A stretch of DNA of 64,000 bases, from positions 248,001 to 312,000 of the forward strand of contig NZ_JAKRWF010000002.1 in the NCBI RefSeq assembly GCF_022352215.1, given 5' to 3'. The stretch is from Flavihumibacter cheonanensis (GTDB lineage: Bacteria > Bacteroidota > Bacteroidia > Chitinophagales > Chitinophagaceae). Below are positions 1 through 64,000 of the stretch, one piece after another. A model generated the notes under the pieces. The model made no database searches. It was not told where the DNA came from and saw nothing but the letters and a program-made list of their open reading frames with translations. The position numbers and the translations under genes were made by a program. Each line of letters begins with the position of its first letter. Within the stretch, counting starts at the first letter, position 1.

Positions 1-25
1 TCCCCGTGTGAATTACACACGGGGA
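1..25 (-). terminator. Hairpin after the polysaccharide operon
   Basis: A perfect 10-bp inverted repeat (TCCCCGTGTG / CACACGGGGA) with a 5-nt loop sits 29 bp beyond the stop of the Wzi-like gene, the last gene of the minus-strand operon. Position and strength suggest a transcription terminator. The T tract that would follow on the minus strand lies outside the window, so intrinsic termination cannot be confirmed here. Confidence 0.6.
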
Positions 26-53
26 CCTGCTTACTATTCTACAATCGTACTTA

Positions 54-1739
54 TCAGAACAAATAACCTACTGTCAACCCTAATTGCATATGGTTCACGT
101 TAGACCGGTAAGGATCATTTGCAGCATCGTTACGTCCATTTTTCCATTGGTAATTCATAGTGCGGATTAGTGATAGATTTGCTGTGTACATGAATCGGTT
201 TTTTACCCAGGAACGGGTTCCGGTTAATCCTATATCCACCCAGTGTGAGCGATAATCTCCTGAACCACTAAATGCCAGGAAATAAAAATCATTGTTGCGC
301 ACAATCCGCTCCAGGCTTACTCCGGTTTTGTTAACCTGCTTATCTATCCAGTTGACTCCGATGGTTTGGCTATTACTCCCTGGCCCAATACCAGCTCCCA
401 ATACCTGTCCTCTGTTGGTATATCCATGCTGAACCTGGTAATGCGCATACCAGGGTTGCAAGGCTCTTACCAATTTGGTAGGTGGTGTTTCCAATTGGGT
501 TAATTCTGTAAAAAATTCAAGATTCCGGTCTTTTCGCAACTTGAATAATTTCCGGAATCCCAGAATATAAGCCCTGCTATGCTCGGGCTCCATCAGCAGA
601 TCACTTAAATTTCCAGAATGATCATTCCTTCCCCATTCACCATAAACTTCCATCTGCTCTTTTGGAAATTTCCATCGAAAGAAGAGAGATAATAACTGGT
701 CTCTGCCGAAACTCATTTCATCCCGTGCATTGCCTTTAAAAAAGGCGCTGAATACAGGAAGATAACCATTCAAACCACCAGGTATGTTATCACTGTACTG
801 GAAAAAACTCCGGGCAAAACCAAGGTGCAAGCCCCGAATCCATTTCGGTTGCCAGGTAATAACAACCGCATTGATATACCGGTCGCTGTTTTTCTTTGGT
901 TCATACAAAGGCTGACCATTCAATCGCCTGGAAGTATCTACAGGCAATATGCCTGAATTTTCAAGCTTACCCGCAATCAGTTGCCATTCAAATTTTCCGA
1001 GGAAGGTCTTGTGTGGGCGGGTAGAGTTAAAGCTCAGGTGATAAAATCCCGGGGCTGTATTACTCATCAGGAGGGAATTGCGGTACCCAGGTCCCCACCA
1101 GAGATTTTCAGAAGATATGCCCAGGGACATGCCTTTATAGTTCAAGCGAACGCTCGACTGACCCGGAAACATACGTGTCAGTGCACCATTCCCAAAACGT
1201 TCCGGCATGTCTATATCATTCTGGAATTGATAATAATAATACCAGGTGCTATCAGAATGATACGGGGAAAAACCTTTGAAGGAAGGATTGTCAGCATACA
1301 CAAATTCCGGTTGGAACTGTACACTCAGTATACCATAACTGGCTGCAATTCCTGCGCTGGCTCTAAGCTGGTATCCCTTGGCGGGAAACAGGCTTCCATC
1401 ATTCCAGCCATAGGAATGATGCGAATTGTATTGCTGCTGGAAAGAAGCAGGCAGTAATCGCACAGCGCCTTTTCCATTGAAGATGGGATACCTGTTTGCG
1501 GATGCCACACCACTGAAGCGGCTGAGTAAACTATCATAGTCTGAAGCCTTCAGTTGAGTAACCGGACGAATCAGCAAACCTGCTCCATCCCCGGTACTGT
1601 CTTTAAGATCTGACCTTCGAATCCATTCTTCAAGCGCCGACTGGCCAACCTGTATGGTTTGAGCCTGCGATACTGAAACTATACAACTAACAAATACCAA
1701 TAAACGAAAAGCAATGCTGCACATATCCTTAAAACGCAT
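54..1739 (-). CDS. Wzi-like capsule assembly outer-membrane protein
   Basis: This 561-residue protein resembles the capsule assembly Wzi family, outer-membrane beta-barrels that help hold or assemble surface polysaccharide. An N-terminal signal peptide ends near SVSQAQ (about residue 27), and the rest is rich in alternating aromatic/hydrophobic strands ending in a C-terminal hydrophobic-aromatic residue (GYLF), as in outer-membrane barrels. It is the last gene of the polysaccharide operon and its start overlaps the end of the WcaJ-like gene by 11 bp; a second Met at residue 6 (position 1724) would remove the overlap. Context and barrel character support a surface role for the exported glycan; the exact ligand is not visible. 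Confidence 0.8.
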   Translation of the reverse strand: MRFKDMCSIAFRLLVFVSCIVSVSQAQTIQVGQSALEEWIRRSDLKDSTGDGAGLLIRPVTQLKASDYDSLLSRFSGVASANRYPIFNGKGAVRLLPASFQQQYNSHHSYGWNDGSLFPAKGYQLRASAGIAASYGILSVQFQPEFVYADNPSFKGFSPYHSDSTWYYYYQFQNDIDMPERFGNGALTRMFPGQSSVRLNYKGMSLGISSENLWWGPGYRNSLLMSNTAPGFYHLSFNSTRPHKTFLGKFEWQLIAGKLENSGILPVDTSRRLNGQPLYEPKKNSDRYINAVVITWQPKWIRGLHLGFARSFFQYSDNIPGGLNGYLPVFSAFFKGNARDEMSFGRDQLLSLFFRWKFPKEQMEVYGEWGRNDHSGNLSDLLMEPEHSRAYILGFRKLFKLRKDRNLEFFTELTQLETPPTKLVRALQPWYAHYQVQHGYTNRGQVLGAGIGPGSNSQTIGVNWIDKQVNKTGVSLERIVRNNDFYFLAFSGSGDYRSHWVDIGLTGTRSWVKNRFMYTANLSLIRTMNYQWKNGRNDAANDPYRSNVNHMQLGLTVGYLF

Positions 1740-3129
1740 TTTTCTCTCCCTTGACCATATTAACCAGGGTCTGAATAATAATTTGAAGGTCTAACCAGAA
1801 GGTCCAGTTTTCAAGATACCAGACATCATGCTCAACCCTTTTTTTCATTAAATAGGAATCGCGTGTTTCACCACGATATCCGTTTACCTGCGCCCATCCG
1901 GTAATACCAGGTTTAACCAGATGCCGCATCATGTAATTTTCAATACTTTCTTTTGACTGCAGGTTCAGCGGAACCGGGTGGGGTCTTGGACCAACAACAG
2001 ACATGGTACCAATCAATACATTGAAGAATTGCGGTAGCTCATCCAGGTTGGTCTTGCGTAGAAATGCACCAATCTTTGTAATCCTGGGATCGTTTCTTTT
2101 GGCTTGCTGATAAACACCTTTTTCATCCACATCAGCACTGGTAGGCACCATGGATCTGAACTTGTAACAGATGATGGGTTTATTGTTTAATCCCCATCTT
2201 TCCTGGCGGAATAAAGCCGGTCCCTTTGAACTTAAACGGATAAGCAGTGCGATGATCGGAAACAACCAGCTCAGAACTAATACAATCACCAACGAGGAGA
2301 ATACTATATCAAAAGCACGTTTGATGATTTTGTTATCCATCAAATCAAGTGGTAAGGATCTAAGTGTGATGATAGGCATTGATCCCATCGTGCTTACCCT
2401 GATTTTACCTGTACTAAAGCGTTGGTATTGTGGAATGATCTTCACTCTTTTTCCTTCCCGCTCGCCGGCAATAATGATTTTCTCCAGCTGAGAATCATCC
2501 TTAAGGGTAGTTGCAACTACGATGTCTTCAAACTCATGACTCGCAATTACTTTATCGATATCAGATGTTTTACCCAGATACTGTCCATTAATAGAGGGAT
2601 TAACCGTATCATCCACAAACCCTGCTAATGAGTAACCATAGAGGTTGTCTTTTACATAGTTTTTGTAAAACTGTAATCCGGAATCATCAGCGCCAACAAT
2701 TAATACTTTTCTGCTCATCTGGCTGCTGTTGCGGATCCTTTTCATAAAGAGCCGGATGGCCAGTTTTTGAATCGGGAAACTGATGAAGATAAGCGTGACC
2801 TGCGTCAGCAATTGCATCATCCGGAAAGGATAACCATTCACCAATAAGGTTAAAACAAATGAAATGATCAGGGAATACAATAGCAGGCTCTTGACGAAAA
2901 CCGTCCATTCAATGGAAAATACAATAGCACGAAAATCTTTGTAAAGGCCCATTGATCGTCCGGCTATAAACCAGCTAAACAGACTGAGACCCAAAGCTAA
3001 CCAGCTGGTGTTTGATAATACATCAATTCCTGGTTGAAAATAGCTGTGGGTAATAAAATAAATGACTGAAAGAAAGCCCAGGTCCGCCGAAATTTTAAGA
3101 CGGGTGGAAGGATTGTAAGTACTTGGCAT
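1729..3129 (-). CDS. WcaJ-type undecaprenyl-phosphate sugar phosphotransferase
   Basis: This 466-residue membrane enzyme is a polyprenyl glycosylphosphotransferase, which starts repeat-unit synthesis by moving a sugar-1-phosphate from a nucleotide sugar to undecaprenyl phosphate. Four to five hydrophobic segments occupy about residues 15-125, a Rossmann-like CoA-binding region begins at [11 protein letters not shown] (141), and the bacterial sugar transferase domain runs from about 266 to the end. The domain carries KFRSM (323), the catalytic-type DELPQ (D363, E364) and VGPRP (379-383). Length and domain order match long WcaJ/PssY-type proteins. It is the only initiating transferase in the cluster. 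The sugar (commonly glucose or galactose) cannot be read from sequence. Confidence 0.92.
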
Positions 3130-3156
3130 AGGAAGGTTTTTAAGGTTTGTTTTGTG

Positions 3157-3903
3157 TTAGTCTATAGGACGAATTCTGCTAATAAACAGGCGGATAAAAA
3201 ACAACGGATTTCCAATGATATACCTCCTGAACAGGCGCCTTGGCTCCTGCAGGAAACGGTACAGCCATTCCAGTTTTAACCGGTAAAAAATATCAGGTGT
3301 CATCCGGGCATTTCCGGATACATATTCAAATACAGCACCGCCGGTAAGGGCAATATTTGCCTGCACAGCCGGCCAGTTGTTTTGCAACCATTTTTCCTGA
3401 ACAGGCATACCCATACCAAGGATCAGCACATTTACTTCTTTGCTGTTAATATCCCGGATGGTTTGCTGCACATCTGCTTCATTGGTAAAGAAGCCATTTC
3501 GATAGCCAGCGATTTTAAGTGCCGGATATTTTTCCCGCAACCTGCTCACTGCCTGTTCAATCACCGGATCAGTTGAACCCATCAGGTACCAGGATAAACC
3601 ATGCTTTTCTGAGAATTCGGCGAAGCTCCAGATCCAGCGGTTATAGGTGATCTTTTCTTTGATTTCCTTTCCAAATAACCTGGCTCCCAATCGCACCCCT
3701 TCACCATCACAAAAAACAATGGAGCAGGTATTAAAATAGTCGCGCAGCCACTTCAGTTCATAGGCAAGGTTTAAGCCGTGAATATTTACATTCAGGGCCA
3801 GCTGCTTTTCTTTTTGATCCACGATCTGCAACAACGCATTGTTCAATTCATCCACTGTATAGTTGGAAACCCGGACTCCCAGTACTTCTATTTTCTCAGA
3901 CAT
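3157..3903 (-). CDS. WecG/TagA/CpsF-family glycosyltransferase
   Basis: This 248-residue protein belongs to the WecG/TagA/CpsF family (GT26), which usually adds an N-acetylated amino-sugar such as ManNAc or its uronic acid to a lipid-linked acceptor. The family pattern is visible: an early CDGEGVRLGARL segment (about 69-80), a central GMGMPVQEKW stretch (about 164-173) and the C-terminal LEWLYRFLQEPRRLFRRY block (about 211-228) that targets these enzymes to the membrane. It lies between the double GT4 gene (11 bp upstream) and the WcaJ-like gene (27 bp downstream), so it probably adds an early residue of the repeat unit. Confidence 0.9.
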   Translation of the reverse strand: MSEKIEVLGVRVSNYTVDELNNALLQIVDQKEKQLALNVNIHGLNLAYELKWLRDYFNTCSIVFCDGEGVRLGARLFGKEIKEKITYNRWIWSFAEFSEKHGLSWYLMGSTDPVIEQAVSRLREKYPALKIAGYRNGFFTNEADVQQTIRDINSKEVNVLILGMGMPVQEKWLQNNWPAVQANIALTGGAVFEYVSGNARMTPDIFYRLKLEWLYRFLQEPRRLFRRYIIGNPLFFIRLFISRIRPID

Positions 3904-3914
3904 AAAAGGATTGC

Positions 3915-6209
3915 TCAGACTGCGTTTGAAAGTTTTTCTACTTCTTTCACCATTTCATCATGGTTAAAGCGATGAATATGTTTCCATAAGGGGACTTCCG
4001 TTTCCAGCACAGCTTTCAGTTTTGTAGGAAACTGTTCGGGCTGTGAAAAATCGAAAATGAAATCCTCCCCTTCCAATTCCTGAAGAATCAGGGCATAGGA
4101 ATTATTATTATGAGCCAGCACTTTTGATTTGCTGGCAATAGCTTCCAGTAAAGTGATACCAAAACCTTCATAGAGAGATGGCAGGAAAACAATTTCAGCC
4201 CTAGACAGCTCTTTTAACAACGCTTCGTCAGACAACCTGCTGGTCCAGTTTATTTGGTCGGATAACCCGTACTGAGTTGCTTTGGCTTTTAATTCCTGCA
4301 GGTATTCTTCATCGCCTGCACCCGCAATGATCAGTTGAAAAGAATGATCAACATGACTCAGGCAACGCAGCAGGTTTTCTATTCCTTTGTTACGGGCGAT
4401 TCTGCCGTAATACAAATAAATTCCCGCCTGCTGATCTTTCGGGTTGTTTATAAAACGGGAAAGGTTGGTGCGTTCTCTTAATAAAACCGCATTGCGAAAA
4501 CCAAATCGTTTTGAAATTTCATAATCGTTCTCGGAAATATTTACAACTGCAGCATACCATCGAGACAAAAAACTGAAGTAGCGCAGAAAAAGCGTTTTTA
4601 TTTTTTTTAAGCGTTCGGAATGATATACGTATCCATGTGAGAAAAGCAGTAACCGGTAGCGGAACAGGATAGATAAAAAGCTAAGAGTAGTAGCCATAAA
4701 TTTCAAATCATGATGATGTACCACATCTGCTTTTCTCAATGCATTGAACAATTTCCAGAACTGCTTACCGGGTAGCGGAAAAATAAAACCTGCCAGGTGC
4801 AGTGAAGGCATTACGGTGATATCAACTCCATCTTTTTGAAAAGTACTGGGTCCGCCTTTAATGAACTTATCCGAAGTGAATACCTGGATCCTGTATTTTG
4901 AATTATCCAGTTTGCTCAGCAGATCTGCCACAAAGGTTTCCACGCCACCAACAGCAGGATAATACGAATGGGTGACCACCACCAGAGATGTTTTCTCCTT
5001 TACTTCCTCTATCTTTTGAAGTACCATCCTGTTGAGGGAAACATCTTTCCGGATCCGTGGAAACAAATTGGTTCGCATGAGTTCCTTTGCATTCGCAGCC
5101 AGTGAATTTTTTAACGCCTCATCCCTTACTAAAGATTCCATCGCACCAAGTAACTGACTGACATTGCCGGGTTCCACCAGCAGAGTATGTACTCTGTCTT
5201 TTACGAGGTAGGGAACACCCCCTACAGGTGTAAGAATGGTTGGAACATTTAGTGTAAAACATTCATAGGCTACTCTTGGAAAGCCTTCGCTGTAAGAAGG
5301 CAGCACAAAAAATGAGGAGCTGCCTAATTCTTTTTTGAGTACTTCTTCTTCTTTGATTTGTCCTGTAAATATAACGCGATCTGCAACCCCACCTTGTTGC
5401 GCCAATTCTTTCAACTCCTCCAGCGCCTGGCCACTACCTATGATTTTGAGTTTATGATCGCCCAGGCGATTCTCAGCCACACCCTGAATATAGGCCTGCA
5501 TCAGATCCACTACTCCTTTGGCGTGCCGGAGTTCACCACAGAAACTGATGAATTTTTCTTCGGCAGGTGGAGTAACAAATGAAAGATCCGCCTCAGTCAC
5601 ATTCATCATGGGAGGGGTAAGAAAAACTTTACCGCTTTCACGCAGACGTTCCTGTATTTCATAAGAAGGCGTGATGATATAATCTGCTTTTCTGATAGCG
5701 CGATCCACCAGTCGCTCTACAATTTCAGCACCCAGCTTTTTAATTTTTTGCTTGAGCCACCCTTTTCTGAATTCCGATGCCTGTTCTTTCTTATAGTAAC
5801 CGCCAATATAAAGACCAAGTGAGTTGTTTCTGCGAAACAGGGTAGTTACCAATATGCTCCAGGCGCCAATAGGGGCTGGCAGGAAAACAAAATAATCGGA
5901 TTTCTTCAGGGAGTACCTGGTAAGCTTGACAAAGAGTCTCAGATTATTAAGCAGAAAAGGAACCAGGCTGGTAGTGGGAGTATTACCCTTTGAAAGCGTC
6001 AGTTGAATTTTGGGGTCTAATGGTGATTCGCAGGAAAATTCAAATCCTACTTCGCCCGGATGAATAGAGCCTGCAAAAATAGAAACCTTCGGATTAGAAG
6101 CATCATTCGCCAATCCATTAAAGAACCGGGCAAAACTTTTCAGGCTATGTGCCTGTCCATTTTCCGGTACTGCGAAATTTCCGATATAAACAATTCTGAC
6201 TTCCTTCAT
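3915..6209 (-). CDS. Double GT4 glycosyltransferase fusion
   Basis: This 764-residue protein holds two complete GT-B glycosyltransferase modules. The N-terminal module (about 1-400) ends in a glycosyltransferases-group-1 domain with the E-x7-E-type motif SEGFPRVAYE and the GGVP loop. The second module starts at about 405 with VVVTHSYYPAVGGVETF, an N-terminal GT4 signature, and has its own LYEGFGITLLEA motif. Each half is the usual size of a single GT4 enzyme, so the gene probably adds two sugars in succession. No signal peptide or membrane span is evident, so it should act at the inner face of the membrane. It follows the polymerase-like gene by 4 bp. Donor sugars are unknown. Confidence 0.9.
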   Translation of the reverse strand: MKEVRIVYIGNFAVPENGQAHSLKSFARFFNGLANDASNPKVSIFAGSIHPGEVGFEFSCESPLDPKIQLTLSKGNTPTTSLVPFLLNNLRLFVKLTRYSLKKSDYFVFLPAPIGAWSILVTTLFRRNNSLGLYIGGYYKKEQASEFRKGWLKQKIKKLGAEIVERLVDRAIRKADYIITPSYEIQERLRESGKVFLTPPMMNVTEADLSFVTPPAEEKFISFCGELRHAKGVVDLMQAYIQGVAENRLGDHKLKIIGSGQALEELKELAQQGGVADRVIFTGQIKEEEVLKKELGSSSFFVLPSYSEGFPRVAYECFTLNVPTILTPVGGVPYLVKDRVHTLLVEPGNVSQLLGAMESLVRDEALKNSLAANAKELMRTNLFPRIRKDVSLNRMVLQKIEEVKEKTSLVVVTHSYYPAVGGVETFVADLLSKLDNSKYRIQVFTSDKFIKGGPSTFQKDGVDITVMPSLHLAGFIFPLPGKQFWKLFNALRKADVVHHHDLKFMATTLSFLSILFRYRLLLFSHGYVYHSERLKKIKTLFLRYFSFLSRWYAAVVNISENDYEISKRFGFRNAVLLRERTNLSRFINNPKDQQAGIYLYYGRIARNKGIENLLRCLSHVDHSFQLIIAGAGDEEYLQELKAKATQYGLSDQINWTSRLSDEALLKELSRAEIVFLPSLYEGFGITLLEAIASKSKVLAHNNNSYALILQELEGEDFIFDFSQPEQFPTKLKAVLETEVPLWKHIHRFNHDEMVKEVEKLSNAV

Positions 6210-6213
6210 AAGT

Positions 6214-7572
6214 TCAAGAATTTTCAGGCAGCTCCTTTTTGGTTGTGCTGTGAAAATAGGCGGCCAGGTAGGCCATGGGGAACACCAGGGTAGGTGAACT
6301 CCAATTGGAGTAGGGTGTGAAAAAGCCCTGGAACACGACCAGCAACAGAATGATCAGAAAGGCCATTCTCATATTGGCTTCCAACCTGTTTTCAGGCTGG
6401 TGTTTCCATACTTTTTTAGTCATGATCCATACGGGAACCAGGAACAGCAGGGTTCCAATAATTCCGAATTCCGCCAGCAGCGAACTCCAGGTATTGGTTC
6501 GGAACATAAACCCTGCATTGTCAACAGAACCAAAGGTGAACTCAAAGTCGAACTGCCTGGAGTGTTTACGACCATTGCCTTCTGACACATCCCGTCCGGC
6601 TGCAATCCATCCATATTCTCCTGCTCCGAGTCCTATCAACATAGGCATTGGTCCGCTTTGGATTTCATTTACAGCCATGGGCCAGGCCTGAATGGGTCCA
6701 ACATTTTCAAGTCCGATATAGTTAATAGCCAGATCAGCTCTTGCCCAGATATCCGGCCTGTTTTTAACCAGCGTAACTGTTCCAATTCCTGTTGCCAGCA
6801 GTAGTGTTCCCACGATGGCCAGTTTCAGGAAAAGTCCTTTTGTTTTCTTCAGGATGTGCTGTAGTACAAGAATGCCTGCTACCAGTATAGTGAAGCCAAT
6901 CGCTTTTTCATTTCTTGGAAAAACAGTGAGTACCAGGAAGAATAGTGAAAGGGTAAGGCTCGTCAATTTTTTTGTCCGCAGGTAATCATACAGCAACACG
7001 ATAAAAAACACCAGGAGGTAATTGCAATAGGCGTGCGCATCTTCCATGATACCCGGAATATGATCTTCATGATCTCCATGCAATGGTATCTGGTAAAAAA
7101 CAGAAACCAGTATGTTAAGCAGCAGTGTGCCAATAAAAAACTGTACGAAGTAGCGCAGTTCTTTTTTATCCGAACGCGATGCCGGAACCAATATGGCGAA
7201 AAACAGAAGGGGTGCCAGGCGGATGTATAAATCCTGGATGCTGGCTCCCCGCAAGTTGCCATGCCATACAAGGTTCAAAATGGAAAGCCCGATAAATGCA
7301 AGAATGGATACATTGAACAGCAGGATTCGTTTGTTCATTTTCGTGGTAAGCGAAAGCAGGTACAGAAATACCAGCAAGGCCAATTCAACTCCGCGTACAA
7401 AAGCCGGAATAGGAAATAAATGCACGAATTTGTAACTGGGCACAAAATCAGACATGCGTGCATTGCTGTACATGATAATCCAGAAAGTAGTAATAAAGAG
7501 AATTACTTTCCGCATCACCGGTAAGCCCTGCAACCTTGATCGCGTAACCAATTCCTGTTGTATAACCTGCAT
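6214..7572 (-). CDS. O-antigen ligase/Wzy-like polymerase
   Basis: This 452-residue protein has about ten to twelve hydrophobic segments and a long extracytoplasmic loop (about 265-355, with NGRKHSRQFDFEFTFGSVDNAG), the layout of the O-antigen ligase/Wzy superfamily. Within a locus that also has a flippase, a Wzz-like protein and an SLBB exporter, it is the best candidate for repeat-unit polymerase (Wzy) rather than a lipopolysaccharide ligase. Sequence identity in this family is low and the call rests mainly on topology and context. It lies 10 bp after the upstream glycosyltransferase and 4 bp before the double GT4 gene, consistent with a single transcript. Confidence 0.78.
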   Translation of the reverse strand: MQVIQQELVTRSRLQGLPVMRKVILFITTFWIIMYSNARMSDFVPSYKFVHLFPIPAFVRGVELALLVFLYLLSLTTKMNKRILLFNVSILAFIGLSILNLVWHGNLRGASIQDLYIRLAPLLFFAILVPASRSDKKELRYFVQFFIGTLLLNILVSVFYQIPLHGDHEDHIPGIMEDAHAYCNYLLVFFIVLLYDYLRTKKLTSLTLSLFFLVLTVFPRNEKAIGFTILVAGILVLQHILKKTKGLFLKLAIVGTLLLATGIGTVTLVKNRPDIWARADLAINYIGLENVGPIQAWPMAVNEIQSGPMPMLIGLGAGEYGWIAAGRDVSEGNGRKHSRQFDFEFTFGSVDNAGFMFRTNTWSSLLAEFGIIGTLLFLVPVWIMTKKVWKHQPENRLEANMRMAFLIILLLVVFQGFFTPYSNWSSPTLVFPMAYLAAYFHSTTKKELPENS

Positions 7573-7582
7573 CCGGATTAAA

Positions 7583-8674
7583 TCAGAAAAATTTTGAGGT
7601 AACCAACCGAATCACACCTGCAATGCCTTCGGTTCGGTAGGTTCTTTTCAGGCGGCCTGTCTTGTGGTAATAGGACCTTCTGAATTTATTCTGCGTCAGT
7701 TCTTTTCGTTTTGCATCAATAAAAGAATGGTCTGCCTGCAATTCGGATTGCTGCATATTCAGCAATGAATTCAATCCGTCTGCAAACGGGGATGGCTGTT
7801 CCTGTTTACCAAGCAGGTGGTTCCAGACTTCCACATGTTTGATGGTGTAGTCCATCCAGTTCCAGGTAGCAACAGCATCAACCAGTTTCTTTTTTTCAGC
7901 TTCGAGTTGAAGAAAAATTGCTTCCAGTTCTTCGTAGCTGGTATAGGGATGAACAATACCATTTGGCGCATCCAGATGATATCCCTGTGCAGTAACGATT
8001 GTTTTTACTCCGGCTGCCAATGCATCAATAAAGCCCATCTGTCCCTCATCCATACCCATATAGAGATAATAGTCGAGTGTGGGTATTAATTCTACATACT
8101 GGTTATAGATAAAGCGATTGGTATAGTCAACTTCAAACCCATTCTTCTGAAGTGTTGCCACCTGGGGCTCCCAGCTGTCGCCCATGATGACAAATTTGAA
8201 ATAAGCAGGGTCCAGGCGTTTGGCTAGTTTATCTATAAAATATTCTCTTTTTCTACCATCTTCCTGTACACGGCAGCAGATACCAATCCGGTGTTTGCGG
8301 ATAGTTACCACTCCATCGTGTGCAGGGTTTATATAACAGAGCCGGTTTTTATCGGCACCCAATTGAGCAAGTTGTTGTTGGGTTTCACGCGACATGCAGA
8401 CGCCTGCTGCTGCCGTTTTTAGTTGTTCCTTAATAAGCTCCAGTTTCCGGATATCATCCACATGCGTAATCATCAGAGTATGCCGGGAGGAAGGAGCAGA
8501 ACCGGGTTCATATCCTTCAAATACAATATGATGATTGATATCCGCAGCCGGATCAACCTGCATGGCGATATCGGTTTCAATCTGAAGCTGCTGGAGATTG
8601 TCGCGCATCCGAAGGGCAAACTTGCCCATGATCCACCTGTCCACTTCCTCGTAACAAACAAGACGCACTTTCAT
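7583..8674 (-). CDS. Probable glycosyltransferase (GT1/GT4-like)
   Basis: This 363-residue soluble protein looks like a divergent GT-B glycosyltransferase. A second Rossmann-like half begins near HRIGICCRVQEDGRKREYF (about 130), followed by FKFVIMGDSW and by YLYMGMDEGQMGFIDALAAGVKTIVT (about 204-230), which resembles the GT4 C-terminal segment where acidic residues bind the donor. A basic C-terminal tail (KFRRSYYHKTGRLKRTY) could associate with the membrane. It sits between the methyltransferase and polymerase genes with spacings of 1 and 10 bp. Family assignment is less certain than for the other transferases, because the N-terminal half shows no strong motif. Confidence 0.65.
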   Translation of the reverse strand: MKVRLVCYEEVDRWIMGKFALRMRDNLQQLQIETDIAMQVDPAADINHHIVFEGYEPGSAPSSRHTLMITHVDDIRKLELIKEQLKTAAAGVCMSRETQQQLAQLGADKNRLCYINPAHDGVVTIRKHRIGICCRVQEDGRKREYFIDKLAKRLDPAYFKFVIMGDSWEPQVATLQKNGFEVDYTNRFIYNQYVELIPTLDYYLYMGMDEGQMGFIDALAAGVKTIVTAQGYHLDAPNGIVHPYTSYEELEAIFLQLEAEKKKLVDAVATWNWMDYTIKHVEVWNHLLGKQEQPSPFADGLNSLLNMQQSELQADHSFIDAKRKELTQNKFRRSYYHKTGRLKRTYRTEGIAGVIRLVTSKFF

Positions 8675-8675
8675 A

Positions 8676-9425
8676 TCAATATTTTTTTTCGGCTACACAG
8701 CAAACACCCCAGGTATGATCCGAAGGCTCATTACCTGTGATCCACTCCTTGCAATACTTTAGTGAAAAGCCGGCAACGTCCAGGAATAATTCCATTTCAG
8801 GTTTGAAAAAGTATCGCATAGGGTGTAGTTCCTTTACGGTTTCCACCTGATCGGTAGCTTTATCTGTGATTAGCAATTCAAAGTGAACATCCACCACATT
8901 CTCATTGCATTTCCAAACCGGTTCAGTCAGGCGTGTCACTTTGATTTTTTCATCCTCCAGTCTTTTGATACGAACAGCCGGACGTTCGGTTACTACAGCC
9001 GGTCCGTACCAAAAATCAAAAATGAAAAGCCCGCCAGTATTCAGGTGTTCTGCTGCTCTTGCAAATGTTTGCTGTACAGCCAGGTTGGTTGTCTGGTAAC
9101 TGATCACATGAAAGAGGGAAGTCACGATGTCAAAACTGCGTCCCAATTTAAAACTGGTAGCATCTCCCACCTGGAATTCGGCACCAGGGATAGCGCGTGC
9201 TTTGGCGGAATTGATCATCTCCTCAGACTGATCAATTCCTGCAACACGATACCCGAGTTCTGTCATGCCATGCGCATGACGACCTGTACCACATCCAATG
9301 TCGAGCAATTTGGAAACACCTGGTTTTGAAAATTGCTGGATCAATGCATCCACGTGGGCGCATTCCGCTGTATACTCTTTGTCTTTGTATAACAGATTGT
9401 AGTAGTGCGCGTAATTCTTAAACAT
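8676..9425 (-). CDS. Class I SAM-dependent methyltransferase
   Basis: This protein of about 249 residues has a Rossmann methyltransferase fold: motif I is LLDIGCGTGRH (about 38-48 from the chosen start), followed by GIDQSEEMI and a post-I DVVTSLFHV-like strand. The start is taken at the internal ATG at 9425 (MFKNYAHYYNLLY), which fits the family N-terminus; an upstream ATG at 9449 would add eight residues and overlap the preceding gene more. The chosen start overlaps the aminotransferase stop by 8 bp, so translation may be coupled. In this locus it most likely methylates a sugar or an amino-sugar group made by the neighbouring aminotransferase. Confidence 0.85.
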   Translation of the reverse strand: MFKNYAHYYNLLYKDKEYTAECAHVDALIQQFSKPGVSKLLDIGCGTGRHAHGMTELGYRVAGIDQSEEMINSAKARAIPGAEFQVGDATSFKLGRSFDIVTSLFHVISYQTTNLAVQQTFARAAEHLNTGGLFIFDFWYGPAVVTERPAVRIKRLEDEKIKVTRLTEPVWKCNENVVDVHFELLITDKATDQVETVKELHPMRYFFKPEMELFLDVAGFSLKYCKEWITGNEPSDHTWGVCCVAEKKY

Positions 9426-10557
9426 GTACAGCGGTTTTGGAAAAAGCAATAATCTCGTCGCAGATAAAGCGGATGGTTGCTTCGGATAAATTACTGGCAG
9501 AAGGCAGATACAATCCGGTTTTGGTCAGTTGTTCTGTAACCCGATAATAGCCTTCAGTATCACATCCGTATTTCCGGAGAGATGGCTGATGATTCATACC
9601 AACAAATAAGAGGCGGGTGTCAATCCCTTTCTGTTTCAGGTGTTGCATCAATTCATCGCGGGATTTACCAAATGCTGATTCATCTACCAGGATGGCGTTC
9701 ATCCAAAATACATTTTCTACATCGGGCAGCGTCTGCTGAAATTGAATACCAGGAATATCCTGGAGAAAGGACTGGTACAGCTGTGCATTTTGAATGCGCA
9801 GGGATTTATAATAATCAGCTCTTTCCACCTGAGCCAGACCGATAGCTGCCTGGATATTGGTCATGCGATAATTAAACCCAATATCCTCATGCAGGTAGTT
9901 GCGGGGCCCTTCCAAGGGAAAGCAGAGGTTTTTGTAGTACAGTAGTTTTTTGTAGATGGATTCGTCATTGGTAAGCACCATTCCACCTTCTCCTGTGGTC
10001 AGGTTCTTGTTGGCAAAAAAACTAAAGGTGGTAACATCTGCCAGGTTGCCTGTTTTGCGGCCCTTATAAACCGCGCCGTGCGACTCAGCAGCATCTTCCA
10101 AAATCAGCAGTTTATACTTGCTGGCAATTCTTTGAATTGCATCCATATCACATGGCTGACCAAATATGGAAACCGGAAGAATGGCTTTGGTGCGCGGCGT
10201 AATTTTTTCTTCAATCAGTGATACATCTATGTTCCAAGTATCGGGATCCGCATCAATAAAAACAGGCATGGCACCTGTTTGGCAAACTGCAAAAGCAGTA
10301 GCGATCATCGTGAAATTTGGAATGATCACTTCATCGCCTTCGCCAATACCCATAGCAACCAGTGCCAGGTGAAGGGCTACCGTACCATTACAGACACCAA
10401 CGGCATAGGATGCTCCGCAATAAGCGGCGAATTCTTTTTCAAAAGCGGTAACGTATTTACCTGCTGAAGAAATCCAACCTGTTTCCAGGCAATCCATCAC
10501 GTATTCCTTTTCTTTTCCCGCCAGGTATGGTTCACAAACCGGAATAAAACTATTCAT
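9418..10557 (-). CDS. DegT/DnrJ/EryC1/StrS nucleotide-sugar aminotransferase
   Basis: This 379-residue PLP enzyme belongs to the DegT family, which transaminates keto nucleotide sugars. Residues include EDAAESHGA (154-161), the FSFFANKNLTTGEGG block with the Schiff-base lysine K184, and a glycine-rich VGVCNGTVALHLAL phosphate-binding region (53-66). The pattern resembles GDP-perosamine synthase-type (4-amino) enzymes, but the substrate is an inference. The start is the ATG at 10557 (MNSFIPVCEP), 1 bp from the upstream cupin stop; a longer reading from 10635 would run into the cupin gene. No nucleotide-sugar dehydratase or epimerase is in the window, so its keto-sugar substrate must be made elsewhere. 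Confidence 0.9.
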   Translation of the reverse strand: MNSFIPVCEPYLAGKEKEYVMDCLETGWISSAGKYVTAFEKEFAAYCGASYAVGVCNGTVALHLALVAMGIGEGDEVIIPNFTMIATAFAVCQTGAMPVFIDADPDTWNIDVSLIEEKITPRTKAILPVSIFGQPCDMDAIQRIASKYKLLILEDAAESHGAVYKGRKTGNLADVTTFSFFANKNLTTGEGGMVLTNDESIYKKLLYYKNLCFPLEGPRNYLHEDIGFNYRMTNIQAAIGLAQVERADYYKSLRIQNAQLYQSFLQDIPGIQFQQTLPDVENVFWMNAILVDESAFGKSRDELMQHLKQKGIDTRLLFVGMNHQPSLRKYGCDTEGYYRVTEQLTKTGLYLPSASNLSEATIRFICDEIIAFSKTAVHV

Positions 10558-10558
10558 A

Positions 10559-10999
10559 TTAAAAAACAGGTTGAGGTAAGACAAGTTTGATTTTTCCTTT
10601 AGGTTCAAAGCGCGTTTTATCGTTGTCGCCTGCATAGGGACCCTGCTTCACTTCAAACATTTCGAGGTCTTCCAACACTTCGAAACCATGTCCGCCCTCT
10701 GATAAGAGAATTACATCACCTGCTTCCAGGATTCTGCTTTCCAGGTAAACCTGGTCGTTATCATAGAAATCCACCCGGAGTTTACCTCGTTTCAGGAGGA
10801 GCACTTCTTTAGTGAAGTGAACATCCCGTTTAACCGCATTGTGTACATGCGGCTGAATGATTTTACCTGCAGGATGCTTCATATAAGCAAGCTGTTGGGA
10901 AAAATCATCCGGAGTAAAAAAATGGATCCCGGGTTTTTCAAAATCGCGATGGATAATGATGGCCAGTGTAACGCCTTCGTGTGAAATGGTTTCAATCAT
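10559..10999 (-). CDS. Small cupin-fold protein of the polysaccharide locus
   Basis: This 146-residue protein has a cupin-like core: QPHVHNAVKRDVHFTKEVLLLKRG (His pair near 49-51, then a Glu), followed by a second conserved beta segment AGDVILLSEGGHGFEV (about 92-107). Such proteins occur in nucleotide-sugar and surface-glycan loci, where cupin relatives act as isomerases or metal-binding accessory proteins, but I cannot assign a reaction. It precedes the aminotransferase by 1 bp and follows the flippase by 17 bp, so a link to amino-sugar formation or modification is plausible. Confidence 0.7.
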   Translation of the reverse strand: MIETISHEGVTLAIIIHRDFEKPGIHFFTPDDFSQQLAYMKHPAGKIIQPHVHNAVKRDVHFTKEVLLLKRGKLRVDFYDNDQVYLESRILEAGDVILLSEGGHGFEVLEDLEMFEVKQGPYAGDNDKTRFEPKGKIKLVLPQPVF

Positions 11000-11016
11000 A
11001 AGATTTGATTTAATTG

Positions 11017-12558
11017 TTATGAGAAATAAAGTTTACGTTGAATCTGGTTCAGTTCAGGTGTGCCAACGAGTTTGAGCATGCAGATATACAGTAGCAGATA
11101 CAGCAGCATAGATGCTGCAACTAAAACTATAGACAGTGAATTAATAGATACAGTCAGCTGTTTTAACAATGTTTGAAGCAGGAGCATCGGTAGTAAAGCT
11201 GCAAGCGGGATAAGAACAAAAGATCGGATGAGTTCTTTCAAATCAAATCCCTTTAAAATAAAGTAGAGTGAAATAAAAGATGCTGTGATACTGAGTGCCG
11301 CGGTAATGCTGGTAGCAAGTGCCAAACCATTGTATTGCATTTTTTTGGCCAGGCCAACCGCAAGAGCGAGATATATCAGTGCAGTAGCTACTTCAATAGC
11401 AGAACCCAGCATGGTTTTGCCTGATAGATAATAAATTTTCGCAACCAGGTTCCCCAGGCTATTGGCTAAAAAAGCACCTGTTAAAAAGGCGAAAGTACTG
11501 GTCACGGCTACTGTTGCTTCAGGAGTAAAAGCTCCCCGCTCAAAGAGCAGGCGGAAAACCGGTTGGCCCCAGAAAATAAAGACCACGGCAATCGGTACAC
11601 AGATCAGCAGGATGATGCGAATACCATTTAAAAACTGCTGCTTCAGGGATTCCATATCCCTTTCAATCCAGGAATTGGACAGTTGCGGATAAAGCGTAGT
11701 AGCTATTCCACTGGAAGTAACAGTAGCCAGTATGGTCATGATCTGGTTGGCATAACCCAGGTAAGACAAGCTTCCTTCTTCCAGGTAGGAAGCGATACCT
11801 CTTTCAAATACAGTGGTGAGCCGGTAAAAAATGCCGGCAGCCAGCAAGGGCAAACTTAAGGCAAGCCATCTTTTTATGTATGGATTATTAAACTTTCCGG
11901 TGAACCGAACCTGGTTCTGGCGGATGAGATACATCATATTAAACAGGAAGGCAATGGCATTTCCTAACAGTGTTCCATAAGCGAGACTTTGGATACCGAT
12001 TGATTTACTTAGCAGGGATACCACTACCAATATGATCAGGGTTGAAAGCAGAGGTGTGAAAGCCGGTAATAAAAACTGGCTCCGGGTTTGAAGCACCGAT
12101 GCAGTAATATGCGACAATACCTGGAACACGATTGTTGGTAACAGGATTCGCTGTAGTTGTCCGGCAAACTGGATCTGTTCAAATGAAAACCCGGGTGCAG
12201 TAAGCTGAATCAGTTCATTTGAAAAAACAGTACCGGCAACAACAATCAAAGCGGTTATACCAAAAACAAGTCCGATTGAGTTGCCCAGGAAAGCGCGTGC
12301 ATCCAGGTTGCCCTTTTTGCTGGTAACATCTACAAAAACCGGCAGATATATTACACCCAGTGAGCCAACCAGTAAAGCTGCCACATAGGTTGGCAGCGCC
12401 AGTGCAGCAAAGTAGGCATCCCTGGCAGGTGTTGCACCAAAATAATAAGCCACCAGTAGTTGTGTCAAAAAATTCAACACAATACCGCCTAGTGAAAGAG
12501 CGGTTATCTGAAGAGTCGGTTTGAGCAATCCTTTTTTTTCGACTTTCATTCCAGTCAA
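11017..12558 (-). CDS. MurJ/MVF-family lipid-linked oligosaccharide flippase
   Basis: This 513-residue integral membrane protein has about fourteen hydrophobic segments and the N-terminal pattern of the MVF/MurJ branch of the MOP superfamily (LLVAYYFGATPARDAYFAAL, about 32-51). MurJ itself flips lipid II for peptidoglycan; here the gene lies between the Wzz-like and cupin genes of a polysaccharide operon that has no other Wzx candidate, so it probably flips the undecaprenyl-linked repeat unit. This reassignment is inferred from context. It starts 1 bp after the upstream Wzz-like gene. Confidence 0.82.
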   Translation of the reverse strand: MTGMKVEKKGLLKPTLQITALSLGGIVLNFLTQLLVAYYFGATPARDAYFAALALPTYVAALLVGSLGVIYLPVFVDVTSKKGNLDARAFLGNSIGLVFGITALIVVAGTVFSNELIQLTAPGFSFEQIQFAGQLQRILLPTIVFQVLSHITASVLQTRSQFLLPAFTPLLSTLIILVVVSLLSKSIGIQSLAYGTLLGNAIAFLFNMMYLIRQNQVRFTGKFNNPYIKRWLALSLPLLAAGIFYRLTTVFERGIASYLEEGSLSYLGYANQIMTILATVTSSGIATTLYPQLSNSWIERDMESLKQQFLNGIRIILLICVPIAVVFIFWGQPVFRLLFERGAFTPEATVAVTSTFAFLTGAFLANSLGNLVAKIYYLSGKTMLGSAIEVATALIYLALAVGLAKKMQYNGLALATSITAALSITASFISLYFILKGFDLKELIRSFVLIPLAALLPMLLLQTLLKQLTVSINSLSIVLVAASMLLYLLLYICMLKLVGTPELNQIQRKLYFS

Positions 12559-12559
12559 C

Positions 12560-13636
12560 TTAGCCCTGCTTGAAAAGGAATTTAATAAAGAGCCAACCTA
12601 CTCCAAGAAAACCACCGGCGGCAATACCAATTATGATCAGGAGCAACAGGCTTTTTCGTTTATCCTCCAATAATTCGCTTGGTTTATCCAAGATCTGAAT
12701 GGCAGGGGTCTGCTGAGACAGAAGCATTTTACTGGCTTCCAGATTTTTCATCACTTCCACGTACACTGTACTGATTACAGTTTTATCCCGCATTGCTATT
12801 TCAGTAGGAATACCAGCTACTTTCATACCCGGATTGGCATCCAGCAATTGTGTGGACGCAGCATTGTAAGATTTCGAGTTCAGTAATACCAGCAAGGAAT
12901 CAGCACGTTTTTGAAGGCGATCGATATTGGCAAGTGCGTTACCGGTTCGGATTGATAAAAACATCTTACTTGCTTCTATTACAAGACGATCTGCCAGCAG
13001 TCGGGCAAAGACTGGATTACTTGCATTCACCTGTACTTTAATAATAGAACCTTTTTTATTGGCGCGATCCACGGAAAGAGATTTTTTGAGCAGGTATTCC
13101 CTGATTTCATTGATCACGCTGTCCTGCTTCTGATTTAAGGAGTCTGGATGCTTTAGGTTGGAATAACTGATCATCTGAATTTCTTCAGTAGACCATTTCT
13201 TTTTCCAGTTGCGGAATTCCAGGAACAGATCTGCCAGGGTTTCGGATTCAGGACCTTTTGAAGGATCTACTTTTGAAACCAATACTTTCTGAAGGATCGC
13301 TTTGGACTGGAGGATATCCAGGATATTATCTCCGGCAAAAACACTCCCACCTCCAATCAGTCCGCCAATATCAAGTCCGATTTGTGAAGCAAGTCCGGAT
13401 AATCCACCACCACTTGATTTTTCTTCCAATATAAAAGTGGTTATCGCTTCGTATTTAGGCTTTTGATAAAAGTAATAGGCGATGGAAAGTGCAATACAGG
13501 ATACAAAGACCAGTAATGCTTTTTTCCAGTTAGCCAATACATAATTGCGGAACTCCCGGGTCACTCTTGCTATCTCGTGCAGAGAATAGTATTCTTCCAT
13601 CTTAGATTTTACAGGTTGTTTATCAAAATAAGGCAC
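12560..13636 (-). CDS. Wzz-like polysaccharide chain-length determinant
   Basis: This 358-residue protein has the two-span topology of polysaccharide co-polymerases: a cytoplasmic N-terminus, a first membrane helix at about 38-56 (ALLVFVSCIALSIAYYF), a long periplasmic region rich in helix, and a second helix at about 330-352 (LLLLIIIGIAAGGFLGVGWLF). The Wzz signature appears in the beta-rich EAITTFILEEK part and in the VNASNPVFARLLADRLV segment. There is no C-terminal tyrosine kinase domain and no separate kinase gene nearby, so length control here is not visibly coupled to BY-kinase phosphorylation. A 77-bp gap separates it from the SLBB gene upstream. Confidence 0.85.
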   Translation of the reverse strand: MPYFDKQPVKSKMEEYYSLHEIARVTREFRNYVLANWKKALLVFVSCIALSIAYYFYQKPKYEAITTFILEEKSSGGGLSGLASQIGLDIGGLIGGGSVFAGDNILDILQSKAILQKVLVSKVDPSKGPESETLADLFLEFRNWKKKWSTEEIQMISYSNLKHPDSLNQKQDSVINEIREYLLKKSLSVDRANKKGSIIKVQVNASNPVFARLLADRLVIEASKMFLSIRTGNALANIDRLQKRADSLLVLLNSKSYNAASTQLLDANPGMKVAGIPTEIAMRDKTVISTVYVEVMKNLEASKMLLSQQTPAIQILDKPSELLEDKRKSLLLLIIIGIAAGGFLGVGWLFIKFLFKQG

Positions 13637-13713
13637 GGCTTCGCCACCTCAGTCCCATTTTAGTTTTTCGGGACTGAATAAAACAGCCGCCTATGTTGGA
13701 TGCCTTTCCCTTA

Positions 13714-16146
13714 TCAGCGTGTGATAAGACTGGCGGCGGTAATCAGGGCCGTAATGGCCGAAATAAAAATGCCGGCTTTGCCCACATCAAACCCTTCTCT
13801 TTTAGGTCGTTGTGGAACGAATATGCTGGCACCTGGCATCACTTTTGGATAGCGTCTGAAAATTCCAAGGGGACGCTGGATTTTGGCAGCACTTCCGTTG
13901 GCATAAATTAAAAATGCTCTTCTTCGGCTACCCTGGGGGGTTACCCCGCCTGCATCATTGATATAGTTGCGCATTGACTTCCCCTTTTCATACATGATAT
14001 CCAGGGGTTTGAACACTTCACCATTGATGCTGACAGTATTATTGATTCTGGGAATCACCAGTTCATCTTCATCTTCCAGTGTGATGTCATCTGCTGAGCC
14101 TGGATGTTTGAGAATATAGTCGAGGTCTATGGCTACGTCCCGCGTATCTTTCAGCAGGCTGATGCTGTCTTTATAAGAAATAGTAGTATCCCGTTGTACG
14201 CTGGTAATAAGACGTTTTACCTCTGTTGAATCGAGCAGTTCTTTTTTCTTCCGGATCAGTTTGGCACCTCGTATATCGGCCGTGTAAAGAAGTCCGCCGG
14301 ATCGCCTGATAATTGAACTCAATCTTTCTTCCCGGCTTTGCAGTGTATAAACAGAAGGCATTAAAACTTCACCGGTGATCTTGATCGAGATTTGTTTTTT
14401 GTAATAAGGGCTTTCTTTAATGCTGACAATATCAAAAGGCTTAAGTATGATGTTTGTTGCGTTCCCATTTAATTGAGCGGAATCATTAATGGTGATCAGG
14501 TCTACAATTTCACTTTCAGGTTTATTGACTTCAATATTTCTTTTACGGCGGGAGATTTCAATGCCCATACCTGTAGCATTATCAGCATATCCTCCGGCTT
14601 TCATAATAAGTGCTTTGAGCGAAAGACTGTCTTCAAACCGAAAAACACCTGGTTTGCGAACGGCACCATTAATAGAAACAGTAATACTATCGCGCAGGTC
14701 AAAAATGGATGCGATATGTATGCTGTCATCTTTCAATAGAGTAATGCCGGGATCTGACCCTTCCAGTACTTTTTTAATCTCAGCATTGATGTATTCTTTC
14801 GTCAGGTTGGGGCGAGTACGAACAAGAATAGCTGAGCCATCGAAAACATCCTCCTTTACTCCTTGTGCCTTACGGATAAGACTGCCAAGGCTCATGTTAG
14901 GTTCGAGGGCATAGGAACCTGGTTTGAAAATGGCACCGGTAATCATCACGCGGTTGGTAAACCGGTTGATAACTGAATCAATGACGTATTCATCACCGTT
15001 TTTTGGAATGAAAAAGGCAAGAGAATCACCTGAAACATCTACAATACTGCGATTGAAATCCAGGATACGGGTACCTGTGATTCGACCTCTGAATGCTTTA
15101 CTGGTGAAGCCACCTGCATAATTGATGGCATCTTCCAGTTTATCGGAAGGCAGCAGTTCAAAAATACCGGGGCGGTTCAACTGACCCTTCATAGTTATGA
15201 GGTTGCTGGTGAATGGAATACGAATCACATCATTGTCCTGAAGTCTGATATTAGAACCCAAATCACCGCGTACCAGGAAATCGTAGAGATCTGCTACCTC
15301 AATTACTTTGTTATTTCGGATCAGTTCAATCCTACGGAAAGAACCATTTTGTTTAGGCCCACCACTTACATAGAGTGCATTAAATAATGTTGCAAGTGAG
15401 GGCAGTGTATAGGTGCCGGGACGTTCAATTGCACCAATAAGAATAACCCGAATGCTTCGGATATTACCAAGGGAAAGTTGCAGTTTAGTCTGACCGTTGG
15501 AAAGTGAGGGATAGAATTTCAGCAGCCTGGAACGAATCAATGAAGTTGCTGCTTCAATGCTGAGGCCGTTTACTGCAATAACGCCGGCGTATTTTACAGT
15601 AACAGTTCCTTCCGGACTAACACGCAGTGTTTGCTGGCTAACATTGAGACCATAGATATTAAGCAGTAGTTCATCATCCGGCCCAATAATATAACCCGGA
15701 GGTGTTGCCATGCGTAAATCAGGTTCAAAGCTTAGGTTGGTATTTGAGAAAAGTTCGGATCCGAACAGCGTGAGTTCTTCCACTTCTTTGAAAAGTGGTT
15801 GAAAGACTTTTGTTGGTTTATTAACTTTTCTTGCGGATGCAGGTCCTCTATCAGCTGAAACACTATCAGTAACTGATGAAGTACTGGTATAGGAAAGGCC
15901 AAGCGCTTCTACTCTTTGTTTAAGAAGTAGTACTTCGGATCCGGGCATTCCTCTGCGGGAAAGTTCTGATTCTACATCTGAAATACTGAGACCATTTGAT
16001 TTAGCCTGAGCAACCAGCCTTTCCAACTGCGTGTCAGAAATTTGACTGGCTTTTACTGAACTAAGATCAGCCGGCAGTTGTTGAGCATGCGAAGAAGTTG
16101 CTACCAGGATAGCAAGTAGCGCAAATAGAATAAGTTTAAGTCTCAT
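13714..16146 (-). CDS. Wza-like SLBB polysaccharide export protein
   Basis: This protein of about 810 residues is a polysaccharide export protein. The start is the ATG at 16146, giving a signal peptide MRLKLILFALLAILVATSSHAQ; an ATG 33 bp upstream would add a charged extension before it. A polysaccharide-export domain (about 150-230, with GPDDELLLNIYG) is followed by six SLBB-type repeats, each with a pattern like GxxxxPGxYxL then a GG turn (for example GAIERPGTYTL, GQLNRPGIFEL, GAVRKPGVFRF). A hydrophobic C-terminal segment (AGIFISAITALITAASLI) may anchor it. It is more than twice the length of E. coli Wza, as is common in Bacteroidota. It is the first gene of the operon. Confidence 0.9.
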   Translation of the reverse strand: MRLKLILFALLAILVATSSHAQQLPADLSSVKASQISDTQLERLVAQAKSNGLSISDVESELSRRGMPGSEVLLLKQRVEALGLSYTSTSSVTDSVSADRGPASARKVNKPTKVFQPLFKEVEELTLFGSELFSNTNLSFEPDLRMATPPGYIIGPDDELLLNIYGLNVSQQTLRVSPEGTVTVKYAGVIAVNGLSIEAATSLIRSRLLKFYPSLSNGQTKLQLSLGNIRSIRVILIGAIERPGTYTLPSLATLFNALYVSGGPKQNGSFRRIELIRNNKVIEVADLYDFLVRGDLGSNIRLQDNDVIRIPFTSNLITMKGQLNRPGIFELLPSDKLEDAINYAGGFTSKAFRGRITGTRILDFNRSIVDVSGDSLAFFIPKNGDEYVIDSVINRFTNRVMITGAIFKPGSYALEPNMSLGSLIRKAQGVKEDVFDGSAILVRTRPNLTKEYINAEIKKVLEGSDPGITLLKDDSIHIASIFDLRDSITVSINGAVRKPGVFRFEDSLSLKALIMKAGGYADNATGMGIEISRRKRNIEVNKPESEIVDLITINDSAQLNGNATNIILKPFDIVSIKESPYYKKQISIKITGEVLMPSVYTLQSREERLSSIIRRSGGLLYTADIRGAKLIRKKKELLDSTEVKRLITSVQRDTTISYKDSISLLKDTRDVAIDLDYILKHPGSADDITLEDEDELVIPRINNTVSINGEVFKPLDIMYEKGKSMRNYINDAGGVTPQGSRRRAFLIYANGSAAKIQRPLGIFRRYPKVMPGASIFVPQRPKREGFDVGKAGIFISAITALITAASLITR

Positions 16147-16202
16147 CTTTGTTAAATCCGATATTGGTATTTTAAACAATCAACACAAAACGATACATGC
16201 TC

Positions 16203-16234
16203 GACTGTGCAGTTTAAAAAAAGCACAGCGAGTC
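16203..16234. repeat. Inverted repeat in the operon leader
   Basis: CTGTGC (16205-16210) pairs with GCACAG (16223-16228) around an A-rich 12-nt loop, with an outer GAC/GTC pairing after a 3-nt bulge. It lies about 60 bp upstream of the first polysaccharide gene and could form a hairpin in the leader RNA. Confidence 0.4.
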
Positions 16235-16383
16235 AATTACGACTAACAAGAACAGGTCAATACTTAAATGGAAATCCCCACTTTAAAACTTGTCTTGACA
16301 ATAATGGCGCGGTTACCGTTGCATTATTTCATTAAATTTTACTCGTACAATTTTTCATAGTTTAACAAAGGTTATAAATCATC

Positions 16384-16416
16384 AATTCGCGTGATGGGGT
16401 GATGAAATTGCGAATT
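16384..16416. repeat. AATTCGC/GCGAATT inverted repeat
   Basis: A perfect 7-bp inverted repeat (16384-16390 and 16410-16416) separated by 19 bp lies about 240 bp upstream of the polysaccharide operon. The spacing would suit either a loose RNA hairpin or a dimeric regulator site; nothing in the sequence decides between them. Confidence 0.35.
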
Positions 16417-16452
16417 AACTGTGCAAAGAAAGTGAATATATAAATACATGCT

Positions 16453-16475
16453 ACCCGTGAAAACACCGGGTTTTT
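16453..16475 (+). terminator. Hairpin with T run pointing away from the operon
   Basis: ACCCGTG pairs with CAC-GGGT (one bulged C) around an AAAA loop and is followed by five T on the plus strand, the form of an intrinsic terminator. No plus-strand gene lies to its left, because the neighbour is the minus-strand export gene. It could stop antisense transcription or be a chance structure. Confidence 0.35.
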
Positions 16476-16539
16476 AAAAAATTAATGGTAGAAATAAAAT
16501 ATAAGTGTGGTAATTATATCAGAATGGATAATTAGCAGT

Positions 16540-16582
16540 AAAAAAAAATTCTCCATCAATGTAAAGAATAACATTGATGGAG
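16540..16582 (-). terminator. Intrinsic terminator of the lipoprotein pair
   Basis: A perfect 12-bp inverted repeat (CTCCATCAATGT / ACATTGATGGAG, 16551-16562 and 16571-16582) with an 8-nt loop is followed on the minus strand by AA and nine T. It lies 24 bp after the stop of the minus-strand lipoprotein gene and is a textbook rho-independent terminator. It should insulate the polysaccharide operon from the lipoprotein genes. Confidence 0.88.
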
Positions 16583-16606
16583 ATGTAGCAGGTATATAAC
16601 TTGCGA

Positions 16607-17335
16607 CTACTTCCGGTACTCCAGCTTAAAACAGTTAAAACATTGGGCATCGATTACTGGTTGAAAATCGAAAACATAACTATTCGCAAAAGGCTCATCC
16701 GTATTCCATCGTCTTACTTTCAAAGACTGTCCTTCATAGGTTGCTGATACCCGGTATCTTCCAATGGGAAGATCTTTTACTGTATCACCGTCAGGAGATT
16801 TGGTTGTTATGGTGGGACCTGTAGAGCCATCAATCAAATTACCAACCGGTTCAAATCTCCAAACAATTTCGCGTTCATCTTCTACAAACTCTCCAGGGAA
16901 ATTATCAAAAGTTACCAGTCCGCCAAATGTACCCGACAGTGGTTCTGGCATTGTACCAGTCAGCACCCAGGTAAAATTTCGAATACCGCCTTCTCTTCCA
17001 AAACCCTGCTCTTTATCCGGCTTCAGGTAAATGGTATATTCGAGATTGTTGTACCGAACCTTATGTTGTGCAAATGCAAACCAGGAACCGATCGGAACTT
17101 CTACTGAATAGAGTCCCTGTGCATTTGTTTTGGTATTGATATTGGAATTAAACAGAATACTGTTATCTACAATGATCGTCACATTGTTCAGCGGAGTTCC
17201 ATCACTCTTTCTAACAACTCCGGTAAGTTTGCCATTGCTTGAACCAGGCTCTGTTGTCTCTTTTTCAGTACAGGATATATTTCCTGTGATCAATAAAGAT
17301 CCAAGTAATAATTGGGCAGCGAATTTATTGTACAT
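16607..17335 (-). CDS. Lipoprotein with carboxypeptidase-regulatory-like domain
   Basis: This 242-residue protein has a lipoprotein signal ending at the Cys of LLITGNISC (about residue 22). Residues of about 36-110 (GKLTGVVRKSDGTPLNNVTIIVDN...TNAQGLYSVEVPIGSW) match the carboxypeptidase-regulatory/Ig-like fold common in Bacteroidota surface proteins. The remainder has no recognised family. The gene is 9 bp downstream of another lipoprotein gene and ends at a strong terminator, so the two form a bicistronic unit. The pair runs divergently from the AraC-type regulator, which might control it. Confidence 0.72.
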   Translation of the reverse strand: MYNKFAAQLLLGSLLITGNISCTEKETTEPGSSNGKLTGVVRKSDGTPLNNVTIIVDNSILFNSNINTKTNAQGLYSVEVPIGSWFAFAQHKVRYNNLEYTIYLKPDKEQGFGREGGIRNFTWVLTGTMPEPLSGTFGGLVTFDNFPGEFVEDEREIVWRFEPVGNLIDGSTGPTITTKSPDGDTVKDLPIGRYRVSATYEGQSLKVRRWNTDEPFANSYVFDFQPVIDAQCFNCFKLEYRK

Positions 17336-17344
17336 ACTATTTGA

Positions 17345-18073
17345 TTATCGGTTAGGTAATTCATTCAGATACTGAATATCTGTTTCTCGCAGGCCTCTGC
17401 CATCGGTCAGTTGCCAGATGGCCGTTTGGATTTTTTCCTGGTTCTCAAACCAGACAGGATCACCATCCTCAAATTCGCGGTAATTGATTTTTTTACCCCT
17501 GAGTCGTTTGATCAGATCCTGCAGAAGTTTAGAAGAAGTAACCGGACCAAACTTATACCTGGCTGTTGCATCGGATGTTCGTTTGGCACTATTCAGACAA
17601 AACAATAGCAGGCTGACCTGGCACTCATCGCCTCCTGGTCCGGGTTGTATGGGAGGAATAGTAACAACCATTCGTTCCACCAATAATCCATGCTGGAAAC
17701 CTTCTGCAGTGGAAGTAATAACCAAACCGGGAGGAAATTCAACCGTGAGGGGGCCAGAAACGGATGAATCTCTTTTCAGTTTCATCTTGACCATCACATT
17801 AAAGCCCTGACCATCAAATACACAATCGCGGGAGGAGGAGCCATCTTCCTGCCCTTCAATTTCACCAATAAGCCGGACACCTGCAGGTAAGTTGAACTGG
17901 GTTCCTTCAGGTTCTCCAGGCATTTCTCCCATTCCGGGTATTTTACCGGGAATCTCCTGGTCATCATCTTGTCCCACTTGTTCTGCATCCTCTTTTTTAC
18001 ATCCGGCAGGTGCAAAGAGGTAAGTGCAAAGAGCCAGGTAAAGGATCCAGTTACTTAAACGTATTGATTTCAT
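17345..18073 (-). CDS. Hypothetical lipoprotein
   Basis: This 242-residue protein begins with a signal peptide and lipobox (LFAPAGC, Cys at about 25), then a low-complexity acidic and Gly/Pro/Met-rich linker (QDDDQEIPGKIPGMGEMPGEPEG). The remaining part is probably exposed outside the inner membrane and shows no family I recognise. It is the first gene of the lipoprotein pair and is read divergently from the AraC-family regulator, 150 bp away. I assign no function. Confidence 0.7.
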   Translation of the reverse strand: MKSIRLSNWILYLALCTYLFAPAGCKKEDAEQVGQDDDQEIPGKIPGMGEMPGEPEGTQFNLPAGVRLIGEIEGQEDGSSSRDCVFDGQGFNVMVKMKLKRDSSVSGPLTVEFPPGLVITSTAEGFQHGLLVERMVVTIPPIQPGPGGDECQVSLLLFCLNSAKRTSDATARYKFGPVTSSKLLQDLIKRLRGKKINYREFEDGDPVWFENQEKIQTAIWQLTDGRGLRETDIQYLNELPNR

Positions 18074-18180
18074 ATAAGCGCAACTTGAATAAAATAGCTA
18101 TTCAAAGTTGAGCCGAATACAAAAGAAGAGATATTATTATCGATCAGCTGCGATTAGTTCCGACCAATGAGAAATCAAGA

Positions 18181-18188
18181 TAAATTTG
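18181..18188 (+). promoter_or_regulatory. Possible -7 element of the AraC gene
   Basis: TAAATTTG is an exact match to the Bacteroidota -7 consensus TAnnTTTG. The matching -33 position shows only TTC (18158-18160) rather than TTG. If used, transcription would begin near 18195, supporting translation from the ATG at 18224 instead of the earlier ATG at 18167. Confidence 0.35.
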
Positions 18189-18223
18189 ATATTCAAAGAT
18201 TCGATTTAGCTTCAACCTACTGC

Positions 18224-19462
18224 ATGTTCAACTTTAGTAATTACAGTTCACTGCTACTACTCTTTTTTGTTCATTTCATAGTATTCAGTGTGTTGTTGCT
18301 TTTCAGGTCAAAAGCATCCGGACAGGCTTCTTCCTTTTGGCTTGGCGTTTTTCTTTTCTTTTCAGCTCTTTACATTGCTCCCTGGATGCTGGGATTTGCA
18401 GGCTGGTACAGCAGACAACCCTATCGCGATTTTTTACTCTACTTTCCAACACAGCATTTATTCTTATTAGGACCAGTTCTGATGTTTTATGTCAAAAGCC
18501 TGCTGGATCCCGGTTTTCGCCTTCGAAAAAAGGATCGTTGGCATTTCCTTCCGGGCTTGCTATGGTGTTTGATATCGTTGGGTATTTTTATTGTCGATAA
18601 AGTCATCACCAGGGACTATACGATTTTACAAGAGGAACTTGATCCGGATTTTTTAGCGGTTTACCAGATTCCGGGTTATTTATCGCTGTTGTATTATTTT
18701 ATCCTCTCCTACGCTTATCATCGCCGATACCAACAGATCCTGTTCCTTGTGATCAGCAACGCAGCGGACTACCGGTTTCCCTGGATCCGAAACTTCCTGG
18801 TTGCCTTCACCGTCATCCTGATCAGTTGGCTGGTGCTGGCTGGATTTGGTCTGTTCTATGAAACCAGGTTTACCAATTCCTGGTGGTATTTTATGGCATT
18901 TTCGTTGAGTGTTTATTATATATCCATAGCCGGATTAATCAACAGCTACCAGCCATCCCCTATGTTTCGTTTCTGGAGAAAGGCAGCAGACTATTATGTG
19001 CAGTTCCTTCCGGACCGATCGCGTTTAATTGACCCGGGTGCTTTTCAGGCTGAACTTCCTACCAGCGAAACGGATCCCCTTTCAGAGAAAGGATCAAGCC
19101 AACTACCTGAACAGTATATACAATGGAAAATACAGCTGGAAAAACTACTCATAGAAAAAGAATGGTGGCTGGATCCCACCCTTAGTCTGCCCCAACTGGC
19201 TGCTGCTCTTCAAACCAATACGCCAGCGCTGAGCAGATTCATCAACCAGGTATATGGCAGGAATTTTAATGACCTCATTAATCAATATCGGGTTCAGGCA
19301 TTTATTGAAAAACTAAAAGCGGGTGAACACAATCAGCAAACTTTGCTGGCGCTTGCCATTGATTGTGGTTTCAACAGTAAGAATACCTTTAACCGGGCTT
19401 TCAAAAAAGAAACAGGAAAAACACCCAGTCAGTTTCTCAGGAAGCTGAGCCAGAAAGAATAG
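18224..19462 (+). CDS. Membrane-anchored AraC-family regulator
   Basis: This 412-residue protein combines about seven membrane spans in its first 230 residues with a C-terminal AraC/XylS HTH pair (about 310-410: SLPQLAAALQTNTPALSRFINQVYGRNFNDLINQYR, then ALAIDCGFNSKNTFNRAFKKETGKTPSQF). This layout is frequent in Bacteroidota and suggests a membrane sensor that binds DNA directly. The start is the ATG at 18224 (MFNFSNYSSLLLLFFVHF), which gives the usual N-terminus. It is divergent from the lipoprotein pair and followed by a secreted serine hydrolase 69 bp downstream, so either may be its target. Confidence 0.88.
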   Translation: MFNFSNYSSLLLLFFVHFIVFSVLLLFRSKASGQASSFWLGVFLFFSALYIAPWMLGFAGWYSRQPYRDFLLYFPTQHLFLLGPVLMFYVKSLLDPGFRLRKKDRWHFLPGLLWCLISLGIFIVDKVITRDYTILQEELDPDFLAVYQIPGYLSLLYYFILSYAYHRRYQQILFLVISNAADYRFPWIRNFLVAFTVILISWLVLAGFGLFYETRFTNSWWYFMAFSLSVYYISIAGLINSYQPSPMFRFWRKAADYYVQFLPDRSRLIDPGAFQAELPTSETDPLSEKGSSQLPEQYIQWKIQLEKLLIEKEWWLDPTLSLPQLAAALQTNTPALSRFINQVYGRNFNDLINQYRVQAFIEKLKAGEHNQQTLLALAIDCGFNSKNTFNRAFKKETGKTPSQFLRKLSQKE

Positions 19463-19531
19463 GTGTCAAACTATAATCTGACCCTTTTGTTTTGGGAAGT
19501 AAGCCTTATTTCGCTGACAAATAGTTACAGG

Positions 19532-21169
19532 ATGATTTTCCGTTTAGTTTTCTCCCTTCTACTGCTTCAGGTCTATTGTACGCAGGCGCAGGAATTGGCC
19601 AATGCGAAACTTCGGATTTTGGACAGCATCTCCCTGGCAGATGTGCCTCCCAAAGCCCCGGGTATTGCTACAGCCATTATAGAAAATGGCAAATTAGCTT
19701 ATTCAAAAGTAGCGGGTTATGCAGATTATACCGACAGCAGCACCATCAGCGAATCCACTATATTCAATATTGCATCCAATGGAAAACAATTTACTGCCCT
19801 GTGCATATTGCTGCTTGAGGAGCAGGGATTACTTTCTATCGAAGATGATATTCGCCAGTATATTCCTGCTTTGTTTCCTACCATCAAAGCGCCCATCCGG
19901 ATTCGTCAGTTGCTGAACCACAGCAGCGGCATCAGGGATGTGTATGACCTATGGTCCTTACTGGGAATTACCTGGTGGAAACAATCCTTTTCAAACGCAG
20001 ATGCCCTTCATTTGCTAAGCAGGCAGCAAGAGTTGAATTTTCTTCCCGGAACCAGGTATTTATATAGCAACAGCAATTATATCTTACTGGCTTTCCTCGT
20101 GGAAAAGCTAACCGGACAATCCTTTTCGGGCTTTTCAAGAAAAGTTTTTCAGCAGTTGGGTATGAATGACAGCTACTTTGTTGACAGCTCAACCGTTTTA
20201 ACGGGAGATATAGCCCGTGCCTATTTCAACTTCAATACCTGGACCACCTACCCCTGGACCTGGAAAGTTTGCGGAGATGGAAACCTGTTCACTTCATTGC
20301 GGGATCAGGTGCGATGGGAACAAATATTGCAGGGAAGCATTAAAACCCAACTTGCTTCTGCAATACTGGCAAAATTAAACCAACCTGTTGGAGGGGATAC
20401 CTCTACCTATGGGTATGGTCTGGAGTTTGGAACCTACCGAGACCGCCCCTATCTTTTTCATGAAGGGGCAACCGGTGCCTGGAAAGCAACCTTGATACGG
20501 ATTCCGGAAAGAAAACTGAGTATGCTAACATTTACGAATTCAGGGAAAGTAATTCCAGCTCAGCAAACCAGGCAGCTGTTGGATTATCTCCTGGGATGGG
20601 GTGCCCCAACCATGAAAGCAGAAGTGCCAAAAGCTGCCTCCTCCAATAGCTTTACGGAAAATGAACTCAGCGGTTTATACCTGACTGAAACCGGCTTTGC
20701 CTTTGAATTTTTACAAAAGCAGACTGGTTTCTATTTGCGCAGGTATGGCAGAAATGATATTTTGCTTGAAAGGGTATCCGGACAGCTTTGGCGACAGCAA
20801 TACGATACCAGCTTTCAATTGGAATTTACAAAGGGCGCTTCCGGTGCCTTGCAGGTAACAGCCTATCACCCCAGTCATGCTCCCTATTCACTGGTAAAAA
20901 ATTCCTTTTCAGGACTAAAGAAAGCATATCAGTTTGCAGCGTCTTATAGTAATTCAGAAACTGGTGTACAAGTAGCGGTTATACATTCCAATACAGAATC
21001 TTTTCAACTTATTAACCAATCGGATACAAGCCTGGTACGATTCATTACCAATACAACCGGCCTGGCGGGAGAAGATCAATACAGACTGGAAGTAAAAAAT
21101 GGAATAGTGAAAGAAATTTTTATAAACCGCCAACGACTTAGAAACATTCGGTTTAAACCGGTTCACTGA
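19532..21169 (+). CDS. Secreted beta-lactamase-family serine hydrolase
   Basis: This 545-residue protein is a serine hydrolase of the beta-lactamase/class C penicillin-binding superfamily. A signal peptide (MIFRLVFSLLLLQVYCTQAQ) is followed by the SxxK motif SNGK (S82, K85), the YxN motif YSN (Y178, N180) and an HEGATG segment near 317, which takes the place of the third motif. A C-terminal region of about 170 residues may be a lipocalin-like accessory domain. The ATG at 19532 is chosen; a GTG directly at 19463 would only add a non-signal leader. It converges with the DUF1905 gene, only 7 bp away. The substrate is unknown. Confidence 0.85.
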   Translation: MIFRLVFSLLLLQVYCTQAQELANAKLRILDSISLADVPPKAPGIATAIIENGKLAYSKVAGYADYTDSSTISESTIFNIASNGKQFTALCILLLEEQGLLSIEDDIRQYIPALFPTIKAPIRIRQLLNHSSGIRDVYDLWSLLGITWWKQSFSNADALHLLSRQQELNFLPGTRYLYSNSNYILLAFLVEKLTGQSFSGFSRKVFQQLGMNDSYFVDSSTVLTGDIARAYFNFNTWTTYPWTWKVCGDGNLFTSLRDQVRWEQILQGSIKTQLASAILAKLNQPVGGDTSTYGYGLEFGTYRDRPYLFHEGATGAWKATLIRIPERKLSMLTFTNSGKVIPAQQTRQLLDYLLGWGAPTMKAEVPKAASSNSFTENELSGLYLTETGFAFEFLQKQTGFYLRRYGRNDILLERVSGQLWRQQYDTSFQLEFTKGASGALQVTAYHPSHAPYSLVKNSFSGLKKAYQFAASYSNSETGVQVAVIHSNTESFQLINQSDTSLVRFITNTTGLAGEDQYRLEVKNGIVKEIFINRQRLRNIRFKPVH

Positions 21170-21176
21170 TCTAAGC

Positions 21177-21656
21177 TTATTTTTTCATGATCTTTTGAGG
21201 CGATGTAATACCCAGTTTCAGTTTTTCAGCAATTAGTAAAGAGCGTTCAATTTTTTTATCGCTTGACTTGACCATATTAACCAGGGCCATTAGTCCGCGT
21301 TTGTTGCCATCAGTTAGTCCGGTAAAAATCTGATTGGCTGCATCATCTGTAGCAAGCACCTCCGCCAATTCCTCCGGCAGATCGAACTGAAACTCAGTGG
21401 TATCAATCGCAATAGAAGCTTTAACAGTAGCATTAGCCTTTATTCCGAGCGTCTTGAGGTGTTTGGAACCAATCATCAGGTAGTACAATCCATCCCGGGT
21501 TTTCTGAATGGCGGCATGAATGAGTAGCGTACCATTCAGGATACAAAGAACCCGTTTGTTTCCTGCTTTCGAGAGTCGCTTTACATCCTGGGCACCCAGT
21601 TCAATATAATGCATGGAAGCGCCTTCGAATTTCTGAATCTTGTATAGTTTCTGCAT
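21177..21656 (-). CDS. DUF1905/YdeI-like protein
   Basis: This 159-residue cytoplasmic protein matches the DUF1905 domain, with the recognisable GNKRVLCILNG strand (about 32-42), a peptide like HYIELG near the start and a C-terminal helical part (SSDKKIERSLLIAEKLKLG) like YdeI/OmpD-associated proteins. Members are widespread single genes of unknown biochemical role; some annotations link them to bacteriocin protection, which I would not transfer here. It is convergent with the serine hydrolase gene. Confidence 0.78.
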   Translation of the reverse strand: MQKLYKIQKFEGASMHYIELGAQDVKRLSKAGNKRVLCILNGTLLIHAAIQKTRDGLYYLMIGSKHLKTLGIKANATVKASIAIDTTEFQFDLPEELAEVLATDDAANQIFTGLTDGNKRGLMALVNMVKSSDKKIERSLLIAEKLKLGITSPQKIMKK

Positions 21657-21717
21657 AATAGAACGCTTAATTCATGCAGTGGCGTGATTATTACTTAATA
21701 AAATATTGCCAATCATT

Positions 21718-22200
21718 TCATGAAAAAGAATTGAGTTTTTTCCAAAAAACAATTTTGTCTTCACCCTCTTGATAGAAGTCTCTAATTATTGCTTCTTTGT
21801 TATACCCACATTTCAAATAAAAATTACGAGTGTTTTCAAAAGATTCCAATCCAGAAGTTTCTACAATTAAGATCCTACTTCCACTAGATGCAAGTTGATG
21901 CTCAATATACTCAATCAATTCTGCGCCTAACCCTTTATTCTGGAAGTCTTTATCAATGGCAATCAAATACAAATTAAATGTACCTTGTGTTAATTTTTCG
22001 GGAGCATAATAAGCGATTGCAACTGGTTTATCGTTTAATAAACCAGTCAACCATCTATCTGTTGAATTCTTATTCTCAAAATAATCCTGCATCATTCCAC
22101 CCAGATATTCTCCTGGAAATAGTCCAGTGCTATTTACCACTTTTTCAAGAAAAGGAAGTTGGTCTTTTTCTGAACAAATGATCTTTAGTGTATGTTTCAT
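21718..22200 (-). CDS. GNAT-family N-acetyltransferase
   Basis: This 160-residue protein has the GNAT core: a strand FNLYLIAIDKDFQNKGLGAELIEYIE (about 74-99) carrying the acetyl-CoA pyrophosphate-binding Q-N-K-G-L-G loop, followed by SRILIVETSGLESFENTRNFYLKCGY. It should transfer an acyl group from acyl-CoA to an amine; the acceptor is unknown. It overlaps the TetR gene by 4 bp (start-stop overlap), so both are co-translated. The gene pair is more AT-rich than its neighbours, which may point to recent acquisition. Confidence 0.88.
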   Translation of the reverse strand: MKHTLKIICSEKDQLPFLEKVVNSTGLFPGEYLGGMMQDYFENKNSTDRWLTGLLNDKPVAIAYYAPEKLTQGTFNLYLIAIDKDFQNKGLGAELIEYIEHQLASSGSRILIVETSGLESFENTRNFYLKCGYNKEAIIRDFYQEGEDKIVFWKKLNSFS

Positions 22201-22784
22201 TTCAAAATAGTTAAGTGAAGTTCAATCATATTAATTAGCTCTTTTTTATTGGGATATATTCTTCTGGTTATATTTATACCGTTCCATAAATTCAAAAGAA
22301 ATCGAGCGAGGAATACTGGATTTTCGCTGATTTGTATATCACCCGTTCGCTGTGCATTCTTTATATGATAAAGAAATAGTGCTTCCAATTTTTTTAGATG
22401 AGCCTTAGCCAAATTTGTGAGTTCAGGGTCAATGGTAGCCAACTCAGTGATTATATTACCTGCAAAACATCCCAAAAAATGAGCAGTTTTGTTTGATTCT
22501 GCGCAGCGCCTGAATATATTTTTTATTTCTTCGATTGGCCGTTCTGAATTTGCAAGCAAATCAGCAATATGGTCAATAGCTTTCGAATCATAATACCTTA
22601 CACATTCAATAAAAAGGTCTCTTTTGCTACCAAAACTATTGTAGAAGCTTCCTTTTCCAAGGTCCATGACCCTCATCAGGTCCTCAAGACTGGTTGACTC
22701 ATAACCTTTTTCCCAAAACAAATTAGTAGCTGCATAAAGTACTTTGTCTTTATCATAATTTTTTGGCCGACCAGCTCCACTCAT
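22197..22784 (-). CDS. TetR/AcrR-family transcriptional regulator
   Basis: This 195-residue protein carries an N-terminal TetR HTH (about 11-56: ATNLFWEKGYESTSLEDLMRVMDLGKGSFYNSFGSKRDLF) and a helical C-terminal ligand/dimer domain. The helix-turn-helix pattern GKGSFYNSFGSK is like the YxxFxSK core of the family. It is followed, with a 4-bp overlap, by the GNAT gene and is read divergently from a lipoprotein gene. A palindrome 23 bp upstream of its start (TACCA-TT-TGGTA) is a good candidate for its own operator, implying autoregulation. Confidence 0.9.
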   Translation of the reverse strand: MSGAGRPKNYDKDKVLYAATNLFWEKGYESTSLEDLMRVMDLGKGSFYNSFGSKRDLFIECVRYYDSKAIDHIADLLANSERPIEEIKNIFRRCAESNKTAHFLGCFAGNIITELATIDPELTNLAKAHLKKLEALFLYHIKNAQRTGDIQISENPVFLARFLLNLWNGINITRRIYPNKKELINMIELHLTILK

Positions 22785-22806
22785 GCATGCAATATAATTA
22801 ATTATG

Positions 22807-22818
22807 TACCATTTGGTA
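22807..22818. promoter_or_regulatory. Possible TetR operator TACCA-N2-TGGTA
   Basis: A perfect 5-bp inverted repeat with a TT centre lies in the divergent region, 23 bp upstream of the TetR start and about 90 bp before the lipoprotein start. Regulators of this family commonly bind short palindromes next to their own gene. The surrounding sequence is strongly AT-rich, so the palindrome stands out. Confidence 0.5.
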
Positions 22819-22909
22819 TATATTTTATAAATATTTAATTCCTTACGTTGGTGAGCAAAACAATAATTGTGACATATTTTTCGTTTGCGAACTTCAGAAA
22901 TATATAAAA

Positions 22910-23443
22910 ATGAAAATTGGTTTATACTGCTTGATGGGGTTCCTCCTTGTTTTCTCCTCCTGTAAAAAGCTGGCGGAACTCACCCAATTTAACCTGAATT
23001 ACAATACTGAAACTACCATTCAGGCGGGGCCCGCATCCAATCTTCCTTTTGATGTATTTACTCCGGAAATTACAACTGCTTCAGAATCAGAATATGAAGG
23101 GAAGAAGACCAGTAAAAACCTGGTTCAATCTATTTTACTTCGTAAACTGGTGTTGAAAACAGATCAAAACTCTGGAAGAACGTTCGACTTTCTGAACAGC
23201 ATCAAAATCTATATTGCTGCAAACGGAAAACCTGAATTGCTGATCGCCTGGAAAGAAGGTATTCCTGATACGATTGGAAATGAGTTGGCATTGGAATGTA
23301 CCACAGAAGAGTTAAAGGACTACCTGGTACAGGATAAGTACAAACTCCGTTTGGAAGTAAAAACAGATAAAATCGTTAACCAGGATATAAAGATCCGCAT
23401 AGAATCACTGTTCCGCGTAGATGCCAAGATTCTTGGATTGTAA
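22910..23443 (+). CDS. Hypothetical lipoprotein
   Basis: This 177-residue protein has a short signal with lipobox VFSSC (Cys at about 18) followed by KK, usual for Bacteroidota lipoproteins. The rest resembles a beta-rich domain (LNYNTETTIQAG, TSKNLVQSILLRKLVLKT, YKLRLEVKTDKIVNQDIKIRIESLFRVDAKIL) seen in small hypothetical lipoproteins of the phylum. No catalytic motif is visible. It precedes the VOC-domain gene by 14 bp, so they are probably co-transcribed. Confidence 0.72.
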   Translation: MKIGLYCLMGFLLVFSSCKKLAELTQFNLNYNTETTIQAGPASNLPFDVFTPEITTASESEYEGKKTSKNLVQSILLRKLVLKTDQNSGRTFDFLNSIKIYIAANGKPELLIAWKEGIPDTIGNELALECTTEELKDYLVQDKYKLRLEVKTDKIVNQDIKIRIESLFRVDAKILGL

Positions 23444-23457
23444 GTATTTTGCAGTCT

Positions 23458-23865
23458 ATGAAAATCGAACATATTGCCATCTGGACGCATAACCTGGAAG
23501 GACTCAAAGATTATTATTGCCAGTATTTTGGAGGCAACTCCAATAACAAATACATCAATGAAAAAAAACAGTTCCAGAGTTATTTTATCAGCTTTGAAAC
23601 TGGTGCCAGGCTTGAGTTAATGTCCCGGGCCGATATTCTTGATCAGCCCAAAAACAGCAATGACCCCATGCAAACTGGGTATACCCACTTTGCATTTGGT
23701 GTTGAAACAATGGCGGAAGTGGATAGGAAAGCCCGGGAACTGGCTGAACAGGGCTTCCCGATTCTAAGCGGCCCGCGCGTTACCGGAGATGGTTACTATG
23801 AGTTTGAAACATTGGATCCGGATGGGAACAGGGTAGAAGTAGCAACTCTTTTCACTCAGCCCTGA
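23458..23865 (+). CDS. VOC-family (glyoxalase-like) protein
   Basis: This 135-residue protein has two beta-alpha-beta-beta-beta modules of the vicinal oxygen chelate family: KIEHIAIWTHNLEGLKDYYCQYFGG at the start and YTHFAFGVETMAEVDRKARELAEQGF in the second half, ending with the metal-site type Glu of EFETLDPDGNRVEVA. H5, H77-like and the terminal Glu are suitable metal ligands. The substrate (lactoylglutathione, antibiotic or other) cannot be assigned. The ATG at 23458 is used rather than a TTG nine bases upstream. Confidence 0.85.
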   Translation: MKIEHIAIWTHNLEGLKDYYCQYFGGNSNNKYINEKKQFQSYFISFETGARLELMSRADILDQPKNSNDPMQTGYTHFAFGVETMAEVDRKARELAEQGFPILSGPRVTGDGYYEFETLDPDGNRVEVATLFTQP

Positions 23866-23923
23866 TTTTCAGCATTCGCGTAACAGTTCATTGCGGTCAT
23901 CCCGGATTTCTGTTATTTCATGC

Positions 23924-24970
23924 ATGTTTTCTTCTGAAAAATCCCACAATCAGCAATATTGGCTCTGCCAGGTATTAGGATGGATGAGTATGGTATTAAT
24001 TGAAGTGATCAATTATACCTTCTTTATCGTAAAGAAATTTGAGCCTTCTGTTCTTTATATTTTTGTTGGATGCGCGGTATTAGGAATGATTCTTACGCAC
24101 GGATTCAGATATATCATAAATAGACGAAAAATTTTCGAATCCTCCCTCCCTTATATATGGGTTTATGCATTTTTCGCAACCCTGATTATTTCATTTACAA
24201 TCACTGTTTTAACAGAAATTCCAATTCTGGTATGGAGCAGCCAGGGTTGGGAAGGTCTGAATTTAATTACGGTGGTAGGTACCACAATCAATTGGGCGCG
24301 TTATGTAGGCGTTTGGGTAATCATTTATTTTCTCTATAAAATACTTAAACAAAACAATCATATTCAGCAGGAAAAATTGGTGCTTGAATCGCTGGCAAAA
24401 ACCACTGAACTGGAATTACTCAAAGCACAATTGAATCCTCATTTTCTATTCAATGCCCTAAACAGTATCAAAGCGCTGGTAGTTATCAACCCGGAACAAA
24501 GCAGGGATGCAATTGTTAAACTAAGTGAACTGCTTCGTTTTACTTTACAATATGGGAAAGAGACCTTCATCCCTTTAAAACAGGAATGGCAGGAAGTAAG
24601 TAAATACCTGGAACTTGAAAAATTGAGGTTTGGATCCAGGTTATCGATTACTTATTCGATTCCTGAAAAACTATGGCAGGTGCCTGTTCCACCAGCAATA
24701 GTATTAACGCTGGCGGAAAATGGTATCAAACATGGAGTTGCGAAGAATATGGGACAAGGGTTTCTGGATATTACCGTTAGTGAAAAATATTCTTCCGGTA
24801 TTGTGATTACCCTAACCAATTCGGGCAACTATCAACCATCAGAACATAACGGTATCGGACTTGTACATGTATATAAGCGCCTGGAAGAATTATACAATGG
24901 TTCCGCGAAGCTGGACATTCACCAGGAAGATAACCAGGTGATCGTACAACTTAAACTTCCTGTATCATGA
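23924..24970 (+). CDS. LytS-type sensor histidine kinase
   Basis: This 348-residue membrane kinase has four hydrophobic segments (about 14-140) and a His_kinase domain of the LytS class with QLNPHFLFNALNSIK, phosphoacceptor H173, then an ATPase region with ENGIKHGV (N box) and GIGLVHVYKRL. The stop overlaps the start of the response-regulator gene by 4 bp, so the pair is translated together. The start is the ATG at 23924; a TTG 33 bp upstream would add a poor N-terminus. The stimulus is unknown. Confidence 0.93.
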   Translation: MFSSEKSHNQQYWLCQVLGWMSMVLIEVINYTFFIVKKFEPSVLYIFVGCAVLGMILTHGFRYIINRRKIFESSLPYIWVYAFFATLIISFTITVLTEIPILVWSSQGWEGLNLITVVGTTINWARYVGVWVIIYFLYKILKQNNHIQQEKLVLESLAKTTELELLKAQLNPHFLFNALNSIKALVVINPEQSRDAIVKLSELLRFTLQYGKETFIPLKQEWQEVSKYLELEKLRFGSRLSITYSIPEKLWQVPVPPAIVLTLAENGIKHGVAKNMGQGFLDITVSEKYSSGIVITLTNSGNYQPSEHNGIGLVHVYKRLEELYNGSAKLDIHQEDNQVIVQLKLPVS

Positions 24971-25683
24971 ATATTCAAACACTTCTGGTAGATGATGAGC
25001 CACTGGCTATTGCAGAGTTTCAATCTATGTTAGCAAAATATGCAGACATTGAAATTATTGGAACTGCAGAAAATGCTGCTATTGCACTGGAAAAAATTGA
25101 AACCTTACAACCCCAGCTATTGTTCCTGGATATCCACATGCCTGGGAAATCCGGATTTGACTTGCTGGAGGAATTGGACTATTCACCACTGGTAATATTT
25201 GTGACCGCCTATGATGAATATGCGATCAAAGCATTTGAAGTAAACGCACTGGATTATCTGCTCAAACCTATCAATTCAAAACGACTGGAAGAGGCAATCG
25301 AAAAAATAAGAAAACAATTGAGTCTGGAACCGGTTAAAAGTCCAAAGGTTCCCATTGATAAAAGAATCTTCATTAAAGATGGAGAAGCCTGTTTTTTTGT
25401 TCCCTTATCTGAAGTCTTTTTAATTGAAAATGTTGGCAATTATGCACGTTTCTATTATCAAAAGAACAAACCCCTGTTACATAAATCACTGAATTACCTG
25501 GAAACCAAACTACCGGAAGAACATTTTTTCCGTGCAAGCCGCCAGCATATTATTAATATCAACTTCATCCGAAACATTTATCCAACCTTTAATCATTCAT
25601 TGGAGGTGGAATTACAAAATGGTGCAATTATTCCCATCAGCCAGCGCCAATCTGTTAAGTTCAAAGAACTCATGGGATTATAG
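24967..25683 (+). CDS. LytTR-family response regulator
   Basis: This 238-residue protein has an N-terminal receiver domain (D10, D11, phosphoacceptor D55 in LLFLDIHMPG, conserved T and K in FVTAYDEYA and YLLKPI) and a C-terminal LytTR DNA-binding domain (about 135-238: IFIKDGEACFFVPLSEVFLIENVGNYARFY). It pairs with the LytS kinase immediately upstream through a 4-bp overlap. LytTR domains bind direct repeats upstream of few target genes; the next downstream genes are possible targets. Confidence 0.94.
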   Translation: MNIQTLLVDDEPLAIAEFQSMLAKYADIEIIGTAENAAIALEKIETLQPQLLFLDIHMPGKSGFDLLEELDYSPLVIFVTAYDEYAIKAFEVNALDYLLKPINSKRLEEAIEKIRKQLSLEPVKSPKVPIDKRIFIKDGEACFFVPLSEVFLIENVGNYARFYYQKNKPLLHKSLNYLETKLPEEHFFRASRQHIININFIRNIYPTFNHSLEVELQNGAIIPISQRQSVKFKELMGL

Positions 25684-25776
25684 TTTTCCGCACTGATGTA
25701 CAGTATTACGCACTACTGTAATTACGGTTGAACGTCCAACGTTTAGTTATCATCTTTAGGTTCTAAACAGTTTGTT

Positions 25777-26211
25777 ATGAATCTAAAACTTATTAGACCA
25801 GTAGTAGTTCTCCTGGTTTTAACATCCTTTACCGATCAACCAACAGCCCTGATCGGCAGTTGGAAGGTTGCTGAGTCGCACGTTGAAAAAGCAACCCGTT
25901 CAATCATTCAAAGCACGAGGAAAGACAGACCAGATCTGGCTGATCAAATGGATGAAAACTTCCCATCTATGGTAGAAATGGTGAAATCAATCGTTTATAC
26001 CTACAAGCAGGACAATACCTATGAAGTAGAAACGCCACAGGGAATCCAAAAAGGAAAATGGGAGTTAAGGAATAATGGACGCTCCCTTTGGATGGCCCCG
26101 GATAGCAGGCAACCAAGGCTGGACAGTGTATTGGAACTTAGCCCAACCAGTTTATTGATCATCAATAGGGAGCGAGGAGATACGATCCTATATACACCAG
26201 CCAATAAGTAA
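25777..26211 (+). CDS. Secreted lipocalin-like hypothetical protein
   Basis: This 144-residue protein has a signal-like N-terminus and a lipocalin-like opening LIGSWKVAE (about 28-36), followed by strand pairs KWELRNNGRSLWMA and SLLIINRERGDTILYTP, a pattern found in the small lipocalin-like families of Bacteroidota. No binding partner can be named. It lies downstream of the LytTR regulator by 93 bp and 17 bp upstream of the BNR-repeat protein, with which it may share a transcript. Confidence 0.65.
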   Translation: MNLKLIRPVVVLLVLTSFTDQPTALIGSWKVAESHVEKATRSIIQSTRKDRPDLADQMDENFPSMVEMVKSIVYTYKQDNTYEVETPQGIQKGKWELRNNGRSLWMAPDSRQPRLDSVLELSPTSLLIINRERGDTILYTPANK

Positions 26212-26228
26212 TACCAAACCAATCTTAT

Positions 26229-27416
26229 ATGCCCAGTTTAATTTGCATACTGCTTACTGTTGGTTATTTCTTCTCTTTTTGGGGAGACACTGAAGTCCTT
26301 TCTAAATTCAGCAATACAAAAGTTAGTCAGACGCTTTCTCCGCTAAAAGTGTTGTTCAACCATCCATTGTATATGGATTTATCCAACAGTTTAAGCAGCA
26401 CAGATAGCTTTCCCAAATGGACAAAACTCAATACAGCATCCTATCCCGGAAAACAGGATGATATCTGTTTTATTGATGAACAAACCGGATGGTATGTAAA
26501 TGGCGGTGGAAATATTTACAAAACAAAAGACGGAGGAGCCACCTGGGAAAAATGTTTCAACAAACCCGGTACATTCTTTCGGTGTATTGCATTCCTGGAT
26601 TCATTGCATGGATATGCTGGAAATGTTGGAACGGATTATTTCCCGAATGTGCAGGATACGATCCCTCTTTATCAAACTAATGATGGGGGTTATTCCTGGA
26701 AGCCGGTACCTTATGAAGGGCCTGCTGTAAAAGGCTTATGCGCCATAGATATTGTCAGGGAGCAATATATAAATCATGGTTCCATTGCCTACCGGCATTC
26801 GATTTACGCAGTAGGTCGTGTTGGGAGTCCGGCAATGCTACTGATTTCAGAAGATGATGGAAAATCATTCCGATCCCAATCCATGATGACAGATTGCAAA
26901 ATGCTTTTTGATATCGACATGTTCAATAAAAAGGAAGGAGTTGTTTGTGCCGCTTCTCATGAAGACATTTCTCAGTCCAATGCAGTCATCCTCTTTACAA
27001 AAGATGGAGGCAAGACCTGGGAGAAAAGATATCAATCTACCCGCCCCTATGAAACCACCTGGAAAGTATCCTTTCCCTTTCGGGATACCGGATATGTAAC
27101 CATACAGCATTATAACCCCGACCGGTCCACTACCAAACAACGTATAGCCAAAACAGTAGATGGCGGACATACCTGGAAAGAGCTCGACTTATGTGATGAT
27201 TATACTGCGAGGGAATTTGGAATAGGTTTTATCAATGGACAGATCGGATATGTGGGAACTATGAACTCGGGATACCAGACTCGCAACGGAGGTGTGAGCT
27301 GGGAGAAAATCGACCTCGGCAGAGCTTGTAACAAAATCAGAATCTACAAAAATCCACAAGGTAAAATTTACGGATATGCCATTGGTGTAGAGGTATTCAA
27401 ACTTTCAACTAATTAA
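26229..27416 (+). CDS. Asp-box (BNR/YCF48-like) beta-propeller protein
   Basis: This 395-residue protein starts with a hydrophobic export segment and holds six Asp-box-type repeats of the form S/T-x-D-G-G-x-T/S-W: TKDGGATWEK, TNDGGYSWKP, SEDDGKSFRS, TKDGGKTWEK, TVDGGHTWKE and TRNGGVSWEK. These build a beta-propeller similar to sialidase or YCF48-like proteins. The catalytic arginine and glutamate arrangement of a sialidase is not evident, so a binding or scaffold role is more likely. It is 1 bp from the downstream small membrane gene. Confidence 0.82.
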   Translation: MPSLICILLTVGYFFSFWGDTEVLSKFSNTKVSQTLSPLKVLFNHPLYMDLSNSLSSTDSFPKWTKLNTASYPGKQDDICFIDEQTGWYVNGGGNIYKTKDGGATWEKCFNKPGTFFRCIAFLDSLHGYAGNVGTDYFPNVQDTIPLYQTNDGGYSWKPVPYEGPAVKGLCAIDIVREQYINHGSIAYRHSIYAVGRVGSPAMLLISEDDGKSFRSQSMMTDCKMLFDIDMFNKKEGVVCAASHEDISQSNAVILFTKDGGKTWEKRYQSTRPYETTWKVSFPFRDTGYVTIQHYNPDRSTTKQRIAKTVDGGHTWKELDLCDDYTAREFGIGFINGQIGYVGTMNSGYQTRNGGVSWEKIDLGRACNKIRIYKNPQGKIYGYAIGVEVFKLSTN

Positions 27417-27417
27417 T

Positions 27418-27657
27418 ATGACGTATATCAACTCTTATAACAAATTGATTTATGGTGGCTTTTTATTACTGGGACTCTATTTTCTATTGTTCAAAAAAGA
27501 CTCCGGCGAGGCTGTGATTTACCTGGGCATTGCCTTGATCGGAGACCCTTTTGATCAGGAAAAGAGCTGGTCAGCGCGACCATTGTATCAGAGAATCTGG
27601 CTTATTTTGCATTTAGTGCTGTTATTTGCAACTATAGTCTATTCACTAATACAATGA
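27418..27657 (+). CDS. Small two-span membrane protein
   Basis: This 79-residue protein has two hydrophobic stretches (about 8-28 and 54-76), separated by a charged loop with FDQEKSWSARPLYQR. No family is recognised. It is tightly placed: 1 bp after the Asp-box gene and overlapping the following Crp/Fnr gene by 4 bp, which supports it being a real translated member of that operon. Confidence 0.68.
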   Translation: MTYINSYNKLIYGGFLLLGLYFLLFKKDSGEAVIYLGIALIGDPFDQEKSWSARPLYQRIWLILHLVLLFATIVYSLIQ

Positions 27658-28244
27658 ATGAATTCGATAAACTAAAAACATTTCTTTCCGGTTTCAACTT
27701 ATTAACGGAAGAGGAGATACAGGAGTTTAGCGAGGCGTTTGTTCCGGCAAAAATCCGGAAACGGCAGTTTATCGTTCAGCCAGGATTCACGGCTAAAAGC
27801 AGGCATTTCGTTACACAGGGTGCTTTCCGTGCTTATGTTGTAAGCGAAAACGGAAGCGAACATACAATTAGTTTTGCCATCGAAGATTGGTGGATAACAG
27901 ATTATAATAGTTATATTTTTCAGCGGCCTGCCACCATGTTTGTAGTAGCATTGGAAGACAGCCAGCTGCTGAAAATTGAATTTGAGGCGGAAAAGCAATT
28001 AAAAGCCTCGAATCATAGATTTGAAACGATCTTCCGGATAATGGCTGAACGTGGCCTTGCATTTCAGCAACGTCGTCTTATTTCAAATCTCACTCAAAGT
28101 GCGGAAGAACGCTATGACCAATTTTTGGAAAAATACCCTGAGATTGTTCCACGTATGCCACAATATGCATTGGCCTCCTACCTGGGAATGACAACCGAAT
28201 TTCTATCGAGGATCAGAAACAGAAAACGGCCAAAGAAAAGTTGA
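27654..28244 (+). CDS. Crp/Fnr-family cyclic-nucleotide-binding regulator
   Basis: This 196-residue protein has a cNMP-binding beta-barrel (about 12-130) in which the usual ligand positions are weak (QPGFTAKSRHFVTQGAFRAYV), and a short C-terminal winged-helix-like HTH ending YALASYLGMTTEFLSRIRNRKR. This short Crp/Fnr type is abundant in Bacteroidota and often controls a neighbouring gene. It overlaps the small membrane gene by 4 bp, and the next gene downstream is a secreted propeller protein. Confidence 0.88.
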   Translation: MNEFDKLKTFLSGFNLLTEEEIQEFSEAFVPAKIRKRQFIVQPGFTAKSRHFVTQGAFRAYVVSENGSEHTISFAIEDWWITDYNSYIFQRPATMFVVALEDSQLLKIEFEAEKQLKASNHRFETIFRIMAERGLAFQQRRLISNLTQSAEERYDQFLEKYPEIVPRMPQYALASYLGMTTEFLSRIRNRKRPKKS

Positions 28245-28276
28245 ACTAGTTCAATCAAATAACCTAAACTGGTTCA

Positions 28277-28308
28277 TTGGAAGCAGGCTGCTGTTCAACC
28301 CACCTTTG
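28277..28308 (+). promoter_or_regulatory. Possible promoter of the SMP-30-like gene
   Basis: TTG (28277-28279) is followed after 21 bp by CACCTTTG (28301-28308), one base off the Bacteroidota TAnnTTTG consensus. The start codon of the secreted propeller gene is 20 bp further on. The spacing fits the phylum-specific housekeeping sigma factor. Confidence 0.42.
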
Positions 28309-28328
28309 TAACTCAAAATCATTAAAAG

Positions 28329-29342
28329 ATGAAAACAGTTACAAAGATTCTTGTTGGTGTATTAGTAATGCTAAGCAACACTATTATTGGACAACATAAA
28401 CAGGCAGCATTTATTCCACTGAAGGGAAACGCGTTGTATCCGGAAGGAATACTGGCACTTAATGATGGTTCACTCCTGGTGGGTGGATTTGGGGATGGAT
28501 CTATTCAAAAAGTTCAGTCTGGCAAAGAAGCTGTTTATTTCTCAGCTCCGGGTGCAAATGGAATGACCATCGCGGTAGGAATGGCAGCAGATACAAAAAA
28601 CAATCGCCTCTGGGTAGCAAATTTCAATTTCAAAACAGCTTCCGGTAAACCGGGCAGTAATTTGAAAGTATTTGATTTGAAAACTGGTAATCTTCTGAGA
28701 ACCATTCCTGAATCTTATATAGAGGGAGTCTTTTTTAATGAGGTGGTGGTGCAGCCGGATGGCAATGTTTATGTAACCAACACCTTTGGACCACAGATCT
28801 GGAGCGCCAATTTTTCCAGTTCAGCACCTACCGTATTTGTTGAACATGAACTGCTGTCGAACCCTGATCCCGCTCAGCCTTTTGATTTAAATGGGTTAAG
28901 CAGTACACCGGATAACGAATACCTTATTGCTTCTGTAATGGATCGACTGGATGCAGGAGATGGCAGATTGGTGAGGATCCATCTGAAATCAAAGGAAGTA
29001 ACACCTATTCAACTTAATGGAGGAGGAGTAGCTGCCTTTGCGGGTTCTGATGGTATGTTTTTTCACAACGGCATACTCTATATGGTGAATGTATATGCAA
29101 AAGCAGGAGCCATTCTTACTGCCACCTTTTCGAATGCATATTCCTCGGCAGAATTAACCGTTCACCTTAAACATAATGACCTGTATGATCGTCCAACTGC
29201 ATCCGCCATTTCAAAAGGGAGATTATACACTGTAAACAGTCAGCTGAACCGTATCATTGATGATGCAGATGGAAAACTAAATACTGCGCCAAGCTTACCT
29301 TTTAAAGTGGTTAGTATCCCCTTGTCTGAGATTAGAAAATAA
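28329..29342 (+). CDS. Secreted SMP-30/gluconolactonase-like propeller protein
   Basis: This 337-residue protein has a signal peptide (MKTVTKILVGVLVMLSNTIIGQ) and a six-bladed propeller pattern like SMP-30/gluconolactonase proteins (LYPEGILALNDGSLLVGGFGDGSIQKV; GVFFNEVVVQPDGNVYVTNTFG; FDLNGLSSTPDNEYLIASV). The metal and lactone-binding residues cannot be verified. The last 48 bp overlap the end of a convergent minus-strand gene. Substrate is unknown; a periplasmic binding or sugar-lactone role would suit the fold. Confidence 0.78.
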   Translation: MKTVTKILVGVLVMLSNTIIGQHKQAAFIPLKGNALYPEGILALNDGSLLVGGFGDGSIQKVQSGKEAVYFSAPGANGMTIAVGMAADTKNNRLWVANFNFKTASGKPGSNLKVFDLKTGNLLRTIPESYIEGVFFNEVVVQPDGNVYVTNTFGPQIWSANFSSSAPTVFVEHELLSNPDPAQPFDLNGLSSTPDNEYLIASVMDRLDAGDGRLVRIHLKSKEVTPIQLNGGGVAAFAGSDGMFFHNGILYMVNVYAKAGAILTATFSNAYSSAELTVHLKHNDLYDRPTASAISKGRLYTVNSQLNRIIDDADGKLNTAPSLPFKVVSIPLSEIRK

Positions 29343-29702
29343 ATTGTTCCAGTCAATTACAAACGGCAGTACAAGACACCAGATAATAAAAAATACTGCC
29401 ATAGCTGTGGGAAAGGGATGGCCTTTATACAGAGCAGGTGCTGCTACCGCAATCAGCCAGGTCGATTTATAGATTAACTGAAAAAGCAGGACAAGCTGCA
29501 TTTGTTTCGGCCATCCCAAACCCAACAGGGATAAAATAAAGATGGCTCCCCATAAGGCTCCCACCAACCGGATCACCTCGGAGTATTCTACAGTATTACT
29601 GAAAATGGTAGTCTTGGCGGCATGAGGATAAAACAGGCTGATGATACTGATCCAGCCTGCTACGATAACATTCGCAAAGTATATGAGGTATAGATTTTTC
29701 AT
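29295..29702 (-). CDS. Hypothetical four-span membrane protein
   Basis: This 135-residue protein contains about four membrane helices (6-22, 45-62, 68-88 and 99-117). No family is certain; the topology and size are like small DoxX/DUF-type integral membrane proteins. It runs directly after the SRPBCC gene, with a 1-bp overlap at 29702, and its C-terminus overlaps the end of the convergent propeller gene by 48 bp. The close pairing with the SRPBCC gene supports that it is real. Confidence 0.7.
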   Translation of the reverse strand: MKNLYLIYFANVIVAGWISIISLFYPHAAKTTIFSNTVEYSEVIRLVGALWGAIFILSLLGLGWPKQMQLVLLFQLIYKSTWLIAVAAPALYKGHPFPTAMAVFFIIWCLVLPFVIDWNNLFSNLRQGDTNHFKR

Positions 29703-30190
29703 TACCGGGTCGGTTTATTTTCTACAATGGATTTGATATTTTCCATCACTTCAGGAAGCAATTCCCGATAGCGTTTCCCCAGTTTATTGCCGAGCACTTT
29801 TTTAAGGATACCGGTAAACCGTACATCATGTGTAAACTGCGTCGTATCCCCGGTGACATTCATCGAGCGGGAAATGATCAGCCAGCCAAACGGGATTTTT
29901 GTTTTCATTACATAGGACTGATTGGGCCAAACCTGCTCAATAACAAATTTTGCCTTTCTTCCATTATCTGCAATCAGAATGCCTTTTACCCCATCTCTAA
30001 AAACTCCTTCCAGACTTGTACTTTTTAATCCTTTGTCCCAATCCTTCCAGTTGGCAACATCTGTCCAGATTTGCCAGATTTGATCAGGTCTTGCCTGAGT
30101 GGTTACCGAATGACTGAAATGAGTATTGCTTTGTTGTGCTGTTCCGCTTATGGTTACACCAGTTAAGCAGAATACTAAAATGAGTTTCAT
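29702..30190 (-). CDS. Secreted SRPBCC (START-like) protein
   Basis: This 162-residue protein has a signal peptide (MKLILVFCLTGVTISGTAQQ) followed by a START/polyketide-cyclase fold: FSHSVTTQARPDQIWQIWTDVANWKDWDKG at about 25-54 is the classical beginning of SRPBCC domains, and a C-terminal helix (GKRYRELLPEVMENIKSIVEN) closes the cavity. The family binds hydrophobic ligands. Export to the periplasm is less usual for such domains. It follows the Crp/Fnr gene by 64 bp and precedes the membrane gene. Confidence 0.82.
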   Translation of the reverse strand: MKLILVFCLTGVTISGTAQQSNTHFSHSVTTQARPDQIWQIWTDVANWKDWDKGLKSTSLEGVFRDGVKGILIADNGRKAKFVIEQVWPNQSYVMKTKIPFGWLIISRSMNVTGDTTQFTHDVRFTGILKKVLGNKLGKRYRELLPEVMENIKSIVENKPTR

Positions 30191-30254
30191 ATGTAACTTT
30201 TGAAACTCAAAATTCTTTTGTTTGAAGTGCCGGGCACTGCACCTATGTTAAGTT

Positions 30255-30827
30255 CTACCTTGCCTTGGAGAGTTGCTTCCGAATTCTGCTGAGCGATTGG
30301 GGGGCTATTCCCAGGTAGGAGGCCAGGTATTTGAGGGGAATACGTTGAACCAACTGCGGCTCCTTCATCAGCATATTACGATAGCGTTCTTCTGCTGTAA
30401 CTGTTTGTAATTCCTGCAGGATGGATTCCGTATAAGATTGCACCTGCTGTATAAGAATGCGTACAAAATCACTCCAGCCACGGATCTGCAGCAATTGATT
30501 GGCTTTGTCAACCGGCATTTGCCAAATCACGGAATCTTCCAGCGCTTCAATATTTTCCTGGGCTGGAAGCCCTTTGGTAAAGCTTACCTGTGAGGTAAAA
30601 CAGAAAGGCGCATCGGTAAAAAATTTGGTGATGTCTTTGCCGTCTTTCATAATATAAAACCGCATCAATCCGGATTCCAGGAAATACAGGTATCTGCAGA
30701 TCTTTCCTTCTTCTAACAAAATGGTATCTTTTTTTATAAACACCATTTCGAGAGTAGCAGCAATTTGATCCCAATCAGTACCCGACAAAGATACATAAGA
30801 TTCGATATACTTTCTGATCGCCTGCAT
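30255..30827 (-). CDS. Crp/Fnr-family cyclic-nucleotide-binding regulator
   Basis: This 190-residue regulator has a cNMP-binding domain (DTILLEEGKICRYLYFLESGLMRFYI, about 35-60) and a C-terminal HTH that ends LKYLASYLGIAPQSLSRIRKQL. The absence of cysteine clusters and of the canonical cAMP-contact arginine argues against an Fnr- or Crp-type ligand known from E. coli. It sits 6 bp after the LytTR response-regulator gene and before a secreted SRPBCC gene on the same strand, so these form one putative signalling operon. Confidence 0.88.
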   Translation of the reverse strand: MQAIRKYIESYVSLSGTDWDQIAATLEMVFIKKDTILLEEGKICRYLYFLESGLMRFYIMKDGKDITKFFTDAPFCFTSQVSFTKGLPAQENIEALEDSVIWQMPVDKANQLLQIRGWSDFVRILIQQVQSYTESILQELQTVTAEERYRNMLMKEPQLVQRIPLKYLASYLGIAPQSLSRIRKQLSKAR

Positions 30828-30833
30828 TGCCGG

Positions 30834-31562
30834 TTAAATCATCCATTTTTTCAGTGCTTCGGTATAAGAGCGACTGACTTTCTGAATCAATCCATTGGAC
30901 AGCACTACCTGCATGCCGGAGGGCTCCTTCCGTACTTCTTTTACTTCGTGAATATTGATCATTGCCGAACGATGGATACGCTGAAAAACAGCCGGATTCA
31001 GTTTTTGTTCTAATTGCGAAATACCGAGGTTGCTGAGGTATTGTTGCTTTCCGGCATAGATGCGGCTGTAATCCCCATCTGCTTCGATCCAGATGATATC
31101 GGATACCTGAAGTCCTACCAGCCGGTTGCCCTGTTCTACCAGGAGCCTTTCTGGAAAAGGTTTTCCTTGCTGCAGTTGTTCCGTTAATTGTTTCACTTGC
31201 TCGCGGTTGCGATTCATAGGATGCAACAATTTGTGTACAGCCTGATGAAATCGTTCCCGGGAATACGGCTTCAACAGGTAATCAACTGCATTATGTTCAA
31301 ATGCTTTCAATGCATATTTATCAAAGGCAGTAGAAAAGATAATCTGGGGAATATGTACAATCTGTTGCAATACCTGGAAGCCACTTAATCCCGGCATCTG
31401 TATGTCCAGAAATACAAGATCAGGTTCCAGGTTATCTATAGCAGCCACTGCCTCCAGTCCCTGCTGACATTCGCCTGCAATCTGCAGGGAAGGAAAATCT
31501 TCCAGGTATTCCCGGATTAATTGCCGCGCGGCAACTTCATCATCAATGATCAGTACTTTCAT
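30834..31562 (-). CDS. LytTR-family response regulator
   Basis: This 242-residue response regulator has a receiver domain (D7, D8, phosphoacceptor D53 in FLDIQMPG, K of YLLKPY) and a C-terminal LytTR domain (about 140-240, RLVGLQVSDIIWIEADGDYSRIY). It overlaps its LytS kinase gene by 20 bp (31543-31562), strongly indicating translational coupling. It is followed 6 bp downstream by a Crp/Fnr regulator, so one signal may feed two DNA-binding proteins. Confidence 0.94.
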   Translation of the reverse strand: MKVLIIDDEVAARQLIREYLEDFPSLQIAGECQQGLEAVAAIDNLEPDLVFLDIQMPGLSGFQVLQQIVHIPQIIFSTAFDKYALKAFEHNAVDYLLKPYSRERFHQAVHKLLHPMNRNREQVKQLTEQLQQGKPFPERLLVEQGNRLVGLQVSDIIWIEADGDYSRIYAGKQQYLSNLGISQLEQKLNPAVFQRIHRSAMINIHEVKEVRKEPSGMQVVLSNGLIQKVSRSYTEALKKWMI

Positions 31563-32637
31563 GTATTCCCTTTGGTAATTGAGTGAGCGGTATGGAAAAA
31601 GTTACGACAGCTCCACTTGGCTGGTTGTCTGTTAAATGCAGGTCCGAACCAAATTGTTGAGCAATTCTTTTTCTGGTATTGCGCAATCCTATTCCTCCTC
31701 CTGCAAGTGCATTTTTATCCCAGCCTATACCGGTATCGGATATCCGAAAATTCAGGTGGTCGTTGGTAGTTTGAACTTCAATTCGAATCTCAACAGGCCA
31801 CAAACTTGGTCCCACCCCATGTTTGATGGCATTTTCAACCAGAGGTTGTAATAACATGGGAGGTACTCGATACGCCAATGCATTTTTATCAGCCTGAATG
31901 CTGAATGTCAATTTTTCCCGGAAGCGCCCCTTCTCCAGTTCAAGGTAAGTCCGGATAAATTGTAATTCCTCTCTCAGTCCGATCCATTCCTCCTGGCTGG
32001 CAGCAAGCGCAAACCTGAAGGTATCTCCGAGTCGCGCGATCATTTCCCGAACATGCTCCAGCTCTCTTGGAACAGCCGCACTGATTGAATTCAGGGTATT
32101 GTACAAAAAATGGGGTTGGATCTGTGCTTTTAAGGCTGTGATTTCGCTTTGTAAAGCCGCCTGCTGCAAAAGAATCTGTTTCTGTTCTTGCTTTCGGAAC
32201 CGGATGTAATAATCGTACAAATGAAAGATTCCAAATTGCAAAACATAAAAAAGGAAAGGAATGTACACATCCCACCACATAGCAGCACCCCACATATAAC
32301 CTTCACCAAAGAGATCGCATAAGAAATGATATAATTGTAGCCATACCATGATGTACAGCGGGCAGGTTACCAGGTGTAAGAGTATCCGCTTTTGCAGGGA
32401 CCAATCATGCAGCCGGTAAAAAATAAGCCAGTATACGGGTAGTGTGCAAATCGCTTTAGCAAAATAGTTCAGTCCGGTTTGAAGCAAAAACCCTCCACCG
32501 AATTCAGAAGTTAGCTGAAGCGCCAGATAATACAGTAACCATCCGGAAAGATAAAGTCCAACTACTGCCAGCAACTGCCAGTATTGAATATTCCAAAAGG
32601 CAATTCGGTTCCAGAATGAAGAGGGTTGTTGCTGCAT
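31543..32637 (-). CDS. LytS-type sensor histidine kinase
   Basis: This 364-residue kinase has four hydrophobic segments (about 18-142) and a cytoplasmic His_kinase domain with QIQPHFLYNTLNSI (H176), ENAIKHGV and the GIGLRNTRKRI glycine-rich box. The start is the ATG at 32637 (MQQQPSSFWNRIAFWNIQYWQ), which gives the usual short N-terminus; the reading could extend 42 residues upstream, but that extension has no family character. It is divergent from a TonB-receptor-like gene starting 172 bp away, so a shared control region is plausible. Confidence 0.92.
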   Translation of the reverse strand: MQQQPSSFWNRIAFWNIQYWQLLAVVGLYLSGWLLYYLALQLTSEFGGGFLLQTGLNYFAKAICTLPVYWLIFYRLHDWSLQKRILLHLVTCPLYIMVWLQLYHFLCDLFGEGYMWGAAMWWDVYIPFLFYVLQFGIFHLYDYYIRFRKQEQKQILLQQAALQSEITALKAQIQPHFLYNTLNSISAAVPRELEHVREMIARLGDTFRFALAASQEEWIGLREELQFIRTYLELEKGRFREKLTFSIQADKNALAYRVPPMLLQPLVENAIKHGVGPSLWPVEIRIEVQTTNDHLNFRISDTGIGWDKNALAGGGIGLRNTRKRIAQQFGSDLHLTDNQPSGAVVTFSIPLTQLPKGIHESTDH

Positions 32638-32808
32638 ATGCTTCGGCTTACCGTTTAGTAAACTTAGTATAAATGTCCAGTATCCATTTTCTTTTCCGGT
32701 GAACCGACAATAGGATCGCCGAATATGCCGGGCGATTCCTTTGTTCATTTGCCGGATTCCCAATGGCCATGCTGCCAGCCGGAGATAGGTTTACAGAAAA
32801 TACATCAC

Positions 32809-34989
32809 ATGAAACCCATTAGCACGTTGCTGTTTTTACTTAGTTTTCTTGCCGGTTGTGGTTGTGCAATAGCACAAACACAGGACAGCCTGCCAAAAGC
32901 GGACAGTTTATCCGCTGTTACAGTAATCGGCCGAAAGCCTTTGGTAGAAGTGAAACCGGATAAACTGGTATTCAATGTTGAAAACAGCATCAATGCGATT
33001 GGTGGAAATGGGTTGGAGGTACTCAGAAAAGCGCCAGGGGTTGTAGTTGATAAAGATGAAAATATTCTGTTAAGCGGGAAATCAGGTATCCGTATTTATA
33101 TTGATGGAAGGCCAAGTCCGCTTGCGGGAACTGATCTTACCGACTACCTAAAATCCTTACCCGCTGGAGATATCGCCACCATTGAAATCATCACCAATCC
33201 ATCTGCCCGTTTCGAAGCAGCAGGTTCTGCTGGCATTATTAATATTCGCCTGAAAAGCAGCAGGGGCTTTGGCTGGAATGGAAATCTAAATAGTAGTTAT
33301 GCCATCGGCCAATTTGCAAAATACAATGCAGGAAGCAGTTTTAACTACCGAAACAGAAAACTGAATTTTTTTGGTAACATTAGCCTGGCGGAATCCAACA
33401 ATGCGAGCACATTGAATTTGTATCGTTTACAAAACGATTCTATTTATGATCAGCGCTCGCAGACGATATTCAAAAACAATAGTCAAAATGCGAGAGCGGG
33501 ACTGGACATCACGTTAAGTCGTTTTGCAACAGCAGGAATGGTAATCAATACCAATTTCTCAGCAGGGGAAGGGTTTGTTAACAGCGTAACGCCTATACTT
33601 CCGCAAAGCTCTAAAGAGCTGGCACGAATCCTCACTGCAAGAGGCAGGACCTCCAGCAGAAGAGCAACCATTACTACCAACATGAATTACCGGTTTGCAG
33701 ATACAAGTGGGCATGTATTCAGTATTGATCTGGATTATGGTGGATACCGGTTGAAATCCAGCAACCTGGTACCCAACCAATACGTTGATGCAACTGGAAA
33801 TTTTTTGTCAGACTATACGTTTTCTACTATCAGTCCAACTGATATTGATCTGTTTGGCCTCAAAGCAGATTATGAAACCGGGTGGTTAGGAGGTAAGTTA
33901 GCGACGGGTTTTAAATCTTCCCTGGTCAAAACAAGGAATGATTTTGGTTTCTTTAATAAAGCGGGTGCTGACTTTATCAAGGATATTGATCGCAGCAACC
34001 AGTTTACTTACATGGAACAGATACATGCTGCTTACCTGTTGTACAACCGGCAGAAAGGAAAGTGGAACCTGGAATCCGGACTACGTGTAGAATGGACTAT
34101 CAGTGATGGACAACTGAAAGCTGCACAAACCCAGCAAGATGAATCGGTTCGGCGGAATTACCTCGACTGGTTTCCCAGTGCCGGGTTAACGTATCAGCTA
34201 AACCCCAAAAACAGCCTGGGACTCAGTTTTAGCAGAAGAATTGACCGGCCGAATTACCGCGATTTAAATCCATTTGAAAGTCAGATTGATGAGTTGACGT
34301 ATCAAAAGGGCAATCCCTTTCTAAATCCTCAATACACGACCTCCTATGAACTGCGACACACGTATCAATACAAACTGGTAACCACGTTGGGGTATAGTAC
34401 TGTCCGGGATTTTTTTGCACAGATAACGGATACCATTGAGGGCCGGCGGAATTTCATTCAGCAGCGAAACATTGCATCGCAAAAAATCTGGAGTCTGAAT
34501 ATCAGTTATCCTTTTCAACTGGCGAAATGGTGGTCTGTTTATGCCAACTTAAACGGATATCACACCAGGTACAAGGCCGATTTTGAACCTGGTAAAGCCA
34601 TCCGTTTACAGGCAACTGGTTTTACATTATACCAGCAGCACAGTTTCAATTTGGGTAAAAACTGGATGGGTGAAATCAGCAGCTTTTTCAGCACGCCCTA
34701 TGTTTGGGCAGGTACCTATGAAACGGAAGCACTGGGAGGAATTGATCTTGGCTTGCAGAAAAAACTCTTTAAAGAACGGGCAACTATTAAAGCTAGCATC
34801 AGTGATATCCTGCGTACCTATCCCTGGCGGGGTGTGAGCCGTTTGGGTGAGCTCACCATCTATGGAAGTGGAGGCTGGGAAAGCAGGCAGTTCCGGCTGG
34901 CATTTACCTGGAAGTGGGGCAAAAAGGAAGTGAAGGCGGCGAGAAACAGAAATACAGGGTTGGAAGGACTGGAAGGAAGAGTGGATTGA
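32809..34989 (+). CDS. TonB-dependent receptor-like outer-membrane protein
   Basis: This 726-residue protein has a signal peptide (MKPISTLLFLLSFLAGCGCAIAQ), a plug domain (about 40-150, VIGRKPLVEVKPDKLVFNVE and TIEIITNPSARFEAAGSAGIINI) and a long C-terminal barrel of about 22 strands. It belongs to the outer membrane beta-barrel family that lacks the usual N-terminal carboxypeptidase-regulatory domain. No TonB box is obvious, and no SusD partner follows, so it is not a starch-utilisation type pair. It is divergent from a LytS kinase, which may regulate it. Its ATG at 32809 follows the upstream in-frame extension that lacks signal character. Confidence 0.88.
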   Translation: MKPISTLLFLLSFLAGCGCAIAQTQDSLPKADSLSAVTVIGRKPLVEVKPDKLVFNVENSINAIGGNGLEVLRKAPGVVVDKDENILLSGKSGIRIYIDGRPSPLAGTDLTDYLKSLPAGDIATIEIITNPSARFEAAGSAGIINIRLKSSRGFGWNGNLNSSYAIGQFAKYNAGSSFNYRNRKLNFFGNISLAESNNASTLNLYRLQNDSIYDQRSQTIFKNNSQNARAGLDITLSRFATAGMVINTNFSAGEGFVNSVTPILPQSSKELARILTARGRTSSRRATITTNMNYRFADTSGHVFSIDLDYGGYRLKSSNLVPNQYVDATGNFLSDYTFSTISPTDIDLFGLKADYETGWLGGKLATGFKSSLVKTRNDFGFFNKAGADFIKDIDRSNQFTYMEQIHAAYLLYNRQKGKWNLESGLRVEWTISDGQLKAAQTQQDESVRRNYLDWFPSAGLTYQLNPKNSLGLSFSRRIDRPNYRDLNPFESQIDELTYQKGNPFLNPQYTTSYELRHTYQYKLVTTLGYSTVRDFFAQITDTIEGRRNFIQQRNIASQKIWSLNISYPFQLAKWWSVYANLNGYHTRYKADFEPGKAIRLQATGFTLYQQHSFNLGKNWMGEISSFFSTPYVWAGTYETEALGGIDLGLQKKLFKERATIKASISDILRTYPWRGVSRLGELTIYGSGGWESRQFRLAFTWKWGKKEVKAARNRNTGLEGLEGRVD

Positions 34990-35039
34990 TTGACCATTTC
35001 TTAATGTCGTGAAAATGAAATTTCAAGTAAATTAATGAA

Positions 35040-35618
35040 GTGGAAACTTATAAAAATATTGCAACCTTTTATGCGAAAAATCAGCGTGCCTGGCGAAACT
35101 GGCTGAAAAAAAATCACCTGAATGAAACTGCTGTATGGCTTATAATTTATAAAAAAGACAGTGGTATACCTAGCGTTTATTATTCTGAGGCGGTAGATGA
35201 AGCCTTATGTTTTGGCTGGATAGATAGCAAGCCCAATAAACGGGATGACCTAAGTTATTATCAATATTTTTCCCGTCGAAATCCTAAAAGCAACTGGAGT
35301 AGAGTGAACAAGCTAAAAGTTGAAAAATTGATTCGCGAAGGAAAAATGGAAAACGCTGGAATGGAAATGATTCAACTCGCACAAAGCAATGGCAGCTGGA
35401 ATGCGCTTAATGCTGTTGAGGAGTTAGTGATCCCCACTGAAATGGAACAACTATTTCAGCAAAATGTAAGCGCATTGGAAAACTGGAATAAGTTTCCAAA
35501 ATCAGCGAAAAGAGGAATTTTAGAGTGGATTAGAAATGCTAAACGACCAGAAACAAAATTGAAAAGAATAACAGAAACTGTTCAACTGGCAGCACAAAAT
35601 AGAAGAGCAAATTATTGA
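35040..35618 (+). CDS. YdeI/OmpD-associated family protein
   Basis: This 192-residue protein matches the YdeI (bacteriocin-protection, OmpD-associated) family: FYAKNQRAWRNWLKKNHLNETAVWLIIYKKDSG, then YYSEAVDEALCFGWIDSKPNKRDD, then the FSRRNPKSNWSRVNKLKVEKLI block. Biochemical function is undefined. It begins with GTG, since no in-frame ATG is close. The stop overlaps the convergent nuclease gene by 7 bp. The gene is more AT-rich than its surroundings. Confidence 0.88.
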   Translation: METYKNIATFYAKNQRAWRNWLKKNHLNETAVWLIIYKKDSGIPSVYYSEAVDEALCFGWIDSKPNKRDDLSYYQYFSRRNPKSNWSRVNKLKVEKLIREGKMENAGMEMIQLAQSNGSWNALNAVEELVIPTEMEQLFQQNVSALENWNKFPKSAKRGILEWIRNAKRPETKLKRITETVQLAAQNRRANY

Positions 35619-36112
35619 GGTTTTCTCCAGTTCCAGGGCGGAGTTGGATGGGGGTCTTTCCAAAGACCAACTTTTATGGCCCTGGCCCTTTTTTCAAGGG
35701 CAGCATATTCCTGGCTCGAAGAGTACTTAATGAAATGCCATGCTAATCCGGATTTGACCAATTCCTTGTTTATGTTCAGGCCCTGTGCGTTTATAACTTC
35801 CCCAATCAGGCGCTTGTTTCTGTCAAGCTCATTTTTGTGCAACACCCGGACAATCTGCCCAAAACAATTATCCGAAGTGAATTTTTTGGCTTGAGCACCG
35901 AAGGGTTGTTGCTTTCGGATTTCCGGGCAATCAATATGTGCCAGCCTTATTCGCAAAGGCTTGTTGTCGTATAAAATATCTATGGTGTCTCCATCTGTTA
36001 CGCCGATCACTTTTCCGGAAAGGTTGGAAGGATATTTCTCCTCCTTTACTGGTGAAGTAAGAAAGCAGGAGAGTATCGTTACTAAAAGATAAGCAAACTG
36101 CATACTGGTCAA
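35612..36112 (-). CDS. Secreted thermonuclease-family (SNase) protein
   Basis: This 166-residue protein has a short signal peptide followed by a staphylococcal nuclease fold: VIGVTDGDTIDILYDNKPLRIRLAHIDCPEI (about 35-65) with the catalytic-type D/T/R/D residues, then LHKNELDRNKRLIGEVINAQGLNINKELVKSGLAW. Conserved Asp, Arg and Glu residues of the Ca-dependent active site are present, although the usual DRYGR is DRNKR. Expected activity is cleavage of DNA and RNA outside the cytoplasm. Its end overlaps the end of the YdeI-like gene. Confidence 0.88.
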   Translation of the reverse strand: MTSMQFAYLLVTILSCFLTSPVKEEKYPSNLSGKVIGVTDGDTIDILYDNKPLRIRLAHIDCPEIRKQQPFGAQAKKFTSDNCFGQIVRVLHKNELDRNKRLIGEVINAQGLNINKELVKSGLAWHFIKYSSSQEYAALEKRARAIKVGLWKDPHPTPPWNWRKPQ

Positions 36113-36188
36113 TTAGAGTACGGGCCGAAAGTAAGTAAGAATCCCGACCTTTAAGGAACTTGTTCTTTTACTGCTAAAACTACCAGCT

Positions 36189-36626
36189 ATGGCTACCAAT
36201 AAGAAATCAGCTCAATTGATCTTCTGGGGAATGGTATTGTTTTTTCTAGGTCTGATCACCGGATTATTAATACCTGCCATGACCAATCAACGAATGGGCC
36301 TAAGTGCACATTTGGAGGGCATTTTAAATGGTCTGTATCTGATGATTCTTGGCCTGATCTGGCCGAAAATCAAATGCCCCCCGAGAATGCTGAATCTGAT
36401 TTACCTACTGGTGCTCTACGCGGGTTTTGCCAATTTTGCAGCAGTGCTGCTGGCAGGCTTTACGGGTGCAGGGAAAATGATGCCAATTGCCGGTGGAGCA
36501 GAAGGCCCGGAATTACTTGAGTTAATTATCAGTTTTTTATTGGTAAGTCTTACCGTTTCCATTCTTGCTGCTGCTGTGCTGCTTTTATACGGGTTGTATC
36601 AAACTGCATTTCAAACAAAAGAATAA
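36189..36626 (+). CDS. Hydroxylaminobenzene-mutase-like membrane protein
   Basis: This 145-residue protein has four hydrophobic spans and a segment RMGLSAHLEGILNGLYLMILGLIWPKIK (about 36-63) like the conserved His/Asn-containing region of hydroxylaminobenzene mutase and styrene-oxide isomerase family proteins. Those enzymes catalyse rearrangements in the membrane and bind haem in the isomerase branch. The substrate here cannot be inferred and the call rests on one motif and topology. It stands alone, ending 4 bp before the convergent DUF1349 gene. Confidence 0.55.
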   Translation: MATNKKSAQLIFWGMVLFFLGLITGLLIPAMTNQRMGLSAHLEGILNGLYLMILGLIWPKIKCPPRMLNLIYLLVLYAGFANFAAVLLAGFTGAGKMMPIAGGAEGPELLELIISFLLVSLTVSILAAAVLLLYGLYQTAFQTKE

Positions 36627-36630
36627 AGAG

Positions 36631-37323
36631 TTACTCTCCCGTATAGGGGTCTTTAATTTTCTTATTTTGATAGGTAATATTCCCAAATACAACCTTACAG
36701 GAATCACCGGTTGGTGATTGTGCCAACAAGCCAAGTTGTAGTGGCTTTGTGGCATTAAACTGAAAGTGCCGAACCAGCAGCCAGCTTTTATTATCCTCCG
36801 AATAATAAAGCGTGATCACATTAGCGGCTTTGGCAATTTTAAAATATACTTTGTTTGATTTTATGTCTACAGAATTACAATCATCTGAAATGTCCTTTGT
36901 AACTACCGAAACAACTCTATTTGCCCCGGTATAATCTCGTTCAAAACAGAATTTGACCCAGTTCAGACTGTCCTGTTTTAATACGATGGCACCTGCATCC
37001 CACTTGTTAGCAAAAGCATGTTCTATTGAGGTAGTGAAAATAAAATCAGTATCCGGCCGGAATAATAGCTTTGGTGCATTGTCTGTATTGTAGGTTACAT
37101 TAGGATCCCGGAACATGTCTGTTTTAGAACCAGCAACAAGAATAATGCGCTCGTCACTGACAACTACCGATTCAGCTTTATTCTCCAAAATAAGCGGAAA
37201 GGGTATCTGTTTATGACGATAAGATGATCCGGTTTGGGCATGCAGAACAGATGTTGTTTGAAAACAGCCAATTGTTACAACTGCCATCATTACTCTCTTC
37301 AATACATGGTGATAGTTAATCAT
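36631..37323 (-). CDS. Secreted DUF1349 (concanavalin-like) protein
   Basis: This 230-residue protein has an N-terminal signal (MMAVVTIGCFQTTSVLHAQ, about 12-30) and a jelly-roll domain of DUF1349 type: FIFTTSIEHAFANKWDAGAIVLKQDSLNWVKFCFE (about 93-127) and VITLYYSEDNKSWLLVRHF. DUF1349 proteins are related to concanavalin-like lectin/glucanase folds; no enzyme activity is assured. It directly follows the alpha/beta hydrolase gene (no gap) and probably shares its message. Confidence 0.8.
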   Translation of the reverse strand: MINYHHVLKRVMMAVVTIGCFQTTSVLHAQTGSSYRHKQIPFPLILENKAESVVVSDERIILVAGSKTDMFRDPNVTYNTDNAPKLLFRPDTDFIFTTSIEHAFANKWDAGAIVLKQDSLNWVKFCFERDYTGANRVVSVVTKDISDDCNSVDIKSNKVYFKIAKAANVITLYYSEDNKSWLLVRHFQFNATKPLQLGLLAQSPTGDSCKVVFGNITYQNKKIKDPYTGE

Positions 37324-38748
37324 TTATTTGTGTATTAGTTTTATCCAGTTTATTATATCAGCCACCACTACCGGAGCAATCGTCTCCTCTAACTCCTGGT
37401 ACTCCGTAACCGTACAGGTGGTGCAGGTTTGAAACAGGTGATTCAACGAAGGGTATTTAACCAGCCGGGTGGCTGCTGGCTTTTGAGCTGGAAGGGCTTG
37501 TAAGATCGCATCTGCATTATCCGGCAATACCTGGATATCTTTCTCTCCCTGCAGGATTAATACGGGCTGACGAATTTTTGAGATACTGGTTTTGGGATCA
37601 TAAAACAGATCAAATCTCATGGCATCGGATAACAAATTAGAAAAACTTCTGGCAGTTATTGGATACTTTGTTTCAATCAATGCCTGCTGTTCTTCACCAA
37701 TGGCTTTTAGCTTTTCATTGAGGGGCACAAGAGCGTTGGTAAGTTTCCCTGCTGCGGCTTCCCTGCCTGAAGTCTCCTGAATGGATGAAAAAACAGTTTG
37801 TAAAATCTCCGAGTTCAGCGCAATGGCTTCCGGCGATGCGCCTTTTTGTTGGTAAATCGCTTCTGTTTGACGCAGAATAGTCTGTGATAAGGTCTCTCCA
37901 CTGCCTGCCATTAAAATTACAAAGTTCAGATTCGGGGAATTGGCCGCCAGGTATTGCGCGATATCAGCACCTAAACTATGTCCCAATACTCCAATTCTTG
38001 AAGGATTCACTTCCTTTCGGTTTTGTAAATAATAGAGACAGATCTGCGCATCCACTGCAAAGTCTTTGATAGTAGCAGTTTCATAGTTGCCGGTTGAATA
38101 TCCGGTTCCACGGTCATCCACCCTTAGCACAACATAACCGCTTCTGGTTAACTGATCAGCCAGCACCAGGAAGTTTTTATGACCAAAAATACTCTGGTCG
38201 CGGTCACTTGGTCCACTACCTGGAATCAGCAGGATAGCTGTTCTGTTTTTTGCTTTCCGTGGATAGGTAATGGTGCCAGCCAGCAATATTCCTTCCTTTT
38301 TATTTTCAATTGTAACCTCCTCTTCCACATAAGGTAGCGGGTAGATTGGCTCCTGAGGTCTTGGAGGTTTATTCAACACCTGATCCGATTTTTTTAATAC
38401 CAATGAGAATCGCATGGAACGCTGGATAAAAAAACCAACTGCTACAGTATCATTTACTGTGAGAACCATATCTGCATTGATGGATCCAATTCGAAGCCGA
38501 AGGCTGTCGCCCTCCTGCTCAACTTTGCGAATGGCAAAATTGTAACTATTCTGATCAATGCTGTGAAAGAAATATCGATAACCCTCTTTGTTTGACAGTT
38601 TTTCAAGCGCAATGGCAAAATTTCTACCGGGACTAATCTCTACTGCACCCTTCCAGACACCTGCCTTCAATATATTTTCAGCAGCAAGCTGACCCCGTCC
38701 AGAAAAGGAAAACAGGATCAGCAATCCTGCAAAATAAATTCTGTTCAT
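37324..38748 (-). CDS. Secreted alpha/beta hydrolase
   Basis: This 474-residue protein has a signal peptide (MNRIYFAGLLILFSFSGRGQ), an N-terminal beta-rich domain of about 120 residues, and an alpha/beta hydrolase with AILLIPGSGPSDRDQ (oxyanion region, 171-185), the nucleophile elbow GHSLG (S258) and a late His in PSLNHLFQ. It resembles prolyl-oligopeptidase/dienelactone-type BAAT esterases of Bacteroidota. The ATG at 38748 is used; an earlier ATG at 38766 would overlap the response-regulator gene. It lies 10 bp after that regulator, so signalling and hydrolase are linked. Confidence 0.85.
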   Translation of the reverse strand: MNRIYFAGLLILFSFSGRGQLAAENILKAGVWKGAVEISPGRNFAIALEKLSNKEGYRYFFHSIDQNSYNFAIRKVEQEGDSLRLRIGSINADMVLTVNDTVAVGFFIQRSMRFSLVLKKSDQVLNKPPRPQEPIYPLPYVEEEVTIENKKEGILLAGTITYPRKAKNRTAILLIPGSGPSDRDQSIFGHKNFLVLADQLTRSGYVVLRVDDRGTGYSTGNYETATIKDFAVDAQICLYYLQNRKEVNPSRIGVLGHSLGADIAQYLAANSPNLNFVILMAGSGETLSQTILRQTEAIYQQKGASPEAIALNSEILQTVFSSIQETSGREAAAGKLTNALVPLNEKLKAIGEEQQALIETKYPITARSFSNLLSDAMRFDLFYDPKTSISKIRQPVLILQGEKDIQVLPDNADAILQALPAQKPAATRLVKYPSLNHLFQTCTTCTVTEYQELEETIAPVVVADIINWIKLIHK

Positions 38749-38758
38749 ACAAGATGAT

Positions 38759-39523
38759 TTATGCATCCAGCCAATATTTAAACTCTGTGATACGGTCTTT
38801 GCTTATTGATATGGAACCCTCGGCAGGCAAGGGCGATAAATAAACAAGGATATTTCTGCCGGCATGATTTTCAATTTTATCAATGGACCGATGATGAATG
38901 ATATAATTCCGGTTAGCTCTGAAGAAATCCGTTGGGTTCAATAAATTATACAAACTGTCCAGGCTTTCAGAATAGGGATATTTTTGTCCGTCCATTTGAA
39001 CAAGATGAGTGGTTCGGTTCGCATAAAAGAAATAAGCAACATCCTGAACAGGCACTGATACAATCCTGCTTCCAAGTGTAATGGCAAATCGTTCTTTGAA
39101 ACTGGAACCCGGAGCCGGTAACTTAACCTGTTGCAGCATTGCTTTCAGATTCTGTATGAATTCGGGGTGCGCCATCCTTCTGAATTTTTCCAGGGCCTGA
39201 CTCAATTCCTCTTCATCATATGGTTTCAGCAGGTAATCAATTCCATTCACCTTGAAGGCTCGTATGGCATAAGAATCGTAGGCTGTAATAAAGATTACCG
39301 GCTTCGTCCAGTTAAGTGCTTCAAAAATTTGAAAGGAAATCCCATCTTCCAGTTGAATATCTGCCAGGATCAAATCCGGATTTAATGCCGGCAATTTTTT
39401 AATGGCATCCGATACATTCTCCAGCACAGCAACCACCTGCATGTCGGGAGCCAGTTTTTCCAGTAACTCCTTCAGATAAACGGCGGCATATTTTTCATCT
39501 TCAATTATGACTACCTGTTGCAT
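38759..39523 (-). CDS. LytTR-family response regulator
   Basis: This 254-residue regulator has a receiver domain (E8, D9, phosphoacceptor D55 in LILADIQLEDG, FITAYDSYA, YLLKPYDEEE) and a C-terminal LytTR domain (about 145-250, SRIVSVPVQDVAYFFYANRTTHLVQ). It lies 3 bp after the kinase gene and 10 bp before the alpha/beta hydrolase gene, so the three genes and DUF1349 appear to form a four-gene operon. Confidence 0.94.
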   Translation of the reverse strand: MQQVVIIEDEKYAAVYLKELLEKLAPDMQVVAVLENVSDAIKKLPALNPDLILADIQLEDGISFQIFEALNWTKPVIFITAYDSYAIRAFKVNGIDYLLKPYDEEELSQALEKFRRMAHPEFIQNLKAMLQQVKLPAPGSSFKERFAITLGSRIVSVPVQDVAYFFYANRTTHLVQMDGQKYPYSESLDSLYNLLNPTDFFRANRNYIIHHRSIDKIENHAGRNILVYLSPLPAEGSISISKDRITEFKYWLDA

Positions 39524-39526
39524 AGT

Positions 39527-40579
39527 TCAACTTCCAATTTTTTTTAGCAAGCTTACCTCTACCATAAACCAATTGTCTTCAATGTATTTTACAGGCGCTT
39601 TTGCTTCCAGGTATTTGTACCGGCTTTCTATATTAAACCAACCAATACCCAGGCTGTCATCTACTCCCTGTTTCGGCAAATAGCTGTTTTTAACAAGTAA
39701 GGTTTCATCGTCATTATTGGTAATTGCAATTACAAGTGGATTGGCTTTACTGAAGGAATTGTGTTTAATCGCATTTTCAACTATGGGTTGCAAAACAAAA
39801 TCGGGTATGGAACAATTGTTTTTTACGAATTCTGAAACTTCAATCTTAAAGGATATTTTTTCCTCAAAGCGTACACTCAACATATAGAGGTAGGCCTCAA
39901 TCGTACTCAATTCATCTTTTACCAATACCCATCCTGCATTTTCCGCTTCCAACACTTTCCTGTAAAAAGAAGCCATGCTCCTGGTGAAATCATAGGCCAA
40001 CTTCGGATTGCTGTTAATGGTAGATGCGATTATATTCAGGTTGTTAAACAGGAAATGTGGATTCAACTGCTGGCGAAGCATATTCAACTGGGCTGATAAA
40101 AAAGATTTTTCCGCATAATGTTTTGCATCTTTTTCTTTTATGTACAGTCTGTACAATCGGAGGGCCACCCCGGTAACAAAGACCACTGAATGAATAAAAA
40201 AGAAATAAACAAAAATGAATCTTAACTCTACAATATCCTTTAATCGGATGTTTATTTTTCCATGCAATATTGCAGTGAATAGGGTACTAAAAACCATCAA
40301 TAAAACAAAGCCGGCTACCTGCAGGATCAAAAAATAGCGGGTTAATAAGGGAACCGATTTTTCTGCTTTTTTGAAGGCTGATGTGAAGGAACTTAAGATT
40401 TTCCTTTGCAGCTGAATAAACAGGAAGATATAAATAGAACTACCCAGCCACTCCTCCCAGAAATAAGTATCAAACCGTAGCGGAAAACCCTTTAGAACAA
40501 TTTGCTGCAATACACTGATAATAAAACCCAGGGTGACATAAAACAAAAAGTAAAATATCATTTTTTTGGTTCTATGCAC
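39527..40579 (-). CDS. LytS-type sensor histidine kinase
   Basis: This 350-residue kinase has four predicted membrane segments (about 8-26, 45-58, 84-105 and 121-143) and a His_kinase domain with QLNPHFLFNNLNIIAST (H175) and the N box VENAIKHN. The glycine-rich box is short, SLGIGWFNIESRYKYL. It is first in the operon with the LytTR regulator. The sensory region has no recognisable ligand-binding domain. Confidence 0.92.
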   Translation of the reverse strand: MHRTKKMIFYFLFYVTLGFIISVLQQIVLKGFPLRFDTYFWEEWLGSSIYIFLFIQLQRKILSSFTSAFKKAEKSVPLLTRYFLILQVAGFVLLMVFSTLFTAILHGKINIRLKDIVELRFIFVYFFFIHSVVFVTGVALRLYRLYIKEKDAKHYAEKSFLSAQLNMLRQQLNPHFLFNNLNIIASTINSNPKLAYDFTRSMASFYRKVLEAENAGWVLVKDELSTIEAYLYMLSVRFEEKISFKIEVSEFVKNNCSIPDFVLQPIVENAIKHNSFSKANPLVIAITNNDDETLLVKNSYLPKQGVDDSLGIGWFNIESRYKYLEAKAPVKYIEDNWFMVEVSLLKKIGS

Positions 40580-40628
40580 AACCTGCAGTTTACCATTTAA
40601 AGATAAACTGCAGGTTTAGTTTGAAAAA

Positions 40629-41480
40629 TTATTTATTCAGCACCCATTGGATTCCTTGCTTAACCAGCACAGGCTCCTCCATCTGAATGTAGTGTCCGCT
40701 TTTACTGGTTTCCACAAATTTTCCCTTGCTGCCTGCCTGTGTTGCCCATTCCTGGTGAAGGGCTTTCTGGATCTTTGTTACAAAGCCGGGAGTTTCGGGA
40801 GTTTCTTTCGTACTCGTAATTACATACACCGGAATGGCGGTAATAGGAGGGAAGGATTTGATTTGATCATAGTTGGTAACAAAATTGGCTTTGAACTCCT
40901 CCTTTACTGAACCGGCTGGGAGGCTTGCCACCACACTATCGTTGATCGCTTTCATTTCTGCCCAGGCTAGTTCACGATCCCCTGAAGGAAGCTGGCTCAA
41001 TAAAGAGTCCAGCTGTCTCTCATGGGTACCATCCACCAACACGATTCCTTTGACCAGGTTCGGATACAAGTGATAGAAGATCCGGGCATATATTCCTCCC
41101 ATCGAATGAGCAACCAGTATATAGGGAGGCTTGATACTGCAATACTCCAGGATGGTTTTCATTTCCCGGGCAATGGTCAGCGCATCCCGGCTTCCGGTCA
41201 CATTGGCTGAAGCTCCCACTCCTGCCCGATTGTAGGTAAACACACTAATGTTTTCCGGTAATTGCTGGTATACTTTCTCCCAGGTTGTAAAGGGAGAGCC
41301 AAAGCCGTTCACCAAAACAATGGAGGGTGTTTGACCCTTACTGATACTCAGCTCAGTTTTATTTCCCTTTATGGTGAGCTGAGATACCGGCATCTGATCT
41401 TTGTTGTCTTCCACCAGTAACTTGCGACAGGACCCGGCTCCTAAAGAAAGAACTAGTGCACATGCAAGTATTTTTTTCAT
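40629..41480 (-). CDS. Alpha/beta hydrolase lipoprotein
   Basis: This 283-residue protein has a lipobox LGAGSC (Cys at 18) and an alpha/beta hydrolase domain with SIVLVNGFGSPFTTW (53-67), the nucleophile elbow AHSMG (S126), LVDGTHE-type Asp (about 149-152) and the C-terminal His of SKSGHYIQME. The catalytic triad therefore looks intact. It resembles the C-terminal hydrolase domain of the large fusion at 47.5-49.7 kb. Substrate is unknown; an esterase or epoxide-type activity is possible. Confidence 0.86.
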   Translation of the reverse strand: MKKILACALVLSLGAGSCRKLLVEDNKDQMPVSQLTIKGNKTELSISKGQTPSIVLVNGFGSPFTTWEKVYQQLPENISVFTYNRAGVGASANVTGSRDALTIAREMKTILEYCSIKPPYILVAHSMGGIYARIFYHLYPNLVKGIVLVDGTHERQLDSLLSQLPSGDRELAWAEMKAINDSVVASLPAGSVKEEFKANFVTNYDQIKSFPPITAIPVYVITSTKETPETPGFVTKIQKALHQEWATQAGSKGKFVETSKSGHYIQMEEPVLVKQGIQWVLNK

Positions 41481-41504
41481 CGTATCAGGCTTGAAACTGT
41501 TTCA

Positions 41505-42065
41505 TTAAAAAGAACCGAATACAAGGCCTACACCTGTGCCAACCCCATTGAAATTACTTTTCTCGTAATAGGCACTGTTGGTGTTTCCGGTAAACCGATA
41601 GGTTGCATAGCCCTGTACCTGCATGAAACGGGTTATCTTAATGTTTACACCCAGTTTAGGTTGAACTACCCAGGTATAGTCGCCATCTCTTCTGGCAGTT
41701 TTCGAATCATTTTTAATATCATTTTCCGCCCAACCCATAGCTCCTGTAAGTCCAACTGAAAAATGAACCGGCTTCTCAGGCATGAAACGATATTCTGAAT
41801 AAAGACCATAATAGTTAAACTGCATTTTCTCCTCTTTACCATTTACTTTATGCCGGAAGAAGGCATTATTTCCAGCTGCTCCGATCAGGAATTTGTGGTT
41901 GATCAGCACTCCACCATATCCGCCCAGATTCAGGGATGGTTTTCCATTAATAGTGGTTAATTCAGCTATACCGGCTCCATATGCCCGAATAGAACGTTGA
42001 TTGGATTGGGCCATTGCCCCGATTGACAGTGCTGTAAAGGCCAGCAGTACCAGTAACTTTTTCAT
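41505..42065 (-). CDS. Small outer-membrane beta-barrel protein
   Basis: This 186-residue protein has a signal peptide (MKKLLVLLAFTALSIGAMAQ) and alternating strands typical of an eight-stranded outer-membrane barrel (SLNLGGYGGVLINHKFLIGAAGN, FNYYGLYSEYRFMP, FSVGLTGAMGWAEND), ending in GVGTGVGLVFGSF with a C-terminal Phe. No specific function can be assigned. It is 24 bp upstream of the hydrolase lipoprotein gene and may be co-transcribed with it. Confidence 0.78.
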   Translation of the reverse strand: MKKLLVLLAFTALSIGAMAQSNQRSIRAYGAGIAELTTINGKPSLNLGGYGGVLINHKFLIGAAGNNAFFRHKVNGKEEKMQFNYYGLYSEYRFMPEKPVHFSVGLTGAMGWAENDIKNDSKTARRDGDYTWVVQPKLGVNIKITRFMQVQGYATYRFTGNTNSAYYEKSNFNGVGTGVGLVFGSF

Positions 42066-42221
42066 TTTACATCGTGATTTTGATTTGATGGTTATTGTTT
42101 GACGATGTAAAATTGTTACGAAGGCACCGGTTCATGGCAAGGCTCCTGACTGAATGACCAGTTCAAGCGCCTGAATGACCATTTTGCTGTAGGATTATCT
42201 CAAAAATTTTCTGTTATTCCC

Positions 42222-43760
42222 TTAAAAAGCAGCCGGTAGAACTGCCTTTTCTACTATTTGACGAGCCTCTTCATCCTCATACCGCCTGATCATTCCCGAC
42301 AACTCCTTCTTGAGTTTGCGGGTGATTTTTTCATAACCTGCCTTACCAAACAAGTTGTTCATTTCAGAACTGTCGGTTTGCATGTCATACAACTCCCAGC
42401 CTTCTACCCGCTTGTAAAACCGGATCAGTTTATACCTGCCATTGCTGATCCCAAAATGCGGCGATACGGCATGCTCCCCATTTTCATAATAATGGTAATA
42501 GAGAGTTTTGCGGCCTTTATAATTCGTCTCTTTAAGTAAGGGAAGCAGTGATTGTCCCTGTAGTTTTTCTGTTGACTTTACCCCGGCCAACTCCAGCATC
42601 GTAGGTGCTAGGTCCAGGTTCATCACCAAACTGCTATCCACTCTGCCTGGTTGTATCATCTTTGGAAAGCGCATGACCATTGGTGTACGGAAGGATTCTT
42701 CATACATGAAACGCTTATCGAACCAGCCATGCTCTCCCATATAAAATCCCTGGTCTGATAAATAAACAACCAGGGTATTTTCGGTTAGTTTATGTCGGTC
42801 GAGGTAATCCAGCGCCCTTCCGATATTTCTATCTAAGGAAGCAGCAGTTGCCAGGTAATCCCGCATATAACGCTGGTATTTCCACTCCACGAGTTCTTTT
42901 CCAGCTAATCCACGACTATCAAGATCCTGTTTGATAGGACCATAATAAGCATCAAATGCTGCCCGCTGTTCAGGTGTCATGCGCCGAATATTACCATCCT
43001 TATCTGCAGCCTCCTTTGAGGGAAACATTTTCAGATCATAACCCATGATCATGGTTTTATCAACCGTCATATCCTGAACTGCTGCTGCTCTGCGCCCCTG
43101 GTAAGCATCATAAAAATTAGCGGGTAGTGGAAAATTCACTGTATCAAATCGCCCCATGTCCTGAATATCCGGCATCCAGGTGCGATGCGTTGCTTTGTGC
43201 CCGATCACCAGGCAGAAAGGTTTGCTGGTATCTCTGCCATCCAGCCAGTTTTCGGCAATATCTTCAATGATCGTGGTGGCATACCCGTTAATTCTTTCCC
43301 GGCTGTTATCCATCTTAATAAAATCAGGGTTGAAATAGGATCCTTGTCCGGGTAACACCTTCCAGTAACTAAATCCCTGCGGGGCACTTTCCAAATGCCA
43401 TTTCCCTATCCAGGCAGTCTGATACCCCGATCTTGTCAGGTCTTTAATAAAGGTATGTTGTGAACTGTCGAACCGACCGCTGACATTGTCCTTGAATCCA
43501 TTTTTATGACTGTATCGGCCGGTTAATAAAACAGCGCGACTTGGCCCACATATTGAATTGGTTACATAAGCCCTATTGAAAAGCATGCCTTCTTTTGCGA
43601 TGCGATCGATAGCAGGTGTTTGGGTTAGCTTACTTCCATAGGCACTGATGGTTTGAAAAGCATGATCATCTGAAATGATAATCAGGATATTCGGACGCTT
43701 TTGCTGCGCATGAGCCATCATACCATGCAACAAGAATAGAAAGAACAGAAATTTTTTCAT
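42222..43760 (-). CDS. Secreted sulfatase
   Basis: This 512-residue protein is an arylsulfatase-superfamily enzyme. The signal peptide is MKKFLFFLFLLHGMMAHAQ, the metal-binding D31-D32 follow PNILIIISDDHAFQT, and the formylglycine site CGPSR (C71-R75) sits in SICGPSRAVLLTGRY, so it needs oxidation of Cys to formylglycine. Further motifs include GKWHLE and SDQGFYMGEHGW. The start is ATG 43760; the longer reading would overlap the GH16 gene. The closeness to a GH16 glucanase 11 bp upstream suggests breakdown of a sulfated polysaccharide; the exact ester is unknown. Confidence 0.9.
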   Translation of the reverse strand: MKKFLFFLFLLHGMMAHAQQKRPNILIIISDDHAFQTISAYGSKLTQTPAIDRIAKEGMLFNRAYVTNSICGPSRAVLLTGRYSHKNGFKDNVSGRFDSSQHTFIKDLTRSGYQTAWIGKWHLESAPQGFSYWKVLPGQGSYFNPDFIKMDNSRERINGYATTIIEDIAENWLDGRDTSKPFCLVIGHKATHRTWMPDIQDMGRFDTVNFPLPANFYDAYQGRRAAAVQDMTVDKTMIMGYDLKMFPSKEAADKDGNIRRMTPEQRAAFDAYYGPIKQDLDSRGLAGKELVEWKYQRYMRDYLATAASLDRNIGRALDYLDRHKLTENTLVVYLSDQGFYMGEHGWFDKRFMYEESFRTPMVMRFPKMIQPGRVDSSLVMNLDLAPTMLELAGVKSTEKLQGQSLLPLLKETNYKGRKTLYYHYYENGEHAVSPHFGISNGRYKLIRFYKRVEGWELYDMQTDSSEMNNLFGKAGYEKITRKLKKELSGMIRRYEDEEARQIVEKAVLPAAF

Positions 43761-43771
43761 CCGGAATAGTT

Positions 43772-44602
43772 TTATTGATAGACTCTTACCCAGTCGATAC
43801 TCATTTTTACCGGCAATTGGTTTACATCCACTTTCCCTACCCAATTTCCACCCAACTGCTGATCTACCAATAAATAAAAAGGTTGATCAAATGGCCACTG
43901 GCTCGGGTCTACATCTGTTTTCCTGGGATAGGTAAAGGTAGCTTTTCCGTTCACGAGAAATACCAGCTTGTCGGGATACCATTCCATTGCATACAGATTA
44001 TAGTCCTCCCTGTTTATAGCTGCTTTTCCAAAATGTGGCGGGTTGCGTTTTTCCTTTAACTCCAGGGTATAGTAGGAATGAACCGTCTGATAAATACTGT
44101 CTTCAAAATTCAGATGCTCCATGATATCAATTTCACCTCCTCTTGGATAGGGTCCGTATTTGGTTGTTGCAGGCAGCATCCATATGGCTGGCCATGCACC
44201 TTGCGAAGATTCAAGTTTAGCTTTTATCTCCACGCGACCGTATTGCCAGGCATATTTATCTTTTGTATAAATGCCGCCTGTAAGAAAAGGTCTTGGGTCT
44301 TTCAAGGTATCCTTATTCAAAACACCAATTAATTCCAGCTTTCCACCCTGCAGATTATAACAGGCAGGTTCAGACGCAGTCATATGCCTGTTCCAGTCAG
44401 ATTTGCCAGCTGGAATACGGGTCCACTTGGAACTGTCCAAATCCGGGCTGTTAAACTCGTCTGACCATACCAGTTTCCACTTTTTCTCTTCTCTTCCTTT
44501 GGATTGCACATACATATAATTATCACTTTCCGCGTATGGCTTTGTTGTACAACTATTGATAAGAAGAAATGAAATTGACAGGAAAACTAAAAATCGCATC
44601 AT
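43772..44602 (-). CDS. GH16 endo-glucanase lipoprotein (laminarinase-like)
   Basis: This 276-residue protein is a glycoside hydrolase family 16 enzyme with a lipobox INSC (Cys at 18) and the active-site signature GEIDIMEH (E157, D159, E162). The extra residue in E-I-D-I-M-E is the pattern usual for laminarinase-type GH16 enzymes, which cut beta-1,3-glucans. The enzyme should be tethered to the cell envelope. It is 11 bp from the downstream sulfatase gene. Relatives acting on agar or carrageenan remain possible because of the sulfatase partner. Confidence 0.92.
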   Translation of the reverse strand: MMRFLVFLSISFLLINSCTTKPYAESDNYMYVQSKGREEKKWKLVWSDEFNSPDLDSSKWTRIPAGKSDWNRHMTASEPACYNLQGGKLELIGVLNKDTLKDPRPFLTGGIYTKDKYAWQYGRVEIKAKLESSQGAWPAIWMLPATTKYGPYPRGGEIDIMEHLNFEDSIYQTVHSYYTLELKEKRNPPHFGKAAINREDYNLYAMEWYPDKLVFLVNGKATFTYPRKTDVDPSQWPFDQPFYLLVDQQLGGNWVGKVDVNQLPVKMSIDWVRVYQ

Positions 44603-44659
44603 ATAACAAGTTTACTTATACCGGCTCCCCAATTGCAGAAAGTTAAATAATTCCCAGCG

Positions 44660-44691
44660 TTGATTAATCCCTAAATGGCATCAAACGTTTG
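44660..44691 (+). promoter_or_regulatory. Possible promoter upstream of 44731
   Basis: TTG (44660-44662) is followed after 21 bp by AACGTTTG (44684-44691), one base off TAnnTTTG. The next start codon is 40 bp downstream. Spacing and sequence fit the Bacteroidota housekeeping consensus, and the region lies between divergent genes. Confidence 0.42.
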
Positions 44692-44730
44692 CGTAAATTG
44701 AGTTATACTTCATCTCGTTAAAAGGACAAA

Positions 44731-45288
44731 ATGAAAATATTGGTTATTTCAATTCTGAGTTTGCTGCTGTTTTCTGGTGAGTTTACTATTGCACAGGAGA
44801 GCAAATCTGATAAGCTCTCCTGGAGCGCCACTCAAAAATTACAACTGTCCGACTTCAGCATAAAAACTGCCGCACCCAACGAACCTTCTTCTCATGCGGA
44901 ATTTTCCATCACCTACAAAGCTGGTGGAAAAGAATTGCTCTCTTCCAACCTGAACAAACGTGTACTGAATGAATTCATTCGTACAGGGTCCTGGATCGAT
45001 ACCACCCAGAATGTACAGCAGGCACTGCGGTATCAGCAGGCTTCCTTTGATCTCTGTGAAGTGTATGTGCGTCAATTCAGAAAAGCCTTGTACGATAACA
45101 AACCTAAAATCAAGCGACTCTCTTTTGTGGATGAGCTTAATGAAACCTACACCAATGCCTATTCGAAACGCAGATTGGAATACGATTTGGAAACCAAAGC
45201 AGGTACGGATCTGGCAGCACAGGAAAAATGGGAGGCTGTTATACAAAAGGAGCTCGATCAATTGAAAGAATACGCGGTAGAAAAATAA
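44731..45288 (+). CDS. Secreted hypothetical protein
   Basis: This 185-residue protein has a signal peptide (ILVISILSLLLFSGEFTIAQ) and an otherwise helix-rich body with LSWSATQKLQLSDFSIK at about 28-44, a pattern seen in Bacteroidota secreted proteins of unknown role, sometimes related to DUF922. No catalytic motif is visible. Its downstream Crp/Fnr neighbour starts 5 bp after its stop, so the two are probably co-expressed. Confidence 0.68.
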   Translation: MKILVISILSLLLFSGEFTIAQESKSDKLSWSATQKLQLSDFSIKTAAPNEPSSHAEFSITYKAGGKELLSSNLNKRVLNEFIRTGSWIDTTQNVQQALRYQQASFDLCEVYVRQFRKALYDNKPKIKRLSFVDELNETYTNAYSKRRLEYDLETKAGTDLAAQEKWEAVIQKELDQLKEYAVEK

Positions 45289-45293
45289 TCAGT

Positions 45294-45869
45294 ATGTTTT
45301 CTGCATTATTTAAGTATTGCTCACAATTGGTGTCCTTCACAAGGGAAGAGCAGCAAATCATTGAAAGCTATTTTAGTATCAGGCAGGTACCCAAAAAATT
45401 CACACTCATCCAAAATGGCAAAATAGCACGTGAACTGTATTTCATAAACAAGGGCCTGCTGCGCTTGTATTACACCAAAGACACAGAAGATATTACCGCA
45501 TTCATTTTTCGGGAACACCTCTTTGCCAGTTCCTATGACAGTTTTCTCCGGCAGGCTCCAAGCATACAGGGATTAGACACGCTGGAAGATGCTGAATTGC
45601 TGGTGATCACCTACGATGATCTCAATACGCTTTATAAGAAAGTGCCCCGTATGGAAATCCTGGCAAGGAAAATTGCGGAACAACGCTTTATTAATGCTCA
45701 ACTGATTTTGTCTTCCTATATTCTTGATAGTCCCGAAGAACGCTGGAAAAAATTTGAAGCAACAAATGGAGACCTCCTGCTTCGCGTACCGCATCATATG
45801 ATTGCTTCCTTCCTTGGTATTACCCCGGTTTCTCTTAGTCGCATCCGGAAGCGCTTACAGGGTTCCTGA
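45294..45869 (+). CDS. Crp/Fnr-family cyclic-nucleotide-binding regulator
   Basis: This 191-residue regulator has a cNMP-binding domain (FTLIQNGKIARELYFINKGLLRLYY, about 33-57) and a C-terminal HTH ending HMIASFLGITPVSLSRIRKRL. The ATG at 45294 is preferred; an upstream reading would overlap the previous gene by 61 bp. It resembles the other three short Crp/Fnr regulators in the window and is followed 71 bp later by an SRPBCC gene, a pairing seen twice here. Confidence 0.88.
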   Translation: MFSALFKYCSQLVSFTREEQQIIESYFSIRQVPKKFTLIQNGKIARELYFINKGLLRLYYTKDTEDITAFIFREHLFASSYDSFLRQAPSIQGLDTLEDAELLVITYDDLNTLYKKVPRMEILARKIAEQRFINAQLILSSYILDSPEERWKKFEATNGDLLLRVPHHMIASFLGITPVSLSRIRKRLQGS

Positions 45870-45940
45870 AATTTTCTTTACAAAAGTTAATGAAACCCCG
45901 ATTGGGTTGGTACTAGCTTTGCTCCAGCAAATCAAACAAC

Positions 45941-46369
45941 ATGAACAAAGAAATCAAAACCGAAATCATTATCAATGCCAGCAGGGAAAAGATATGGAAC
46001 GTCTTAACCGACTTTGAAGCGTATCCGCAATGGAATCCATTTGTTGTCAGGATTGAAGGCAAGCCTATTAAAGGAACCCGCTTGAAAAATACCCTGCAAA
46101 ATGGCGATAAACAATTTCAATTCAAACCCATTGTTACTGCTGCAGAACCTGGTAAATCCTTCGCCTGGCTCGGCTCCGTACTGATGAAAGGAATATTCGA
46201 CGGACATCACTCCTTTGAATTGGAAGAGGTTGGTAATGGACAGGTAAAGCTCATCCATTCTGAAAAATTCTCCGGGATACTTAGTGGCTTTATTCTTAAA
46301 AAAATTGGAGCAGAAACAAGACAGAATTTTGTTAAATTCAATGAAGCACTAAAGAACAGAGTGGAATAA
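45941..46369 (+). CDS. SRPBCC (START-like) protein
   Basis: This 142-residue cytoplasmic protein has a START-type fold: EIKTEIIINASREKIWNVLTDFEAYPQWNPFVVRIEG (about 4-40), then a GILSGFILKKIGAETRQNFVKFNEALK helix. The family binds or turns over hydrophobic ligands, and members of this kind are annotated as polyketide cyclases, without proof. It is followed 13 bp downstream by an acyltransferase gene. Confidence 0.85.
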   Translation: MNKEIKTEIIINASREKIWNVLTDFEAYPQWNPFVVRIEGKPIKGTRLKNTLQNGDKQFQFKPIVTAAEPGKSFAWLGSVLMKGIFDGHHSFELEEVGNGQVKLIHSEKFSGILSGFILKKIGAETRQNFVKFNEALKNRVE

Positions 46370-46382
46370 TAGTGCACCCCAT

Positions 46383-47450
46383 ATGAAGCCCAACCGCATC
46401 GCGTACATTGATAACATCAAAGTGTTGCTGACCTGCCTGGTGGTTGCCCACCACGCTGCCCAGGCATACGGACCAACAGGTGGTGTATGGGTGGTGGACG
46501 ACCCGTTGAAAGCACAATGGCTTGGGAAGTTCTTCTTTGTTAATGCTTCCTATATGATGGGTTTGTATTTTTTTATTTCGGGATACTTTATGGTATTTAG
46601 TGTACGAAATAAAACCGCGACTGTCTTTCTGAAGGATCGGCTGAAAAGACTGGGCATACCCTTGTTGTTTTTTACGTTCCTTGTATTTCTTCCTTTCAAT
46701 TACCTGGGCGCAGATAAACCCGGCAACCTGGTGAGTTTTTTTCTGGATACCTATTTCAACAAGCCTCCTATTGCAACGGGACATTTATGGTTTGTGGCAT
46801 CGCTGCTTGCCTATTCTATTATCTACCTTGTGTTTTTCCATAAACTGTTTCTTAAATGGGCTTCAGGTAATCGGTCGCTGAAAGTCTTGCACCTATTGGT
46901 GTTTGCCGCAATTATTATTTTATTCGGTGCCGTGATCAGGACCTGGTACCCTATTGATGCCTGGCGCACCTGGGTCATTCCAATTGAACCGGCACACCTG
47001 CCCCAGTATTTATTGCTCTTTCTTGGGGGTACTTATTTTCATCATGCGAACTGGCTGAAAGAGCTTAACTGGAAACATGCTCTACCCTTTACAATATTAA
47101 CTGTTATCGGGTACAGTACCAGTAGTTACTGGATCGGCTCAGCTTTCAGCAAATGGATTTCAGAGCCGTTGCTGGAAACCCTGCTCTGTTTCAGTATCAG
47201 TATCAGTCTGATGGCAGGTTTTAGGCAAGGGTTCAATCAACCTAATTCACTCATGAAGCTCCTTTCGGACAATGCGTATGGAATTTACCTGGTTCACCTG
47301 CTCCTTGTTATTGTACTGCAAATCCTGGTGCTGAATTTTAATTGGAATCCTAATTTGAAGTTTATTCTTGTTACAATTGTCGGGATTGGCAGTTCATTGC
47401 TGGTAACTCACCTGTTGCGAAAAATTCCTGCAGTTAAAAGAATAATTTAG
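46383..47450 (+). CDS. Acyltransferase_3-family membrane protein
   Basis: This 355-residue integral membrane protein has about ten hydrophobic spans and the family opening RIAYIDNIKVLLTCLVVAHHAAQAYG (about 5-30), with the catalytic-type His pair in VAHHAA, plus a FISGYFM segment near 62. These enzymes acylate sugars or other surface groups. The gene follows the SRPBCC gene by 13 bp and converges with the serine-hydrolase fusion gene. The acceptor is not known; a link to the surface glycan is speculation. Confidence 0.88.
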   Translation: MKPNRIAYIDNIKVLLTCLVVAHHAAQAYGPTGGVWVVDDPLKAQWLGKFFFVNASYMMGLYFFISGYFMVFSVRNKTATVFLKDRLKRLGIPLLFFTFLVFLPFNYLGADKPGNLVSFFLDTYFNKPPIATGHLWFVASLLAYSIIYLVFFHKLFLKWASGNRSLKVLHLLVFAAIIILFGAVIRTWYPIDAWRTWVIPIEPAHLPQYLLLFLGGTYFHHANWLKELNWKHALPFTILTVIGYSTSSYWIGSAFSKWISEPLLETLLCFSISISLMAGFRQGFNQPNSLMKLLSDNAYGIYLVHLLLVIVLQILVLNFNWNPNLKFILVTIVGIGSSLLVTHLLRKIPAVKRII

Positions 47451-47462
47451 CACATTTGGTAT

Positions 47463-49661
47463 TCATCGTACTTCCATTAACCGGTTCAATGCAGCAATCA
47501 CTGTTTCCGGTTTTTCATTCTGTATAAAATGACCGCTTTCCACTAATTCAAACCGACTGTTTTTATTTTTTCCAGACCAACTTCTTAGTTCATCGATCCA
47601 GATTTTCTTTAACGGAATTTCGGCCTCCGACCATTCCTTAAAACTTCCTGCAGCCAATACTTCTATCTTTCCTTTATACTGTTGATCTGAAATGGAAGCC
47701 TGCATCATGGTGGGCAACATTGCATCGAATTCATCCTGCGCTGCCTGGTTGCCGGCATATCGGGTGGTAAAAATTCCTGTATAGATATCCGGATATTCTT
47801 TTGCCATCCGGTCATAACTTTCTTTTGTTGCCGGATCCACCAATAACAATCCTTTTGTTTCGGCTGGATACTTCCCAGCAAACGTTCTGGCAAATGCACC
47901 GCCCCAACTCCAGCCACCAATGATATATGGTCCTTTTATACCGGCCTTCTTAAGTGCTTCATATAATTCTGCGGCAACCCGGTCGGCTGTTCTTGGCTGT
48001 GAACAAGTAATGGATTGCCTATAACCCGGACGATCATACGTAATTACAATGGCGCGTTTAGCTAGTTCCGGAACAATCCTACTCCAACTGGTATGATCGC
48101 TGTTACCACCAGCCTCTAACACAATAACCGGACCTTTGCTTCCTGTTTTATACAATACCATTTCATGCCCGTCCACCATCACACGAATCGTATCAGGCCG
48201 GTTTGAAAAACCAGCAATTCTGACCGAGGCGCGCCTGTAGCGACTGGAATCTAACTGTACAGACTTCTGATAATTTGCTACCGCCTGGTCATATTTGCCT
48301 GCATTCGCCAATGCTTCTCCATAACTGTCATATACATTTGAAGAGTTGGGAAACAATTTCGTATTCAATTCAAATAGCTTCAATGCCCCGGGTAAATCCT
48401 GTTGTTCATTCATGCGCTCATACCCCCATCTATTGATCAATCGCTCCGCTCCAGCAAGTGTGTATTGTTTCTTTTCAGCTTCCGGAATGGTCGCAAAATA
48501 ATCAGTTGCTTCTGCAATGGAACTGCTCTCTATCTTTTTGCGAATGGCGTAGGAAAGTGTTGGTTTTTTTGGTTCCAAAGGAAGTCCATAAACTGTTGCG
48601 ATTATATCCCTAAACAATAGCGCGGTATTATTGGAAGCATTATCCAGTACTGTAATAAAAATTCTCTCTTCCGGAAACCTGGCTAGCTCTGTCATAAATC
48701 CATTTATTCCACCATTGTGCCAGATCATATTGATCACCTTCTTAGGATCCGGCGTTTGAATTTGTTCATTAAACCAGCCATAACCCGCCTTTATATTTTT
48801 ATCCAGTTCAAGATAGCCATCAAACATTTTTTTCTTCAGGGAGTCAGCCATTAACCTATTCCCATACAATGCCAGGTTCCAAATCATCAGATCTTCCACA
48901 CTTGAATACATAGAACCTGCTGCGTACGGCAATCCCATATTCAGGTAAGATGCATGTTGATACCCGGATAATTTAGTTTCATACCCGGATGCCCTTCCCG
49001 GTATGATATATTCATGCATATCATAGCCCGTTTGTTTCATGCCAAGTGGCTCCAGAATCCTTTGCTTCAATAACTGCTCATAGGTTTTTCCCGTCATTTT
49101 TTCAAGAATGGCACCCAGGATAAAATAACCTGAATTGCTGTAGGAAAATTGAGTCCCCGGCTTAAATTCCAGATCACCGCTGCAATAGATCCGAACAAAA
49201 TCAATTACACTATAGGGCTTGACAGAATTGGGAAAAAAAGATTCATTTTCGGTATAATTGGGAATACCGGAACTATGGGTTAACAACTGATGGATACTTA
49301 CCTGGCTGCCTGTTTCTTTTCTGTAATTGGTAAGATAGTCGGTGATTTTTCCATTGAGATTCAGTTTGCCCTCCTGTACCAATTGAAGAATCAACATTGC
49401 TGTAAATTGTTTGGTCACCGACCCTAACCGAAACCTGGTTTGAGTAGTATTGGGAATCTGCCATTCGTGATTGGCCATTCCGACTGCACCCTTATACACA
49501 ATAGTATTTCCATTAGCCACCAGCACTGCCCCACTGAATAGACCGTTATCATGATAATACTTCACCAGATTAGCGATACTATCTGATACTGATTGAGTTT
49601 TTGCTGTCAATACACTAACTGTAAAGCACAGCAGGAGCAGGCTTTGTTTCATAACACTCAT
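47463..49661 (-). CDS. Beta-lactamase/TPR/alpha-beta-hydrolase fusion
   Basis: This 732-residue secreted protein joins three modules. Residues about 25-360 form a beta-lactamase-like serine hydrolase with SVTK (S81, K84) and YSN (Y174, N176). Residues about 405-485 contain TPR-type helices (NRWGYERMNEQQDLPGALKL, YDSYGEALANAGKYDQAVANYQKSV). Residues about 495-732 are an alpha/beta hydrolase with a GWSWGG elbow (S585), D609 and H711. Both catalytic centres look intact. The signal peptide ends near residue 23. The combined protein is unusual; both domains may act on related esters or amides. It is divergent from the Crp/Fnr gene at 49736 and convergent with the acyltransferase gene. Confidence 0.9.
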   Translation of the reverse strand: MSVMKQSLLLLCFTVSVLTAKTQSVSDSIANLVKYYHDNGLFSGAVLVANGNTIVYKGAVGMANHEWQIPNTTQTRFRLGSVTKQFTAMLILQLVQEGKLNLNGKITDYLTNYRKETGSQVSIHQLLTHSSGIPNYTENESFFPNSVKPYSVIDFVRIYCSGDLEFKPGTQFSYSNSGYFILGAILEKMTGKTYEQLLKQRILEPLGMKQTGYDMHEYIIPGRASGYETKLSGYQHASYLNMGLPYAAGSMYSSVEDLMIWNLALYGNRLMADSLKKKMFDGYLELDKNIKAGYGWFNEQIQTPDPKKVINMIWHNGGINGFMTELARFPEERIFITVLDNASNNTALLFRDIIATVYGLPLEPKKPTLSYAIRKKIESSSIAEATDYFATIPEAEKKQYTLAGAERLINRWGYERMNEQQDLPGALKLFELNTKLFPNSSNVYDSYGEALANAGKYDQAVANYQKSVQLDSSRYRRASVRIAGFSNRPDTIRVMVDGHEMVLYKTGSKGPVIVLEAGGNSDHTSWSRIVPELAKRAIVITYDRPGYRQSITCSQPRTADRVAAELYEALKKAGIKGPYIIGGWSWGGAFARTFAGKYPAETKGLLLVDPATKESYDRMAKEYPDIYTGIFTTRYAGNQAAQDEFDAMLPTMMQASISDQQYKGKIEVLAAGSFKEWSEAEIPLKKIWIDELRSWSGKNKNSRFELVESGHFIQNEKPETVIAALNRLMEVR

Positions 49662-49735
49662 AAGTTAGCCAAAATCCATCAGTATTATAATTATATGTCA
49701 TGTTTTAATTCTGCGTTGCCCTTAACTTCGGGATT

Positions 49736-50293
49736 ATGTCATCCATTTTATCAGGCGGATTTGGAAATTTCAGTCTCTCAGAAATGGACCTGCTGCAATC
49801 TGCCTTATTGCCGAAAGAAATTACAAAGGGAGCCTGTCTGCTGAAACCCGGACAAATCTGCCAGTCCCTGTATTTTATCAGCTCAGGTTCTTTTATTCAG
49901 TTTAAAGAGAAGGATGAAATCGATCAGCAGATCATTGACCTGCACGTGGACCAGGAATGGATGCTCAACCAGCAAAGTTTTGTCAGGCAACAACCCTCCG
50001 AAACTTTTATCCAGGCCTTTATGGATAGCCATGTGTATGAATTAACCATAACGAAGCTGCATGAGTTGATTAATCGTTCATCTTCTTTTTTTCAACTGGC
50101 CCGCTTACTCGAACCTACGCCCTCCCGAATAAAACTTTTTGACGACCAGTTGAGTCCGGTCGCGAAATACCAGTTTGTACTGGACCACAGACCCTCCTTA
50201 CTACAAGCATTCCCATTAAAAATAATTGCCTCCTACCTCAAGATCACACCAGAAACCCTGAGTAGGGTTAGGGAAAAATTATCCAGCCGCTGA
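49736..50293 (+). CDS. Crp/Fnr-family cyclic-nucleotide-binding regulator
   Basis: This 185-residue regulator has a cNMP-binding domain (GACLLKPGQICQSLYFISSGSFIQF, about 26-50) and a C-terminal HTH ending LKIIASYLKITPETLSRVREKL. It is divergent from the large serine-hydrolase fusion with a 74-bp gap between starts, so the fusion is its obvious candidate target. The cNMP pocket residues are not conserved with E. coli Crp. Confidence 0.86.
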   Translation: MSSILSGGFGNFSLSEMDLLQSALLPKEITKGACLLKPGQICQSLYFISSGSFIQFKEKDEIDQQIIDLHVDQEWMLNQQSFVRQQPSETFIQAFMDSHVYELTITKLHELINRSSSFFQLARLLEPTPSRIKLFDDQLSPVAKYQFVLDHRPSLLQAFPLKIIASYLKITPETLSRVREKLSSR

Positions 50294-50420
50294 TCGTACT
50301 TGATTTGAATCAAGCAACAACTTGAAACAGCGCCAGTAGTTTTGGTACTATTAATAATAAGCACATGCTTCACTGCTTCAGTTTAATTTTATTCAGGAAA
50401 TCCCCTTCAAAAGATCAAGT

Positions 50421-50792
50421 ATGACAAATAAAGTCCTCAGCATTCGCCCCTTTATTGGCGCCAAAGATTTTGAACGTTCCCGCGAATTTTACCGGGATCT
50501 TGGTTTTGAAGAAATGGTACTGGAAAAAAACCTCTGCGTGTATAAACTTGGTAACCTGTCTTTTTACCTGCAGAATGCCTATGTAAAAGACTGGATAGAC
50601 AATACTATGGTTTTTATGGAAGTGGCAGATGTCGAGTCCTTCTACCAGGAACTCAGCCAGCTAAACCTGCCCTCCAAATATCCGGAAGTTCGCCTCCTGC
50701 CCATCCGTTATAATCACTGGGGTGATGAATGTTTTCTTCACGACCCCTCTGGTATTTTATGGCATTTCGGAACGTTTAAAACTACTTCTTAA
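50421..50792 (+). CDS. VOC-family (glyoxalase-like) protein
   Basis: This 123-residue protein has the VOC fold pattern (LSIRPFIGAKDFERSREFYRDLGF, then SFYLQNAYVKDW, then GDECFLHDPSGILWHFG). The final acidic residue and two His positions could coordinate a metal, though the N-terminal metal His is not seen. Its end overlaps the end of the convergent lipoprotein gene by 11 bp. Substrate is unknown; resistance and dioxygenase-like relatives share this fold. Confidence 0.82.
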   Translation: MTNKVLSIRPFIGAKDFERSREFYRDLGFEEMVLEKNLCVYKLGNLSFYLQNAYVKDWIDNTMVFMEVADVESFYQELSQLNLPSKYPEVRLLPIRYNHWGDECFLHDPSGILWHFGTFKTTS

Positions 50793-51243
50793 ACAGGGAA
50801 TCCGCTACCCGTAAACTTTCCAGAATCGCATTCTTCACCTTATCTACTTTTTCCTGCTCGGTTTTAAGATAGGTGAGCCGCACTTCCTGGTTATCACGGG
50901 CGGAGTCTACATTGAACTCCTCCATCCAGGTATTCATGCCGTATTCTGCATAATTCAGGTCTTCCTGTAAGTCCATCAGCGCCTGTTGCAGGGTTTCCTT
51001 ATTGGCACCAGATGTTTTATTCAAACTATCCAAAGCCGCCTGGGCCTGCTTCTGAGCTTCTTTGATCTTGCCCATTTTTGCCATCCCCACATCATGTCCC
51101 TCCATTACCAGTTTGAACAGGCTATCCTCAGGGGTTTTAGCCACATCCGAAAAGCCATCGGTACGATGTCCTGCATGCTCATCTGCATTATTACAGGCAG
51201 TTAACAACAAAATACCGGCGGCCAAAAGGAGGGATGCTTTCAT
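50782..51243 (-). CDS. Helical lipoprotein of unknown function
   Basis: This 153-residue protein has a lipobox LLTAC (Cys at about 17), a His/Asp-rich stretch DEHAGH (about 21-26) and an extended helical body with heptad-like runs (MGKIKEAQKQAQAALDSLNK). It resembles small Bacteroidota lipoproteins sometimes labelled viral A-type inclusion protein, a name without functional value. It runs divergently from paaZ and converges with the VOC gene. Confidence 0.75.
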   Translation of the reverse strand: MKASLLLAAGILLLTACNNADEHAGHRTDGFSDVAKTPEDSLFKLVMEGHDVGMAKMGKIKEAQKQAQAALDSLNKTSGANKETLQQALMDLQEDLNYAEYGMNTWMEEFNVDSARDNQEVRLTYLKTEQEKVDKVKNAILESLRVADSLFKK

Positions 51244-51342
51244 AATTTGTGGTTTTCAATAGTGCAAATATGCAAGGTTTTAGCATTTCATCCCACCCTA
51301 ATCCTTGCATTATGAACTATTTTGCAATTTCAAATGCTTGCT

Positions 51343-53403
51343 ATGAATAAATTGGAAAACTTTGTTACCGGTCGGTGGATCACTGGCGATGGAGAAGGCC
51401 AGGCTCTGTTTAATGCGGTTACCGGTGAAACGCTGGCCCATGCCAGTTCAAAAGGGCTCGATTTTAAAGCGATGACGGAGTATGCCCGCACGGTGGGTAA
51501 TCCTGCCCTTCGCAAAATGACTTTTCATGAAAGAGGTCGCATGCTTCGCGCGCTGGCCCTGCATCTTCAAAAAGAATTACCCCGCTTTTATGAAATCTCT
51601 TACCAGACCGGCGCCACCAGGGCCGATAGCTGGATTGATATTGAAGGGGGGATTGGCAACCTGTTTTCATATGCCTCCCTTCGAAGAAAATTCCCCAACC
51701 AGCCTTATACCATGGATGGCGAAAGTCATAACCTGAGCAAGGCTTCCACTTTTATGGGAACCCACCTACTTGTTCCAAAAGAAGGGGTAGCCGTCCATAT
51801 TAATGCTTTCAATTTTCCGGTTTGGGGCATGCTCGAAAAAGTAGCTGTTAACTGGCTGGCTGGTATGCCTGCAATTGTAAAACCCGCCACCGTTACCTGT
51901 TTTCTGACTGAAGCTGTTGTGCGCTCTATTGTAGATTCGGGTATCCTGCCCCCCGGTGCGCTCCAGCTGATCTGTGGCTCTGCCGGCGATCTGCTGGACC
52001 ATGTGCAAAGCCAGGATGTGATCACATTTACAGGATCTGCTTCCACCGGTTTGAAACTCAAATCACACCCGATAATCCTGCGCGAATCGGTTCCCTTTAA
52101 TATGGAAGCCGATTCCCTGAACTGTATCATCCTGGGTGAAGATGTAGAGCCCGGATCACCTGATTGGGATGTCTTCATTAAAGAAGTGCGAAAGGAAATG
52201 ACAGTGAAGGCAGGCCAAAAATGTACTGCCATCCGTCGGGTTTTTGTACCAGAGAATAAGATGGAAGCGGTCTGGAAAGCAGTGGCTAACGCCCTCGAAC
52301 AAACGACAATCGGCAATCCTAAAAATGAAAAAGTGAGAATGGGGGCACTAGCCGGACAAACACAAAAATCTGAAGTGCTGGAACAGGTGAGCAAACTGCT
52401 GGCAGGTTCTCAGTTGGTATATGGATCGCTGGATAGTGTGCAGGTAATTGATGCCGATCCTTCAAAAGGAGCTTTTATCAGTCCGCTTTTATTAGTGAAT
52501 GATAAACCCTTCCAACAGTCAGCCTCACACGAAGTAGAAGCCTTCGGTCCGGTTAGTACCATCATGCCTTATAAATCTGCTTCAGATGCGATTGCATTAT
52601 CACGGATGGGTAAAGGCTCCCTGGTGAGTTCTATTGTTACCAGTGATCCTGGCCTGGCCCGCGATTATGTATTGGGTGCTGGTCCCTGGCATGGCCGCAT
52701 CCTGGTTTTAAACCAGTCCTGCGCAAAAGAATCTACCGGGCATGGATCTCCTCTCCCTCTATTGGTGCATGGGGGTCCGGGGCGTGCAGGAGGAGGAGAA
52801 GAAATGGGGGGAATCAGAGGCGTCAAACATTATATGCAGCGACTGGCCATACAGGGCAGCCCCGATATGATTACTGCCATCACACAAGTGTATCAACCAG
52901 GCACCAATGGCCGGGAAGACCGGATCCATCCATTCCGGAAATACTTTGAGGAACTGCAGGTAGGGGATCAGTTGCTGACAGGAAAACGCACCATTACTGA
53001 GACAGATATCGTAAATTTTGCTAACTTAAGCTGGGACCATTTCTACGCCCATACCGATCATACTTCCCTTGAAGGAACCTTGTTTGAAAAGCCGGTAGCC
53101 CATGGTTACCTGATACTGAGTGCCGCAGCCGGACTCTTTGTAGACAGCAGTGCCAAAGGCCCCGTACTTCTGAATTATGGAATCGATGAATTGCGCTTTG
53201 TGAAACCTGTGTATGCGGGTTCAACTATCCAGGTGCGCTTTACCTGCAAGGAAAAAATCGACCAGGAAAAGAAACTGGATACTGATTTGCCAAAAGGAAT
53301 CGTTAAATGGATGGTGGAAGTGATGGACGAGACCGGCGAGCAAGTAGCAATTGCAACTATTTTAACAATGGTGCAAAAGCAATCGGATGAACCAAGTAAA
53401 TAA
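51343..53403 (+). CDS. paaZ: Phenylacetate-degradation bifunctional protein PaaZ
   Basis: This 686-residue protein is a bifunctional oxepin-CoA hydrolase/3-oxo-5,6-dehydrosuberyl-CoA semialdehyde dehydrogenase. The N-terminal aldehyde dehydrogenase part has the general base E255 and nucleophile C294 (GQKCTAIR), and the C-terminal MaoC-type hydratase part has the ring-opening pair D565 and H570 (DHFYAHTDH). Residue positions agree closely with E. coli PaaZ (E256, C295). The start ATG at 51343 gives [12 protein letters not shown], aligned to the family; an earlier reading from 51322 adds seven residues. A further hydratase gene follows 33 bp downstream, while the epoxidase subunits and ligase are not in this window. 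Confidence 0.96.
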
Positions 53404-53436
53404 GCAAGCGTTTTAAATAAAGTAAATTAAAAACCT

Positions 53437-54219
53437 ATGATCCATGAAGTTCAGGGCGGCCATGTGCAGGCCGAAATACATAAAGGCATAGCTACCATTG
53501 AGTTCTTTCACCCCCAGGGAAATTCACTGCCGGGTAAATTATTGAATGAATTGGCAAAGGAAATTCATTCCGCAGGTCATAATAAAGAAGTGCGTGTGAT
53601 TGTGCTGCGATCGGCGGGTGAGAAAGCGTTTTGTGGTGGTGCTTCCTTTGATGAATTAATGGCGATTACCACCCCGGAAGAAGGGCAGGCTTTCTTTAAT
53701 GGGTTTGCCCAGGTGATCAATGCCATGCGTAAGGTGCCGGTGCTGATCATCGGCCGGATACATGGAAAATGTGTGGGTGGTGGAGTCGGTTTGGCAGCTG
53801 CTTGTGATTATGCCATCGCCGTCGAAGGGGCTGAAATAAAACTCAGCGAACTGGCTGTTGGAATCGGACCCTTTGTAGTTGGACCAGCAGTTGAAAGAAA
53901 AATAGGAACCTCTGCATTTTCTCAGTTGGCTATTGATGCCGCGATGTGGAGAAATGGTGACTGGGCCCGCAGAAAAGGTCTCTTTGCAGAACTCCATCCA
54001 AATCTGGATAGTATGGATGAATCCATCTTCCGGTTATCTACTACCCTGGCTGCTTCATCACCAGAAGCCATGCAGGAAATGAAAAAAATGTTCTGGAAAG
54101 GCACGGATCACTGGGACCAGCTGCTGACGGAGCGTGCTGCCATCAGCGGCCGCCTGGTGCTGAGTTCCTTCACCCGAACAGCCATTCAAAAATTCAAAGA
54201 AAAGGCAGTAAAAGCCTGA
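53437..54219 (+). CDS. Enoyl-CoA hydratase/isomerase family protein
   Basis: This 260-residue crotonase-fold protein has the oxyanion region CVGGGVGLAAACD (112-124) and a Glu in SELAVGI (E138). The first catalytic Glu of classical enoyl-CoA hydratases corresponds to G118 here, so only one of the two catalytic glutamates remains. Such single-Glu variants include isomerases of the PaaG type. Being 33 bp downstream of paaZ, it probably works in the phenylacetate pathway as hydratase or isomerase; which step is undecided. Confidence 0.88.
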   Translation: MIHEVQGGHVQAEIHKGIATIEFFHPQGNSLPGKLLNELAKEIHSAGHNKEVRVIVLRSAGEKAFCGGASFDELMAITTPEEGQAFFNGFAQVINAMRKVPVLIIGRIHGKCVGGGVGLAAACDYAIAVEGAEIKLSELAVGIGPFVVGPAVERKIGTSAFSQLAIDAAMWRNGDWARRKGLFAELHPNLDSMDESIFRLSTTLAASSPEAMQEMKKMFWKGTDHWDQLLTERAAISGRLVLSSFTRTAIQKFKEKAVKA

Positions 54220-54226
54220 TCTTCTC

Positions 54227-54257
54227 CCCACCCGTCCGGTGGCACCGGACGGGTGGG
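54227..54257. repeat. GC-rich palindrome, copy 1
   Basis: A perfect 31-bp palindrome with 15-bp arms around a single G centre at 54242; the core arm is CACCCGTCCGGTG. It lies between the convergent ends of the enoyl-CoA hydratase-like gene (stop 54219) and the 112-residue ORF (stop 54259). No T run flanks it, so it is not a classical terminator, although the folded RNA would be stable. The flanking CCC and GGG extend the pairing beyond the shared core. Confidence 0.88.
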
Positions 54258-54258
54258 A

Positions 54259-54597
54259 TTACCAGCGATCTTCTTCATTCTCCGGCGGCGGTTGTTGAAA
54301 CTGCTGCCGGGTTTTTATTTTCTGTAGCTGACGTTCTATGATCAGGTCTGCAATGATGAAGGCCGCATCCTCTCCAACTTTCTCTTGCAGTAGGAATTTT
54401 AGCTTGTTTTCACTGATATCCACGCGGTACAAGACCCGGATCAGCTCGGAAAAGTTGTGCTGAATTAGCTCATTCACCCATGCCGCCAGTGCAGTACGCA
54501 ATCCTGACCAACCTTCGGTATACGGAACCAGGTCCTGCCCGGTCAGTTTTTCCAGCTCCTGCTGAACTACTAATATATCGTCTAAAGAATTTTCCAT
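54259..54597 (-). CDS. Small hypothetical protein between two palindromes
   Basis: This 112-residue soluble, helix-rich protein (MENSLDDILVVQQELEKL at its start; EDAAFIIADLIIERQLQKIK near the end) has no recognised family. The start is the ATG at 54597. A longer reading to 54774 would run through the palindrome and into the TIGR02757 gene on the same strand, so it is rejected. It is bounded on both sides by copies of the GC-rich palindrome: one 2 bp beyond its stop, the other 5 bp upstream of its start. The TIGR02757 gene is its upstream neighbour, 40 bp away. Confidence 0.72.
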   Translation of the reverse strand: MENSLDDILVVQQELEKLTGQDLVPYTEGWSGLRTALAAWVNELIQHNFSELIRVLYRVDISENKLKFLLQEKVGEDAAFIIADLIIERQLQKIKTRQQFQQPPPENEEDRW

Positions 54598-54602
54598 GTA
54601 AT

Positions 54603-54631
54603 TCACCCGTCCGGTGCCACCGGACGGGTGA
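54603..54631. repeat. GC-rich palindrome, copy 2
   Basis: A perfect 29-bp palindrome with 14-bp arms and a central C at 54617, in the opposite central orientation to copy 1 (C versus G). The outermost pair is T-A, where the other copies have C-G, so pairing is preserved by a compensatory difference. It separates the TIGR02757 gene (stop 54638) from the small ORF start (54597). Confidence 0.88.
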
Positions 54632-54637
54632 GGAAAG

Positions 54638-55429
54638 TTAGAATTTTTCGATGACGCCGAGGGCGAAAAGCGCATAATCATATTTGACAGGATCAGTAGG
54701 ATCGAGGCGACGCAGCCAGGCTGTGAGTTCAAGGGCTGCCTGCCAGTCGAGCGCCTCCCGATGAAGCAACCCAAATCGCCGCGCCACCCGGGCTACATGC
54801 AGATCAATGGGGATCACCAGCTGAGCAGGAGAAATGCCTTTCCACAATCCAAAATCCACTCCTCCATCTGCTGGCCGAACCATCCAGCGCAGGTACATGT
54901 TCAGGCGCTTGCAGGTGGAGCCGCGGAAAGGTGCTGCAATATGTTTTCGGGTGCGCGCAGGAATTTCAATCGCATCTGCCTTCTCCCAAACAGCTCCGAA
55001 AAAATAACTGTAAAACCCATTCAGGCTTCCTGTCGTATCCTTATCGCGATTGCCCATACCCGTTAGAAAGGCTGTTTCCAGTGAATCATGCCTGGAATAA
55101 TGCTGCTTTAACACCTCCACGAAATAAAGCAGGTCAGTGGCGGTAAAGGTTCTGTGTTTGAAAGAAAGCAATCCACGCAAATCATCAGCCCCATGGTGGA
55201 GTACAAATTCATGCGGACGCATATCCATCCGTTGCATCAACTCCCGGCTTTTAGCAATAATCGTAGTTCGATTACCCCAGGCAAAAACTGCTGCAAACAA
55301 ACCTGCTATTTCAATATCCGCACGGGCAGTAAACAAATGAGGAATACAAACCGGGTCCGCCTCAATAAACGAAGGCCGATTGTATTCCTCAACTTTTCGA
55401 TTCAGAAATTCTATCAGATTTTTTTTCAC
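54638..55429 (-). CDS. TIGR02757 family protein
   Basis: This 263-residue protein matches the TIGR02757 family, a conserved Bacteroidota protein of unknown function. The opening pattern RPSFIEADPVCIPHLFTARADIEIAGLFAAVFAWGNRTTI (about 18-57) is characteristic, with a C-terminal basic/acidic stretch (LDPTDPVKYDYALFALGVIEKF). The length is normal. The end of the downstream part of the cystathionine gamma-synthase-type gene overlaps its start by 4 bp, so the two are likely co-translated. Function is unknown. Confidence 0.9.
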   Translation of the reverse strand: MKKNLIEFLNRKVEEYNRPSFIEADPVCIPHLFTARADIEIAGLFAAVFAWGNRTTIIAKSRELMQRMDMRPHEFVLHHGADDLRGLLSFKHRTFTATDLLYFVEVLKQHYSRHDSLETAFLTGMGNRDKDTTGSLNGFYSYFFGAVWEKADAIEIPARTRKHIAAPFRGSTCKRLNMYLRWMVRPADGGVDFGLWKGISPAQLVIPIDLHVARVARRFGLLHREALDWQAALELTAWLRRLDPTDPVKYDYALFALGVIEKF

Positions 55430-56565
55430 CCAATCGCTCTTGCCAGGTCTTCAATCAGATCATCCGCATCTTCCACTCCCACACTTAGCCTAATCAATGA
55501 ATCAGACAAACCATTTTTGATTCGCTCTTCCCGCGGGATGGAAGCATGGGTCATAGAAGCAGGATGATTGATCAGCGATTCAACACCACCCAGGCTCTCC
55601 GCCAGGGAAAACAAATGGGTGCCAGACAACACTTTTTTCGCGGCCTCTACAGAATTGTCTTTCAGTTCGAAACTCATCATACCACCGAACCCGCGCATCT
55701 GTTTTTTCGCTACCGAATAACCGGGATGATCTTCAAAGCCACACCAGTATACTTTTCCAATTTTAGGGTGATTGCGTAACCAATGCGCGATCTTCTCTCC
55801 ATTTTCACAATGCCGCTGCATGCGCAGGTGCAGGGTTTTGATACCCCGGAGCACGAGGAAACAATCCATCGGTCCGGGTACCGCGCCACAACTTTTCTGG
55901 ATAAAATACAGCTGATCGTATAATCCCTTTTCATTCACCACCAGGGCACCCTGGATCACATCACTATGTCCGCCCAGGTATTTGGTTGAGGAATGCATCA
56001 CAATATCTGCCCCGTTATCAAGCGGGTTTTGCAAATAAGGAGAGGCAAACGTGTTGTCCACACAAAGCAATGCTCCTCTGCTTTTCGCGATATTTGAGAT
56101 AGCCGCGATATCACCAATATTCATCAAAGGATTCGTAGGTGTTTCCAGCCAGATCAACTTGGTAGCCGCACTCATGGCAGCTTCTACTGTCTCCAGTGAA
56201 CCCATATCCACATACTTGAACTTAATGCCAAAGCGCTCAAATACTTTAGTAAAAAGGCGATAGGTGCCTCCATACAAATCATTCCCCGTAACCACTTCAT
56301 CTCCGGGAGCCAGTAGTTTCAATACCGCATCGGTTGCTGCCACACCACTTGAAAAAGCCAGACCATACTGACCATTTTCAATAGTAGCCAGCGCTTCTTC
56401 CAGTGCTTTTCGGGTCGGGTTCTGGGATCGTGCATATTCAAATCCCTTGTTCACCCCCGGCGCTTCCTGCACATAGGTAGAGGTCATGTATACCGGGGTC
56501 ATGATCGCACCGGTGGATGGATCCGGCTCCATACCGGCATGAATAAACTTGGTTCCAATTTTCAT
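55426..56565 (-). CDS. Cystathionine gamma-synthase-type PLP enzyme
   Basis: This 379-residue enzyme belongs to the Cys/Met metabolism PLP family. The Schiff-base lysine is K195 in HSSTKYLGGHSD, with the phosphate and Asp patterns of FSSGVAATDAVLK (71-83) and LCVDNTFASPY (167-177). Family members include cystathionine gamma-synthase and gamma-lyase; the choice between synthesis (methionine route) and lysis cannot be settled from these residues. The start is ATG 56565 (MKIGTKFIHAGME); an earlier in-frame reading reaches the asparagine synthetase gene. The 4-bp overlap with TIGR02757 suggests coupling. Confidence 0.92.
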   Translation of the reverse strand: MKIGTKFIHAGMEPDPSTGAIMTPVYMTSTYVQEAPGVNKGFEYARSQNPTRKALEEALATIENGQYGLAFSSGVAATDAVLKLLAPGDEVVTGNDLYGGTYRLFTKVFERFGIKFKYVDMGSLETVEAAMSAATKLIWLETPTNPLMNIGDIAAISNIAKSRGALLCVDNTFASPYLQNPLDNGADIVMHSSTKYLGGHSDVIQGALVVNEKGLYDQLYFIQKSCGAVPGPMDCFLVLRGIKTLHLRMQRHCENGEKIAHWLRNHPKIGKVYWCGFEDHPGYSVAKKQMRGFGGMMSFELKDNSVEAAKKVLSGTHLFSLAESLGGVESLINHPASMTHASIPREERIKNGLSDSLIRLSVGVEDADDLIEDLARAIG

Positions 56566-56579
56566 TGAGCAATAATTTT

Positions 56580-58439
56580 TTATGTAGCGAATAAAGTCCC
56601 GAGGACCAGTACCCTCCAATCATATACCTGGCTGGCACCTGTGCCTTCAATGGGCCGGTCAAGATAGCGCTTTTGGAAGATTCCCCGATCAACCAGCAGT
56701 TCCCGGGCAGCAAAGATCTTTTGCTTCACCCGCGCATCCTGCATCCAGGTTGCCTGGGGAGGTTCATAGCCTATTTTTCGTTTTTGCCATACGATCGAGG
56801 CAGGCAGCTGCTCTTTCATAGCATCGCGCAACACCCACTTGGTATAACCGTTCTGCATCTTTTGCCGGGAAGGAAGTCCTGCCGCCAATTCCATAACATT
56901 ATGTTGCAGATACGGCAGGCGGATTTCTCTCCCGAATGCCATGCTGTTGCGATCCGCATAACGTAGCAATTCAGGAAGCCGGCCCATGGTCAGATCAAAA
57001 TATAATATATCCTGCAGAGAGGTTACAAGTGGTTTATATAGTTGTTCCTTGCGGAAACCTGCTTCCAGATAGGCAGCATCTACAAAAGGAATGCGCTCCA
57101 CAGCAGCCACCTGTTTTTTAATCAGTTGCTCCTGCGCCACTTGTGGAAACCAGGCAGCAAAGCGATTTTTCCATCCCCAGCCTCCCTTCCAGCCATGCGC
57201 TGTAAAAGCTTCCAGTTCCCTTTTGAAATCAGATCGGGGACCGGTTCTCCAAAGCTCCTGCAGGAACCAGTGAATATAGGAGTCATATCCTCCTAGTAGC
57301 TCATCTGCACCCTGACCATCTAATAAAACAGTCACGCCCTCGCTGGCTGCCAGTTCCATCACCTGAAATTGTACCAGTGCACTGGCTGATTCCACCGGCA
57401 TTTCCTGGTGATAGAGCATCCGATCCAGGTTTCTTAATAGATCCTCTACTGTTGGCGTACAGGTAACAGATCGAATGCCCAACTGACTGGTTAGCTCTTT
57501 TATCAACCCCGATTCATCTTTCTCGAATCCGGGAAATACGGCTGAAAAACCGGTCCAGTTTTCTGCACCCAATTCTTTCACCAGGCAGGCTATGGAAGAG
57601 CTGTCTAGTCCTCCACTGAGGGAAGACCCTACCGGAACATCTGATCGTAACCGTTTCCGGATGGATTCCTTCAGCAGGGCACGAAATCCACCCGTCCGGT
57701 GGCACCGGACGGGTGGCACCGGACGGGTGGAGTGAAGATCCCAATAGCGTTCAGTTTCCAATTGCCCCCATATCCCATTGCCAATTTTCAACAGGGCCCG
57801 ATGAGCCGGTGGCAGTTGAACTATATCCTGGTAAAAACTTTGTTCAGGGTGAAGAGGGATGCCCGTGACACCGGCACCCAAATAGAGTAACACCTGGTGT
57901 GGATCCGGATTTTTTGGTACGCCAACTGCCCAAAGCGCTTTCATTTCAGAAGCAAAAAGGAATCGCCCTTCCTGCCAGGTAAAAAACAAGGGCTTTTCTC
58001 CCATCCGGTCGCGGGCCAGGAACAACTCAGCCTTTTCCGTATCCCAAATGGCGAAAGCAAACATCCCATCAAACTGTTCCACACAAGATGCCCCGTATTC
58101 CTGGTAGGCCGCCAGTATCACTTCCGTATCAGAGGCTGTGTCAAATCGGTAACCCTGTGCCAGTAAGGATTCACGTAACTCTTTAAAGTTGTAAATCTCT
58201 CCATTATAGATAATGGTAAACCGGTTGCCATACTGCATAGGTTGAGCAGCAGCAGGAGAAACATCGATAACTGATAATCGCCGGTGGCCAAAATAAACCT
58301 GATTGCTGTCGTCCTTCCAAAAGCCTTCACCATCCGGGCCACGATGCGCCAGGGCTGTTGTCATTTCATGAATCTCGCGGATCTGTTTGTCCGGCTCCGC
58401 AGAGCAAGTTTCTGTTATGATGCCGGCTATTCCACACAT
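56580..58439 (-). CDS. asnB: Asparagine synthetase (glutamine-hydrolysing), with palindrome insertion
   Basis: This 619-residue enzyme converts aspartate to asparagine using glutamine and ATP. The glutaminase domain starts MCGIAGI with nucleophile C2; the synthetase domain contains the PP-loop SGGLDSSS (275-282). The start is ATG 58439, because Cys must follow Met. Between these two domains, after ERYWDLHS, residues 238-251 (TRPVPPVRCHRTGG) are encoded entirely by a copy of a GC-rich palindrome (57688-57730), read in frame, in what should be the loop between domains. The normal enzyme has a short linker there, so activity may be kept. The gene is the first of a block shared with the cystathionine enzyme (14 bp gap). 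Confidence 0.94.
   Translation of the reverse strand: MCGIAGIITETCSAEPDKQIREIHEMTTALAHRGPDGEGFWKDDSNQVYFGHRRLSVIDVSPAAAQPMQYGNRFTIIYNGEIYNFKELRESLLAQGYRFDTASDTEVILAAYQEYGASCVEQFDGMFAFAIWDTEKAELFLARDRMGEKPLFFTWQEGRFLFASEMKALWAVGVPKNPDPHQVLLYLGAGVTGIPLHPEQSFYQDIVQLPPAHRALLKIGNGIWGQLETERYWDLHSTRPVPPVRCHRTGGFRALLKESIRKRLRSDVPVGSSLSGGLDSSSIACLVKELGAENWTGFSAVFPGFEKDESGLIKELTSQLGIRSVTCTPTVEDLLRNLDRMLYHQEMPVESASALVQFQVMELAASEGVTVLLDGQGADELLGGYDSYIHWFLQELWRTGPRSDFKRELEAFTAHGWKGGWGWKNRFAAWFPQVAQEQLIKKQVAAVERIPFVDAAYLEAGFRKEQLYKPLVTSLQDILYFDLTMGRLPELLRYADRNSMAFGREIRLPYLQHNVMELAAGLPSRQKMQNGYTKWVLRDAMKEQLPASIVWQKRKIGYEPPQATWMQDARVKQKIFAARELLVDRGIFQKRYLDRPIEGTGASQVYDWRVLVLGTLFAT
57688..57730. repeat. GC-rich palindrome, copy 3, inside asnB
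   Basis: A 29-bp palindrome (57688-57716, G centre at 57702) followed directly by a second 14-bp right arm (57717-57730), so one arm is present twice in tandem. It lies inside the asparagine synthetase gene and is translated in frame. Core and arms match the copies at 54227 and 54603 base for base, apart from the outermost positions. Confidence 0.88.
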
Positions 58440-58449
58440 GATATAAAAA

Positions 58450-59034
58450 TCAGAAGAAGCTGATAGGTACGCGTACCATTTCAGTGTCCCATCCAATGAA
58501 AAGACTCACGCCGCCATTGCTTTTATCAAAATACATGCTGAAGGATTCCAATGCATCTGAATTGTGTTGAACAGGAACTTCCGTACGAACCACATCCTTC
58601 TTCGGGTCATATAAAAAAGCACCCCAAACATCGGTATCCTTATTCAGAATGATCGTCCATTTATCAGTGGTTGGGATGGCGTACATTGTATAACGACCTT
58701 TTTTCACCCGGGCGGCACCAATCTTTGCATCACGGTACAATTCAATTTCTGTGGCCTCATTGGCTCCGAGTCGCCAGATACTTCCGTATTCCACTAATTC
58801 TCCAAAAACTTTTCTTCCATTTTTCTGAGGGCGACTATAAGTAACTCTTGCCATCAACGGTTCATTCGCTTTTTCCTGGATCCTCAGAATGGGATAATTA
58901 ACCGGATAATAGCTGAAGTCAAGAGGAGATTTATCAACCGGCGGAAATTTGGATTGGGCATTGAGATGCAGCTGCATACAACAAACTAATCCTAATAAGA
59001 TTCCAGTCTTACGAACTTGAGCAATAGTAATCAT
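58450..59034 (-). CDS. Secreted DUF2911 protein
   Basis: This 194-residue protein has a signal peptide (MITIAQVRKTGILLGLVCCMQLHLNAQ) and the DUF2911 domain: ARVTYSRPQKNGRKVFGELVEYGSIWRLGANEATEIEL, then GRYTMYAIPTTDKWTIILNKD. The family is common in Bacteroidota and has no known activity. The ATG at 59034 is used; one 24 bp upstream is also possible. It is 10 bp upstream of asnB on the same strand and divergent from the acetyl-CoA hydrolase gene. Confidence 0.9.
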   Translation of the reverse strand: MITIAQVRKTGILLGLVCCMQLHLNAQSKFPPVDKSPLDFSYYPVNYPILRIQEKANEPLMARVTYSRPQKNGRKVFGELVEYGSIWRLGANEATEIELYRDAKIGAARVKKGRYTMYAIPTTDKWTIILNKDTDVWGAFLYDPKKDVVRTEVPVQHNSDALESFSMYFDKSNGGVSLFIGWDTEMVRVPISFF

Positions 59035-59151
59035 GCAATTCTTCCTTTTCAGCTTCAAAAATAAGGATGCGATCCAACAATGCTAACCGGTTTTTATGAC
59101 AAGAATCAGGAATCCCCCGGTTTTCGTCTTATATTTTTGCAAAAAATTCGA

Positions 59152-60447
59152 ATGCGACCTCCTATCCACTACGTATCCGCTGAAGAAGCCCTCTCTGTTG
59201 TGCAATCAGGCAATCGTGTATTTGTGCAGGGCAGCGCCCAGACTCCCTCTTACATGATGAAAAAACTGGCGGAGCAAAAGGACCGGCTGAAGGATGTTGA
59301 GTTAGTCAACATTTCTGTTTACGGCGATATGGTAGTAGATAAACCGGAATACCAGGGTCATTTTCAGATCAACTCACTTTTTGTATCAGCCAGTATAAGG
59401 GAAGCTGTGCAGGCTGGTCGCGCTGATTATGTTCCTGTATTCCTCAGCGAAATTCCGGAGCTGTTTAAGCAGGGCATCCTTCCTATTGATGTTGCTATTG
59501 TACATGTATCCGTGCCGGATGCGCATGGATATTGTTCCCTGGGTGTTTCTGTAGACATTGCACGTTCAGCGGTTAATACTGCCCGTTATGTAATTGCACA
59601 GGTGAATCCAAATGTTCCCCGCACGCATGGAGATGGCATGATTCACGTGAATCGTTTCCACGCGATGGTATACCAGGAAGCCCCTCTTCATGAAGCAAGG
59701 TTTGGAGAAAAATCAGGCGAAGCAGAAAACAAGATAGGAGCCTATATAGCCGGCATGATTGAAGATCGCAGTACCTTACAAATGGGCATCGGTGCCATTC
59801 CAGATGCCGTGTTGCGCTGCCTGGGAAATCATAAAGACCTGGGTGTGCATACAGAAATGTTTAGCGATGGCATCATCGACCTCGTTGAAAACGATGTCAT
59901 CAATAATAAATACAAAGTCATCCACCCGAATAAATCAGTAGTAGGATTTGCACTCGGAACAAAGCGTTTATACGACTATGTGAATGATAATCCGGCTTTT
60001 GCATTTTTGGATATTGATTATGTAAACGAGAGTTCAGTAATCCGGCGCAATCCCAAAATGGTTGCTATCAACAGTGCAGTAGAAATTGATTTAACCGGGC
60101 AGGTATGTGCAGATAGTATTGGGACTTTTCAATATTCTGGAATAGGCGGCCAAATGGATTTCATGAGAGGAGCGGCTTTGAGTCCGGGTGGCAAACCCAT
60201 TATTGCACTGCCTGCTCGTACCGCAAAAGGCATCTCAAGAATAGTTCCTTTTCTTAAAACAGGAGCCGGGGTTGTGACCACGCGTGGACATATTCACTAT
60301 GTGGTAACCGAATACGGTATTGCCTATTTATATGGAAAAAACCTTCGGCAGCGGGCGAAGGCATTGATTGATATTGCGCATCCGGAGGATCGCGAAATGT
60401 TGGAGAAAGCAGCTCATGAGCGATTTAAGATATTTCCGGTCGAGTAA
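59152..60447 (+). CDS. Acetyl-CoA hydrolase/transferase family protein
   Basis: This 431-residue protein matches the acetyl-CoA hydrolase/4-hydroxybutyrate CoA-transferase family. GVHTEMFSDGIIDL carries a Glu (E235) at about the position of the catalytic Glu of 4-hydroxybutyrate CoA-transferase; AINSAVEIDLTGQVCADSIG (305-324) is a further conserved block. The enzyme moves CoA between carboxylates, probably to or from acetate. The start is ATG 59152; a reading from 59080 would be an unlikely extension. Its end overlaps the AcpH-like gene by 23 bp on the opposite strand. Confidence 0.92.
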   Translation: MRPPIHYVSAEEALSVVQSGNRVFVQGSAQTPSYMMKKLAEQKDRLKDVELVNISVYGDMVVDKPEYQGHFQINSLFVSASIREAVQAGRADYVPVFLSEIPELFKQGILPIDVAIVHVSVPDAHGYCSLGVSVDIARSAVNTARYVIAQVNPNVPRTHGDGMIHVNRFHAMVYQEAPLHEARFGEKSGEAENKIGAYIAGMIEDRSTLQMGIGAIPDAVLRCLGNHKDLGVHTEMFSDGIIDLVENDVINNKYKVIHPNKSVVGFALGTKRLYDYVNDNPAFAFLDIDYVNESSVIRRNPKMVAINSAVEIDLTGQVCADSIGTFQYSGIGGQMDFMRGAALSPGGKPIIALPARTAKGISRIVPFLKTGAGVVTTRGHIHYVVTEYGIAYLYGKNLRQRAKALIDIAHPEDREMLEKAAHERFKIFPVE

Positions 60448-61030
60448 GCTGGCGCCGGTATTCATCCCCCACATGCAGCAGCAATTCAGGGAAAAAGCGC
60501 TGGAAGCAGGACTGCAGTAATTCATATTCCGCTTCAAAGGCTTCAAATGCAGGCTGGAAATTATCAAGATACTTCGCCCTGCGAACCAGTCCTTCCATGC
60601 TTCTTTCGATGCCCCATTTCTCTTTATAATTGAGCAACCAGTTTTGTTCTTTCATGTAAGGAAACATGCGACTGAACTGATCCGGGAAATGAACCGCTTG
60701 TCCTTCTAATTCACCGTACACCCACTGACTAAAATCATGCAGGCTGTTTCCAGGAAACACCAATTCATCGGTTGCGAGGAAATGATCATACACCACATCT
60801 ACAAATGCGGAGGCATATAAACCAACAGCTGGTTTAAAAACCTTTTTAGCGATGGCATTCACCGGATGATCATCTGTAAACGTATCAATGGCTCTATGCA
60901 ATTCGATTCCTCTGAGTACTGCAGAAGGGTATTCAAACTTCTTTTTCCCTTTCACGAAATCGCTGATCAGGTTCCCTAACAGCAGCTCCGGCTGGCGAAA
61001 AGAAAGATAGGCATGCGCTAAAAAGTTCAT
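60425..61030 (-). CDS. AcpH-like acyl carrier protein phosphodiesterase
   Basis: This 201-residue protein matches acyl carrier protein phosphodiesterase (AcpH), which removes the phosphopantetheine arm of ACP. The opening pattern MNFLAHAYLSFRQPELLLGNLISDFVKGK (1-29) and GIELHRAIDTFTDDHP (about 43-58) carry the conserved His and Asp residues for a metal centre. The protein is cytoplasmic. The final 23 bp overlap the end of the convergent CoA-transferase gene. Confidence 0.88.
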   Translation of the reverse strand: MNFLAHAYLSFRQPELLLGNLISDFVKGKKKFEYPSAVLRGIELHRAIDTFTDDHPVNAIAKKVFKPAVGLYASAFVDVVYDHFLATDELVFPGNSLHDFSQWVYGELEGQAVHFPDQFSRMFPYMKEQNWLLNYKEKWGIERSMEGLVRRAKYLDNFQPAFEAFEAEYELLQSCFQRFFPELLLHVGDEYRRQLTRPEIS

Positions 61031-61219
61031 ATTTAAATATAGGCAGTTTCCACTTCTCTAATTTAACCATGGGTTAACCCAGATTTACTTTTTATTTAAC
61101 AAATTTTACCAACTGCCCTTCCAGCCTGCATTTCAGCCGATTTTTCAACACCCGGAACAGCTAATCTTTTCAGGTACTTATCAAATATTTACTTTAAGCA
61201 ACCACCAATCACTATTTGC

Positions 61220-61250
61220 TTGACACGGGTCTGTAACCTTTCTACTTTTA
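61220..61250 (+). promoter_or_regulatory. Possible promoter of the PepSY-like pair
   Basis: TTG (61220-61222) followed after 20 bp by TACTTTTA (61243-61250) differs by one base from the Bacteroidota TAnnTTTG motif. It lies 56 bp before the first PepSY-like gene, in the otherwise gene-free stretch 61031-61305. Confidence 0.45.
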
Positions 61251-61305
61251 CATCGTCAAACTATTCAAACAGACATTAATCATTAAACCTTTCAAATTTT
61301 ATTGT

Positions 61306-61752
61306 ATGAAAAAGTTCATCTTAATCGCCGCTACAGCTTTTGTAAGCCTGGCCAGTTTCGCAAGTGTTGATCCTATTACAGGAAAAGTTCTGGAAGCATT
61401 CCGCACTGAGTTTGCTTCAGCAAAAAATGTTCAGTGGAAATCCCTGGATGATGCCGGATTGTTCCAGGCAACCTTCTCTTTCCGCAACACTGAACTGAGC
61501 GCATTTTATGATGCAGAAGGATCACTGGTAGCAACTGCACGTTACATTGATATTGCAAGTTTACCAATTATGGTAACTAAAGCAATCCAGGAAAGATATC
61601 CTGAGCATGTAATGAAGAATGTAATTGAGCACATTGCTAACGGAAGCACTACTTATCATGTAACCTTACACGGTGTGAAGTCTAGCATGATCGTATCAGC
61701 TTCACCTGCAGGAAATCTCAGTGTATTCAAAAAAATTAAAAACAAACTGTAA
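61306..61752 (+). CDS. PepSY-like secreted protein 1
   Basis: This 148-residue protein has a signal peptide (MKKFILIAATAFVSLASFAS) and a two-part PepSY-like pattern typical of secreted Bacteroidota proteins: VLEAFRTEFASAKNVQWKSLDDAGLFQATFSFRNTELSAFYDAEGSLVATARYI then PIMVTKAIQERYPEHVMKNVIEH. The family is thought to bind or inhibit peptidases, but that is not shown for this branch. It is similar over its length to the next gene, 56 bp downstream. Confidence 0.85.
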   Translation: MKKFILIAATAFVSLASFASVDPITGKVLEAFRTEFASAKNVQWKSLDDAGLFQATFSFRNTELSAFYDAEGSLVATARYIDIASLPIMVTKAIQERYPEHVMKNVIEHIANGSTTYHVTLHGVKSSMIVSASPAGNLSVFKKIKNKL

Positions 61753-61758
61753 CCTTTA

Positions 61759-61775
61759 TTGACGATCTGCGTCAA
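61759..61775. repeat. Small inverted repeat between the PepSY-like paralogues
   Basis: TTGACG pairs with CGTCAA around a 5-nt ATCTG loop, 7 bp after the stop of the first paralogue. It has no T run, so termination is doubtful; it could affect the relative amount of the two messages. Confidence 0.4.
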
Positions 61776-61808
61776 ATAAGTATCACTCAAATATTCAAAC
61801 CTTAAGCA

Positions 61809-62258
61809 ATGAAAAAGTTCATGACTACTCTGGTAGTAGTAACACTCAGCCTCACCAGCCTCTTCGCAAACAACAGTAAGAATCGCAACAACGTTGACGA
61901 GCGTGTAGAGAAAAGTTTCAAAAAAGAATTCGCATCTGCACAGCAGGAAAGCTGGAGCCGCGTAAACAACCTGAACAAAGTTCAGTTCACAATGAATGGC
62001 CAGGTATTATTTGCCTACCTCGACGATGAAGGCACCCTGGTTGGTGTATACCGTAACATTCTTTCTACGCAACTTCCAATTTCACTGATGACAGAAATTA
62101 AAGAAGAGTATTCCAATTACTGGATCTCTACCCTTTTCGAAGTAGCTAATGATGGTGTAACAACCTATTATATTACCCTGGAAAATGCAGACCATCAACT
62201 GGTTCTTAAAAGCGAGAACAGCGCCAGTTGGACAACATTCTCCAAAACAAGAAAGTAA
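61809..62258 (+). CDS. PepSY-like secreted protein 2 (paralogue)
   Basis: This 149-residue protein has a signal peptide (MKKFMTTLVVVTLSLTSLFA) and matches the preceding protein along its length: FKKEFASAQQESWSRVNNLNKVQFTMNGQVLFAYLDDEGTLVGVYRNI compares with FRTEFASAKNVQWKSLDDAGLFQATFSF. Both start with nearly the same signal. The two are probably a tandem duplication in one transcript ending at the terminator at 62299. The function is unknown. Confidence 0.85.
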   Translation: MKKFMTTLVVVTLSLTSLFANNSKNRNNVDERVEKSFKKEFASAQQESWSRVNNLNKVQFTMNGQVLFAYLDDEGTLVGVYRNILSTQLPISLMTEIKEEYSNYWISTLFEVANDGVTTYYITLENADHQLVLKSENSASWTTFSKTRK

Positions 62259-62298
62259 ACAGGACGGTTTTTTCTCTGAGGTTTTGTTGGAAAGTCAG

Positions 62299-62324
62299 CC
62301 CCACCCCGTAAGGTGGGGTTTTTT
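62299..62324 (+). terminator. Intrinsic terminator after the PepSY-like pair
   Basis: CCCCACC (62299-62305) pairs with GGTGGGG (62312-62318) around a 6-nt loop and is followed by six T. It lies 40 bp after the second PepSY-like gene and 36 bp before the deoxyhypusine-synthase-like gene, so it should separate the two. Confidence 0.88.
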
Positions 62325-62359
62325 ATTTTACCTTTGGCCTCGAATAAATTTTAGAAAAC

Positions 62360-63334
62360 ATGAGTAAAGGTCCCGTTTCTCAATTCATCCAGCATCATTA
62401 CCGGCATTTTAACGCAGCTGCCCTGGTAGATGCTGCCAAAGGTTATGAACAGCATTTGCTGGATGGAGGAAAAATGATGATTACCCTGGCTGGGGCAATG
62501 AGTACCGCAGAGCTGGGTGTTTCACTGGCTGAAATGATCCGCCAGGATAAAGTACAGATCATCTCCTGTACCGGAGCCAACCTGGAAGAAGATATTATGA
62601 ACCTGGTTGCACACAGTCATTATAGAAGAATTCCCAATTACCGTGACCTGACTCCGCAGCAGGAGTGGGATTTGCTGGAGCAGGGATTAAACCGTGTTAC
62701 CGATACCTGCATCCCTGAAGAAGAAGCGTTCCGTAAGATTCAGCACCATATTGCCAAACTCTGGAAAGATGCAGATGCTGCCGGCGAACGCTATTTCCCC
62801 CACGAATACATGTATAAACTCCTGAACAGTGGAGTAATGAAGGATGATTATGAAATTGATCCTAAAGACAGCTGGATGATTGCTGCCGCGGAGAAAAATC
62901 TGCCCATTATTGTAGGTGGCTGGGAAGATTCCACCATGGGTAACATTTTTGCTTCCTATGTGATTAAAAATGAAGTGAAGGCGTCTACCATGAAGAGCGG
63001 TATTGAGTACATGGTATGGCTGGCCGATTGGTATCGTCATAATTCAGGAGGAAAGGGTGTAGGCTTTTTCCAGTTGGGTGGTGGTATTGCGGGTGATTTC
63101 CCCATCTGTGTTGTGCCCATGATGTACCAGGACCTGGAATGGCATGATGTTCCTTTCTGGAGCTATTTCTGCCAGGTGAGTGATTCCACCACTTCTTATG
63201 GATCCTATTCCGGTGCAGTTCCCAATGAAAAGATTACCTGGGGTAAACTGGGTATCGATACGCCGAAATACATCGTTGAAAGTGATGCTACGATAGTGGC
63301 ACCGTTGATATTTGCTTATATATTAGGATGGTGA
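62360..63334 (+). CDS. Deoxyhypusine-synthase-like protein
   Basis: This 324-residue protein matches the deoxyhypusine synthase family. Conserved features include the NAD-binding GAMSTAELGVS (about 44-54), CTGANLEEDIMNL and the C-terminal SDSTTSYGSYSG and ITWGKLGID blocks, where K296 corresponds to the catalytic lysine of eukaryotic enzymes. Bacteria lack the canonical eIF5A target, so the bacterial members more likely act on a polyamine or other substrate. Its stop codon lies inside the first unit of the (GTGAAAG) tandem repeat that follows. The call is by motif; the reaction is unassigned. Confidence 0.87.
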   Translation: MSKGPVSQFIQHHYRHFNAAALVDAAKGYEQHLLDGGKMMITLAGAMSTAELGVSLAEMIRQDKVQIISCTGANLEEDIMNLVAHSHYRRIPNYRDLTPQQEWDLLEQGLNRVTDTCIPEEEAFRKIQHHIAKLWKDADAAGERYFPHEYMYKLLNSGVMKDDYEIDPKDSWMIAAAEKNLPIIVGGWEDSTMGNIFASYVIKNEVKASTMKSGIEYMVWLADWYRHNSGGKGVGFFQLGGGIAGDFPICVVPMMYQDLEWHDVPFWSYFCQVSDSTTSYGSYSGAVPNEKITWGKLGIDTPKYIVESDATIVAPLIFAYILGW

Positions 63335-63398
63335 AAAGTGAAAGGTGAAAGGTGAAAAAGCTGAGTGCTACATTCACCTTTCACCTTTCACCTTTCAC
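63331..63398. repeat. Tandem heptamers arranged as a large inverted repeat
   Basis: Four GTGAAAG-type heptamers (63331-63358) face three and a half reverse-complement CTTTCAC units (63373-63398) across a 16-nt loop, giving a stem of about 26 bp with one mismatch. The stop codon of the deoxyhypusine-synthase-like gene lies in the first unit. A bidirectional terminator follows. Confidence 0.8.
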
Positions 63399-63399
63399 G

Positions 63400-63432
63400 A
63401 AAAAACCGCTCGCAATTGCGAGCGGTTTTTTT
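63400..63432. terminator. Bidirectional intrinsic terminator
   Basis: A perfect 20-bp palindrome (63406-63425, arms CCGCTCGC / GCGAGCGG with an AATT loop) is flanked by six A on the left and seven T on the right, so it can terminate both the plus-strand deoxyhypusine-synthase-like gene and the minus-strand repeat-protein gene, whose stop touches its right edge (63431). Confidence 0.9.
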
Positions 63433-63829
63433 AATTCTTCCTATCCCTCCGGTCTTCCCGGCGATCCCGGCGGTTTTCTTTACGATCCCGCACATCTTCC
63501 TTGCGGTCTCTTACATCTTCCCGACGATCGCGAACATCTTCTCTCTTGTCGCGACGGTCTTCCAGTTTGTCGAGGGCGCCTCCATCATGACGGGCATCTC
63601 TGACATCCTCCCGCTTATCGCGTACATCTTCTTTTTTGTCCCGGCGATCTTCTCTGCGGTCGCGGCGATTTTCCTTACGATCTGCCACATCTTCCCTGCG
63701 GTCTGCAACATCTTCCGCGCGATCCAGTTTTTTACGGGTCGATTGAGCTGCTGCATCAGTAGAAATTCCGGCAAACAGGGCTACCGCAGTAGCTAATACA
63801 ATTGTTTTAAAGGTGGTTTTGGTGTTCAT
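63431..63829 (-). CDS. Secreted Arg/Asp/Glu seven-residue repeat protein
   Basis: This 132-residue protein has a signal peptide (about 1-29, ending TDAAAQ) and a body of about fourteen seven-residue units of the type D-R-K-E-D-V-R or D-R-R-E-D-R-R, interrupted once by a Gly-containing spacer (DARHDGGAL). The sequence is a highly charged, likely helical zwitterionic chain without aromatic residues. I recognise no family; it may bind nucleic acid, lipopolysaccharide or other polyanions, or act in osmotic/envelope stress. Its DNA is a matching 21-nt repeat. The terminator at 63400 follows its stop. Confidence 0.82.
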   Translation of the reverse strand: MNTKTTFKTIVLATAVALFAGISTDAAAQSTRKKLDRAEDVADRREDVADRKENRRDRREDRRDKKEDVRDKREDVRDARHDGGALDKLEDRRDKREDVRDRREDVRDRKEDVRDRKENRRDRREDRRDRKN

Positions 63830-63918
63830 GGCGAATGTTTTCTTAGGTGGTTATTATCGTATTTACGTATATATTGACCGCCTATTGTTCACCAGGTTTA
63901 AAATCCACCAAAAAAATT

Positions 63919-64000
63919 TTACCGGGTCATGGTTGGAATCTCCAGGTCGCGTTTCATCATCTGCTCGCGATTGGCCATTTCCCAGGCAGTATAAAATACC
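63919..64000 (-). CDS. C-terminal end of a gene cut by the window edge
   Basis: The minus strand reads an open frame into the window from the right edge, ending ...WEMANREQMMKRDLEIPTMTR and the TAA at 63919-63921. About 26 residues are visible, with no recognisable motif. Coding nature is suggested by an uninterrupted reading frame and by similar base usage to neighbouring genes. Nothing can be said on function. Confidence 0.45.
   Translation of the reverse strand, partial: VFYTAWEMANREQMMKRDLEIPTMTR

Follow-up and report, generated by a model that had tools for sequence, protein, structure and literature searches.

The window analyzed here, a stretch of 64,000 nucleotides from the genome of Flavihumibacter cheonanensis, carries on its reverse strand a gene for asparagine synthetase (AsnB, numbered from the ATG at 58439 that opens MCGIAG) whose residues 238 to 251 (TRPVPPVRCHRTGG) are encoded by an array of short palindromic units. 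The array measures 41 bp (57689 to 57729) and consists of three 13-bp units with 1-bp spacers (Table 1), starting at the third base of codon 237 and ending at the first base of codon 251. The first-pass annotation had described a palindrome translated as these residues; that the segment is in frame and coding stands, whereas the simple palindrome gives way to the larger, three-unit array. Its placement of a dispersed, mobile-type palindrome in the interdomain linker was borne out, since the array is flanked by the Pfam domains GATase_7 (residues 52 to 170) and Asn_synthase (252 to 608). The solved AsnB of Escherichia coli (1ct9) aligns in two domains (22 to 171 and 252 to 390) that leave the stretch between them, and 7ylz aligns in one long run that includes it. 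When the array is folded as single-stranded DNA, units 1 and 3 are predicted to pair and unit 2 to form a small hairpin of its own, with the variable base that defines the dialects described below at the center of a 5-base loop (one strand, -27.5 kcal/mol and z of -7.2; the other, -23.3 kcal/mol and z of -5.7).

Table 1. Repeat units and the features that hold them, in positions of the window
Feature	Position	Strand
asnB, 619 aa from ATG at 58439, array at residues 238-251	56580..58439	-
asnB unit 1 (CACCCGTCCGGTG, T dialect)	57689..57701	+
asnB unit 2	57703..57715	-
asnB unit 3	57717..57729	-
Two-unit intergenic array, 9 bp past a stop codon	54229..54255	.
Two-unit intergenic array	54604..54630	.

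The arm CACCCGTCCGGTG has seven exact matches in the window and eight with at most two mismatches, compared to 0.64 expected from shuffles, and none of 100 shuffles of the window reached eight. The two further copies that had been noted outside genes are the intergenic arrays of Table 1, and both do lie outside called genes. In the whole genome (G000; 4.84 Mb), 69 forward and 83 reverse arms were found with at most one mismatch (reversed control, 0 and 1), along with 49 inverted pairs with at most two, so that the genome-wide search proposed as a check on the element returned many more copies. The unit is a near-palindrome of 13 bp, CACC-CG(T/A)CC-GGTG, repeated with 1-bp spacers mostly in groups of two or three. 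Our catalogue, seeded with T-dialect patterns from the places listed (100 of the 152 arms) and cross-checked by a pair search open to both dialects (50 of 73 pairs listed), holds 56 arrays of at least two units, or 129 units. By gene calls based on a home-made codon score, 28 arrays lie between tandem genes, 13 between divergent and 8 between convergent genes, 6 in called genes and 1 over a gene end. The repeat is therefore multicopy and mostly extragenic, as in a REPtron, with 49 of the 56 arrays clear of called genes; where the intergenic arrays are not between divergent genes, 33 of 36 have a stop codon no more than 11 bp away. Matches within two mismatches occurred in four of 294 genomes of a family sample, all from this genus, and with the unit opened to several dialects, 10 of the 15 genomes of the genus matched (2 to 130 pairs each; controls, 0).

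Arrays lie wholly within the reading frame, which they keep, in five predicted proteins, so that these qualify as intragenic REPs of predicted translation: AsnB, MnmE, a serine-hydrolase/polysaccharide-deacetylase fusion, a nitrilase-like protein, and a NagA-like amidohydrolase. Three of these designations (MnmE, NagA, and nitrilase) are ones we presume, with support from Pfam domains. The fusion shares the residues STRPVPPVRCHRTGG with AsnB and carries them between its two domains; in MnmE, the array sits in the G domain after NQVDK; and the nitrilase-like and NagA-like proteins carry mosaic inserts. Of the six in-gene arrays, two occupy the extreme 3' end of their gene. Comparison with outgroups covered AsnB and MnmE, the fusion was compared with G294 alone, and the nitrilase-like and NagA-like proteins with none. 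G294 is identical (100% over 2,562 bp) to Flavihumibacter fluminis RY-1, and we refer to it by that name.

An alignment of AsnB orthologues had been suggested as a check on the in-frame palindrome, and it upheld the proposal. Among 13 orthologues of the genus (no full one was recovered from G008 or G301), nine lack the array and have other, unrelated residues there, within a linker that runs from YWD to the synthetase helix over the same length as in F. cheonanensis; the array therefore stands in place of native residues. At the same site, three units each are found in F. cheonanensis, F. fluminis (one unit mismatched), and G300, whose AsnB is 6 aa longer there, and G299 retains a probable remnant, which argues that the array is not recent. 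MnmE was aligned for 13 genomes (14 found; G272 was left out). F. cheonanensis has three T units, G008 has four of the A type, the first base being altered in two of them, and G300 has four units, two with a C/G center; F. fluminis has native-like residues with a remnant, and G299 and eight others lack the array, which replaces native residues with a net gain of 5 aa. By these alignments, the arrays in AsnB and MnmE are old, and each occupies the position of native residues of a loop. A rule of three units for coding arrays, which fits three of three pure mid-gene arrays of F. cheonanensis, was rejected on the four units in MnmE of G008 and G300; three units are also found in 14 of the 50 other arrays of F. 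cheonanensis.

The arrays of related genomes speak different dialects. They are told apart at position 7 of the unit, where 121 of 127 units of F. cheonanensis have T, and A was found in 31 of 33 of F. fluminis, in 58 of 58 examined in G008, and in 11 of 11 examined in G300. These counts omit units whose orientation is ambiguous, such as those with C9 changed to G (2 of 129 units in F. cheonanensis; in G300, the C/G-centered ones). After position 7, the first position varies most (T in 11 of 127 units of F. cheonanensis). Of the 50 pairs listed from the 73 in the search open to both dialects, 48 were T/T, one A/A, and one mixed, and 2 of the 56 arrays mix T and A units (C110:1828087 and C164:472203). 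With A in G300 as well, the T dialect is derived in F. cheonanensis.

This difference is found at orthologous sites. With both flanks present, 20 of the 56 arrays could be aligned with F. fluminis and 15 with G008, the latter comparison covering the loci of 30 of the 75 places found and the locus of a RAYT-like gene described below. Both F. cheonanensis and F. fluminis carry units at 11 of the 20 sites, nine of them T versus A (two partly conserved), one A/A, and one T/T; two of the remaining sites are cleanly empty, six hold other GC-rich sequence, and one is degenerate in both. With G008, 14 of the 15 sites are T versus A and one has a different palindrome. The two intergenic sites of the window illustrate the range: the first (54229) is cleanly empty in F. 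fluminis and holds three A units in G008, and the second (54604) holds one A unit plus another palindromic unit in F. fluminis and two A units in G008. Flank identity at T-versus-A sites is 0.87 to 0.93 with F. fluminis and 0.81 to 0.89 with G008. One array (C110:1858827) matches its counterpart (L178) in its three units and their spacers and almost entirely in its flanks, with little but the center bases different; most other shared sites also vary in how many units they hold, how these are oriented, or which spacers join them, with the flanks kept. The T-versus-A change also occurs within coding sequence, in AsnB and MnmE. Existing copies, coding ones included, thus appear from these comparisons to have been rewritten in place. 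Over approximately 11 kb, identity is 90.7% between F. cheonanensis and F. fluminis, 86.0% between F. cheonanensis and G008, and 86.7% between F. fluminis and G008. A tree of MnmE joined F. fluminis with G008 (support of 0.87), against the flank identities; we read this conflict as recombination, with interspecies exchange adding noise.

The palindrome in asnB is no orphan, since a RAYT-like gene is flanked by the same arrays. F. cheonanensis encodes one close HUH/Y1-type protein of 191 aa (C110:1861531-1862106), with one array 67 bp before the gene and another 3 bp after it. Its motifs are intact (NHYH and YIHRNP), and on these and its profile matches we place it in the RAYT family, with both profile scores below the curated cut-offs (Pfam Y1_Tnp, E of 2.8e-4 and 21.4 bits, cut-off of 23; NCBIfam REP_Tyr_transpos, E of 4e-14 and 52.6 bits, cut-off of 80). 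Compared to G008, dN is 0.113 and dS is 1.371, indicating purifying selection, which fits activity. Close homologues (43 to 80%) occur in 7 further genomes of 15, and distant ones (approximately 30%) in several; in a family sample of 147 genomes, 4 had hits at an E of ≤1e-30. All eight close loci of the genus, one of which is a pseudogene, are bordered on either side by unit arrays (some mismatches allowed) and have the same two neighbor genes.

Gene and repeat largely go together. The seven genomes with an intact close RAYT have 6 to 130 unit pairs each, G296 has a stop codon within its copy and no pairs under the pattern searched, and four genomes without a close RAYT (G231, G295, G297, and G179) have none. 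Pairs were also counted in three genomes where no close RAYT was found: F. fluminis (19 pairs), G301 (55% complete; 9 pairs), and G299 (2 pairs). At the RAYT locus of F. fluminis, the segment between the flanking arrays is missing and a single array is left, which suggests that arrays do recombine. In G296 (L137), the units flanking the RAYT are of another dialect, with C or G at the center (CACCCGCCGGGTA); C/G-centered units are also found in MnmE of G300. In another genus of the family, a RAYT homologue of 43% (L198) is flanked on either side by hairpins (ACCTGACAGGT, AGACCTGACAGGTT; L198:1374-1452 and 2059-2136). This locus suggests a wider Bacteroidota class with the unit ACCTGWCAGGT, and the general unit may be ACC(C/T)G(A/T)C(A/G)GGT.

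RAYT/TnpA_REP genes with their cognate REP, BIME, or REPIN repeats make up the systems known as REPtrons (PMC2817692, PMC3116915, PMC6006769, and PMC8266576, as far as the available text of each goes). Like these, the Flavihumibacter system comprises many-copy short palindromes, mostly intergenic and often in inverted pairs, an HUH/Y1 gene set between copies of its cognate repeat, and a RAYT and repeat that covary between species. Unlike the REPtrons in those texts, its 13-bp units follow at a fixed 14-bp step, the dialect has changed in place, and the arrays have no GTAG/GTGG foot outside: none was present at the 112 ends of the F. cheonanensis arrays, which are therefore not canonical REPs, and GTGG arises only within arrays where the spacer is G. 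In the portion of PMC6006769 available, REPs without GTAG/GTGG are described for TnpA_REP subclass 2.6 and class 3. Subclass 2.6 (RAYT group 5) shares with our system a Bacteroidota host, atypical flanking structures without GT[AG]G, and an SS motif after the Y motif; the host is placed there through its genus mate F. fluminis, and its arrays have no GTAG. We nonetheless rejected membership in this subclass on motif features, which in the same partial source are NH[LIV]H, YIH[QN]NP, and a median HuH-Y distance of 82, compared to NHYH, YIHRNP, and 64 in all eight close RAYTs read (seven of the genus and one of another genus; the G296 pseudogene was left out).

Palindromic repeats in frame in protein genes are likewise a feature of Rickettsia RPE, CGTC REPs, and intragenic REPs, according to the available part of PMC3733652. 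The translated palindrome is accordingly less new than the first-pass annotation supposed, as REPs within genes and CGTC-type REPs of Bacteroidetes are already in print there. CGTC REPs are described in that text as having no dedicated transposase, stems of 8 to 9 bp, and CGTC at one end, whereas here CGTC is central, is replaced by CGAC in relatives, and comes with a RAYT; the arrays were therefore assigned to neither Rickettsia RPE nor CGTC REPs. A closer precedent for the dialects is the REP orthoswitch of Pseudomonas and Stenotrophomonas, in which orthologous RAYTs of related strains are, as here, flanked by different REP variants (PMC3686654, in part). In the model given in the available text, old REPs stay and decay as the new variant multiplies, with partial replacement mentioned as possible; here, in contrast, the old sites themselves bear the new variant.

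We therefore favor a reading, with a probability of roughly 0.7, in which the palindrome belongs to a REPtron-type REP array with its RAYT and the content of arrays is exchanged among old sites. What the sequences show is a repeat family with RAYT linkage and in-frame copies, which are old and occupy the place of native residues in AsnB and MnmE, and orthologous sites at which unit number, orientation, spacer, and center base change with the flanks staying. That RAYT-dependent exchange between arrays causes the rewriting we infer from association. TnpA_REP of E. coli cuts and joins REPs on single strands in vitro (PMC8266576, partial text). By the same token, the Flavihumibacter RAYT could cut and rejoin arrays on single strands or, alternatively, nick them and so trigger gene conversion between them. 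Sites would then be fixed and their content fluid, and a new dialect, once established in the F. cheonanensis lineage, would spread over existing sites, including coding ones. Within genes, content would survive only if it preserved the reading frame and lay in a loop able to tolerate it. Several observations weigh against this reading: units without a close RAYT in F. fluminis, G301, and G299; a RAYT that scores below curated cut-offs; other GC-rich sequence at 6 of 20 sites in F. fluminis; the native-like residues and remnant in MnmE of F. fluminis, with the conflicting MnmE tree; the missing GTAG/GTGG foot; and the two mixed arrays among 56.

Those two mixed arrays (C110:1828087 and C164:472203) could instead be intermediates of a process in which new T REPs were inserted into or beside old A REPs and the old ones were then lost, through target preference and deletion. 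Such a process would also leave sites stable and content fluid, and REPs are known as targets of insertion elements (PMC3733652, in part). However, several switched sites have flanks preserved down to single bases, and few arrays combine the two dialects, so we regard this explanation as unlikely.

The near-identical pair of arrays at C110:1858827 and L178, with little but center bases changed, would suit a different explanation, in which the units are binding sites of a DNA-binding protein (a regulator, nucleoid, or uptake factor) and every site moved from A to T by ordinary mutation and selection after the specificity of the protein shifted. The T and A consensus sequences do differ at one position only, and for sites that differ by the center base alone, the chief rival to exchange is selection exerted through such a protein. 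Point substitution fails, however, at most shared sites, where unit number, orientation, or spacers change; strong selection would be needed on each unit at dozens of sites, including coding ones; and the gene that tracks the repeats is a RAYT. As an account of the whole, we consider it quite improbable.

Homologous import of T tracts into the F. cheonanensis lineage from a T-dialect relative is very unlikely. The two same-dialect sites shared with F. fluminis do look imported, in that no other of the 20 aligned sites has flanks as similar (T/T, 0.97; A/A, 0.94), as imported tracts would show, but the switched sites have the ordinary divergence given above over whole flanks, and import merely shifts the switch to another lineage. 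Least credible is that the arrays are intrinsic terminators or 3' stabilizing hairpins, with the AsnB copy a chance coding use: their closeness to stop codons would fit, but by eye no T run follows the two intergenic copies of the window on either strand, 13 arrays lie between divergent genes and five predicted genes carry arrays within, and RAYT linkage and dialects are left unexplained, so that this may be a secondary use at most.

We see even odds that a RAYT/REP system after a specificity shift acts as a genome-wide find and replace on existing repeat sites and, as some of these lie in genes, edits the amino acids of several host proteins in a concerted way. The literature already describes REPs and RAYTs, REPs within genes, and orthoswitches; the unexpected part is the dialect change in place. 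A search of open-licence literature for in-place rewriting at orthologous sites, including coding ones, found the orthoswitch and no description of such rewriting. A 1988 title by Higgins reportedly asks about evolution by gene conversion. In the available parts of PMC3686654, PMC3116915, PMC8049555, and PMC8266576, searched for in-place REP change, concerted evolution, and gene conversion, the orthoswitch was likewise what was found. Literature searches with the exact unit strings returned no relevant-looking paper, and those for other in-frame palindromes or Flavihumibacter returned known cases or nothing relevant. How REPs spread and how RAYTs act on them is an unsettled question. Here, shared sites are written in different dialects in closely related species, of which one lacks a RAYT at the old locus, and there are in-gene repeats that keep the frame, so that the competing models (new copies and decay, in-place exchange, and site-by-site selection) become directly testable. 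The findings suggest that proteins encoded at several loci can be changed jointly by one repeat system, and they bring into RAYT/REP biology both Flavihumibacter and a GTAG-free type of 13-bp unit.

Minor features of the arrays and their surroundings were also observed. By raw count, CT is frequent in the four bases just outside the F. cheonanensis arrays: among the 12 commonest 4-mers, those with CT (CCTT, CCCT, ACTC, GCTT, TCCT, and ACTT) account for 37 of 112 ends. TnpA_REP enzymes are reported in the available text of PMC8266576 to cut at C|T, and CT at the outer ends may mark candidate cut sites. A second, longer, and uneven palindromic unit type (approximately CACTCCGCCNNGGCGGAGTG) is chained to the 13-bp units by a 1-bp spacer, also within genes (L123:2540-2620 and 3020-3080, L125:2485, L148:10826, and L187). 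Sought as an exact symmetrical family (CACTCCGCC..GGCGGAGTG), it was found in none of the 15 genomes and was rejected as such, its copies being uneven. The top 10-mer and 12-mer lists from 400 kb of F. fluminis held no further palindrome family. Another dispersed short repeat, TCTCACGTCTGACGTCTCAC, adjoins the array at C186:412026, where its length differs between F. cheonanensis and F. fluminis. It was seen just past the array (L112 and L094) and in F. fluminis stretches L148 to L167, and a count of this repeat by TCTCACGTCTCA gave 11 copies, both strands together, in 400 kb of F. fluminis.
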